Source: a virus
IMG/VR virus record: IMGVR_UViG_3300034418_007711
Span: 1-37,840 of that record
Direction: 5' to 3' (one strand)
Length of the DNA: 37,840 nucleotides
Shown here: positions 1 through 37,840 of the stretch, in pieces
How positions within the stretch are numbered: position 1 is the first letter of the stretch
Layout of the letters: each line of letters starts with the position of its first letter
Translations under genes and position numbers: made by a program
Notes under the pieces: generated by a model
What the model was told of the DNA's origin: nothing
Database searches by the model: none
Seen by the model: only the letters and a program-made list of their open reading frames with translations

Positions 1-90
1 TTCATATTGCTCTCCTTTTACGAGCTGAGTTCATGTTGATTAAATACACATATACTAAAGATAAATTTAAGTCTACTGTTTTTTTTTACA
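1..90. repeat. 90-bp terminal direct repeat, left copy
   Basis: These 90 bases are identical to 37751-37840. The O-like gene that starts at 37755 corresponds to position 5 here, so the two ends join seamlessly in one intergenic region. The repeat is either the overlap left by assembling a circular or permuted genome, or a real short terminal redundancy. Its length, close to common assembly k-mers, favours an assembly overlap. Confidence 0.9.
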
Positions 91-140
91 GTTTTTTTAC
101 TGTTTTTTTAAATAGTACTTGCACTGTATAAAAAAACAGT
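75..140. promoter_or_regulatory. Operator-like dyads ACTGT-N8-ACAGT in the divergent early control region
   Basis: Two dyads have the same geometry: ACTGT at 75-79 with ACAGT at 88-92, and ACTGT at 123-127 with ACAGT at 136-140, each with an 8-bp spacer. An extra half site ACTGT lies at 99-103. The spacers are T- or A-runs. The second dyad sits between the -35 and -10 of the rightward promoter, where a repressor would block RNA polymerase. The Cro/CI-type protein at 669-875 is the obvious candidate ligand; that link is inference. Confidence 0.6.
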
Positions 141-145
141 ATAAA
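119..145 (+). promoter_or_regulatory. Candidate rightward early promoter
   Basis: TTGCAC (119-124) and TATAAA (140-145) are a plausible -35/-10 pair, though the 15-bp spacer is short. The pair brackets the second dyad and lies about 35 bp upstream of the first plus-strand gene. No other promoter is visible for the seven-gene early operon. Confidence 0.45.
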
Positions 146-180
146 CATTGTCTATCAACTCAACGCAACCGGAGAATAAG

Positions 181-465
181 ATGAACGACCTTTCATTTCA
201 CTTAAACACACTAGGCAAAAATGACTTTAAAAAAGGAGAGATCCAAACAATCAAAGACAAAGAAATAAAAAGAAGTATTGCTCTTCAGTTTGTAAATGAT
301 GATCTATACGCGATCAGCTCCGAAGATATGATTCGAGCAATCAACAATAATCTGAACCAGATTAAAATTGAAATGATCGTTAAAAACGGACAACGTTACG
401 CAAGAATGAGACACATTCTCTTCTTTGGCGTAGAAAGAATTTTAGACTGGAAAGCTATTGCTTAA
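181..465 (+). CDS. Hypothetical early protein, 94 aa
   Basis: This is the first gene of the rightward early operon. I start it at ATG 181 because CCGGAGAA lies just upstream; a longer reading from TTG 148 would begin inside the promoter and lacks a ribosome site. The same CCGGAGAA leader precedes the next gene. The protein is short, charged and lysine/asparagine-rich, with no motif I recognise. Its position directly behind the operator suggests an early host-takeover or regulatory role, but nothing in the sequence proves this. Confidence 0.7.
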   Translation: MNDLSFHLNTLGKNDFKKGEIQTIKDKEIKRSIALQFVNDDLYAISSEDMIRAINNNLNQIKIEMIVKNGQRYARMRHILFFGVERILDWKAIA

Positions 466-496
466 TCAACACAATACAACACAGCCGGAGAACGAA

Positions 497-709
497 ATGA
501 AACGTTACACAAGAAAAGAACTCATAACTTTCCACTCTATAAAGCTCGACAACGTTTACCGACAGCTATTTCCGAGCAATGATCCGGAGTTCATCACAAA
601 CAATAAACTCGCTCAAATGAGCACTGAGGAAATTATTAACGCAATACTAAAGGAGTATAAAAAACAGTATGGACGAAAAGAAACTCAAACAACTAAAACA
701 GCGAATTAA
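497..709 (+). CDS. Hypothetical early protein, 70 aa
   Basis: Starts at ATG 497 behind a CCGGAGAA site that nearly copies the leader of the preceding gene; the in-frame upstream start at 458 has no ribosome site and overlaps the previous stop. The product is a small, basic, probably helical protein of unknown function. Its last 41 bases overlap the start of the HTH gene in another frame, so the two are probably translated in a coupled way. Confidence 0.65.
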   Translation: MKRYTRKELITFHSIKLDNVYRQLFPSNDPEFITNNKLAQMSTEEIINAILKEYKKQYGRKETQTTKTAN

Positions 710-875
710 GATCAAGACGCTCGCCGAAGAAGCCGGAACTGATAAAGCGTATTTATCAAACATTCTCACCGGCCGCGATCGATGTTCTTATGAATTAGCG
801 AAAAAGCTGGCTATGGCCGCGAACAAACTTACATTCACTTATGATTACCTCCCGGAAGATTTCAGAAAGGATTAA
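669..875 (+). CDS. Cro/CI-type helix-turn-helix protein, 68 aa
   Basis: A single small XRE/Cro-like HTH domain fills the protein. The pattern LAEEAGTDKAYLSNILTGR (about residues 18-36) reads as helix, turn, recognition helix, followed by a Cro-type third helix with a run of alanine and leucine. No dimerisation or cleavage domain is attached, so it resembles Cro more than a full CI repressor. Its start codon directly follows ACAGT (664-668), a half site of the operators at 75-140, and this hints at autoregulation. It is the only clear repressor-like protein in the genome; I see no integrase that would go with lysogeny. Confidence 0.8.
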   Translation: MDEKKLKQLKQRIKIKTLAEEAGTDKAYLSNILTGRDRCSYELAKKLAMAANKLTFTYDYLPEDFRKD

Positions 876-879
876 CGAA

Positions 880-1149
880 ATGACTCCAGATCAACACACC
901 GAAGACAAGATGAAATTGATCGAGAAGATTCTCGAAGACAAACCGACCGAAAACCAAGAAGAGATCAAACAAGAGCTCTTCGACATCATTGAGACAAATC
1001 TCTTTCTGGAGATTGCTCGACTCGCTGAATATGCCGATCGTCTTCGACAAGCTAGATCAAAGAACGGTTTATTCATACGAGTCATTCATGACTTCCAAGC
1101 GATCTCAAAGCTCGCCGAACTTCAACAAATTTTCACAAAAAAAGACTAA
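880..1149 (+). CDS. Hypothetical acidic helical protein, 89 aa
   Basis: I choose ATG 880 over 841 because AAAGGA lies about 9 bases upstream and the shorter form starts just after the stop of the HTH gene at 875. The protein is rich in Glu, Lys, Leu and Ile with no proline-rich or membrane stretch, so it is probably all-helical. No family is recognised. It lies in the same tight early operon as its neighbours. Confidence 0.65.
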   Translation: MTPDQHTEDKMKLIEKILEDKPTENQEEIKQELFDIIETNLFLEIARLAEYADRLRQARSKNGLFIRVIHDFQAISKLAELQQIFTKKD

Positions 1150-1163
1150 AAGGACAAAACAAG

Positions 1164-1454
1164 ATGAACAACTCTCAACAAAACGCAATCCTTCTCGGAA
1201 TTCTCTTTTATACTGTAATTCTTGCTGTCTCTTATGTCATGTTCAACATGACCGGCTATGAACCGAAAGACTCTTGTGCTCATGAGATCAGAAGAGTCTT
1301 ATCGCCTTATCAAATAAGCCAGATGACGAACTTATCGTTTCCGGTCTCATACGACTCGACAGCAGCTTTTTGTGAAGATCATTTGAATGACTATAAACTT
1401 TTAATTCAAGAAGCGAAATCGTTTCGCGAGTTCGCCGATCATGATATGTTTTAA
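1164..1454 (+). CDS. Small membrane protein, 96 aa
   Basis: Residues about 8-29 form one hydrophobic segment (start ILLGILFYTVILAVSYVM) after a short polar N-terminus. About 65 polar residues follow, with two cysteines (near 38 and 70) that could pair if this part is periplasmic. AAAAGGA precedes the ATG. One N-terminal anchor plus a small exported domain is common in phage early proteins acting at the envelope, including superinfection-exclusion proteins. That role is only a possibility here. Confidence 0.65.
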   Translation: MNNSQQNAILLGILFYTVILAVSYVMFNMTGYEPKDSCAHEIRRVLSPYQISQMTNLSFPVSYDSTAAFCEDHLNDYKLLIQEAKSFREFADHDMF

Positions 1455-1460
1455 AGCTCT

Positions 1461-1652
1461 ATGACACGCAAACAATACAAGGAGATAGAACGCTGGATCA
1501 CGAACATGACTGATTCAGAACTAAGAATTTTAATTAAGGAGAATATCGGTTCAACCGGGACGCGATATTTATTCTATAAACTCTCACTCGCCGAGCTGAT
1601 TGATCGAGCTCAAAAACAAGAATTACACATTCAAAAAAGGATAAAAGGATAA
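1461..1652 (+). CDS. Hypothetical protein, 63 aa
   Basis: Small basic protein, probably helical, encoded 6 bases after the previous stop. It has only a weak ribosome site, so translation may depend on coupling to the membrane-protein gene upstream. No motif is recognised. It precedes the RecT-like gene by 6 bases, which places it in the recombination end of the early operon. Confidence 0.6.
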   Translation: MTRKQYKEIERWITNMTDSELRILIKENIGSTGTRYLFYKLSLAELIDRAQKQELHIQKRIKG

Positions 1653-1658
1653 AACAAT

Positions 1659-2795
1659 ATGAACAACTTAAATAATTTTTGGATCCCGAAGACCGGAGAA
1701 GAACTTGAGCGACTCGCTTCAATTCTGACAACTAATCAAAAAGACGCGAAAGACCTGATCGTCGCTCACGCGTACTTTGGTCACTTCTTCGAGGGTCATC
1801 TCGGAAAAGTTGCTGCCAATACTTCAACGATCAACGGAAAGCCGGCTCTCCTCTCGGACGCTCTTGTCGGAATCTGTTACCAGTCCGGACTTGTTCGTCG
1901 ATTTCAAGTAATCGAATCAAACGATCAAAGATGTGTCGTCGAAGCCGAAAGAAACGATCAACCGGAAGGAGTAATTCATCGACAGATTTTCACCATGGAG
2001 AAAGCTAATCAAATGAATCTTATCAAGCCGAACTGGAGAAAACAGCCGGCCAATATGTTGATGAAACGTGCAAGAGCTTTCCTATGTCGTGAAGCGTTTC
2101 CCGAAGCTGTCTCTGGTCTATATACGATTGACGAGATCGCTGACTTCTCTAATCTGTCAGATCAAGAACATGAAAAACTTGTCGCTCGTTCTCTCGGCTA
2201 TGAGGAAGACTTGAGTTCAAATTCAAGTTCAAATTCAAGTTCAAATTCAAGCTCGAAATCAAACCACAATCCAGCTCCGGCTTATAGCTCCGAAGAGTTA
2301 AAAAAAAAGGGAATGGCGATTAATGGAGAGCTAGTCAGTCGAAGAGCGAACTATCAATTCGAGACTGAGACCGAATTTTTTGAGATTTGCGAGTCGTTGA
2401 GAATCGATCGAACTGAAATCAATTCTCAGCTTAAACGACATGAGTTCAACGTCGAAAAAGCAAGTCCGAAGCAAAGAGAACGATTCTTCTATTCTGTCGT
2501 TCTTCACGACGTCACAAGAAAAAGTTTATCGCTCCCGGTGGACTGGCACAATATCAGCAATGAACACAAAGAGCACGTTCACCAGGGATTTGCGACTCAA
2601 TATCCGATTTTGAAAGACATTCCCATTTCTTGGTATGAGAACAGAATCATTCAACCTCCATTCGCTGAAGCGATCAGTCTTTCAAACGACTTGAGTGACT
2701 TCGATAAAGATAAGTTAATCAAAGCGATTCAGACTCACGATCCGGACGATTGGGATCTTTATGATTATGCTGTCAGTCTTTACGACGGAGTTTAA
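1659..2795 (+). CDS. RecT-like single-strand annealing protein, 378 aa
   Basis: The N-terminal 165 residues follow the RecT/Bet superfamily plan: INGKPALLSDALVG near residues 58-71 matches the conserved NGKP...GDAL block, and MLMKRARAFLCREAFPEA (133-150) followed by GLYTIDEIAD matches the family's MLxxRA...R..FP...GGxYtpEE block. Such proteins anneal complementary single strands during recombination-dependent replication and pair with an exonuclease, which I do not find next to it. A Ser/Asn linker (185-202) built from a 12-base tandem repeat separates this core from an unrecognised 170-residue C-terminal part. A good AAAGGA site precedes the start. Last gene of the plus-strand operon; its stop overlaps the convergent gene by 4 bases. 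Confidence 0.78.
   Translation: MNNLNNFWIPKTGEELERLASILTTNQKDAKDLIVAHAYFGHFFEGHLGKVAANTSTINGKPALLSDALVGICYQSGLVRRFQVIESNDQRCVVEAERNDQPEGVIHRQIFTMEKANQMNLIKPNWRKQPANMLMKRARAFLCREAFPEAVSGLYTIDEIADFSNLSDQEHEKLVARSLGYEEDLSSNSSSNSSSNSSSKSNHNPAPAYSSEELKKKGMAINGELVSRRANYQFETETEFFEICESLRIDRTEINSQLKRHEFNVEKASPKQRERFFYSVVLHDVTRKSLSLPVDWHNISNEHKEHVHQGFATQYPILKDIPISWYENRIIQPPFAEAISLSNDLSDFDKDKLIKAIQTHDPDDWDLYDYAVSLYDGV
2214..2261. repeat. 12-bp tandem repeat in the RecT-like gene linker
   Basis: Three perfect copies of AGTTCAAATTCA lie at 2214-2225, 2226-2237 and 2238-2249, followed by a fourth with three changes at 2250-2261. Each unit adds four codons of the Ser/Asn linker without changing frame, so slippage would alter only the spacing between the two halves of the protein. 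Confidence 0.95.
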
Positions 2796-3037
2796 TTATA
2801 CTTGTGACTTTGCTCGACGAGCGTTTCGACTTTAGTAATCACTTGAAGAAGACTCCCGAGCTTCTCGTCGATCTCTCCGAGCTTATTGTCAATCTGATTT
2901 GTTTTTGTTTCAAGACTCTTCACTTGTTGCTTCAGCTTTCCCATTTCTTCCGCTTGAGCAATCTTGTCTTGAGTTGTTTTATAGAGAAGGCCGGCGATCG
3001 CTAAAAGCGTTCCGATGTCGATTGCGTTCATGTCCAT
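2792..3037 (-). CDS. Small membrane/coiled-coil protein, 81 aa
   Basis: A short N-terminus leads into a hydrophobic segment (about residues 6-21), then a heptad-like coiled coil rich in Lys, Glu and Leu with IDNKLGEIDEKLGSLLQVI (about 50-68). The shape is a single anchor with a soluble coiled coil. Upstream GGAG supports the start. It closes the minus-strand late operon and overlaps the convergent RecT-like gene by 4 bases, leaving no room for a terminator. With the two preceding membrane proteins it forms a cassette whose role could be lysis (holin/spanin accessory). The family is not recognised. Confidence 0.65.
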   Translation of the reverse strand: MDMNAIDIGTLLAIAGLLYKTTQDKIAQAEEMGKLKQQVKSLETKTNQIDNKLGEIDEKLGSLLQVITKVETLVEQSHKYN

Positions 3038-3038
3038 T

Positions 3039-3494
3039 TTAACGACTCCAAGCGAAGAGCGTCGTGATCGTTGCGATACTAATCACACCGAGTCCGAGCG
3101 TTGAATATAAGAACATTTTACTTCTTAACTGTTCTTGAATCAACTCCTCTTCAGTCTTTGCGAGTCTGAGCTCATACGCTTTCAAAGTTTCGCGAATATC
3201 AACTTCTCGATTCAAAGCGACATCAAGCTTCTTCTCACTCCCTTTTACGCACTCCTTGACAGCCTCATCGATTGCGAAGACGCAAAGATCGGCGCTCCCT
3301 TCGAAAGCGGATTTAACTCGAACCCAGTCGTCGACAGTCAGAAGAGCTCCGTAAAAAGAGACTTTAAATCCGGGCTCAACTTTGATCGCTTGAATCGGCT
3401 TGACCTTCGCTCCCATATAAAGCCAGTTCGGAGGAATCTCGTTCGGAATCAATGGATTTAGAATCAGACTTAAGCTCAGTAAATAGCTAATCAT
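3039..3494 (-). CDS. Membrane protein with signal-like N-terminus and C-terminal TM, 151 aa
   Basis: I start at ATG 3494, which overlaps the stop of the preceding gene by 8 bases; the longer frame from 3563 would overlap it by 77. The first 18 residues (MISYLLSLSLILNPLIP) look like a signal or anchor segment. A polar domain with two cysteines, then a charged coiled coil and a final hydrophobic segment (start FLYSTLGLGVISIATITTLF) complete it. An exported middle held at both ends suggests an envelope-spanning or disrupting role such as a spanin-like partner. No lipobox is present, so it is not a classical Rz1. Confidence 0.6.
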   Translation of the reverse strand: MISYLLSLSLILNPLIPNEIPPNWLYMGAKVKPIQAIKVEPGFKVSFYGALLTVDDWVRVKSAFEGSADLCVFAIDEAVKECVKGSEKKLDVALNREVDIRETLKAYELRLAKTEEELIQEQLRSKMFLYSTLGLGVISIATITTLFAWSR

Positions 3495-3780
3495 TGCAAA
3501 TCCAGTCTTTCTTGTTCTTAAGAGCTTCTTGAACTTGTTTGTCACATACTGAGACGCAATCAAGAACGCAAGCTCCGGACGCTTTCGCTTTGCAAGTTGT
3601 CAGCTCGTCGACTGTCTTTAAATGAGCTTGCTTCTCTTTATCAAGGTCAGTGATATAAGATGAACAGACATCGATCGGATCTTTATGTCCGATCATGTAT
3701 CCGATTGAAAGACAAGCGACGACACAAAGAACGACGGCGACATATAGAGCGTTATCTTTTAACGTTAATAGTTCGATCAT
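3487..3780 (-). CDS. Cysteine-rich single-TM protein, possible i-spanin-like, 97 aa
   Basis: One TM segment (about residues 12-30, ALYVAVVLCVVACLSIGYM) is followed by a roughly 65-residue polar tail with a short coiled coil and several cysteines, including CVLDCVSVC. In an N-in orientation the tail is periplasmic and the cysteines could form disulfides. The topology, small size and overlap with the next membrane gene resemble inner-membrane spanins, but sequence similarity is not evident. AAAGGA lies 7 bases before ATG 3780. Confidence 0.6.
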   Translation of the reverse strand: MIELLTLKDNALYVAVVLCVVACLSIGYMIGHKDPIDVCSSYITDLDKEKQAHLKTVDELTTCKAKASGACVLDCVSVCDKQVQEALKNKKDWICND

Positions 3781-3790
3781 AATTATTCCT

Positions 3791-3874
3791 TTAAAAACTC
3801 AAAACTGCATAAACTTGCTCGCCAGCATAAGGTGCATGAGTTCCCCAATGTGCTGTTGCTGTAACAGGGGGAAC
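3791..3874 (-). other. In-frame 27-codon open stretch after the stop of the 3875-4225 gene
   Basis: Directly after TAA (3877-3875) the same frame stays open for 27 codons to TAA 3793-3791. The reading is protein-like, containing TAHWGTHAPYAGEQVYAVL. It fills the gap up to the next gene. It could be a former C-terminus cut off by a recent stop, a readthrough extension, or chance. The DNA also folds: GTTCCCC and GGGGAAC frame the stretch near 3844-3873. Confidence 0.35.
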
Positions 3875-4225
3875 TTATCGAATATGAATCATAACTAATG
3901 AATCCGCGAGACGATTATCCGAACCGCTTGCTACCGGACTAATTAAACCACAATGCTCGGTAATACTATTATCTACAAAAACCTTACCATTCTCAACATT
4001 TAACCATCCACCGTTATTCGGAATATCTCTTGAAGATAATGCAAAACAACAACCTGCAAAGGTCACCTTTGCATGAAAAATGCCTTCTGTCTCTATTGGC
4101 TCACCTGTAACAATCCCAACAGGGGAGGCTAGATTAACAGCCGGTTTCCACACGTCACTCGCTGAATCGTATTGTACAACTGTTCCTATAGATAAATTTT
4201 CATTAATTTTCACGATGACAAACAT
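3875..4225 (-). CDS. Hypothetical tail-fibre-associated protein, 116 aa
   Basis: A beta-rich protein with patterns such as GTVVQYDSASDVWKPAVN and PVGIVTGEP, typical of small beta-barrel accessory or decoration domains found near tail fibres. It is the last structural gene of the late operon, just after two receptor-binding candidates. It could be a fibre cap, chaperone or adhesin; I recognise no specific family. The reading frame stays open for 27 codons beyond its TAA. Confidence 0.6.
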   Translation of the reverse strand: MFVIVKINENLSIGTVVQYDSASDVWKPAVNLASPVGIVTGEPIETEGIFHAKVTFAGCCFALSSRDIPNNGGWLNVENGKVFVDNSITEHCGLISPVASGSDNRLADSLVMIHIR

Positions 4226-4234
4226 ATATAACTC

Positions 4235-4909
4235 CTATGCAATTTTCTCATAATGTAATGAATAGTGGTAAAAATTAAAACTGCCGGGCGTACCGAGGTG
4301 AACACTCGACGCACTGACTAGTCGCAACCCAATGAAACTTGTTTGTGTCACTGTGATTATAGTAGCGGGGTGCGTGTTAAACATACCTTGTTTTGGAGCA
4401 TGATAAAATTTTGGCCCTGTGAAATTTGTATTTGACGTTGTCGGTGCTCCGCTACTAAACGAACCCACACAAAACCGCCACACAGATTCGGCAGTCGTGT
4501 TCATCGAATAACAGACAATAGAGTGTTTGCACAGATATGTGCCTGCTGTCACAAATGCTCCTGTAACACTACTCAAACTTGCTCCGGTTCCATAGTTATA
4601 TGTCAGTGAATACCCTGTATCTGTCAAAACGTTTACATTAGCCGGATAATGATAGAGTTGATGAAAATCTCTAGTTCCTAGTGCGTATGGGTTGTTCGGA
4701 TAGCCTACACCTATCGCCTGTAATGCGACGAACCTATGACCCACTCCCGTTTCTGAGAGTGTTAAACCTGCATTTGTCAGAGTCCAATTTGCTCCGTCAT
4801 ACAACAAATAATCCGATGAACTTGGCGATAGTGTAGATAAATCACTAGTATCAGTCAGTTTCATATTAGAAGCAGGACTGTCGTTAATAGTATCGACTAA
4901 GTGACTCAT
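4235..4909 (-). CDS. Putative receptor-binding/tail-fibre tip protein, 224 aa
   Basis: The N-terminal 50 residues carry a linker, TDTSDLSTLSPSSSDYLLYD followed by GANW, which is a variant of the DLSDV...QVLQYDSGSSAW motif seen twice in the long fibre and once in the next protein. The rest is Thr/Ser/aromatic-rich beta structure ending in NFYHYSLHYEKIA, as expected of a trimeric jelly-roll (C1q/TNF-like) fibre head. I infer a receptor-binding role from this layout and from its place behind the fibre. AAAGG precedes ATG 4909. Codon choice differs from the head genes, suggesting recent exchange. Confidence 0.65.
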   Translation of the reverse strand: MSHLVDTINDSPASNMKLTDTSDLSTLSPSSSDYLLYDGANWTLTNAGLTLSETGVGHRFVALQAIGVGYPNNPYALGTRDFHQLYHYPANVNVLTDTGYSLTYNYGTGASLSSVTGAFVTAGTYLCKHSIVCYSMNTTAESVWRFCVGSFSSGAPTTSNTNFTGPKFYHAPKQGMFNTHPATIITVTQTSFIGLRLVSASSVHLGTPGSFNFYHYSLHYEKIA

Positions 4910-4913
4910 ATTA

Positions 4914-5573
4914 TTATCCGACCTTTCTCAGCATCATATAGCTATATTCAGCCGGTGTATTCCCCTGCACAGGTGTTGTACCTGTTGGTTGTGAAATGTT
5001 TGATGAATTAGCAACTTTTAACGAAACAGCATTTGTGCCCGCAGTAACCATCGCACTAGTTATCTCAAATCTGCTCGAAATCGTTGAGGTATGAGGATCA
5101 AGGGATAAATCCGCACCCACAAATGCTACGTTTGATAGAACTGTATTAACGCTGTTTGATAATCGTAAATACAAATAACCGGTTGCAGTAAATTCACTAT
5201 GAAATTGAGCTTCTACGACATAAACGCCTGCGGGCAACGTCACTGATTCAACCCAATTTGTACTGGTTACATAATTAATTGTTGAATTTGTTATATTATT
5301 AACAACGTTAGAGTCGTACAAATACCAAATTGAATTTGTTGTGATATTGTTAGTTGTCGCATTTGAGTAATCGTTTGATTCACCTCTGCCAATCCAGATG
5401 TATTCGGCCTGGGCTTGTGGTGCTCCGTTTCCCCAAGTTGATCCGTTGTAAATTAGCGTTTGATTGCTGTTTAATGAGGATAGTGAAACGTCAGTCAAAT
5501 CAGAGAGAGATGGGTTAATTTCTGAGTTGACGTTTGGCACTGCTGTACCTATTTTAATTTTATTGTGACTCAT
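4914..5573 (-). CDS. Putative receptor-binding/tail-fibre protein, 219 aa
   Basis: The start at 5573 overlaps the stop of the long fibre as ATGA, with GGGAG upstream; the longer frame from 5588 is less likely. Residues 20-50 hold the fibre linker (LSDLTDVSLSSLNSNQTLIY). The following 170 residues are beta-rich with many Asn, Thr and Ser and end YSYMMLRKVG, the closing strand pattern of C1q-like fibre heads. It and the next protein look like alternative or paired adhesins attached through the same linker motif. Function is inferred from position and composition. Confidence 0.65.
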   Translation of the reverse strand: MSHNKIKIGTAVPNVNSEINPSLSDLTDVSLSSLNSNQTLIYNGSTWGNGAPQAQAEYIWIGRGESNDYSNATTNNITTNSIWYLYDSNVVNNITNSTINYVTSTNWVESVTLPAGVYVVEAQFHSEFTATGYLYLRLSNSVNTVLSNVAFVGADLSLDPHTSTISSRFEITSAMVTAGTNAVSLKVANSSNISQPTGTTPVQGNTPAEYSYMMLRKVG

Positions 5574-8113
5574 CAGATAATCTCCCAACCATTCGAACCG
5601 TTAGAAACGAGTGTAATCGCAGAGTAGGCAACACTCAGCGAGTACGAAGTGCCTGCGGATAGACCATCAATCGAATCTAATGCGTTTGGTGTGATAGTGA
5701 TTGTGTTACTCGCATCCATGTTTTTAATACGAATCTCCTCACCGGCTGTCGTACCGCTTGATAGGGGCAATGTGACTGTGATTGCATTAGTGCATGAATA
5801 GTGATAACTCGTTTGTGCGTTTGTATTTTGAATGATTGCTGAATATGTGTAACCCCCACCACCACTGGCCGCCGCGTTGATCCAGGCGGAGGAGCCGGAG
5901 TCGTATTGAAGAACTTGTCCGTTCGACGGACTTGTGATCGTTACGTCCGACAAGTCGCCGAGACTCTCGCTAGTGATTCCGGTCAGATAGCCGGAGTCAT
6001 TTGTAAGAAGACTGACATTATCTCCGCTTGATAAATAGCTTAAGTCATCGTTAAACGAACTTAACGCGATCGATGAAATATTGCTCGGAACTAGCGCTTT
6101 ATCTGTCGCACTAGCTCCTTGAGCTTCGAGATTCGTCGCGATCTCAATTACTCCGGCGACTGTCTCGGAAGCTGAAGAGACGCTCGTCAAATATCCGGAG
6201 TCATTCGTCAATAAACTGATATTATCTCCGCTCGAAAGATAGCTCAAGTCATCGTTAAACGAACTCAAAGCGATTGAGCTCAAAGCAGTCGAGACAGCTT
6301 GATTCGAAGCGTTTCCAAGAAAGATTTTATCTTGATTCAGATTCGGAGTTGCGTTCGATCTTCCGGCTCCTCCGACTTTGATGATTCCAGCGGACGCGTC
6401 CGCTCTTACGACTCGACCTATATTTTGAATCAGATTTGTTTCACTTGTTGGAGCTGAGTTCGTCAAAGCTCCGGCCGTCGCCGCTGAGACGTAAACAGTA
6501 TCATTCGCACTTAAAGAATAAGTCGTCGTATCATAATCGTTCAAGTTGCCGAAGGTCACGATTTCAATATCCGCTTGATCGTTTGCAGTTGCATAAGCGA
6601 GACCGAAGGCCGGCATCGTCAACGATGAATTCGCTTGAGCGAGCTTGACCTCCGGGACAGTTCCGGAGACTCCGGAAATATAGACAGCTTGTCCTTTTGT
6701 GATTTGAGCTCCTTGATTATTCTTCGCCTTGAATCGTATTGCTCCGTTCATGTCGCCATAGTATGAGATATAGCGATTGTTCTCGTCTCCGATTGTGTGA
6801 GTCGCGTCCGCGTCCGGAATCAAATCAGCTCCGATTGAAATGTCTCCGGTTCCGTCCGGATTAATGACAACGTTTCCGTTTGAAGCCGAAGTGATTTCAT
6901 TTCCGTTGACGTCTAAATCTCCGCCGAGTTGCGGACTAGTATCTTCAACAACCGAACCAAGTCCGCCGGTTGAGATCGTTGCATTGACCCAAGCTGAAGA
7001 GCCGGAGTCATATTGTAAGACTTGAGCATTTACGACGCTTGAAATCGTTACGTCCGACAAGTCACCGAGATTCTCGCCAGTGATGTCAGTCAAATATCCC
7101 GCGTCGTTCGTCAACAAGCTGACATTATCTCCGCTTGATAAATAACTTAAATCATTGTTAAACGAACTCAAGGCGATTGATGAGATATTACTCGGAACTA
7201 GCGCTTTATTGTTGACCGAAGCTCCTTGAGCTTCAAGATTTGTCGCGGTCTCGATGATGCCTTCAACCGTCTCGGAAGCCGAAGAGACGCTCGTCAAATA
7301 TCCCGCGTCGTTTGTAAGAAGGCTTACATTGTCGCCGCTTGAAAGATAACTTAGATCATCGTTGAAGCTAGATAGAGCAATACTTGAGATATTACTCGGA
7401 ACTAGTGCTTTATCTGTCGCACTAGCTCCTTGAGCTTCGAGATTCGTCGCGATCTCGATTACTCCGGCGACAGTCTCGGAAGCTGAAGAGACGCTCGTCA
7501 AATATCCCGCGTCATTTGTAAGAAGGCTTACATTGTCGCCGCTTGATAAGTAGCTCAAGTCATCGTTAAACGAACTCAAAGCGATTGATGAGATATTGCT
7601 CGGAACGAGTGCTTTATTTGTTGCACTAGCTCCTTGAGCTTCAAGATTTGTCGCGATCTCGATCACTCCGGCGACGGTCTCACTTGCCGGTGTCTCCGTA
7701 TTGTCGATCTTGTCAATCTTTGAATTTGTGATCGTTCCTCCCATGTCTTCATTTATGAGAAGATGATCTCCGACATTCCAGTCTTGACCGTAAAGCGTTC
7801 CGGCCGTATCGATGACATAAAAGTCACCTTTTTCCGCGTTCGCGATGGAAGGAGTTCCGGCCGTCGCGTCAAAAGCTCCTTGATAGACGAGACCGCCGGT
7901 TACGTCTAAAGCGGCGAATGATAACGTCCCGGCTCCGTCCGTCTTGAGATATTGATTCGATGAACCGTCCGCAGTTGGAAGACTGTATTCGGTTCCGATC
8001 GTTACTCCTCCAACAGTGATCGAGTTCGTCGTTGTCGCTCCTCTACTCGTGACGTCGTCGAGATTGTCAGTTCCGGTTCCGCCGGCTTTGAATGTATCAA
8101 ATTTAATACTCAT
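5573..8113 (-). CDS. Long tail fibre protein with 68-residue internal repeats, 846 aa
   Basis: The N-terminal 140 residues probably attach to the tail. Three tandem units of 68 residues begin at 143, 211 and 279 (start ASETVAGVIEIATNLEAQGA), and a half plus a full unit recur at 612-713. Between the blocks lies a beta-rich module common in marine-phage fibres (KGQAVYISGVSGTVPEV, about 473-489). Two copies of LGDLSDVTI...QVLQYDSGSSAW (349-375 and 718-744) act as joints. The C-terminal 95 residues form a beta cap (ending NGSNGWEII). No enzymatic motif is seen. A strong AGGAG precedes ATG 8113. It binds or presents the adhesins encoded next. Confidence 0.85.
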   Translation of the reverse strand: MSIKFDTFKAGGTGTDNLDDVTSRGATTTNSITVGGVTIGTEYSLPTADGSSNQYLKTDGAGTLSFAALDVTGGLVYQGAFDATAGTPSIANAEKGDFYVIDTAGTLYGQDWNVGDHLLINEDMGGTITNSKIDKIDNTETPASETVAGVIEIATNLEAQGASATNKALVPSNISSIALSSFNDDLSYLSSGDNVSLLTNDAGYLTSVSSASETVAGVIEIATNLEAQGASATDKALVPSNISSIALSSFNDDLSYLSSGDNVSLLTNDAGYLTSVSSASETVEGIIETATNLEAQGASVNNKALVPSNISSIALSSFNNDLSYLSSGDNVSLLTNDAGYLTDITGENLGDLSDVTISSVVNAQVLQYDSGSSAWVNATISTGGLGSVVEDTSPQLGGDLDVNGNEITSASNGNVVINPDGTGDISIGADLIPDADATHTIGDENNRYISYYGDMNGAIRFKAKNNQGAQITKGQAVYISGVSGTVPEVKLAQANSSLTMPAFGLAYATANDQADIEIVTFGNLNDYDTTTYSLSANDTVYVSAATAGALTNSAPTSETNLIQNIGRVVRADASAGIIKVGGAGRSNATPNLNQDKIFLGNASNQAVSTALSSIALSSFNDDLSYLSSGDNISLLTNDSGYLTSVSSASETVAGVIEIATNLEAQGASATDKALVPSNISSIALSSFNDDLSYLSSGDNVSLLTNDSGYLTGITSESLGDLSDVTITSPSNGQVLQYDSGSSAWINAAASGGGGYTYSAIIQNTNAQTSYHYSCTNAITVTLPLSSGTTAGEEIRIKNMDASNTITITPNALDSIDGLSAGTSYSLSVAYSAITLVSNGSNGWEII
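5975..7687 (-). repeat. 204-bp repeats in the tail-fibre gene
   Basis: Three 204-bp units lie at about 7085-7687 and one and a half more at 5975-6286. Stretches are nearly identical at DNA level, for example around 6025-6110, 7125-7220, 7335-7430 and 7545-7640. The near-identity suggests recent duplication or gene conversion and could let the fibre change length by recombination. Confidence 0.9.
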
Positions 8114-8122
8114 TTGACGCTC

Positions 8123-8497
8123 CTATTTATTGAAGCCGGCTTGAATCGTGAACTTGTCACTTCCGGCCGCTTTAGCATAAGAAATATTTGTCACTGACTG
8201 ACCGCCGTCGACGGCCGCAATATCAAGACTATAAGTCGATTGAATCTCGATCACTCCGTGCGAGTTTGTCTTTCCGGCTCCCGAAGCGACAGTTCGAAGA
8301 GTCAAGAAACTTGATGTTGTTGTATTTGAAGACGCTACACCAACATAAGCAAATTTAAGATTCGCGTCGAGTTGAGCTCCAGTAATCGGATTGTAAAAAT
8401 CGCTAGAATTCAGAGAATGGAAATGTGTATCGTTAACGCTTGTAGCTGAATAGCAAGCGACGACTTGTCCGGCGGTAATTGGATATTGAACCTTCAT
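8123..8497 (-). CDS. Hypothetical virion/tail-fibre-associated protein, 124 aa
   Basis: A beta-rich protein; the opening MKVQYPITAGQVVACYSATS and a Ser/Thr-rich body look like a small virion-surface domain. It lies between the lysis genes and the long fibre and overlaps the holin stop by 4 bases (ATGA), with GAGGAAAC upstream. It may join the fibre to the tail tip or act as a fibre chaperone. No family is recognised. Confidence 0.6.
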   Translation of the reverse strand: MKVQYPITAGQVVACYSATSVNDTHFHSLNSSDFYNPITGAQLDANLKFAYVGVASSNTTTSSFLTLRTVASGAGKTNSHGVIEIQSTYSLDIAAVDGGQSVTNISYAKAAGSDKFTIQAGFNK

Positions 8498-8733
8498 TTT
8501 GTTTCCTCATTTTTCATTTGTTGTTTTTCAATGGCTTTTTGAGCGACAGCTTCAGTTCGCTTGACGGCGACGTTCGCTCCGGCAAAAACTAAATATAAAG
8601 TATCGATCAAGCCGAGAATTTCAGTCTTCGCTTTGTCGAGAAGAGCAAGCGTAAAACAGCAAATAAGAGCCGCGTAAAAAGCCATTGCTTTCCGGCCGCC
8701 TAGCTGCTCAATAATCGGCTTCTTCTCATTCAT
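8494..8733 (-). CDS. Putative holin, 79 aa
   Basis: I start at ATG 8733, 8 bases inside the endolysin stop, because GGAG lies 7 bases upstream; 8763 would add ten residues without a site. Two hydrophobic segments (about residues 17-33, AFYAALICCFTLALLD, and 40-58, LGLIDTLYLVFAGANVAV) are joined by a short charged turn, with a charged C-terminal tail ending KQQMKNEETK. This is class II holin topology, and adjacency to the endolysin supports it. Holins form the lesions that release or activate the lysin. Confidence 0.75.
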   Translation of the reverse strand: MNEKKPIIEQLGGRKAMAFYAALICCFTLALLDKAKTEILGLIDTLYLVFAGANVAVKRTEAVAQKAIEKQQMKNEETK

Positions 8734-9385
8734 CGAAGTCGCTCCCGAGTAATCTGTAAACATGAGCGATCTTTTCTAGTTCTCGCTCTTGACGAACGAC
8801 ACCTTCTCCGAACTCGCCGTTTCCGAGCTCCCCTTTTGCGTTTCCTTCGATCGTCTTGATATAGCCGTCTTTCTTTGTCGAAGCGTCAACGCAAAGCGTA
8901 ATATGATCGCCTTGAACGCTTCTTTTTGCTGTATAAATGACGACGATGTCTCCGGCTTGAACATCTTCAATCGAAATCTTTCGGCTAGTCTTTGCCCAGT
9001 TCGAATAAAGTCGATAACAGCTCGGAAAGATCTTCTTTCTGATATTAGAATTTACTTTCGTATAGCAAAAGCTAGCAAAAGCACCACACCAAGCAAACTC
9101 GCCGTTCTTTGTGTACGGTTCAACCCAGTTCCAGCCGAGTCCCTCCGCGGATCGAATGTAAGCATTGATTCGATCGCCAGGATCAACAACGACTCGATTC
9201 AACTCAACTTCAGCTCGTTTGATTGCTTCGCGAGCATGAAAAGAGATCGCCGGAGTGTTATAGTCATGATCTTCGATCTCAAGAGCGTTGATGTCGAGTT
9301 GAGCTTGATTGAAGGCTCTTTCTAGTCGTCGATAGTCTTGTTCGAGATTGTCGAGCTTGTCTTGTATTTCCGCTTTCGTAGGCAT
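8726..9385 (-). CDS. Endolysin, CHAP/NlpC-P60-like cysteine amidase, 219 aa
   Basis: A helical N-terminal coiled coil (about 5-40) precedes a papain-like amidase domain. WCGAFASFCY places the catalytic Cys at 100, GDHITLCV the His at 161, and IEGNA a third polar residue near 180-182. The helix-forming AFASF after the Cys is typical of CHAP and DUF2272-type hydrolases that cut the peptide part of peptidoglycan. No signal peptide is present, so release depends on the adjacent holin. AGAGGAAC precedes the start. The substrate bond (amidase or endopeptidase) cannot be told from sequence. Confidence 0.8.
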   Translation of the reverse strand: MPTKAEIQDKLDNLEQDYRRLERAFNQAQLDINALEIEDHDYNTPAISFHAREAIKRAEVELNRVVVDPGDRINAYIRSAEGLGWNWVEPYTKNGEFAWCGAFASFCYTKVNSNIRKKIFPSCYRLYSNWAKTSRKISIEDVQAGDIVVIYTAKRSVQGDHITLCVDASTKKDGYIKTIEGNAKGELGNGEFGEGVVRQERELEKIAHVYRLLGSDFDE

Positions 9386-9394
9386 AGTTCCTCT

Positions 9395-12300
9395 TTAACT
9401 GTAGTCTTGAGCTGTATCAGTAGAGTTTAACAAATTATTAGAGTCTGATAAATAAGCGTCTTCTTTGTGACTCGTTGAAGCGTTCGCGTAAGTCGTCGGT
9501 TCAATCGTTCCGTTCGCTGAAGAGATACCATGAGCCGAAGTAAACGTGATTTGATTTCCGCTGATTGATTGAATCTCAAGGCCAGTGATCGAGTTGTCTT
9601 GATCGCCAGTCGGAACGAAATCGACGGCGTCTCCGACTGAAAAGAACTCAATATCAGAAGAAGAGTAGTCACTGGCATTAATTGAGATAGTATCAGAGTC
9701 AACGATACTCGCGACAGTTGCGGAGCTATTCCAAGCGACCGGAGAAAGGCCGCTGATTAAGAATTCAAGGTCGCACCCTTCATCTTGAAGATTCTGATTA
9801 ATCGAGCGAATCATCGCTACTCCGTCAACGACTCCGTAAGAGTCAGAGTAATCTCGGAGATGAGGAGAACTCGCTTTGACGTATGATCCGAGATCAAGAT
9901 AAATACTTGAACCGGTCGCGATTGATCCAGTCCATGTTCGGAGCGGATTCGCCAGCAAAGAGAAGATTCGGTTCGCTGTCGGAATGAATTGAGAATATAT
10001 GTCTCCGGCTCCTCTTCCGAATTGATTTGAACTGACTCCGGGAAGATCAAGAGTGATTTTCGATCGTTCGCCACCGTAGCGATTGATTGCTTCTTGATCG
10101 TTGAAGATGACAGTTGATCGATAGTCTTCATCGACTGGATCATAATCAAACTTAAATTCGATTTGAGTCACAATGTCTTCATAAATATTCCATGTGGGAG
10201 CTGGATTCGTGAAAAAGTCGCCGGCTTGAATATTCAAACTAGTCGCTTTTGATCTTTCAGCTCCGACAGCAACTAAAGCAATTTTAGAGCGGCCAGTTGA
10301 TGAATCTCGCTTCATTACGAGACAAGCTCCGAGCAGTCGAAGAATAGATTCAAAAGTTGATCTTAGGTCTTGACCGTCTCCGGCGTATTGATCGCTAAAC
10401 AAAAATGGAGAACCGGAGCCGATTGAAAGAAAAGACTCTTCGTCGATGTTGCTTGAATCAATATTCAAGCCGATCGATAAAACATCATAGTCGCCATTGA
10501 TTAAGTCGCCGCCGCCGGATTCAAGAAGTTGAAGAAGGACAACTCCGGCATTTTCTCCGACGAATCGACCTCCCCGGAAGATCAGCGCTCTTTCACTGTC
10601 GCTCCAGTCGCCGAAGCTGAAGTTCGCTGAATAGTCTTGTCCTTGTCTTAAGTGAAGCAAATATCCGACATCACTTCCGCCGAAAGTCGCCGTCGTTTCA
10701 TGAGACACTTGAAAAAATTGAGTTCTTGTTTCTTCTGTCACTCGATCATAGTATCGAACTGTTATCCAGTGAAACTCTCCGGCCGTCGCGATTGTAGGCA
10801 AGCCGAGCGAGCTTTCAACGAGAATCGCTTTTTCATATAATTGATAATAAGCCGAAGCGATGTCTCTTAGATTATAAGTCGACGTTGATCCGCTTTCGAT
10901 TTTGACTTGTTTTACAAGATTTGAAGAAGAGTCCCGAAAGTCTTCGGGATAAGGATCGTTGTTCTGTCCGATGTCAATCGGATAAGACAGTCGAGAAAGA
11001 GAATCAAGTTCGAGTTGATTTCCGTTCGCGTCGAAATACTGCGGCGATCTTGGATAGTTTTCGCGAGTGTAGTTACTCCAAGCCGCTTGACTCGTCCAAA
11101 GATAAAGACTCGCCGGAATGATTGACGTCGTCGTCTTTGAAGTAATGATCCTTTTGTTTCCTAGATCAATTCTCCACTTTGCGACGGCTCCCGAAAGTCC
11201 GGTCACTGAAGACGCTCCGGAGCTTTCAAGAGTATCATTAATAACGGCCGGCCATTTCTTAACTTCTTCGTTTCCGAGCTCATGACGTTTAAGCTCGGTT
11301 CTTGGAAGCGATGTCATAATGAAAGAATTTGTAATCTCTGAAGCTGTCAAAGAATTGCTCGGAGAGCTGTCCGCGTTGATTGTGTATTCAGTATAATCGC
11401 TCGTTGTTGACGCAATAGAGACCGCAGTCGGAAAACCGGCTTTCTCAGTAATTAATGTCGGTTCGATCTGGAGCTTTGGGTATCTTGGGTGAGTCTCTGT
11501 ATATGTATCGAGTTCTACTCCAGCTGGGAGCGTCGCGTCAAAGTCTTCTAGTGATCCACAAACTCCTAAGCCGAGATAAGTTATATTATTATAACCGATC
11601 AAGTTGAAAGTGTTCGCGGTGATTGAAAGCGACGTATTTGCGGCTAGAATGTTATAGTCTGAATTCTGAAATTTATTTAATTCTGTCGCGTATTCGATTG
11701 AAGATCCGAATTGTCCGTCAAAATAATGATAGCCGCTCAATAAGTGAGTTTGTGAAATCTTATCACTGAGGCTAGTATCGATCATCGCTGAAAGCGGAAC
11801 GATAGACAAAGAGACGACTTGTCCGTCTTCGATCGTTGGAGAGCTTTCGATGAAGCCGTTGATTATTTCCACATAATCAGAAACGGAGCCGTCTTGATAT
11901 TGATTCGCTCCGTAGAGTTTCGCTCTTCGTCCTCTAAATGTTGTAATATATTCTGTCACCTCCGGGACGATCGTTCCCTCGAGATCAATCGAATGACTTT
12001 GGACTGGAGTATTGCCGGCTCCTCTTCCGCTTGAAACGGTAAGCGTCGTCGTTGAAGCGGAGTTGACTCGAACTGTCTCGCCGCCTATGTGCATTAAGCG
12101 CGGGAATGATAAAGAAGTTAAGTTTGTATCAACTTTCAAAGACGTCGCTTCTCGATCGGCGCTTTCTGTCAATCTTGCTCTTATTCCGCTTGAACGAGCT
12201 CCGCAACGACCGAAGACGACTCCAGCGTCTCCGAGATCCGCTTTCTTGTCGATTGCTAGCGATACAGAGAGCGGAGAATATTCGCCGATCCCTCCGCTTG

Positions 12301-12481
12301 GATCAAGAGAAGCCGAGAACGATCCGACCGTCAATATTCCCTCTCTGTCGACGTAGTTAATTCCCGAAGCGATCTCAGTTTCAAGGCTTGTCGAAGCCGG
12401 AGGAGTTGTCGAATGATAACGATATAAAAGACCGCCGATCTCAAGAGCGAAAACTCTTTTTGCGTTTATACTGGTTATCAT
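9395..12481 (-). CDS. Tail tip/baseplate hub-like protein, 1028 aa
   Basis: The longest gene in the genome, placed after the tail-tip genes and before lysis, where siphophages encode the central hub or host-specificity protein. The protein is beta-rich with many Ser, Thr and Ala residues. Features seen include a possible beta-barrel start, a middle portion with GGERSKITLDLPGVSSNQFG (about 790-809) and a flexible C-terminus. I recognise no catalytic motif. GAGGG precedes ATG 12481. The twin hairpins immediately upstream may lower readthrough into it and set its dose. The hub role is inferred from size and order. Confidence 0.65.
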   Translation of the reverse strand: MITSINAKRVFALEIGGLLYRYHSTTPPASTSLETEIASGINYVDREGILTVGSFSASLDPSGGIGEYSPLSVSLAIDKKADLGDAGVVFGRCGARSSGIRARLTESADREATSLKVDTNLTSLSFPRLMHIGGETVRVNSASTTTLTVSSGRGAGNTPVQSHSIDLEGTIVPEVTEYITTFRGRRAKLYGANQYQDGSVSDYVEIINGFIESSPTIEDGQVVSLSIVPLSAMIDTSLSDKISQTHLLSGYHYFDGQFGSSIEYATELNKFQNSDYNILAANTSLSITANTFNLIGYNNITYLGLGVCGSLEDFDATLPAGVELDTYTETHPRYPKLQIEPTLITEKAGFPTAVSIASTTSDYTEYTINADSSPSNSLTASEITNSFIMTSLPRTELKRHELGNEEVKKWPAVINDTLESSGASSVTGLSGAVAKWRIDLGNKRIITSKTTTSIIPASLYLWTSQAAWSNYTRENYPRSPQYFDANGNQLELDSLSRLSYPIDIGQNNDPYPEDFRDSSSNLVKQVKIESGSTSTYNLRDIASAYYQLYEKAILVESSLGLPTIATAGEFHWITVRYYDRVTEETRTQFFQVSHETTATFGGSDVGYLLHLRQGQDYSANFSFGDWSDSERALIFRGGRFVGENAGVVLLQLLESGGGDLINGDYDVLSIGLNIDSSNIDEESFLSIGSGSPFLFSDQYAGDGQDLRSTFESILRLLGACLVMKRDSSTGRSKIALVAVGAERSKATSLNIQAGDFFTNPAPTWNIYEDIVTQIEFKFDYDPVDEDYRSTVIFNDQEAINRYGGERSKITLDLPGVSSNQFGRGAGDIYSQFIPTANRIFSLLANPLRTWTGSIATGSSIYLDLGSYVKASSPHLRDYSDSYGVVDGVAMIRSINQNLQDEGCDLEFLISGLSPVAWNSSATVASIVDSDTISINASDYSSSDIEFFSVGDAVDFVPTGDQDNSITGLEIQSISGNQITFTSAHGISSANGTIEPTTYANASTSHKEDAYLSDSNNLLNSTDTAQDYS

Positions 12482-12498
12482 GCTTTTCCCTCTTTAAA

Positions 12499-12524
12499 AA
12501 AAGGTGGAACGACTTCCACCTTTT
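12499..12524 (-). terminator. Rho-independent terminator-like hairpin upstream of the hub gene
   Basis: On the minus strand AAAAGGTGGAA, loop GTCG and TTCCACCTTTT form a perfect 11-bp stem that runs into seven Ts. It lies between the 12574-13215 gene and the ribosome site of the hub gene, so it should reduce transcription of the hub, lysis and fibre genes relative to the tail-tip genes. Confidence 0.75.
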
Positions 12525-12548
12525 AAACCGGAACTCAGTTCCTATTTA
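12524..12548 (-). repeat. 25-bp intergenic palindromic repeat, copy A
   Basis: Core GGAACT-C-AGTTCC centred on 12536, with outer TAAA/TTTA arms; only two of 12 base pairs break the symmetry. The copy is framed by the twin hairpins. The same element recurs at 20790, 32979 and 33410, always in the same orientation relative to transcription. Confidence 0.9.
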
Positions 12549-12550
12549 GA

Positions 12551-12574
12551 AAAGGTAGAACAACTTCCACCTTT
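12551..12574 (-). terminator. Second, near-identical hairpin beside the stop of the 213-aa gene
   Basis: AAAGGTGGAA pairs with TTCTACCTTT around the loop GTTG, with one G-T pair. The sequence nearly duplicates the hairpin at 12499-12524 and the two flank one copy of the 25-bp palindrome. It overlaps the last base of the upstream stop codon. The short T-tract makes termination weaker than at its twin. Confidence 0.6.
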
Positions 12575-13215
12575 CATGGTGTCACTTCAGCTTCATATAT
12601 ATCATAAATGTGAACAGAAGAGAGCGCAACTGAAGCAAGCAATATCTGAACATTCAAAAGTTCTCCTCGGTTCGCCGAAGGAACAAACAGCGGACGCGGA
12701 GGATCATAGACGAGATTCGTCGGAGCGTCGATCAGCTCGCAACCGGTGAACGCTTCTCTCGCCGCGACATATTGACGATAACTGTCTTCGATATGAACTC
12801 CCGATTCGAACTCGATCCCTTCGTCAAGAACGGTTCCAGAGTAACTATTTCCGGCCGTCGATCTTAACTTAATTTTCACATAGGGAACGATACTCGCGTT
12901 CTCAAAAGCGGCATACTTGAAAACAATCGCGAGCCGAGTCGACAGCGGAGTCGATTGATATAAGAAGTTATATTCTCTGTCGCTCTTGTAGCTTGCAAGA
13001 ACAAAAAGACCGCCGTTTCCACCGGTGGAAGATCCGAATCCGGTTTGACCCCAAAGCGAATGATTTACTTGAAAATGAGCTTCTCCGAGCGATTTGACGT
13101 TCGACAGTTGAGCGAGTCCGGAGGATATTTGTCCGACAACTCCTCCCATTAAAACGACGCCATTATAACAGCTTTCATCATTCGGAAGTTTGGCGAATCC
13201 GGTCGGAATTAACAT
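12574..13215 (-). CDS. Tail-tip-associated structural protein, 213 aa
   Basis: Unrecognised beta-rich protein between two tail-tip proteins and the hub. A basic, glycine-rich segment near residues 50-75 (TGFGSSTGGNGGLFVLASY) and a C-terminal strand ending in IYDIYEAEVTP are the visible features. AGGAG precedes the ATG. Genes of this size in this slot usually encode distal tail or hub-linking proteins. That is inference from order only. Two hairpins follow the stop. Confidence 0.55.
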   Translation of the reverse strand: MLIPTGFAKLPNDESCYNGVVLMGGVVGQISSGLAQLSNVKSLGEAHFQVNHSLWGQTGFGSSTGGNGGLFVLASYKSDREYNFLYQSTPLSTRLAIVFKYAAFENASIVPYVKIKLRSTAGNSYSGTVLDEGIEFESGVHIEDSYRQYVAAREAFTGCELIDAPTNLVYDPPRPLFVPSANRGELLNVQILLASVALSSVHIYDIYEAEVTP

Positions 13216-13218
13216 GAC

Positions 13219-14301
13219 TTAAACTCCTATGATAGACAAAGATGAAACATAAGGACTTGACGAAACCGGATTGTTGAAACTGAGAAGAGATTGAAGGTTT
13301 GTATCAGTATTATTTACTTCAACTCGATAGACTGATAAGCCGAACTCGTCGCTTAGATTCAAGTCGCTTCCGAATATCTCCAAAGAGTAACTATTCCAGC
13401 CATTAAACGAGAACGTCATTCGATGATTGAATATCTCAACTGTTATCGATTGGCCGGCTCCGAGTCCGACCACATACGCAAAGAGATTGATTGAAAGACC
13501 GTCGATCTCATTCATTCCGACCGGAAGAGCGGATATTGATCCGAGAACTCCGGCGTCTCCGACTCCGAGTCCGATCGGCGGATTTGCGGCGAATTGTAGC
13601 GACTGAGAAGAACTCGCGTTCTCAACTCCCGACCAACAAACAAGAGTTCTTCCTCTTTTTCTTAGAGTCTCAATATTGTTAAGAGCGTCAACTCCGAATC
13701 GCGAAGTCAAAGGAAGATCGTCTCCTTGCCGATTCGCTCCGACCGGAACAAACTCGCTCGTTCCTTGGTAGTGAAGGCCAGCGGACAATGGCGAAGAGAT
13801 CGGACTCCAGTTCGCTTGTATTCCAAGAATTTCGACTTCATCACTTGCCGGAGCTTTCGCTTCAAGAGTTAAGATCGCGAACTCTTCAGTTTCACTTGAT
13901 AGCGTCGTGATCGTTGCGACATCGAATCCGGAAGAATATCGGCCGGTGTCGGTTACTGTTATTGTAGCTGTATAAGTGTTCGCTGAAATTAAGAAAGATA
14001 AAGTCAGTCTGACTTGAGCTCCGGCAGTTGAGCAAAAAGCACTTAAGCGAACCTTAAGTTCATTATGAGAACGTGAAATTCTCGGAATGATCCAGCGTGA
14101 CATTGTTGTAAATGACGTCGCGTCTTGAATGAAACATGAATCATCATAAGTTTGACTTAATACGTTATGAGTTCCGCTTGTCGCGAAAATATAATTCTGA
14201 AGATCGGCGAGTCGAGAGATTTCAGTTGATCGAATTGTTTGAGTCGCTGTCGTTCGACTTGGATCGACAAGAGTCGGACTTGTAGAGAAAGAATTGCTCA
14301 T
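13219..14301 (-). CDS. Minor tail/tail-tip structural protein, 360 aa
   Basis: A beta-rich protein with low charge and an extended Ser/Thr-rich start. No catalytic motif is seen. Its start overlaps the previous stop as ATGA, with GGAG upstream, so it is translated in step with the 398-residue tail protein. The order tape measure, about 400 aa, about 360 aa, about 210 aa, about 1000 aa, lysin resembles the tail-tip block of YuA-like siphophages. That comparison is from memory, not from alignment. Confidence 0.6.
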   Translation of the reverse strand: MSNSFSTSPTLVDPSRTTATQTIRSTEISRLADLQNYIFATSGTHNVLSQTYDDSCFIQDATSFTTMSRWIIPRISRSHNELKVRLSAFCSTAGAQVRLTLSFLISANTYTATITVTDTGRYSSGFDVATITTLSSETEEFAILTLEAKAPASDEVEILGIQANWSPISSPLSAGLHYQGTSEFVPVGANRQGDDLPLTSRFGVDALNNIETLRKRGRTLVCWSGVENASSSQSLQFAANPPIGLGVGDAGVLGSISALPVGMNEIDGLSINLFAYVVGLGAGQSITVEIFNHRMTFSFNGWNSYSLEIFGSDLNLSDEFGLSVYRVEVNNTDTNLQSLLSFNNPVSSSPYVSSLSIIGV

Positions 14302-15494
14302 AAGTGTTCAATCTCCATTCTGATCGGGACTCGTCGATGAAGCCTTCCGGGATAAGCAAGATCAAAGCTCGGAGTCAAACAAGATCCTCTCAATCTTCCT
14401 CTTTCTCCATTCTCTTCGCTCGTATAAAGTGAAGTATAAGCCGCTTGATTTGCGTTTACTTCGTCCTCTCTGAGTGCTCTTCGGCTATCTCCCCAACACT
14501 GATACAAATTGATTCTTTCGCCGCCGGAGATACGCGGAGCGAACAAGTTTGAGAAATGTCGATAATCATCTTTTGAATCAAGTTGAGCGTCCAAGTCGAA
14601 ATTTAAAAGAGTAGTGACATAAGAGCCGATAAAGTTTGAAGCATAGCCGCCGCCAATGAATCGCCGATATTGACTCACGTTCTCAACGCTTAAGTGTTGA
14701 CTTTGAATCGGTCGAGTCGGAAACAAGCAAGCCGGCGAAACTTTTGAAGCTGTCAATCTTGAGATCGTTCCGTCGATGACCGGTTCTTCGTTTCCAGTGA
14801 ATCCGAGCAAGTTTCGGAGCTCGTTTGAGCTCCAAACAATATCATTAAGGCTCGTTCTATAATGGCATTGAACAAAGCCGGAATTATTAATCGTCCATGT
14901 GATATCTGTCGAGCTTGCGACGGTATTGTCTAGCGTTTCAAGAGTAGTTAGACCGAAGTAATCTGAATCGCTCCCGGAGTAAGATCTCGCAAAGACTGAG
15001 ACGTCTTGGACGTCCGGCTTGACGTCCGGAAAGTAAAAGTTACCAGATCCGCCGGGATCGCTTATTTTGTATGAACAGTCGCTTAAATCTATTAGTCCGC
15101 GAGTCCAGTCGTTGGGAGCTGTCACAAAGTAAGTCGATCCGCTCAATGTCGCTGAAATCGTATTGTTTCCAAATCCGAAGGGATCACTTGATCCGACACT
15201 AGCGATCTCGAAATTGCTAGTCGAAGCGATGACGACTTTATCATTGCTATTTATCGAGAAAGCCCAGTTCGAGCCGAACGTCGCAACTGAGAATTGAGCC
15301 GTTGCGTAAACTGTCGAAGATGAATAACGGCCGTTCAAGAAGAATAATAAATCTTCATAAATGCCGGAGCCGGTTGAAAAGCTCGGCATATTGACCGACG
15401 ATCCGTTTCGTTGAAATATTTCAACGCTGTCATAAGTTCTCATATCAAGAGAACTCAACAAAGCGAAATCGGGAGCGACTTGATTCAATGGCAT
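14298..15494 (-). CDS. Minor tail/tail-tip structural protein, 398 aa
   Basis: First gene after the tape measure, the usual slot for the distal tail protein or its partner. It contains a beta-rich N-terminal half, then IVWSSNELRNLLGFTG (about 219-234) and a PTRP...QHLS segment that I associate with a tail protein of YuA-like phages. The C-terminus is basic and ends in RRVPIRMEIEHL. GGAGCTC precedes ATG 15494. Role inferred from order. Confidence 0.6.
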   Translation of the reverse strand: MPLNQVAPDFALLSSLDMRTYDSVEIFQRNGSSVNMPSFSTGSGIYEDLLFFLNGRYSSSTVYATAQFSVATFGSNWAFSINSNDKVVIASTSNFEIASVGSSDPFGFGNNTISATLSGSTYFVTAPNDWTRGLIDLSDCSYKISDPGGSGNFYFPDVKPDVQDVSVFARSYSGSDSDYFGLTTLETLDNTVASSTDITWTINNSGFVQCHYRTSLNDIVWSSNELRNLLGFTGNEEPVIDGTISRLTASKVSPACLFPTRPIQSQHLSVENVSQYRRFIGGGYASNFIGSYVTTLLNFDLDAQLDSKDDYRHFSNLFAPRISGGERINLYQCWGDSRRALREDEVNANQAAYTSLYTSEENGERGRLRGSCLTPSFDLAYPGRLHRRVPIRMEIEHL

Positions 15495-15495
15495 T

Positions 15496-17565
15496 TTATG
15501 AGCTCCTTCTCATGACTCCGCCGCGGCGGCGACGGTTCTGAAGTTGTGTCACGCGATCGGCGAGAGCTTGCTCGGCGGCCGTCTTAGTATCATATATAAC
15601 AGCGCCGGAGAAATTGATATTATAAACGATTGCTTCTTGACTTGCTTCTTCTCTTTGAGGAGCTGAAGTCTGAGCAATCCCGGACGGACTTGTCGGCTCT
15701 TCTCCTCCTCCTCCGCTTCCTCCGACTCCCATTTTATTCGCAGCGACTCCGGCGATCGCGGCGACTCCGGCATACATCGCCCCGGCTTTCGCTTTCAAGG
15801 CCGCTCCGGCGACATCTCCGAAAGCAAGTCGTCCGACACTTTCCGCAAATGACAAAGCGCTTTGAACGGCGGCTTGTTGACCGATTGCATAAATTGATTG
15901 AGCGACGGAGTCTTTGAATGATTCTCCAGCAACTAAAGAAGCATAAGCGGCGGACGCTCCGGCTTCGAGAAACTGTTCTCCGATTTGCTTTAATTGTTCG
16001 ATTTGAATTTGAGTCGCTTTCGCTTGAAGTTGAGTCCTTTCTAGCGTTTCACGTCGCGTTAACTCTGTTATCATTTCTTGATTATCGCCGGCGAGTTCGC
16101 GTTCTTTCTTGTAGCGTAACTCTAAGAGCTTAAGCTCTTTATCATAAGAGTCGCGTTGAAAGCTCAAGTCGAATTCAGCGTTCTCTATTGCAAAGATTCT
16201 TGATTGAGCTTCGGCTTCTTGTTGAGCCGCAAACTCTTCTTGTAAAAACCGATCTTCAGCGTTTCGGCGACGAAGGCGAGCGATCTCGATTAAGTTCTCG
16301 TTCGCTTTCGCGAGCTTTAGTTCTTCTTGATAATTCGCTTCGATGATTGCGAGTTTATCCGCTCCATGAATTTCCATAGATTGAATTTCTAAAGCTCGAA
16401 TTGATCGAAGCTCGGAGTCAAGTTGCTGTTGAATCTGGAGTCGCTTTCGATCTTCTAAAAGTTGCCGGCTTCGCTCTTGCTGTTCTTGTCGTTGTCTCTC
16501 TGCTAAAGCTCTTTTCTGATCTGAAAGACGCTTCTCCCTCCCGGCCTTCTCAATAGCTGAGATTTCAGCTTCAAGACGACTTCGTTCGGCGGCGATCGCT
16601 TTCGATCTTGTTTGTTCTGAAATGTCTTCGATCGCTCTTAGCTCTTCTTGTTTTTGAAGAGAACCGATTCGAGCAATTTCGATTTGAGTTTGAATGTCGT
16701 CTTTTGTTTTTTGAAGCTCATTGATTCTTGCGTCATTCAGAAGTTTAGCTTCAGTCTGAGCAAGTTTTTTCAAGAACTCCGGCGATTTCTTAAGAGCGGC
16801 TTCCCGGTCTTCTGTCAGCTTCTTTCGCTCCTTCGCTCCTTCGATCGCTTTTTTATCGGCTTTCGATTGCTCTTCAGCGAGTCGAGCTTCAAGTTTTAAG
16901 AGTTGACCTTTTTTATTCTCAAGCGCCGTATTGATCGCCGAGACAGCATAAGCAGATTCTACAGCTGATTTTTGACCGTTCTTATATGCTTTATCTCGAG
17001 CCTCAAGAGCTTCAATTTCTTTTCGAAGGCCGTCTATCAATATTTCTGTATTGACTGATTTTTCTCGAATCGCTTGACTTTCTTCGATCGCTCTTTGTGC
17101 TCTTTGTGATTGTATTCTGAAAGCTCGAATCGTCTCCTCATTCAAAACGACTTGAGCGTCCGATAGTTCTTCGATGATCGATGTTAGTTCACTTGCGGCC
17201 GCTTTGTATGCTTCAATTCTGATATTCGTTCCGTCGACCTCATTTCGGTATTCTCGAAACGCTGACATGAGCTCAGAGACGGCGACGACGGCGATTCCGA
17301 TCGGGCTTAAAAGAGCTGTAAAAGATGAGCCGCCGGCTTTGAGTGAGGAGTTCAAGTCTTGAACTGAATCGACAACTCCTCCGAAGGCCTCTCCGACTCC
17401 TCCGAGTGCTCTTGAACTTTCGCCGCCGAAAGACTTGATAACCTTTCCAGCGTTCGAAAAAGATTCTCCGACTTCTTTTGAAGATGTCTCAATCTTGTCG
17501 AGACCTTTTTCAGCTTGCGAAGAATTTAAGACGACATCGATTTCTATTTGTCTATTAGTTGCCAT
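15496..17565 (-). CDS. Tail tape measure protein, 689 aa
   Basis: Residues 1-110 contain hydrophobic stretches (LLSPIGIAVVAVSELMSAF near 85-103). A very long, highly charged coiled coil (about 140-500), rich in Glu, Arg, Gln and Lys with regular Leu/Ile, follows, and then a hydrophobic Ala/Gly segment (MYAGVAAIAGVAANKMGVGG) near the C-terminus. This is the tape-measure pattern: it sets tail length and is ejected with the DNA. At about 0.15 nm per residue its length would predict a tail near 100 nm. It directly follows the G/GT chaperone genes, overlapping by 11 bases, which is the canonical place. Confidence 0.85.
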   Translation of the reverse strand: MATNRQIEIDVVLNSSQAEKGLDKIETSSKEVGESFSNAGKVIKSFGGESSRALGGVGEAFGGVVDSVQDLNSSLKAGGSSFTALLSPIGIAVVAVSELMSAFREYRNEVDGTNIRIEAYKAAASELTSIIEELSDAQVVLNEETIRAFRIQSQRAQRAIEESQAIREKSVNTEILIDGLRKEIEALEARDKAYKNGQKSAVESAYAVSAINTALENKKGQLLKLEARLAEEQSKADKKAIEGAKERKKLTEDREAALKKSPEFLKKLAQTEAKLLNDARINELQKTKDDIQTQIEIARIGSLQKQEELRAIEDISEQTRSKAIAAERSRLEAEISAIEKAGREKRLSDQKRALAERQRQEQQERSRQLLEDRKRLQIQQQLDSELRSIRALEIQSMEIHGADKLAIIEANYQEELKLAKANENLIEIARLRRRNAEDRFLQEEFAAQQEAEAQSRIFAIENAEFDLSFQRDSYDKELKLLELRYKKERELAGDNQEMITELTRRETLERTQLQAKATQIQIEQLKQIGEQFLEAGASAAYASLVAGESFKDSVAQSIYAIGQQAAVQSALSFAESVGRLAFGDVAGAALKAKAGAMYAGVAAIAGVAANKMGVGGSGGGGEEPTSPSGIAQTSAPQREEASQEAIVYNINFSGAVIYDTKTAAEQALADRVTQLQNRRRRGGVMRRSS

Positions 17566-17971
17566 TTTTCAACTTCTCCAAATCTCTCGACTGAGCTTCA
17601 TCTTGATTTGATTGTATCACATTTAAACAATCAATAAGAGCGATACTCGGATTCTTGTATATTGTTTTTAAATCAACTAGTCCCGATTTATGCAAATTAT
17701 AAGCGCTAACAATCGGAGAGAGCCGATTCATGTCAGCGACTGGGCAAGAGCGGATTTTTAAATCACTGAATCCGGCTCCGCAATCGGGAGCGACTCGATA
17801 ACCGGGAACGAATCTTCCCTCTTCGTCTTCTTGAGATTGCGGAAGATTGTCGCGGAAAGCTCCTCCGCAATTCCCTCTTTTTCTTCGAAGACTAGAATTC
17901 TCTTTGCATTGATTACAGTTCCAAGAACGAGAGCCGGAGCGACTTATCCACACCACACCGGCGGCGGCTAT
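17555..17971 (-). CDS. T extension of the tail assembly chaperone (-1 frameshift product with 17968-18477)
   Basis: This frame has no good independent start; the only candidate is GTG 17956. A ribosome slipping -1 on GGGAAAA (17977-17971) enters it directly, giving GDSGK-IAAAGVVWIS and a fusion of about 307 residues. The extension carries CNQC and two more Cys, then a segment IRSCPVADMNRLSPIVSAYN typical of T domains of siphophage chaperones. In lambda, gpGT bridges the tape measure (via T) and tail tube during assembly. It overlaps the tape-measure start by 11 bases. Confidence 0.8.
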   Translation of the reverse strand: MAAAGVVWISRSGSRSWNCNQCKENSSLRRKRGNCGGAFRDNLPQSQEDEEGRFVPGYRVAPDCGAGFSDLKIRSCPVADMNRLSPIVSAYNLHKSGLVDLKTIYKNPSIALIDCLNVIQSNQDEAQSRDLEKLKNGN

Positions 17972-18477
17972 TTTCCCGAATCACCAAGAAGGCTTATTCT
18001 TTGAATATGAAGAACTAGCTCACTGATCGTTTGAGTCCGAATCGACTCCGGCCTTATATTATCAATCGTTTCATAAGTCGCCGTCTCACCGTCGATTGAA
18101 ACTAAACTAGCTCGAATCATTTCAATATAAACTCGATTGAGATAAGCTGTATATTGAGCAAGAGCTTCTTTTTCATCGTCTTCTAGTTCATGATGCCAGC
18201 GAGCTCTTTCTTTTGTTTCGTTTGGCGATTCTAGCCAAAGCAAACGACCGAGTTCGCTTCGAGTATAAGCTCCGGCTGAAACTTCAGCTTGTTCGCGATC
18301 GCTCGGAGAAAGAGCTCGAATGATGAATCGAGTCGCGTCTTTTACGTCTCCAAGATCATTCAAGTCTCCGCTTTTATAATACGCTGACTTTTGATCTTCA
18401 TCACATTGAACGCTTGGATCGCAAGTGACAACGATTTCGATTTCATGATCTGCACTAGTGACAAATGAAAGAGCCAT
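17968..18477 (-). CDS. Tail assembly chaperone G-like protein, 169 aa
   Basis: Short helical protein between the tail-tube gene and the tape measure, the fixed place of lambda gpG. It ends GDSGK followed by UAG. The final codons TCG GGA AAA contain the slippery heptamer G-GGA-AAA in the correct phase, so a fraction of ribosomes should continue into the 17555-17971 frame. The free G form normally exceeds GT by a wide margin. Sequence similarity is weak, as is usual for this family; the call rests on position and the slip site. AGGAAAC lies upstream of ATG 18477. Confidence 0.8.
   Translation of the reverse strand: MALSFVTSADHEIEIVVTCDPSVQCDEDQKSAYYKSGDLNDLGDVKDATRFIIRALSPSDREQAEVSAGAYTRSELGRLLWLESPNETKERARWHHELEDDEKEALAQYTAYLNRVYIEMIRASLVSIDGETATYETIDNIRPESIRTQTISELVLHIQRISLLGDSGK
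17971..17977 (-). promoter_or_regulatory. Programmed -1 ribosomal frameshift site GGGAAAA
   Basis: Minus-strand GGGAAAA fits X_XXY_YYZ with zero-frame codons TCG GGA AAA and is followed immediately by UAG. Lambda uses GGGAAAG at the same place. The -1 frame opens into the T extension. A GC-rich run (GCCGCCGCCGG) follows within a few bases and might slow the ribosome; I could not verify a stable structure. Confidence 0.85.
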
Positions 18478-18478
18478 A

Positions 18479-19798
18479 TTAAACGTTTCCTACTGTCAAG
18501 CCTATTCTGAACGGAGAATTTCCGGCTAAGAGTTCATAAGATGAATCAGTATAATCGCCGGCATATCTAGCTTGACGATAGTTTAAATTCTGTCGAACGA
18601 TGTCATTTCCGGACACATCATAAACGCTCGGATCATTTGTCAAGATTGCCGCCGGAAGCATGATCGCCGCTCCTTTTCCGTCTCCGAAGGGAGCCGTTCC
18701 GACGATGACTTGACGAGCTGTCCTATTGAAGAAGTCATCATTTACAGTTGTATTAACAGTCGAAAGCGTTAAATTAAGCTCGACGCTAACCTCTGAGACT
18801 TCCATATCTGACATTCCTATGACGTCATTGCTCCAGCCGAGCGGAACGAGTGTATTTGTAACGGTCAACGTGAAATCTTCGCAATCAAGAGCAATTCGAC
18901 CTTGAGTCTCTCCGACTGTACCGTTTGACTCGCTCGCCGGAGATCCACTCGAAACAACGGCATAAGCTCCGCGGAATAAAGCCGGAGCTCCGGAGTTATA
19001 AACTGGTTCGATCGGAGTTGAAGCCGCGGAATGATTGTCAGTGATATAAGCACATTGATAAGTCAAATCAGCCATTAAACGACCGTTGTCGACAGTAATT
19101 GACATCGATTCAAGTACGCAACCGAAAGCGAGTGATTGAAAATTCACTCCGTCAATCTTGAATGATAATGAGTGTTCAAAAGTTCCGGTCGCTGAACGGC
19201 TCGGAATGTACCAAGTCTGAAGACCTCGGATCGTTGGAGTTCCGGTGAACGCTGAAGAGAAAGCCGGTGAGACTGTCACGTCTCCGACGACGTCATTATC
19301 TGTGATCGCTGAATATTCAGCTCGACCATTCAACTCAGTTCCGACGATCAATCCGACATCGCTTTCTAAGATTGATCCGGTCGGACTGTATGTGTTCACG
19401 TCCGATACTGCGGAAGCTGTATCGCTTCTTAAGCCGCTTGAAGGAACTTGAGTCTTGAAGCCGGCTCCGAGAAGATAGCCGAGATAGTTTGAAGTGTAGT
19501 TATTCGCTGAAGTTCCGATCGTCGTCAAGTCAACTCTACAAACAACTTGACCGGTTCGTCTTCTCAGTCGATTCCCTCCGCTCCAAACGGTATCCGGTTC
19601 CGGAGCGTTGAAGTAGTTTCCGTCTTTGGTGTCGTTTCTTTCACTAACGACCGGTTCTCCGGGGATAAGAATCGGATCACGTTCGCAAGGAATTGAAACG
19701 TAAGTCAAGCCGCTTGTTGAAGGGATTCCGGTAGTAGGAGCCGGAGAGCCGAAAATAGTTTCAACGGCGACGCTTAAACTTCTATGAGTTACTGCCAT
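18479..19798 (-). CDS. Major tail (tube) protein candidate, 439 aa
   Basis: Lies just before the G/GT chaperones, where the tube protein is usually encoded. Beta-rich, with a start MAVTHRSLSVAVETIFGSPA, a long Ser/Thr/Gly middle and no membrane or catalytic motif. It is large for a tube protein, so an added surface domain (Ig-like or similar) is possible. GGAG precedes ATG 19798. The assignment rests on order, composition and the expected need for an abundant tube subunit. Confidence 0.65.
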   Translation of the reverse strand: MAVTHRSLSVAVETIFGSPAPTTGIPSTSGLTYVSIPCERDPILIPGEPVVSERNDTKDGNYFNAPEPDTVWSGGNRLRRRTGQVVCRVDLTTIGTSANNYTSNYLGYLLGAGFKTQVPSSGLRSDTASAVSDVNTYSPTGSILESDVGLIVGTELNGRAEYSAITDNDVVGDVTVSPAFSSAFTGTPTIRGLQTWYIPSRSATGTFEHSLSFKIDGVNFQSLAFGCVLESMSITVDNGRLMADLTYQCAYITDNHSAASTPIEPVYNSGAPALFRGAYAVVSSGSPASESNGTVGETQGRIALDCEDFTLTVTNTLVPLGWSNDVIGMSDMEVSEVSVELNLTLSTVNTTVNDDFFNRTARQVIVGTAPFGDGKGAAIMLPAAILTNDPSVYDVSGNDIVRQNLNYRQARYAGDYTDSSYELLAGNSPFRIGLTVGNV

Positions 19799-19800
19799 TT

Positions 19801-20265
19801 TTAATTCTCCAAGAATAGCAAAGTAAAAGGAATGGTCAGAATGAACGCGACTCGCTCGCCAGTTGCGTTCGTAATTGCTTCAAAAGTAGGACGCTCCGGA
19901 ATAGCGTTGATGATTCCAGTATCAATATAATCATAGTCCGGACTCTTTAGAGAATCGAGCAAGTTTGAAGCGTCTTCGGCGATCATTCGAGAAAGAAAGC
20001 CGTAGGACGTCGGGATCTCATATCTGACTCGAAGATCAATCGTCGCTCGTTTCCTTCCGGAGAGTCCGGCTTGTCCGTCGTCTTCTGGAAACGTATCAAT
20101 CTGAAATTCGAAATAACGATTATTATTTGAACGCTCGTCAAGCTCGACGCTCAATCCGTCGTCGCGCTGAATTGCAACGAAACCGGAATGAGTGTCGGTC
20201 TTCGGATTGATACTCATGATTCTTTCTTCAAGATGTTCTAAAGCGGCGAATATTCCTTGAGTCAT
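19801..20265 (-). CDS. Tail terminator/minor tail protein candidate, 154 aa
   Basis: Small mixed alpha/beta protein, starting with ALEHLEERI and ending in an extended strand (VAFILTIPFTLLFLEN). The pattern and its place between a gpG/neck-type protein and the tail tube fit a tail terminator of the lambda gpU kind. Such proteins cap the finished tube and dock it to the head. The start overlaps the preceding stop as ATGA. Identity by order and shape only. Confidence 0.55.
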   Translation of the reverse strand: MTQGIFAALEHLEERIMSINPKTDTHSGFVAIQRDDGLSVELDERSNNNRYFEFQIDTFPEDDGQAGLSGRKRATIDLRVRYEIPTSYGFLSRMIAEDASNLLDSLKSPDYDYIDTGIINAIPERPTFEAITNATGERVAFILTIPFTLLFLEN

Positions 20266-20774
20266 TTCAACTTCTCCGAAAGATCAAGAGCGATCGCGTC
20301 GACAAGAACGTCGACTTCGTCGTCGGTTAGTCCGATGTATTCTCTTTTATCATTAACATGATAACCGTATGATTTAACGTGTTTTGTCAATCCGATTTTA
20401 AATCGATCTCTTGTCGCTTCAAGTACAACTAGATTATTCATGAGTTGACCGCTTAAAACGAGATCAACTTCCGCGGACTGTCCTTCTCCTCCCGGAGTCC
20501 TTCGCCGGCTCTCTTGTTTATATTGACGATAGCCGCGAGCGTAATAGATTGACTTATTTGTTCTCGAAGGCCGGCCGCCTTTCGGTTTCAATCTCGCTCC
20601 TTTAAAAGCGACGTAAATCGGTTTTGTTGAGTAATTGTCGAAAGAAACTCCGGTCGCGTCAATTCCCTTCGACGTTCTTAATTTAATCGAAGCGACGGTA
20701 TTTTGAGCAAGAACGAGCGTATCTTTAGCCGTCCACAAATTAGAAGGGAGCTTTAGATCTATTTTTACTCTCAT
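20262..20774 (-). CDS. Virion morphogenesis/tail completion protein, 170 aa
   Basis: The C-terminal REYIGLTDDEVDVLVDAIA matches the closing helix block (RxFLGLS..D...) of the Mu gpG/tail-completion family, and a central LSGQLMNNL recalls its TG-L.nS segment. A basic middle (about 60-95, many Arg/Lys/Gly) is also usual. These proteins complete the head-tail joint. A strong AAGGAGGAG precedes ATG 20774. Copy B of the 25-bp palindrome lies between this ribosome site and the preceding gene. Confidence 0.65.
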   Translation of the reverse strand: MRVKIDLKLPSNLWTAKDTLVLAQNTVASIKLRTSKGIDATGVSFDNYSTKPIYVAFKGARLKPKGGRPSRTNKSIYYARGYRQYKQESRRRTPGGEGQSAEVDLVLSGQLMNNLVVLEATRDRFKIGLTKHVKSYGYHVNDKREYIGLTDDEVDVLVDAIALDLSEKLK

Positions 20775-20789
20775 TCTCTCCTCCTTTTC

Positions 20790-20814
20790 TAAACCGGAAC
20801 TGAGTTCCTATTTA
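20790..20814 (-). repeat. 25-bp intergenic palindromic repeat, copy B
   Basis: Core GGAACT-G-AGTTCC on the plus strand with TAAA/TTTA arms. It fills the gap between the 20818-21762 gene and the ribosome site of the 20262-20774 gene. The central base differs from the other copies while both arms are identical. Confidence 0.9.
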
Positions 20815-20817
20815 TGA

Positions 20818-21762
20818 CTAGTGTCTCATTCCGCGAACTGGGTTAAAGAAAGAATCGTTCGCCGTCTTTGAGTAGCTTCTCCAGCTCGCTCGAAAGTCTT
20901 GAGCGTTTCCACCTTTTCGCCGAAGATCTTCTTCTCCGGCGTCGATGACTCCGTCTCCGTCCAAATCGAGCGAGATTGATCGAAGAGCCGAGTCAATCAA
21001 CTCTTGACAACGGGCTCTCATCGCTGAAGCCGCGTCGAGATTGAGATTCATTTCATAAACGATTGCGGCGCTACAATAAGAATGAGCTAGTTGAAACGAC
21101 TCCGGATTGAAGACTTCATCTTCTGTTATATCATCACTGTTTAGATGATCTCTGACAGCGAGAATGATTTCATTCTCAGCGACTTTTATTTGAGTTGAGA
21201 AGTCGCTTTGTCGACGTGGAATCATGTCAGCGAGATTCGCAAACATCGCGACGAATTGAGCATGATCTAAGCCAGTATTAAAAGGACGCGGAGTCACCTT
21301 GAAGAGTCCGCGTTCTTGTCGAACATTACTCATGTTTAATTCGTTGTATGAGATTCGAAACGGATAGACTCCGCTTGTCGCGATCGCTGTCGAATCGATG
21401 TCGACATACATTGTATTAAGATGAAGAGTCGCCGAAGTTGAAAGATCAATTTCCCTCGGTAAAGGCTCGGCGAGGATAGCCGTCGTTCCTACAAACCGAC
21501 TTACGTTCACTGAGTAATACGTGTCGCTTGAAGTGAGAAGGAATCCGTTTTGATACTGTCGATAGTATGAAGCTGGAGCCGAGGAGACAGTCAAAGTTCT
21601 TCTATCATTTGCGATCGCTGTCACTGATACGTCGTCAGTAAAGCGAACAAAGTTTTCGCTGATTCCCGACTCTGTATCAATCGCGAGCGAGGAAATTCCA
21701 GTCGTCGGAACTTGAGGAGACCAAATGAAGCGATGATCTTGATTTGTGATTGCTTTTCTCAT
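20818..21762 (-). CDS. Head-tail connector/neck protein with an EF-hand-like loop, 314 aa
   Basis: The N-terminal 150 residues are beta-rich; the C-terminal part (about 170-290) is helical, with EDEVFNPESFQLAHSYCSA and a following Ala/Met/Arg-rich helix resembling gp6/Mu gp36-type head-completion adaptors. Residues around 272-284 read DLDGDGVIDAGEE, a full match to the EF-hand calcium-loop pattern D.D.DG.ID..E. The neck role is inferred from its place between the MuF-like protein and the tail-completion protein. The ribosome site is weak. Confidence 0.55.
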   Translation of the reverse strand: MRKAITNQDHRFIWSPQVPTTGISSLAIDTESGISENFVRFTDDVSVTAIANDRRTLTVSSAPASYYRQYQNGFLLTSSDTYYSVNVSRFVGTTAILAEPLPREIDLSTSATLHLNTMYVDIDSTAIATSGVYPFRISYNELNMSNVRQERGLFKVTPRPFNTGLDHAQFVAMFANLADMIPRRQSDFSTQIKVAENEIILAVRDHLNSDDITEDEVFNPESFQLAHSYCSAAIVYEMNLNLDAASAMRARCQELIDSALRSISLDLDGDGVIDAGEEDLRRKGGNAQDFRASWRSYSKTANDSFFNPVRGMRH

Positions 21763-21764
21763 GA

Positions 21765-22673
21765 CTATTTCTTCGCTTTCGAATTCGCTTTGTTTATATC
21801 TGACTGAGTCGCTCGATCTAGCTTAGCGGCTTGAATGAATCCTTCGGAGACCGGGCTCCAAGAATGGCGGCAATTATAGCCGCCGCCGGACGTGATGACC
21901 GATAGACCTTGATTATTATTAAGCCGGTTTAGCTGACTATCTGTCACTACTTTGTTTACTAGTTCTAAACAAAAAGGACGAGTAATTCCGTCGACCGGCC
22001 CCGTATATAAATAATTAGTTAAACCGGCCGCGACTCCGGCCGTCGCTGTCACTGATCTTCCATATTGAGAGATTTTAGTTCGAACTTCTGTCAGCGTCGA
22101 ACCTTCGCTTTGCTTTAATTTGATTTGCAAGTTTGAAAGAGCGTCATCGACTGAAGTAATAAAAGTCGCGTCCCTTAGAGCTTGTTTAATATGTTTTTGA
22201 TAAACCGGAATCACAACTTCATCGAATAGCGAGTTCGCGTTCTGAAGAGCGATCATATCAACTTGATTATTAATCGAGCTGAAATCGAAAGCTGGATCGA
22301 TTACGTTTATCATTTGATTGATCGAGTCTCTGATTTTGTCTTGATCTTCAATAAACTGATCGATACTCCGACCGAGTCCACTTTGAAGCATAATATCAAT
22401 CAGTTGCTCATTTGTTAGACTAAGAAGATTCTGAGGAGATACAGTCTCAAGGCTTGTTCTTAGAATATCAGTAATCTCTTTTTGAGATTGTTGAAGACCG
22501 CGACGAAAGCTCTTCTCCGCGGAGACTTCAGCTTTTAATTGTTCAACTCTTGCTTTTAATAGTGCGGAGATCTCTCCCGAAGAAGACTTCACTTGTTTCT
22601 TGAGATCATTGATCGCTTTTAAATCCGCGTCATCTTCAGCGAGAAGAAGAGACCGTCCGCACTGACAAAGCAT
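21765..22673 (-). CDS. MuF-like head morphogenesis protein, 302 aa
   Basis: The C-terminal region matches the MuF-type minor head pattern: YTGPVDGITRPFCLELVNK (about 226-244) followed by GGGYNCRHSW (about 267-276). The rest is helical and coiled. In most phages MuF is next to the portal; here it follows the capsid gene. It has Cys residues CQC near the start. In Mu and SPP1 these proteins are packaged in low copy inside the head and help infectivity. The ribosome site is weak (AAGAA), consistent with low expression. Confidence 0.75.
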   Translation of the reverse strand: MLCQCGRSLLLAEDDADLKAINDLKKQVKSSSGEISALLKARVEQLKAEVSAEKSFRRGLQQSQKEITDILRTSLETVSPQNLLSLTNEQLIDIMLQSGLGRSIDQFIEDQDKIRDSINQMINVIDPAFDFSSINNQVDMIALQNANSLFDEVVIPVYQKHIKQALRDATFITSVDDALSNLQIKLKQSEGSTLTEVRTKISQYGRSVTATAGVAAGLTNYLYTGPVDGITRPFCLELVNKVVTDSQLNRLNNNQGLSVITSGGGYNCRHSWSPVSEGFIQAAKLDRATQSDINKANSKAKK

Positions 22674-22676
22674 TTC

Positions 22677-23684
22677 TTAGTTTACACAAGTTGTGATGAT
22701 TCGTCCGAGAGTTGAATCAACTTTGTGGAAAGTGTGCGCCTCTTCCGCCCATACAGTACGACGAATTGATTTACTTGGATCGTCGAACTGACCGGCCATA
22801 TATGAACCGAACTGAAGATTCAAAGCGGCGACTGGCATCGCTTTAACACCGCCGGTCTTTTGAATAATAGCGTCCGATCCGCGAAGAATACCCATGAAGA
22901 TCGATGTTTGATTCCATACGAAAGATTCGCTTGAAGTCGCTCCGGGGACGGCTGTATCTCGAAGAGCTGAACCGACATAAATGTTTTGAATTCCTAGGAC
23001 ATCGCGAAGAACTTGAAGAGTTGCTTCGTTTGAAAGAATTCGAGAACCGGCGGCGAAGCCCGCTGAAGAAGTTCCGGCGAATCCGCGAACTTCGGGATTC
23101 TTCGCTAGTGTTCTGAATACCTTATGACCAAGAACGAGAGTGTCGGGATTCACACCATGAGCGGCCTCAAAAACGGTATTCTTTAGATCGTAAAGATTCG
23201 CTAAAGGCTCCGCGTTCGCGTCATCAAACTCGCCGCCGAATTCGTTCGCCGCTGTATCATTGTTAAAGTTTGAAGTACCGAAGAGAAGGTCAGCACATCT
23301 TTTCTCTTTAGCAATTCTCAAAGCTCTTGCAACTTTGCGGACTGCTCTTTGTTCTTCGCTTCCGGGATATTGAGAATCAACGATGTCTTCCATTGCGATA
23401 TAGTCTTCAAGTCCGAAAGTCTCAGCTTTGTAAGTTTGGCTTGAACGATCGAAGCCGCCTAGAACAGCGCGACTCGCTCCCGGAGCTCTTAAAAGATCAA
23501 GACCGGCGCCGGCTCCCATGAAATTACGACTTTCTTCAAGAAGCAGAGTTCCGCTTCTTTGAGGGATAGTAATCGTTTCGAGAACTTTGTCAGCGATGAA
23601 GACGTCATCGCCTTGAACGGTTTCGACGACTAGACTAGAAAGAATTTCGTCGACTGGGTGGATATTAGAGTATGAACTTGCCAT
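22677..23684 (-). CDS. Major capsid protein, 335 aa
   Basis: An HK97-fold-type capsid protein by size, order (protease/scaffold, decoration protein, capsid) and content. It begins with a helical N-arm and continues through an Ala-rich spine-helix region (SEEQRAVRKVARALRIAKEKR, about 109-129), a P-domain with NPDTLVLGHKVFRTLAKNPEV and a closing RRTVWAEEAHTFHKVD. This general layout is shared with capsid proteins of DUF2190-associated phages. GAGGT precedes ATG 23684. Hexamers and pentamers of it form the shell. Confidence 0.85.
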   Translation of the reverse strand: MASSYSNIHPVDEILSSLVVETVQGDDVFIADKVLETITIPQRSGTLLLEESRNFMGAGAGLDLLRAPGASRAVLGGFDRSSQTYKAETFGLEDYIAMEDIVDSQYPGSEEQRAVRKVARALRIAKEKRCADLLFGTSNFNNDTAANEFGGEFDDANAEPLANLYDLKNTVFEAAHGVNPDTLVLGHKVFRTLAKNPEVRGFAGTSSAGFAAGSRILSNEATLQVLRDVLGIQNIYVGSALRDTAVPGATSSESFVWNQTSIFMGILRGSDAIIQKTGGVKAMPVAALNLQFGSYMAGQFDDPSKSIRRTVWAEEAHTFHKVDSTLGRIITTCVN

Positions 23685-23701
23685 TTTTTAGACCTCTTTT
23701 A

Positions 23702-24088
23702 TTATGCTAAAGGAGTGAATGAGCCAAGGAAGAACGCGAAGAACTGCTCTCCGGCTCCGGCTGTACTTAGTTGATTAACGTTCGGAAGAACGCGAGCGAT
23801 CGGATAGCTTCCACTTACACAAGCGGAGACTTCGCCGTCGCTTTCAGCTTGAAGAATCGGAGTCGTTGCGAAAGTGATCGCTCCGCTCGCTTTAACGCGA
23901 GTGATTCCGTAAACAAGAACTTCAACCGGATCGCCGGCTGATACTGTACGCTGAGCGACTCCGATAATGCCGTCATCGGTCGCGGCGCTTGGAAGAGCCG
24001 CTTTACCGGCTGTATCAAGAGCGACGACGCTGAATTCTGAGATCGCTTCGGCGGCGACTAGTGTAATTGAATTGTAAGTACTATTCAT
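23702..24088 (-). CDS. Capsid decoration protein, DUF2190-like, 128 aa
   Basis: Small beta-barrel protein with a typical cement-protein pattern: GIIGVAQRTVSAGDPVEVLVYG (from about residue 40) followed by repeated small hydrophobic strands. DUF2190 proteins decorate and stabilise the shell and lie just upstream of the capsid gene, as here. GGAG lies 9 bases before ATG 24088. I see no added surface domain. Confidence 0.75.
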   Translation of the reverse strand: MNSTYNSITLVAAEAISEFSVVALDTAGKAALPSAATDDGIIGVAQRTVSAGDPVEVLVYGITRVKASGAITFATTPILQAESDGEVSACVSGSYPIARVLPNVNQLSTAGAGEQFFAFFLGSFTPLA

Positions 24089-24090
24089 TT

Positions 24091-24747
24091 TTATACTCCA
24101 AAAGCTTTTTGATAGTAATCGGGATTTTCAGTTCTGAATAATTGAAGAGCTTCAGAATAAGAGACGCTCTTCTCTTTTGCTAGTTCTTGAACTCGCTCGT
24201 TCAAGGTCATTTTGTTGATCTCTTGACCGCTTGCACCATGTCCGACGGTTGAAAGATTTACGCTTGAATTCATCGGACGCTCAGAGAACATCTTCCAGAA
24301 TTCCGGCTGTAGTTCGCGAAGCTCGTAAGCCTTTCCGACGACGTTCATTTCACTCGGATTGATTCGACCGTCGCGAAGAAGTACATTGACAGCTTCTCGC
24401 TTTTCAATCTCTCGCTTCTCTTGCTCGATTGCTTCAAGACGCTCGCTTAATCTTTGATTGTTCTCGCGAAGAGCTTGAACTTCAGAAAGGAGAGTCGAAT
24501 CGTTGAGCTTCTCACTCATGAGATTCTCTTTCTTCTCGTCGTCTTTCTTGTACTCTCCCATTTTTTCAGCTTTGTCTTTGTCGCTGTCTTCGGTCATCTT
24601 CTCAGACTCGTCTTTAGTTTGAGTCATCATTGACGCTTCAGCTTCGTCTTTCATTTCTGCGATTTGAGCTTCAAGACTTTTAACAAGCTCGTCTTTGGCG
24701 ATATAAGCCTTTTTAAGCTCTTCGTGATTCATCTCATCGATGTTCAT
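24091..24747 (-). CDS. Nested scaffold protein from an internal start, 218 aa
   Basis: Within the protease gene, AAGGAG (24758-24753) lies 5 bases before an in-frame ATG at 24747, codon 430. The product starts MNIDEMNHEELKKAYIAKDE and is a highly charged Lys/Glu coiled coil with a helical C-terminus, as expected of a scaffold. Mu gene Z inside I, and lambda Nu3 inside C, are the known precedents for this arrangement. Separate translation supplies scaffold in excess over protease. Predicted from the site and domain boundary; no N-terminal data. Confidence 0.75.
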   Translation of the reverse strand: MNIDEMNHEELKKAYIAKDELVKSLEAQIAEMKDEAEASMMTQTKDESEKMTEDSDKDKAEKMGEYKKDDEKKENLMSEKLNDSTLLSEVQALRENNQRLSERLEAIEQEKREIEKREAVNVLLRDGRINPSEMNVVGKAYELRELQPEFWKMFSERPMNSSVNLSTVGHGASGQEINKMTLNERVQELAKEKSVSYSEALQLFRTENPDYYQKAFGV

Positions 24748-26034
24748 GTTTGCTCCTTCGTTTAGTAATACACGATCGATTTTGTTATTTGATTGAGCCG
24801 GACGCGGAGTCAATGTCACCGCTAAGAGTTGAGCGTCGCCGATCTTTTCGCCGCCGTCCCTTGAGAATACTTCTCCGGTGATGAACTCCGGCGAGCTCCA
24901 GAGTATGCCGCCGGCTTTCTCGACAACTTCGAGACCGCGTTCATTATAAGCCGGGATAGCATACAGGCCGCCGTCTCTGATCTCTAGTCCGACGATTAGT
25001 CCGAGAGCGTTTCCGCTTTCTGGAGGTGCCGGCGATCCGCTTTGAAACGGACTCGTCGAGTGTTGCCAGTCTATGACGACCGGATCGAATTCGGCTCGCT
25101 CATTATAAACGCGAACTAGTTCTTCAAGAAGACTTTGATCGATCTCTTGTCCGATATTTGAACCGTTCATTCTTGAAGTGACTTGTCCGAGTGCTAAGGT
25201 CTTGAACGGACGTCCGACGATCAATCCGTCTTCTCTGTCGTTCGTCTCTTCATATAGTTTTAAATCAGTCTCTGAATATGCTCGTAAAGTATTCATTCTT
25301 TCATCAGCTCGCTTCATTTGATTTACAAGTTTGCTACTCCACCGGAAGCCGGGATCTCCTCCCCAAGCTCCCCAAGCTATCCGGCCTTTACTCCAGTCGT
25401 CCCATTTTGGCGACTGCTTATCGACTTCGTGTCTTGTAAAGTACGAATACATTCTTCGAGCTGTCTCCGGAGATACTTTGCGACCGTTTGCAAGATCGCG
25501 AGCTCTTGCAATTCCTACGGACGTCAATCCTTTTTGAGACTCCGGCTTTGTGGCTCGAACTTCTAAAGCTCGACGAGCGGCTTCTTGAACGTCTTTCGGC
25601 GGAGTGAAATCAATATGATCGTACCTCTTCGGAGCGAGTTCAGTCAGTTCGCTTCTTTGTGGGTGACCCTTCGGAAGTAAATCAAGATCAGTCGTATAGC
25701 TTTCTTTTCGTTCACCGGTTCCGACGAGCTTCAAGAAGGTTCTTACTCTTGCAAGCGCCCACTGATTTCGATTCATTCCGGGACGATGAGAAACGGAGAA
25801 CGCTCCGGCTCCTCTTCTGAAGACAGCTTTAAGCGTACCGAGATCGACTTTCTTTGATCCGGCTTTGTATCGCTTATTGTGCTTATCCCTCATCGACTCA
25901 AGAGCTTTAAGAGAAGATTCGCCGATCTCGATTCCTCCTCTTGATCCACTCGCTGAGCCCTTCGGATTGACTTTCGATCCTTTGATTCGATCTCTCTTCG
26001 GAGCTGGAGTCTGAGCTTGAGTTCTTTGATTCAT
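24091..26034 (-). CDS. Head maturation protease (phage-I-like) with N-terminal module and C-terminal scaffold, 647 aa
   Basis: Three parts are visible. Residues 1-250 are basic, with FRRGAGAFSVSHRPGMNRNQ (about 72-91) and GIARARDLANGR and SPETARRMYSYFTRHEV, an unnamed module I associate with phage head protease genes. Residues about 255-425 are the Mu I-like serine protease, with VIDWQHST (His near 325) and GILWSSPEF (Ser near 380). From about 430 the chain is a charged coiled coil, the scaffold, which is also translated separately from 24747. The protease cleaves scaffold and itself during prohead maturation. The start overlaps the portal stop as ATGA. Confidence 0.8.
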   Translation of the reverse strand: MNQRTQAQTPAPKRDRIKGSKVNPKGSASGSRGGIEIGESSLKALESMRDKHNKRYKAGSKKVDLGTLKAVFRRGAGAFSVSHRPGMNRNQWALARVRTFLKLVGTGERKESYTTDLDLLPKGHPQRSELTELAPKRYDHIDFTPPKDVQEAARRALEVRATKPESQKGLTSVGIARARDLANGRKVSPETARRMYSYFTRHEVDKQSPKWDDWSKGRIAWGAWGGDPGFRWSSKLVNQMKRADERMNTLRAYSETDLKLYEETNDREDGLIVGRPFKTLALGQVTSRMNGSNIGQEIDQSLLEELVRVYNERAEFDPVVIDWQHSTSPFQSGSPAPPESGNALGLIVGLEIRDGGLYAIPAYNERGLEVVEKAGGILWSSPEFITGEVFSRDGGEKIGDAQLLAVTLTPRPAQSNNKIDRVLLNEGANMNIDEMNHEELKKAYIAKDELVKSLEAQIAEMKDEAEASMMTQTKDESEKMTEDSDKDKAEKMGEYKKDDEKKENLMSEKLNDSTLLSEVQALRENNQRLSERLEAIEQEKREIEKREAVNVLLRDGRINPSEMNVVGKAYELRELQPEFWKMFSERPMNSSVNLSTVGHGASGQEINKMTLNERVQELAKEKSVSYSEALQLFRTENPDYYQKAFGV

Positions 26035-27437
26035 CGTCGACTCCGCTTCTCTTGTATCAATCTCTCAGTAAAAGACGCGACTCCTCCTCCTTTAGCTTGG
26101 AGCGTTCGATCAAGCGAAGAGCGTTGAGCGTCTTCGGGAAGTTCACCGGCTCCGAGTCGATCTCGGATCGCTCTTTCGAGTTCATCGTCCGGAGTCAAAA
26201 GACCGGAAGTCACAAGAGCTGGAAGAGCGTTGATCGATTCGGCGAGATCGTCGGTATCAAGGCCAGTGTGGGTCAACTTCGGAAGTTTGGAAGGATCGAC
26301 GCTCCCGAAGTTCCAACGACAGAGACGTCCTACAGTTCCGGCTCCTCTTCGATCAACTCCATTGATTGCACTTGTGACAATATCACAAAGATTGATAGCC
26401 GCTCTTCTGAAAACTGAAAGATGAATCTCTCCGACTGATCTCGCTCCGGTCTCGGTATTTCCAAGATCAGCGAATTGAGCCAAGAAGGCCGCTGAGATCT
26501 GAGCGTCACAAAGACGAATGATGTCGATCGGAGCGGACGCGTAAAGGTTCGGTTGAGCCGCGAACGTATCAAACGAGACAGCTCCGTTTTGAACAAGGTA
26601 GCTTTGTTCTGTAGAGATAAACGCTTGAGCTTGAGCTTCAGCGTCGTCAATCATTGCGTCGATGTCGCCGTCCGTCAATCCTATACTTTCGGCGACAGCT
26701 CGATCAACTTTAACGACCGGAGTCGGGATCGCCCACCTATCAACACCTACACACATTAAATTAGAAACTCGTTGCTTTGTTCGCCAGTACCACCAAACCG
26801 GACGTAACATTCCGATCCCTTCAAAGTTTGAGCCGGTTCGGTTCAATGTAAGGAGAAGGAGCTTATTCGCCGGAATCGGTTCCGGAATGTGAGTCATTCC
26901 AACGATGTTTTGAAGAACTCCGTCCAAGTGTTGATTGTCTCTTGATAGCCAGCGATTATGGGCTGAAGGTTCTCGATCCGCAAAGTGATCTAAAAAGATT
27001 CGAGCCCTGCCCTGAGAGTCAACTCCGACTCTATAGACTTCTTCAGCGTAGCGATAACCGATCGGAATGAACTCAAGTAAATAAGCGAGTTGATCTTCAA
27101 AGCTCATACTCATTTGAGTTGAATATCCGTCGAAGCCGAAACATTCATTCATAAATCGAGCGAGATCTTCAGCTATTGGATCGTTCTCGATCCCCGGCTC
27201 GAATCGCCAAGAAGCGGAGAGTAGAGTCTGTTTAAGCATGAACCAAGATCGGCGAACGATCGGATCCGTTCTCAACATTTCTTCAGCTTCGGAGATCCAG
27301 TTCAAGCCGGTTAGGGAAGCGTTTCGCTCCTTCCCGGTGATGACTCCTCCGGAGAGTTGCGTTCCGGTGATTCCCTTAGTTCGGAAACGAGGAAACTTCG
27401 CTTTTAGATGTTTTTGCTCGCGAGCTTCTTCAGACAT
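26031..27437 (-). CDS. Portal protein, DUF935/Mu gp29-like, 468 aa
   Basis: The segment GVDRRGAGTVGRLCRWNFG (about residues 368-386) and the start pattern DPIVRRSWFMLKQTLLSASWRF match the DUF935 portal family of Mu-like heads. Twelve copies form the DNA channel and dock terminase. I start at ATG 27437 because GTG 27458 is about 5 bases after the expected transcription start and has no ribosome site, while GTGAG precedes the ATG. First gene behind the late promoter, followed by the protease with a 4-base overlap. Confidence 0.85.
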   Translation of the reverse strand: MSEEAREQKHLKAKFPRFRTKGITGTQLSGGVITGKERNASLTGLNWISEAEEMLRTDPIVRRSWFMLKQTLLSASWRFEPGIENDPIAEDLARFMNECFGFDGYSTQMSMSFEDQLAYLLEFIPIGYRYAEEVYRVGVDSQGRARIFLDHFADREPSAHNRWLSRDNQHLDGVLQNIVGMTHIPEPIPANKLLLLTLNRTGSNFEGIGMLRPVWWYWRTKQRVSNLMCVGVDRWAIPTPVVKVDRAVAESIGLTDGDIDAMIDDAEAQAQAFISTEQSYLVQNGAVSFDTFAAQPNLYASAPIDIIRLCDAQISAAFLAQFADLGNTETGARSVGEIHLSVFRRAAINLCDIVTSAINGVDRRGAGTVGRLCRWNFGSVDPSKLPKLTHTGLDTDDLAESINALPALVTSGLLTPDDELERAIRDRLGAGELPEDAQRSSLDRTLQAKGGGVASFTERLIQEKRSRR

Positions 27438-27469
27438 ATTAATCTCACTACTGAACACGATTTCAGTCT

Positions 27470-27499
27470 ATTATATAAGCAATAAATAAAATTAATCAA
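27470..27499 (-). promoter_or_regulatory. Late (head) operon promoter
   Basis: On the minus strand TTGATT (27499-27494) and a perfect TATAAT (27475-27470) are 18 bp apart. Transcription should start near 27463, some 26 bases upstream of the portal ATG. It is the best sigma70-like promoter I see in the genome and lies in the only sizeable gap of the structural region. Confidence 0.75.
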
Positions 27500-27574
27500 G
27501 TGAAGTGATTTTATCGCTTCTTGAATCGTTAAACTAATGACTGACTTCGGTTTGTTGAACGTGTTGAGAGTCTG

Positions 27575-27618
27575 AAGGCCTTCGTCGTTTTTTGATCCTT
27601 TCTAACGACGAAGGCCTT
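27575..27618. terminator. 15-bp perfect hairpin between cyclase cassette and late promoter
   Basis: AAGGCCTTCGTCGTT (27575-27589) pairs perfectly with 27604-27618 across a 14-base loop. It lies just after the stop of the two-TM protein. No T-tract follows on either strand, so it is not a textbook rho-independent terminator. It could still isolate the late promoter, stabilise the upstream mRNA's 3' end or be an RNase III site. Confidence 0.6.
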
Positions 27619-27626
27619 TCGTCTAT

Positions 27627-28082
27627 CTATGGAAGCCATTCTTCAACCTTCGAATCGAGGACAACTTGATCCGGGCTCTTTGTCTTGATGATTCGCTGAT
27701 TTGAAAACAGAGACAGCTTGTCGATGATTGCCGTTTGTAGTTCTCCGAGCTGATCGTTTTTTAATTGTAGCTGAATTTGAGCGTCCCGAAGTCTAGCGAT
27801 TAATGCTTCTCGATCTGCGTTCGCCTTCCCTAGCTTATCTTTTAACTCTTCTACTTCGGAAGGATCTCGACCGGAAGCGATCGACATCATCGACGAGATT
27901 GAGCCGGTGATGACTCCAAGGATTCCGACAAGGACGTCTCTGTTTTCATCGACGATTCTTACATAAGTTAAAAAGAGAATTAGTCCGACAACGATTAAAA
28001 GGAAAGCGACAGAGAACCACCAACCGCGGCGATATTTCTGTTCTTGAATTTTATCTTTTTCACTTTTTATTTCTTGAGTCAT
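27627..28082 (-). CDS. Two-TM coiled-coil membrane protein paired with the cyclase, 151 aa
   Basis: A charged N-terminus (1-20) leads to TM1 (about 21-41, WWFSVAFLLIVVGLILFLTY), a short loop, TM2 (about 50-68, VLVGILGVITGSISSMMSI) and a cytoplasmic coiled coil (about 76-120), ending in a short polar tail EEWLP. No cyclic-nucleotide-binding motif or enzyme site is seen. It follows the cyclase stop by one base, so the two are surely co-translated. It could be the membrane effector, sensor or regulator of the cyclase. The small two-TM hairpin also fits a pore-former. Function unknown. Confidence 0.7.
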   Translation of the reverse strand: MTQEIKSEKDKIQEQKYRRGWWFSVAFLLIVVGLILFLTYVRIVDENRDVLVGILGVITGSISSMMSIASGRDPSEVEELKDKLGKANADREALIARLRDAQIQLQLKNDQLGELQTAIIDKLSLFSNQRIIKTKSPDQVVLDSKVEEWLP

Positions 28083-28083
28083 G

Positions 28084-28902
28084 TCATATTCCCGGAATCC
28101 ATTTCGTTATAAACTGAATAATCGGATCAATAAAGGCGAAGTAAGTCAATTCGCTCATGAGTCGCTTATGTGGATCGATGATAAATGGAACGAAGATCGT
28201 CAAGAAGTATAGAACAAAGATCAGCGCTGTTCTTGACAAGATGAACCAAAGAAGTTCCTTGAACTTTTTATCTCTTAGTCGAGACTTGATCCGCTTCGCT
28301 CCTCCTAATCGCTTGACTTTGTCGCTTCCCTTCGGCGGCTGTAGAGACTCGATCGTTGTTCCGACGGTGTAGATAATTTGAGTTTCTCGAACTCCCTTGA
28401 AACGATATTCTCCAGCTAAAGCGTATCGAGTCCCCTTCGGAGTGAATGAGTTCGTTCGATGTTTAACGACTGTCATCGCTTCTTTAGTGAGTAGAACTTG
28501 ACCGGCTCCGCAAAGCGACATAGTCCGAGCGGCGATATTCTTTGAGATCCCTTCTAGCTCGATTCCTTTCGCTCCGACTCCGACATACAACTCTTCTTGT
28601 TTAACTTCGATGATCGCCCCCCAGTGAATCCCGATCCGAGCTTGAATCTTAGTCTTCGCCGGGATTGATTGCTGATAATGAAGACCGAAGTTGACAGCGT
28701 CAATACAGCGATCGAAGCTCAACATAAAACCGTCGCTTCGATCTATTTCCCGACCTTGGAATTTGTAGATTAAAGAGCGAGTCAACCGATCATGATATTG
28801 AAGCCATTCGGCGGCCTTTCGAGCTCCGACTCTTTGAACGAAAGCAGTCGAGCCGATTAAATCAAGAAGCACGATCGCGAGTTGACGTTCTTTAAACTCC
28901 AT
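28084..28902 (-). CDS. Membrane-anchored class III nucleotide cyclase, 272 aa
   Basis: Residues 6-180 form a class III cyclase domain: AIVLLDLIGST gives metal Asp14, SDGFMLSF gives metal Asp57, GIHWG is the conserved turn, and SKNIAARTM supplies the catalytic Asn122 and Arg126. All four key residues are present, so it is probably active as a homodimer. The sub-motif REIDRSDGF resembles the REIDKTDGF group of bacterial cyclases. Base specificity (A, G, C or U) cannot be read. After a basic linker, residues about 218-242 are a TM segment, with a second hydrophobic stretch near 252-270. A catalytic domain at the N-terminus of a C-terminal anchor is unusual. It sits in a moron-like position between Dam and the portal. 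Confidence 0.82.
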   Translation of the reverse strand: MEFKERQLAIVLLDLIGSTAFVQRVGARKAAEWLQYHDRLTRSLIYKFQGREIDRSDGFMLSFDRCIDAVNFGLHYQQSIPAKTKIQARIGIHWGAIIEVKQEELYVGVGAKGIELEGISKNIAARTMSLCGAGQVLLTKEAMTVVKHRTNSFTPKGTRYALAGEYRFKGVRETQIIYTVGTTIESLQPPKGSDKVKRLGGAKRIKSRLRDKKFKELLWFILSRTALIFVLYFLTIFVPFIIDPHKRLMSELTYFAFIDPIIQFITKWIPGI

Positions 28903-28923
28903 TTCAAAGCTCGCTTTCTTAGT

Positions 28924-29634
28924 TCAATATCCTTTTAGCATAAACATAGAAGGCTCATGAACACTATATAACTTCTCAATTTTTGTTTTTGTCTTTTTAT
29001 CAAGAACGCAATTTATCTCACAAGACCATACTTCTTTAAACGGTGACTGATACTCACTTATATATACTTTGTGACCCTTCTTTACTTGATCCTCACACCA
29101 TTGATAAAACTCATCATGATTGAAGTTGAATTTGTAGTCAGTTGTATTTCTATATGGTGGATCGCAATAGATGACGCTCTTCGAAGGGATATCCAAATCA
29201 TAATATTGACAGTGATATAGCTCGACGTCTTTTATTTTTGAGCTTATTTTTAATAACGCATTTTTGCTTTCAAGAGCATAATTTTGTTTTTTTAGACTGT
29301 CTTTTGCATATCCGGAGAAAAACTTTCCTCCGAATGAACAACCGAATCCGACAAAAGCGACTAGATGATCTGGGAAGCCGGATCGATTATTCTTGATAGC
29401 GTTATATTCATCTTCTGTTATTTTAGACGGCGGAATCCAGCCGGCTTGAAGAGCCTTAAACATTGCAATCAACTCTTTGTTTATATCCGAGCCGATTCGC
29501 TTTCCTTTTGCTTTTGCTAGAATAGAACAAGAGCCGGCGAAAGGCTCGACCCAATAAGATTCCGGGCTTCTTTCTAGTTCAATATAGTTGATGATCTTAT
29601 TCGCTATTCGTCTTTTAGACCCTAAGTATCTCAT
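28924..29634 (-). CDS. dam: DNA adenine methyltransferase, D12 class (Dam-like), 236 aa
   Basis: RYLGSKRR at the N-terminus, SAM motif VEPFAGSCS (29-37), and catalytic DPPY (158-161) in the order of alpha-class adenine methyltransferases such as Dam; the family commonly acts on GATC. The protein is complete but slightly short. AAGGA inside the end of the terminase gene serves as the ribosome site. The gene is visibly more A/T-rich than its neighbours, a sign of later acquisition. No cognate nuclease is present, so it probably protects phage DNA from host restriction or marks it for packaging or expression. Target sequence is inferred, not seen. Confidence 0.9.
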   Translation of the reverse strand: MRYLGSKRRIANKIINYIELERSPESYWVEPFAGSCSILAKAKGKRIGSDINKELIAMFKALQAGWIPPSKITEDEYNAIKNNRSGFPDHLVAFVGFGCSFGGKFFSGYAKDSLKKQNYALESKNALLKISSKIKDVELYHCQYYDLDIPSKSVIYCDPPYRNTTDYKFNFNHDEFYQWCEDQVKKGHKVYISEYQSPFKEVWSCEINCVLDKKTKTKIEKLYSVHEPSMFMLKGY

Positions 29635-29635
29635 C

Positions 29636-31006
29636 TTAAAAGTCCTTTGCGGACGCTCCGCCGGTTCTTACCTTGCGAGAACGATTAGAGCTAGTTGATC
29701 TTGATTTATATCCGCTTTGAATCGACGTGTCATTCCAATTATACAAGATACAATCATAACGAAGAGCGTCGAGCGGATCTTCGCGGCCGTCTTTGACCGG
29801 CTTCTCTTGCTTATCCCAAGCATAAGAAAGAAGAGCTTTTCTCAAAGAGTTTCCCGTCGCTCTTTCTCCTTTATCCCATACGTCGCGAGTAATCATGTAT
29901 CGACGTTGAGCGAAAGCTCTTTTTAGTCGTTGAATACCGTTGAGAACGTCCGTCCGAATCGGATCCGTTGTCGATCTCAAAGCGATTCCGAGTCCGACCG
30001 GCGGAGCTGTTCTCATAGCTCGAAAAGCACTCGCTCCGGTTTGATCGTTTCGAGCCCTTCCGGCTTTGTCCGCGACTCCGTCGTCTAGCCATATTCGGGA
30101 AGAAGGAGCTTGATCTTTGAGCGATCGCGGCCACGCTATAGAAGTAATCAGTCTGGCGAGTTGCTCCGTCGTGACTTCTTTTGGATTGAATTCCGCACAA
30201 ATGACGCTCGCTTCGAGTTCTTCATCGTAAACAATAATCAAGACGCTCGGTTTTCTGAATCCCCAGTCGATTGCGATTCTTGCGGTCATCGATTCTTTAT
30301 ACTGCCAATTATCAAGAATGAGCGACTCGGTAAACTCAGAGTAAATCAAACCAGTCGGTGGCTTCGGCTTGTTCATCACCATCGCTTCGCGTTCATCTGC
30401 CGGGAGGAGCTTTGTCGCTTCGAACCAGTCATCGCTTAAGTTATCTTGATTGACATAAGATGAATATAAGAGCGGAGCGTAGTTCGCTTGTTCGCTCATG
30501 TCGCACCACCATGCACCAACGACCGGAAGTCCGACCATGATTAAGATCGGACTTTCGCCGGCTCTTAAACGTCCGAGTGCTTTATGAGCGACTTCAGCGT
30601 TTAATGTTTGACATTCATCTATGAGACAGACTCCCGAAGTGATGTTTAGACCTTCAAGCGGATTGTGCGTCGCGTCCCTCGTTCCCGGCCGATAATAGCT
30701 TCGACAGTAAACAGAAGAACCGGAATGAGTATCAATCCAAAGTTTCAAAGAATAGTTGTAAGCCCACCCGAGCGGAACGAGCCACTTCTCAATCTCCGGC
30801 ATTAATACCGATTGATAGCGCGGAGCTGTATCAGTAATTAGAAGAGCCGAAGTCCCCGGTCTCATTTTAGAAACAAAGAGAATCGAGAAGACAAGAGCCG
30901 CCGTCTTTCCCGAACCCCAGCCGCAACGAGCCGCGATGATCTTGTCTTTCTTAATGATTCGCTGAATGATGCTTCTTTGTAGCTCGTTGAGATTGAGTTC
31001 GTTCAT
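29636..31006 (-). CDS. terL: Terminase large subunit, 456 aa
   Basis: ATPase: Walker A GWGSGKT (29-35) and Walker B VCLIDE (126-131), with the coupling region after it. Nuclease: IDWGF (Asp247), DDGVAD (308-313) and EDPLDALRY (409-417) place the acidic metal ligands of the RNase H-like domain. It pumps DNA into the head through the portal and cuts the concatemer. Its ATG overlaps the stop of the alternative-frame ORF of the methyltransferase region as ATGA. The C-terminal tail (430-456) is Ser/Arg-rich. Confidence 0.93.
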   Translation of the reverse strand: MNELNLNELQRSIIQRIIKKDKIIAARCGWGSGKTAALVFSILFVSKMRPGTSALLITDTAPRYQSVLMPEIEKWLVPLGWAYNYSLKLWIDTHSGSSVYCRSYYRPGTRDATHNPLEGLNITSGVCLIDECQTLNAEVAHKALGRLRAGESPILIMVGLPVVGAWWCDMSEQANYAPLLYSSYVNQDNLSDDWFEATKLLPADEREAMVMNKPKPPTGLIYSEFTESLILDNWQYKESMTARIAIDWGFRKPSVLIIVYDEELEASVICAEFNPKEVTTEQLARLITSIAWPRSLKDQAPSSRIWLDDGVADKAGRARNDQTGASAFRAMRTAPPVGLGIALRSTTDPIRTDVLNGIQRLKRAFAQRRYMITRDVWDKGERATGNSLRKALLSYAWDKQEKPVKDGREDPLDALRYDCILYNWNDTSIQSGYKSRSTSSNRSRKVRTGGASAKDF

Positions 31007-32082
31007 GATTCTTCTTGTTCAACTTGTGCCGGAAGATCGAAACTTAGTCCCTTATACGCTCGTTCTTGCTTTCCGTTGTGATCCCTAGCTTGCGGAGTCG
31101 CCCAGTTCTTTCCAAAGCACTCGAAACGCTCGTTCGGCTGTATCGGGAACGACTCCATTTCCGAGAAGTCTGAGCTCGTCTGTTCTATTGTCACAATCTT
31201 GATACAGCTCGGAGAAGTCCAGCCGATCGGAATTCCCATGAGCATTTCTACCCACCGCGGATTTAAAACTTTTTTTACTGACATTCCTTGCACTCGACCC
31301 AATATCTGATTTTCTATTCGATTCTTCCACCTTTTGTCTGATTCTGGACTCGATCCTCCCATTTTTGCTTTTGACATTCCTACTCTCGGAGTTCCCCAAA
31401 GCCCTTGATGGTTCAAAAGAATATTGCTCTTGTCCTCTGTATGCCGGAAAGACTGTCCTTCTTGATCTTCTGTTTTTACTGAGAAGATTATTGACAGATT
31501 CAACGCTTGATCGTCTTGTCTCGTTTGAGATTGCAAGAATAAAGACTCTTTTTCGTTGGTGAGGAGCGCCGATTTCGCTCGCTGAGAATATTCCGAACGT
31601 CGCTGTGTAGTCAATTCTTTCCAGCTCTCGGAGGACATGGAGGAGAACCGGAGTTCCTTCCGGATCGTTCCAATCGTCTCCGCTGAGTTTACTTGACAAG
31701 ATTCCTTCGACGTTCTCCAAGAAGACAATTGACGGTCTTGAGATTTCGATTCCTCGTTTAATGAAGGGAAAGAGATGTCGTTCGTCTTGATCTCCTTTTC
31801 TCCTCCCGGCTCCGGAGAACGGTTGACAAGGAAAGCCGCCCGACAAGATATCCACTCTTTCGCGAAAGAGACTCCAGTCGAGTGTTTTAAGATTCGTCCA
31901 GATAGGAGCTGGATCGATGAATTCGTTTTCAATCTTCGCAACCAAGTTCGCGACGGCGAAGGCTTCGATCTCCACATAAGCGATTGACTCAATCGCTCCG
32001 AGAGCTCGTTTAAGTCCGAGATCAATTCCTCCGTAGCCGGTACAGAGTGAGAGATGTTTAAGTTTTTCGAAATTATCCACAT
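31003..32082 (-). CDS. Overlapping +1-frame ORF across the methyltransferase gene, 359 codons
   Basis: Starts directly after the stop of the 32083-32376 gene (TGA-ATG) and ends in ATGA with the terminase start, so both ends fit the operon. It stays open for 359 codons through the whole methyltransferase gene; other same-strand out-of-frame ORFs here reach only about 110. Its C-terminal third contains LNPRWVEMLMGIPIGWT (273-289), WGTPR (229-233) and WATPQARDHNGK (327-338), which I know from the variable target-recognition region of phage m5C methyltransferases. The N-terminal 200 residues look like a Ser/Arg-rich shadow. Real product could start internally or come from a +1 frameshift. Confidence 0.6.
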   Translation of the reverse strand: MWIISKNLNISHSVPATEELISDLNELSERLSQSLMWRSKPSPSRTWLRRLKTNSSIQLLSGRILKHSTGVSFAKEWISCRAAFLVNRSPEPGGEKEIKTNDISFPSLNEESKSQDRQLSSWRTSKESCQVNSAETIGTIRKELRFSSMSSESWKELTTQRRSEYSQRAKSALLTNEKESLFLQSQTRQDDQALNLSIIFSVKTEDQEGQSFRHTEDKSNILLNHQGLWGTPRVGMSKAKMGGSSPESDKRWKNRIENQILGRVQGMSVKKVLNPRWVEMLMGIPIGWTSPSCIKIVTIEQTSSDFSEMESFPIQPNERFECFGKNWATPQARDHNGKQERAYKGLSFDLPAQVEQEES

Positions 32083-32086
32083 TCAT
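31085..32086 (-). CDS. DNA cytosine-5 methyltransferase, 333 aa
   Basis: All core m5C motifs are in order: I LSLCTGYGGIDLG (12-24), IV GGFPCQPFS with catalytic Cys87, VI FLENV (122-126), VIII QRKRVFI (177-183) and X LLGNGVVP (307-314). The region 190-300, where the target-recognition domain belongs, is Ser/Arg/Asn-rich and low in hydrophobic residues, while the +1 frame of the same DNA carries recognisable family motifs. The start overlaps the preceding stop as ATGA; GAGGAC lies upstream. It methylates cytosine in an unknown site and likely protects the phage from restriction. It lies between the two terminase subunits. Confidence 0.9.
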   Translation of the reverse strand: MNVDNFEKLKHLSLCTGYGGIDLGLKRALGAIESIAYVEIEAFAVANLVAKIENEFIDPAPIWTNLKTLDWSLFRERVDILSGGFPCQPFSGAGRRKGDQDERHLFPFIKRGIEISRPSIVFLENVEGILSSKLSGDDWNDPEGTPVLLHVLRELERIDYTATFGIFSASEIGAPHQRKRVFILAISNETRRSSVESVNNLLSKNRRSRRTVFPAYRGQEQYSFEPSRALGNSESRNVKSKNGRIESRIRQKVEESNRKSDIGSSARNVSKKSFKSAVGRNAHGNSDRLDFSELYQDCDNRTDELRLLGNGVVPDTAERAFRVLWKELGDSAS

Positions 32087-32376
32087 TTGTCCTCTTTTTT
32101 GATAATTAATGGTCTCTTAGTCAATGAGCCGAAGATCGCCGCGTCCCTCATAGCAATTAGCCATTTGCAAGCGAGACGATCCGCCCGTCGTCGTTTCTCG
32201 TTTTCGCTAGCTGTTCTATAATTCGACATCGATGAAAGCGTTTCATAATATTGATTTGCTAATATACTCCGGAGCTGATCTTGATCGTACTCGACTCGAT
32301 TGTCTTCATTTATACGAATGATCGCCGGATCGAATAAATCGCTCGGTTGAAAGTAGATCGGATCCTCACTCTTCAC
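32083..32376 (-). CDS. Hypothetical protein between small terminase and methyltransferase, 97 aa
   Basis: Starts with GTG 32376, supported by GGAG 7 bases upstream, and overlaps the small terminase end by 11 bases. Acidic N-terminus, basic middle (SENEKRRRADRLACKWLIAM) and a Lys-rich tail. No family recognised. Tight overlaps on both sides suggest constant co-production with terminase; a packaging accessory is possible but unproven. Confidence 0.6.
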   Translation of the reverse strand: MKSEDPIYFQPSDLFDPAIIRINEDNRVEYDQDQLRSILANQYYETLSSMSNYRTASENEKRRRADRLACKWLIAMRDAAIFGSLTKRPLIIKKEDK

Positions 32377-32818
32377 TAGCTGACTCCGACTTCAAGAACT
32401 CTTCGCTCGCTTGTTGAATCATACTCGCGACAAGATCAGTTCCGTCGCTTTTCTTGTCGATCGTCATGTCAACTTCTCGCTTCAAGCTCCAGCGTTCCGG
32501 GAGCCTTCTTTCAAGAAGCCAAGCGATCGCTCTCCAGTCGCTCTTTTCATTTCCAAGCCGCTTGATCTCTTTAATCATGACAGCTTCAGCGTAATCGATC
32601 GCCGCTTCAAATTCCGCGTTGAACTCTTCGTCATTCTGTCTCCATTTCTCGACAGTCGATCGAGAAAGGTTCGCTAGTGAACAAGCCGCGTCGTAACTCA
32701 TTCCCGATCTCAAGTTTTCGAGAAGCGGTTCAATGTATTTAGGAATCTTTTTTGACGGTCTTCCTTGAGGCCTCTTCTTGCTTTCTTTTGAACTCTTCGA
32801 TTTGCTCTTGATAGACAT
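32366..32818 (-). CDS. terS: Terminase small subunit candidate, 150 aa
   Basis: A basic tail (1-25) precedes an HTH unit, GMSYDAACSLANLSRSTVEKW (about 39-59), then a helical part with DWRAIAWLLERRLPERW (about 94-110) and an acidic C-terminus. This matches small terminases, whose DNA-binding domain recognises the packaging site while the C-terminus contacts the large subunit. The large subunit gene follows two genes later. The gene overlaps the preceding one by 80 bases. GGAG lies 9 bases before ATG 32818. Confidence 0.8.
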   Translation of the reverse strand: MSIKSKSKSSKESKKRPQGRPSKKIPKYIEPLLENLRSGMSYDAACSLANLSRSTVEKWRQNDEEFNAEFEAAIDYAEAVMIKEIKRLGNEKSDWRAIAWLLERRLPERWSLKREVDMTIDKKSDGTDLVASMIQQASEEFLKSESASEE

Positions 32819-32966
32819 TCCTTATTACTCCGATCAAGGTTTTTTGAATTTCATTATAAAGCTCTAGCGATTCAGCTTGAAGAGGATTGTTTTGATCTTC
32901 GACGCGAAGCTCTTTGTATAGTCTCGCAAGAAGCTGATCGCGCGCGTTTAGTTGTTGATTATCCAT
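32739..32966 (-). CDS. Hypothetical helical protein, 75 aa
   Basis: Short, highly charged and probably helical throughout, ending in a Lys/Glu-rich coil. It overlaps the small terminase start by 80 bases in another frame. The start follows copy C of the 25-bp palindrome, which leaves only a weak AGG ribosome site. No family recognised. Confidence 0.6.
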   Translation of the reverse strand: MDNQQLNARDQLLARLYKELRVEDQNNPLQAESLELYNEIQKTLIGVIRNVYQEQIEEFKRKQEEASRKTVKKDS

Positions 32967-32978
32967 AATATAATAACC

Positions 32979-33003
32979 TAAACCGGAACTTAGTTCCTAT
33001 TTA
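32979..33003 (-). repeat. 25-bp intergenic palindromic repeat, copy C
   Basis: Core GGAACT-T-AGTTCC on the plus strand. The repeat encodes the last codons of the 32990-33400 gene (ending N-R-N, stop TAA inside the dyad) and stops just before the next gene's ribosome site. A 34-base stretch including the A-run that follows differs from copy D by one base. Confidence 0.9.
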
Positions 33004-33400
33004 AAAAAAGTTTCTGATCTTGTCTTAAGAAACGCTCAACAATATCAAGATCTATCGTTCTAAGATTGCCGGATATACAAAGCTCTCCCAGAGAGATACA
33101 AATCAAATCAATCATTTTTACTCCTTTTTTAAATGAAACAGATTCGTCTTTGTCGAATTTAGGAACTCTTAAAGAACGATGATCTATAAATTCAATAAAT
33201 TGCTTGATCTCTTGTTCGCTTAAGACAACCTCTTCATTAAGCACTCTCTTAATAGTTGTTGATAAAATCTCCGGAGTCTTCTCTCCTACAACAGCATAAA
33301 TGTTATTATTATTTTTTTGCCCTTGCTCGTTCCAAAGATCGACTTGTTTAATGGCGAATCTCTGAAGCTGTCTTATAAACTCTATCATGCTTTCATTCAT
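32990..33400 (-). CDS. Hypothetical protein, 136 aa
   Basis: I start at ATG 33400 because AGGA lies 6 bases upstream; GTG 33403 is one codon earlier. The protein is mainly helical with one long hydrophobic helix (VKMIDLICISLGELCI). No family recognised. The last three codons and the stop are formed by copy C of the palindrome and its ribosome site abuts copy D, so the gene is bracketed by two copies of the repeat, like a cassette. Confidence 0.6.
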   Translation of the reverse strand: MNESMIEFIRQLQRFAIKQVDLWNEQGQKNNNNIYAVVGEKTPEILSTTIKRVLNEEVVLSEQEIKQFIEFIDHRSLRVPKFDKDESVSFKKGVKMIDLICISLGELCISGNLRTIDLDIVERFLRQDQKLFLNRN

Positions 33401-33409
33401 CACATATCC

Positions 33410-33434
33410 TAAACCGGAACTCAGTTCCTATTTA
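33410..33434 (-). repeat. 25-bp intergenic palindromic repeat, copy D
   Basis: Core GGAACT-C-AGTTCC. It supplies the TAG stop of thyX and lies directly before the ribosome site of the 136-residue gene. With copy C it frames that gene exactly. Confidence 0.9.
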
Positions 33435-34093
33435 AAAAAAGCGTTCATCGAAACTGGAAACAACTCCTCAAGCTGTTCTTGAATCAAACTCGCAACGACT
33501 TGCGTTTCCGGTTGAGCATGACTGTCTAGTCTCAGCTTCAAAAACTTGATCCAGTTGTGAAGATTGCCGGTCATGTAAAACGTTGTATAAGTCGACTCTG
33601 GAAGAACACAACGAGCAAGCTCGCGAGCGACTCCTCTTTCGATTAGCTTATGATAAGCCTTCAAAGACTGAGCGACTGATTCTCGATAGATCTCAAGAGC
33701 GAGCTCGTCGTCAAGATCTCCGTCCGAACATTGAAGAGCCGTATCGCTTTGAGATCGGAGTCTTCTCGGCTCCCATATTTCAATTTTCTCGGACGTGTAT
33801 CGTCTTGATACTTCGTTATAAGAGAAAGTTCGATGTCTCATGATTTGACTACGAACAAAGAGCGGAACTTTGATTCTGAAGGTGATCGAATTATGTTCAA
33901 ACGGCGAAGTATGATTGTTCTCTGCGAGATAGTTAATCAATCGTTTGTCGCGACTAGTCAGCTCCGGCTCGAACTCTTTGAACTCTTCATAATTGATAAA
34001 TGAAACGCGAGCGGCTTGAACGACAGTATTGTCCGATCCGCTTGATTGAACAAGTTCGATGAATCCGATCGCGTCCGTATAAAGAAAGATCAT
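33428..34093 (-). CDS. thyX: Flavin-dependent thymidylate synthase ThyX, 221 aa
   Basis: The signature RHRTFSYNEVSRRY (86-99) is the RHRx7S ThyX motif. EHNSITFRIKVPLFVRSQIM precedes it and LRLDSHAQPETQ follows, as in the family. ThyX makes dTMP from dUMP using FAD and methylene-tetrahydrofolate, without the tetrahydrofolate oxidation of ThyA. The phage uses it to raise the dTTP supply during replication. Complete and of normal length. AGGGAAAT lies upstream of the ATG. Confidence 0.95.
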   Translation of the reverse strand: MIFLYTDAIGFIELVQSSGSDNTVVQAARVSFINYEEFKEFEPELTSRDKRLINYLAENNHTSPFEHNSITFRIKVPLFVRSQIMRHRTFSYNEVSRRYTSEKIEIWEPRRLRSQSDTALQCSDGDLDDELALEIYRESVAQSLKAYHKLIERGVARELARCVLPESTYTTFYMTGNLHNWIKFLKLRLDSHAQPETQVVASLIQEQLEELFPVSMNAFFK

Positions 34094-34094
34094 A

Positions 34095-35084
34095 TTATTT
34101 CCCTAGCATATAAATAAACAAAGCGAACCACAAAAAAGCGACTATCATGATACAAAAAGCAAGAGTAACCGACTGGTCTTTTTTCTTCTCAGTGAATGAC
34201 GTCATGTCTTCTTCGGGAGTGATGATCTCTTGAACGATCTCTTTAGTTTTTCGCTTCTTTATGTCTCCGAGAACTTCGATCAAAAGATCATGATTCGGAT
34301 TACTTGAATCGCTTCTCCAAAGTCCGACGGTTCTCCGGTGTATCTTGAGAAAGTCGGCGACTTCTTGAATAGTCCGCCGCTTTTGAGAACAAAAAGATCT
34401 TAAAGCGTTCGCTTGTTCTTCGTTGATAACGATCTTCTTTCGGCTTCTCTTTGTCTCATTACAAGTCAATTTAAACTCCTCTTGAACCGATTCATCATTC
34501 CAGCTCGGAGTTTCTTTGAAGACGGCCGGGAAGTCGAAAGTTTTTTCAAGATTAAAAAAACTGAAGATGTTTGAATAAAACTCAATCGAGCTCTCTAGTT
34601 GAGAAAAAGAATAATAATAGTGATAGCTATATTCTTGTCGATCGCGTCCATACATAACGAGCACATTATAGTCATTTTCATTAAATCGCTTATGAATCTT
34701 TAGAGGATCGTCTCGATAAATCGCAATCACAAAACACCAGAGACATTTTTGATCTGAAGCGAGTTGAGCCGTTCCGAGAAGCTGATTTTCATTCTCTTTA
34801 AAGATCGACTTTGCGATTTGAGTAAGAGTTCTATCTTGTGAACGAGTCGTCTTGATTTCGATAAGAGCGACTGTGTTGTCTCGATCGTCATCATAAGTTA
34901 CTTTCAAGTCATGAGTATAGCAATCTCTTTCAGCTTGACTCGTCTTTTCGATCTTCAGCGGCCTTCGCTTTTTGTTCTTAACAAGATTACTCCCGAACTC
35001 CGCGTTTAGTATCATTGCGAGATAGCCTTCAACTTTATCATGAATGATAGTTCTCGCGTTCTGTAGTTCTTCTTCACTTCTCAT
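34095..35084 (-). CDS. PD-(D/E)XK-like, HTH and C-terminal membrane-anchor protein, 329 aa
   Basis: Three regions: residues about 15-150 with HDLKV (Asp59), then 16 residues and EIK (Glu76, Lys78), the D...ExK pattern of PD-(D/E)XK nucleases; an HTH around 236-256 (RRTIQEVADFLKIHRRTVGLW); and a single TM anchor at about 306-326 (start LAFCIMIVAFLWFALFIYML) with only three residues after it. I find no exact family. A DNA-binding, nuclease-like protein held at the membrane by its tail could act on entering or exiting DNA or tether replication. Its own ribosome site is poor; it follows a 7-codon leader ORF by 5 bases, suggesting coupled translation. Confidence 0.6.
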   Translation of the reverse strand: MRSEEELQNARTIIHDKVEGYLAMILNAEFGSNLVKNKKRRPLKIEKTSQAERDCYTHDLKVTYDDDRDNTVALIEIKTTRSQDRTLTQIAKSIFKENENQLLGTAQLASDQKCLWCFVIAIYRDDPLKIHKRFNENDYNVLVMYGRDRQEYSYHYYYSFSQLESSIEFYSNIFSFFNLEKTFDFPAVFKETPSWNDESVQEEFKLTCNETKRSRKKIVINEEQANALRSFCSQKRRTIQEVADFLKIHRRTVGLWRSDSSNPNHDLLIEVLGDIKKRKTKEIVQEIITPEEDMTSFTEKKKDQSVTLAFCIMIVAFLWFALFIYMLGK

Positions 35085-35089
35085 TGTTT

Positions 35090-35113
35090 TTATGCCATGA
35101 TTGTCTTGTTCAT
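35090..35113 (-). other. 7-codon leader ORF with a strong ribosome site
   Basis: AAGGAG lies 6 bases before ATG 35113; the frame reads MNKTIMA then TAA, 5 bases ahead of the start of the 329-residue gene. The first bases match the start of the O-like gene (AAGGAG-(A/G)-CAATATGAACAA). The strong site seems to serve the leader, not the large protein. A 10-bp hairpin lies directly upstream. Confidence 0.5.
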
Positions 35114-35125
35114 ATTGTTCTCCTT

Positions 35126-35155
35126 GCCAGCCGGACTTCTATCTCTCCGGCTGGC
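35126..35155 (-). promoter_or_regulatory. 10-bp perfect stem-loop next to a ribosome site
   Basis: GCCAGCCGGA pairs perfectly with TCCGGCTGGC across a 10-base loop (minus strand), after the ssb stop and ending at the AAGGAG of the leader ORF. No T-tract follows, so it is not an intrinsic terminator. It may protect the upstream ssb mRNA or control access to the ribosome site. Confidence 0.65.
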
Positions 35156-35164
35156 TAGGTGACA

Positions 35165-35527
35165 TTATTTCCAGTTGAACTCATTAGATGATTGATAGCC
35201 GATTGCTCCCGAAGAAGAGACTTGTCGATCGCGTTGACTAAAGTTTATCAATTTAAACGCGACGATTTGAGTCGATTTGATTCCGTCTCGCTCGTAAGTT
35301 GAGATCTTTCCTTTGACGAGAATCTTGTCTCCTTTTTTGATCTCTTTCGCTTTGTCGAACGTGTACCCGGAGAGCTTCACTGAGTGCCATTCAGTCGAGT
35401 CTTTCCATTCGCCGCTTTTATCTTGATAGCGTTCACTGGTCGCTAAGCTCATAACAATGAACTTATGTTCTCCGACTTGCTCCGCGTCCTTCCCGGCGTT
35501 TCCAATTAATAAAACTTCATTAATCAA
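35165..35527 (-). CDS. ssb: Single-stranded DNA-binding protein, 120 aa
   Basis: An OB-fold SSB: MINEVLLIGNAGKDAEQVG start, TEWHSVKLSG (about 45-54), and KKGDKILVKGKISTYERDG. It coats single-stranded phage DNA during replication and recombination with the RecT-like protein. It starts with TTG 35527, supported by GGAG 7 bases upstream, and the start is embedded in the end of the RHH gene. The C-terminus ends NEFNWK; the acidic partner-binding tip typical of bacterial SSB (DDIPF) is missing, so partner interactions probably differ. Confidence 0.9.
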   Translation of the reverse strand: MINEVLLIGNAGKDAEQVGEHKFIVMSLATSERYQDKSGEWKDSTEWHSVKLSGYTFDKAKEIKKGDKILVKGKISTYERDGIKSTQIVAFKLINFSQRDRQVSSSGAIGYQSSNEFNWK

Positions 35528-35735
35528 TTTGAGTCTCCTTCACGTCGATCTTTTTTTGATTGCCATAAAATGGACTTGTCTCGCTCTTATACGCGAATCG
35601 AATCCAGCGGCGAAACACTCGATTAACGGAGATCTTCTCTCCGGTTTCTCTGGATTCTACTTCAGCGAGTCGCCGAGCGAACTGAAGAATCTCGTTCTCG
35701 ATTCTAATAGTAAAATTTGTTTTCTCTTCGTTCAT
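35520..35735 (-). CDS. Ribbon-helix-helix-type regulator, 71 aa
   Basis: I start at ATG 35735 with AGGTGAG upstream; the longer frame from 35795 runs into the leader. The segment TNFTIRIENEILQFARRLAE (about 5-24) reads as strand plus helix A, and a second helix follows (SVNRVFRRWIRFA), the Arc/MetJ-type fold. RHH proteins bind DNA as dimers on short palindromes, so it is a candidate reader of the 25-bp palindrome or of its own leader. Co-translated with ssb. Confidence 0.7.
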   Translation of the reverse strand: MNEEKTNFTIRIENEILQFARRLAEVESRETGEKISVNRVFRRWIRFAYKSETSPFYGNQKKIDVKETQID

Positions 35736-35750
35736 ATACTCACCTAAAAA

Positions 35751-35819
35751 GAAGGCCGTCTCTGTAGTAGAGTAAAGATAAGATACATTGTTCAAAAGGG
35801 TTAATCCTCACCGGCCTTC
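35751..35819 (-). promoter_or_regulatory. GAAGGCCG/CGGCCTTC stem in the leader of the RHH-ssb operon
   Basis: On the minus strand GAAGGCCG (35819-35812) and CGGCCTTC (35758-35751) are complementary, with a 53-base loop, and five Ts follow directly before the RHH ribosome site. This looks like an attenuator or the remains of a terminator. Just upstream the minus strand reads TTTAGTATATG, which also lies upstream of the O-like gene at 59-49 and could be a shared -10 region. Confidence 0.4.
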
Positions 35820-35883
35820 ATATACTAAACTATATGAAAACAGAAAAAGAAAAGTCCGACTCTAAAAAAGAGAAAGAAAAGCT

Positions 35884-35997
35884 ATGACGAACGAATCTCA
35901 AAACACATTCTTAGCGAACGTGATTAAGAAAAGATTTAGAGTCGGATTGTCAGAATACGACGAAGAGACAAGACTAGTCAAGCGATCTATTCATTAA
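35884..35997 (+). CDS. Possible plus-strand mini-protein, 37 aa
   Basis: In the only long gap on the map (about 35740-36146) a plus-strand ORF of 37 codons starts at ATG 35884, overlapping the TGA of a 17-codon Lys-rich ORF (35834-35887) as ATGA. It reads MTNESQNTFLANVIKKRFRV at its start. A hairpin with a T-rich flank follows immediately. Purine-rich sequence lies upstream but there is no clear Shine-Dalgarno. The coupled pair plus a terminator is suggestive; coding is not proven. Confidence 0.35.
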   Translation: MTNESQNTFLANVIKKRFRVGLSEYDEETRLVKRSIH

Positions 35998-36002
35998 TAA
36001 AA

Positions 36003-36031
36003 AAAAGGCCTCATATTGGCGTATGAGACCT
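36003..36031 (-). terminator. Terminator of the O-like/DnaC-like operon (probably bidirectional)
   Basis: Left arm GGCCTCATA (36007-36015) and right arm TATGAGACC (36022-36030) pair with one mismatch around the loop TTGGCG. On the minus strand eight Ts follow, a strong intrinsic terminator for the replication operon. On the plus strand TCTTTTC follows, so it may also stop transcripts of the mini-ORF. Confidence 0.8.
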
Positions 36032-36043
36032 CTTTTCAATACC

Positions 36044-36094
36044 GATCCTTTAGCCCGAAAGCCCGACCAAAAGTTTTCACACAGCCAAAGGATC
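36044..36094 (-). ncRNA. Structured 3' UTR or small RNA candidate
   Basis: GATCCTTTAGC (36044-36054) pairs with GCCAAAGGATC (36084-36094) with one mismatch, enclosing 29 bases that include CCCGA repeats and AAAAGTTTT. It lies between the DnaC-like gene's stop and the terminator. It could be a 3'-UTR-derived small RNA, a processing site or a replication-related fold. Only the pairing is seen. Confidence 0.35.
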
Positions 36095-36146
36095 AGAAAG
36101 ATTATTCTGTAAAATGAATCATATTAGTAAAAAAAGAGCTAGTCAA

Positions 36147-37073
36147 CTAGTAATCTACTCGCCAAGCGCTGAGATCTTCTTTTTGACTTGCTCGACGGTC
36201 TCGACCGGTCATTCTCACCGGCTTTGAAAACATCGCTCGAAAGCGGCTCATGATTGCTGGATTATTTCCGGTGTAGCTCTCGATTTGAGCCGGAGATAGA
36301 TTCGTCGTTGTTACGATTGATAAGTCTCCAGTTGACCACCGTTCATACATATCTTGAAACAAATCAGCGTTGAAAGATCGAAGCCAGTCCGTTCTTTGTC
36401 CGCTCCCTCCGATTCCGCCGAGCTCATCGAAGAGAAGAAGTTCGCAATGATCGAGCCAGCGTCCGAGAGGGTCTTCAGCTTGTCCCCGGAATGATTTATA
36501 TTTCAAATCAATTAGTTTTGAATGAGATATATATTTGACTCTTAAATCTGAGAAGATCGCTTCTTTTGCTAAACAGTAGAGAAGCGAAGTCTTACCGTTC
36601 CCCGGAGAGCCCCAAAGAAGAACGCTCGGACTTTTCTCTTGTCCGCCATAAGAGATCCAGTTCATAAGAGCTCGAATTCTTTGTTCTTGCTCTTGAGAAT
36701 CGAACTGATAAACAGAGAAGTTCATTCCGGTCGCGTCCGTTGGTAAACAAAGCCGATTTAGCTTCTTGATTCTTCGTCTCGGTATCTCGCAACGATGACA
36801 GATTGAAGAATAAGTGTTTTGAGCTTCTTTGTGATAAACGAGTCCGAGTTGACAATGGCCGCAGTATGGAATCTCTTTGACAGTATAGAAACGCGTATTT
36901 CGTTCGACGAGTCCTTTTTCTTCAAGATTACTATGATTCAACGAACGAAAGTCATGATATTCCTTGGAAGCGAATCTTCCGCTTTCTTTCAATCGCTCTC
37001 GAAGAGCTTTGAGTTCTGTCAGTTGCGGAGCGATGTCAGCGAGTGAAGTCATTCCATGTTTAGAGCTTCTCAT
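36147..37073 (-). CDS. DnaC/IstB-like helicase loader ATPase, 308 aa
   Basis: An N-terminal helical part (1-65) precedes a zinc-binding site with YCGHCQ and ICHRCE (about 70-97). The AAA+ domain follows: Walker A WGSPGNGKTS (about 154-163), Walker B LLLFDELGG (about 213-221) and a sensor segment IVTTTNLS (about 253-260). The combination is that of DnaC-type loaders, which place the replicative helicase at the origin opened by the initiator. No phage helicase gene is seen, so it probably recruits the host DnaB. The start overlaps the O-like stop; GGGAGGG lies before it. Confidence 0.85.
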   Translation of the reverse strand: MRSSKHGMTSLADIAPQLTELKALRERLKESGRFASKEYHDFRSLNHSNLEEKGLVERNTRFYTVKEIPYCGHCQLGLVYHKEAQNTYSSICHRCEIPRRRIKKLNRLCLPTDATGMNFSVYQFDSQEQEQRIRALMNWISYGGQEKSPSVLLWGSPGNGKTSLLYCLAKEAIFSDLRVKYISHSKLIDLKYKSFRGQAEDPLGRWLDHCELLLFDELGGIGGSGQRTDWLRSFNADLFQDMYERWSTGDLSIVTTTNLSPAQIESYTGNNPAIMSRFRAMFSKPVRMTGRDRRASQKEDLSAWRVDY

Positions 37074-37755
37074 AGTACCCTCCCTTCTTCAGCTTGACTT
37101 TGAAAAGTCTTTTAGCGATTCGCTTTCGATTAGCAAATGATTGATCGCCGGACTTTTTGACTTGATTCTCGATCGCTTTGATTTGCCAGTCTGTCAACTT
37201 GAACTCTGTCTCCTCAATGATGTTTTTATCTTCATCTAATACGACAGATTTGTCGTTTTCAGTTTCAAGCGATTCGCCTTCGCCCTTATTGTATATATTG
37301 TTATTATTGTAAAATACTGAATAGGGTGACAGATCTGTCATGTGTTCGCGACATTCTTGTCGTATATTTGCGACAGATTTGTCGTTTTTCGCGTCATTCT
37401 TGTCAGTGACAGATTTGACGTTTTCTTTATTAGTGACAGATTTGTCACTGACAGATTTGACACCCTTTAAGATCAAAGTTGAGTTGATCTGGGTCAAAGC
37501 AATCTTTGACTTTTTGTCTTCGATCTTCTCTGAGAATCGACTGATATATTTTCTTGTTTTGAGAGTCTTCATTGATCTTTGAACTGATCGATGACTCATA
37601 TTAAGCATTGAAGCAATCTCGACAACTGAGATACTCCCGGAGAATGTTTTCCAGTCTACTCTTATTAATAAAGATAAGAGGACAAGTTTATCGGTCGACG
37701 ATATATCAAGAGACAAGATCGCTCTTCTCACGTCGAACTCCGTTTGATTGTTCAT
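37060..37755 (-). CDS. Replication initiator, lambda-O-like winged-helix protein, 231 aa
   Basis: Residues 20-90 form a winged helix-turn-helix: SISVVEIASMLNMSHRSVQRS (about 41-61) and following wing, as in HTH_36/O-type initiators. The middle (about 97-165) is low in complexity with repeated KSV and Asn-rich parts, because the DNA there is a series of iterons. The C-terminal 50 residues are basic and helical and probably bind the loader. The protein would bind the iterons within its own gene, like lambda O. AAAAGGAG precedes the ATG. Its start lies in the terminal repeat. Confidence 0.8.
   Translation of the reverse strand: MNNQTEFDVRRAILSLDISSTDKLVLLSLLIRVDWKTFSGSISVVEIASMLNMSHRSVQRSMKTLKTRKYISRFSEKIEDKKSKIALTQINSTLILKGVKSVSDKSVTNKENVKSVTDKNDAKNDKSVANIRQECREHMTDLSPYSVFYNNNNIYNKGEGESLETENDKSVVLDEDKNIIEETEFKLTDWQIKAIENQVKKSGDQSFANRKRIAKRLFKVKLKKGGYYEKL
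37242..37462. repeat. Replication origin candidate: eight 14-bp iterons in the initiator gene
   Basis: Units of consensus YGACAGATTTGTCR begin at 37242, 37327, 37349, 37371, 37392, 37407, 37434 and 37449; several are perfect or near-perfect palindromes such as TGACAGATCTGTCA (37327-37340). Spacing from unit 2 onward is mostly 15-27 bp. Between the first and second unit lies an AT-rich stretch (37287-37325), a natural unwinding element. This mirrors lambda ori inside gene O. Confidence 0.85.
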
Positions 37756-37840
37756 ATTGCTCTCCTTTTACGAGCTGAGTTCATGTTGATTAAATACACA
37801 TATACTAAAGATAAATTTAAGTCTACTGTTTTTTTTTACA
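37751..37840. repeat. 90-bp terminal direct repeat, right copy
   Basis: Exact copy of bases 1-90. Counting it once gives 37,750 bp of unique sequence. It contains the ribosome binding site and first codons of the O-like gene, plus the start of the T-rich operator region. Confidence 0.9.

Follow-up and report, generated by a model that had tools for sequence, protein, structure and literature searches.

A putative two-subunit m5C DNA methyltransferase of phages encoded by two reading frames of one DNA stretch

The locus described here is very probably that of a phage m5C DNA methyltransferase naturally split into two subunits, both chains of which are encoded by one stretch of DNA. It lies on the minus strand of a 37.8-kb virus record (the window, meaning the whole stretch analysed, 37,840 nucleotides), between the genes for the small (32366-32818) and the large (29636-31006) terminase subunit, and comprises a frame-0 chain, alpha, and a +1 chain, beta. 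In the proposed scheme alpha would provide SAM binding and catalysis (motifs I-VIII) together with motif X, the two being connected by a linker, and beta would supply the recognition module or modules and motif IX, that is, the small domain missing from alpha. One mRNA would give both chains from two starts 4 bases apart behind a single ribosome-binding site, and the chains would then assemble on DNA into one methyltransferase. Beta is presumed to be translated in the window phage, with activity expected only from the two chains together, target choice would be made through the beta modules, and the role of the enzyme may be, for instance, to shield phage DNA from host restriction. The features of the locus, in window coordinates, are as follows.

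31085-32086, minus strand: alpha ORF (frame 0), 333 residues, with m5C methyltransferase motifs I-VIII and X (PF00145, AlphaFold, Foldseek).
31003-32082, minus strand: beta ORF (+1 frame), 359 residues, with an overprinted N-terminal part, recognition modules and motif IX (phrog_1008, +1 homologues, stop depletion in relatives).
32080-32095, minus strand: start region common to both, AGAGGA followed by the alpha ATG (32086-32084) and the beta ATG (32082-32080) (sequence).
31517-32062, minus strand: alpha catalytic domain, residues 9-190, motifs I-VIII (confident AlphaFold core; frame-0 wobble).
31190-31465, minus strand: alpha residues 208-299, a predicted disordered linker lying over the beta recognition module and motif IX (low pLDDT; wobble in +1).
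31109-31189, minus strand: alpha motif X, residues 300-326, ELRLLGNGVVPDTAERAF (confident helices; frame-0 wobble; matches phrog_1008 293-318).
31888-32025, minus strand: beta residues 20-65, an N-terminal segment that overlies the catalytic core and is apparently selected only in the long-beta class (frame-0 third-position differences of 0.19-0.22, against 0.42-0.44 in short-beta genes).
31267-31398, minus strand: beta recognition-type module 1 (WGTPR...), residues 229-272 (W-x-T-P module ahead of motif IX; likeness to L113).
31216-31266, minus strand: beta motif IX, LNPRWVEMLMGIPIGWT, residues 273-289 (profile match to in-frame motif IX of other m5C enzymes).
31006-31104, minus strand: beta module past motif IX (WATPQARDHNGK...), residues 327-359, mostly beyond the alpha stop (matches +1 modules of L012, L020 and L022).

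Division of the motifs between alpha and beta

The two ORFs are tightly packed against each other and against their neighbours. The spacer from AGAGGA is 3 nt to the alpha ATG and 7 nt to the beta ATG, which lies 4 bases past the alpha ATG and immediately behind the TGA of the upstream gene (TGA-ATG), and the 3' end of beta overlaps the terminase start at 31006 in an ATGA. This open +1 frame of 359 codons, with its TGA-ATG start and ATGA end, had been pointed out in a preliminary description and is confirmed at 31003-32082 (-), as is the presence in that frame of the strings LNPRWVEMLMGIPIGWT, WGTPR and WATPQARDHNGK. In the surrounding DNA, the large terminase gene is closely followed downstream by a second DNA methyltransferase gene at 28924-29634 (-) (phrog_56; its sequence resembles the adenine D12 type), and a thymidylate synthase gene (phrog_85; flavin-dependent ThyX-like by sequence) is found upstream of the packaging genes at 33428-34093 (-).

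Alpha carries the m5C methyltransferase motifs I, IV (PCQ), VI (ENV), VIII and X, and PCQ, EN and LGNGVVP are among the invariant columns of the alignments (A1/A6). It had been taken for a complete m5C enzyme, and its place in the family is upheld by the match to PF00145 (E 5e-37), but this match extends only over profile positions 2-251 of 324, and frame 0 is not complete because motif IX and the WPTP-type recognition modules sit in the +1 frame. Both motif IX and a recognition domain were sought in the alpha chain and are absent, motif IX being present in +1 instead. The frame-0 string VGRNAHGNSDRLDF, which had been proposed as a second functional recognition form of the type V-G-R-x-A-D/H-G, is better read as an out-of-frame shadow of motif IX, since TGG GTN GAR in the +1 frame forces G-R or G-G upon frame 0. 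The AlphaFold model of alpha (pTM 0.75) is confident in the catalytic core and the motif X helices, and residues 208-299 are mostly disordered, with secondary structure in three residues only; the Foldseek alignment of alpha with M.HhaI covers about 182 columns of 327 residues (E 7e-14). Such a model is the picture that a split enzyme would be expected to give.

Beta has the m5C methyltransferase motif IX in its conserved string LNPxWVExLMGxPxGW. A profile built from 133 beta segments matches the in-frame motif IX of other enzymes, from a Streptomyces plasmid and from Mycobacterium and Gordonia phages, with E values down to 1e-10, and hhalign gives beta motif IX a probability of 98% against a small profile that includes a canonical E. 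coli plasmid enzyme. Ahead of motif IX the relatives have between 0 and 7 W-x-T-P modules per gene, the order and number of which differ among related genes that have modules in common (e.g. L020, L021 and L024), a pattern as would be expected of exchangeable recognition cassettes. In the window beta one clear module precedes motif IX and another, WATPQARDHNGK, follows it. Similar modules stand in frame with the catalytic domain, together with motif IX and motif X, in Mycobacterium phage Saroj (L113), and for that reason the W-x-T-P reading can be regarded as a genuine protein module.

Could beta, then, be a separate overprinted protein with a role of its own, such as a regulator or a counter-defence factor, and not a methyltransferase subunit at all? 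The selected N-terminal segment that is found in addition in the long class would suit such a protein, as would the finding that beta alone has no significant match in Pfam or NCBIfam. A profile search of the PDB with beta likewise gave no match, and the AlphaFold model of beta alone (pLDDT 56, pTM 0.28) is confident only in part of a long helix (151-177) and in motif IX; against phrog_1008 the window beta scores E 1.2e-11. A separate role is nonetheless unlikely given that beta bears the very motif IX that alpha lacks, that the predicted structure of alpha is without the region between VIII and X, and that in Mycobacterium phage Vagabond the +1 gene has modules, IX and X, while in Saroj modules, IX and X occur in one chain with the core.

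Openness, constraint and start sites of the two frames

Within the window gene the +1 frame contains no stops inside frame 0 past the first codon, which is left out of the test as the start codon context always yields one TGA in +1. The probability of this outcome is 3e-5 if codons are used as in the other genes of the window and 0.013 when only the gene's own codons are shuffled. The unusual length of the +1 ORF that had first drawn attention is borne out, as 21 other large window genes contain 8-47 +1 stops each and have no +1 run of more than 116 codons. A beta-only search of viral contigs returned 22 loci, several at full length, in almost all of which frame 0 and +1 are open and in which there are many +2 stops.

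The decisive evidence for dual coding, as judged from sequence, is comparative. To avoid selection for beta, a sample of 80 loci was gathered solely by frame-0 similarity, and the expectation for +1 stops was derived from synonymous shuffles that preserve alpha's protein and codons. Across motifs I-VIII, 2 stops in +1 are seen against 208.5 +/- 10.1 expected in the 77 non-redundant genes whose catalytic domain could be scored, 75 of which have no +1 stop over this region; the depletion amounts to about 20 standard deviations in counts that ignore kinship among genes. The +2 frame of the same 77 genes, as a control, has 564 stops against 583 expected and thus no depletion. Seen from beta, frame-0 stops between VIII and IX number 13 against 340 +/- 13 expected (64 genes). 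Stops are therefore scarce both ways, each frame being kept open where the other one carries the family motifs. Frequent +1 stops in homologues with an intact frame 0 had been named beforehand as the observation that would tell against an overprinted gene, and with 2 seen against 209 expected the idea survived.

The variability of the individual codon positions indicates, in addition, which frame codes where, and both frames are under selection. Variation is greatest at the frame-0 third position over motifs I-VIII and, from VIII to X, at the +1 third position (position 1 of frame 0), even when it is the frame-0 proteins that are aligned. In the motif IX block the differences are 0.545/0.173/0.097 at frame-0 positions 1/2/3, and in the motif X block 0.228/0.167/0.586; these two blocks were found via protein patterns and are to that extent partly circular, which does not apply to the region-wide wobble comparison from VIII to X. 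The excess conservation at +1 codon positions that had been sought from the outset is thus found. A frame-0 block within the alpha linker, WPxRPGxxQxxWExPR, also appears constrained in frame 0, so the linker may hold one functional patch, and the division of motifs between alpha and beta would accordingly not be perfectly clean.

The relatives fall into a long beta class, as in the window, and a short class, in which +1 is closed upstream and beta begins inside alpha, often near codons 47-59. Comparison of the two (697 long pairs, 21 short pairs) makes the short class an internal control for overprinting constraint. In the short class frame-0 third positions vary freely (0.42-0.49) ahead of the beta opening and then fall to 0.17-0.23, whereas in the long class the differences are already 0.19-0.22 at codons 20-60. 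This early restraint, confined to the long class, points to an extra selected segment of beta overprinted on the catalytic core.

Initiation signals for beta are likewise apparent in the relatives. In the long class 105 of 114 non-redundant betas start with an ATG no more than 45 nt from alpha's catalytic start; in 58 of 116 genes the start reads ATGTG, giving a beta ATG and an alpha GTG, and alpha is without any ATG start in 61 of the 116. Shine-Dalgarno matches of at least 5 nt precede the first internal beta ATG in 49 of 99 cases, compared with 11 of 319 other +1 ATGs in the same genes (P = 1e-25), an enrichment that speaks for independent initiation and against frameshifting.

These signals bear directly on a second alternative, which is about as improbable as a separate role for beta: a programmed +1 frameshift past motif VIII that fuses the core to the recognition module and IX, the unshifted product having X. 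The motif order along the DNA is indeed canonical, and a few relatives have IX or modules in frame with the core. Frameshifting, though, presupposes a downstream frame without a start of its own, and here the beta ATG is either conserved at the gene start or replaced by an internal ATG behind a Shine-Dalgarno match, with +1 stops upstream; neither kind of start is explained by a frameshift, nor is the openness of +1 over the whole catalytic domain. Moreover, the shifted chain would be without motif X, and no frame-0 stop forces a shift. Of the three options first offered for the locus, a frameshift supplying the recognition domain is thus unnecessary, and the internal starts of relatives speak against it; the best supported is a second, overprinted protein by which the enzyme is completed, the evidence being the scarcity of +1 stops and the +1 conservation.

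The third option was an ancestral frameshift with both forms surviving, such that +1 would be the decaying relic of a once in-frame recognition region and only frame 0 would be in use. Lineages do differ, as this supposes, in the frame that motif IX has with respect to the core, but a relic would collect stops and lose its codon pattern, and +1 is the constrained frame between VIII and IX over deep divergence, which makes it very unlikely. Least probable of all is chance, with the codon composition of a conserved enzyme leaving +1 open and the motifs coincidental: the own-codon shuffle of the single window gene and the +1 similarity that frame-0 conservation induces to some degree lean that way, against which stand the depletion over the relatives with its clean +2 control, the start-site enrichment and a homologous motif IX.

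Breadth and variants among relatives

How widespread is the layout? Viral contigs and species-representative genomes were searched with a DNA pattern for one form of motif IX, blind to other features. Among the matches listed, motif IX is in the +1 frame in 107 of 112 viral loci and 108 of 110 bacterial loci with a catalytic domain in reach, and on this count the two-in-one layout appears to recur in hundreds of phage and bacterial loci. In a tree of the catalytic domain the +1 layout extends across all sampled groups, and the six placements in frame 0 are accounted for by three changes. L303, among these six, was considered as an in-frame fused enzyme and rejected; it looks like a one-base indel right before motif IX, and the placement is probably a sequence error.

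Several relatives distribute the motifs in other ways. In L109, L110 and L111 (a Streptomyces plasmid, Mycobacterium phage Graduation and Gordonia phage JKSyngboy) the W/L-x-T-P modules (TRD) are in +1, and frame 0 has IX and X along with the catalytic domain. The module array of Saroj (L113, 2001-3392) switches frame midway, modules 1-2 lying in +1 after VIII, where +1 then closes, and modules 3-6, IX and X lying in frame 0. In Vagabond (L356, 1029-1974) the alpha chain, gp6, ends after VIII, and the overlapping +1 gene, gp5, has a module, IX and X. Finally, in L018, L019 and L069 (near 1997-2990) indels exchange the frames, such that the first half of alpha hits stops and the first half of beta is fused in frame to WPSRPG...LGNGVV; the identical sequence occurs in two metagenome contigs.

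Public annotation of alpha/beta loci is inconsistent, and usually one of the two is shown. For instance, Paenibacillus phage Jacopo (L353) has both nested CDSs in RefSeq (498-1553 and 700-1404; gp56/gp57), Pseudomonas phage phPA-G (L354, 601-1329) has only beta, annotated as a hypothetical protein, and Salmonella phage S9-5 (L355, 597-1331) has only alpha.

Counting against the split-enzyme reading are the poor model of beta alone, the constrained linker block and the differently partitioned relatives L109-L111. Evenly poised between acceptance and doubt is the broader proposition that the dual-coded two-subunit enzyme would be a common phage and prophage m5C type, in which the window class would stand out by total overlap, a new selected N-terminal element of beta, and a beta that acts as an interchangeable multi-cassette specificity subunit reshuffled by phages, with both frames open.

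If this broader proposition is true, many of the genes that annotation shows as complete cytosine methyltransferases code for only half an enzyme. The split-enzyme reading would explain why phage m5C methyltransferases without motif IX are found beside hypothetical proteins rich in WPTP and LNPxWVExLMG, as these would be the two halves of one enzyme and one gene. An enzyme cloned or annotated from a single frame may turn out inactive, and specificity may be misassigned where phage DNA modification is surveyed from single-ORF calls. To our knowledge, long same-strand overlapping genes in prokaryotes are rare and mostly weakly supported; an overlap met with again in hundreds of loci, both frames of which show measurable selection, would allow tests of how dual-coded genes evolve and are translated.

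Comparison with known systems

Split m5C methyltransferases are already known. The Lee, Kam and Shaw work of 1995 reportedly found the small subunit of EcoHK31I to be read from an alternative frame within the large one, and M.EaeI is said to be arranged likewise; the window locus, in which beta overlaps all of alpha in +1, resembles the nesting reported for EcoHK31I. The division of motifs is also similar, as M.EcoHK31I (YGGCCR) has a large subunit with motifs I-VIII and X and a small subunit with motif IX (PMC3404938), a likeness to alpha and beta that is drawn by description only. Differences are that the small chain is shorter there, whereas the window beta spans the whole gene and starts beside alpha; that the predicted TRD of EcoHK31I is placed on the large subunit (PMC3404938), whereas the W-x-T-P modules are on the window beta; and that the window pair is in a phage, with no adjacent restriction gene seen. 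EcoHK31I-like pairs were sought on plasmids and not found there. M.AquI is another m5C enzyme of two polypeptides, with an end-to-end split (PMC3404938), in which IX and X are on the small subunit and the genes do not overlap along their whole length, unlike the window locus with its X on alpha; the Vagabond pair gp6/gp5 is an AquI-like split.

Among phage proteins, phrog_1008, the family description of which is only 'DNA methyltransferase', matches the window beta, the Jacopo beta (E 6e-72) and the beta of a Pseudomonas species, and is in effect the beta family. The Fernvirus pair gp56/gp57 of Jacopo is nested and in +1 as in the window, although its beta begins about 67 codons into alpha, whereas the window beta covers all of alpha. 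The multispecific m5C methyltransferases of Bacillus phages (SPR, phi3T, rho11) have several recognition modules in a row, which, as seems likely for the beta modules, are exchangeable between relatives, but they are single chains in one frame. Among the papers searched, none treats nested phage methyltransferases or presents the layout as general. The whole-gene form and its breadth look new, and what this locus and its relatives would add to the known split enzymes is an overlap of the whole gene with starts that nearly coincide, an overprinted and apparently selected N-terminal segment, arrays of cassettes carried by the nested chain, and a layout of wide occurrence.
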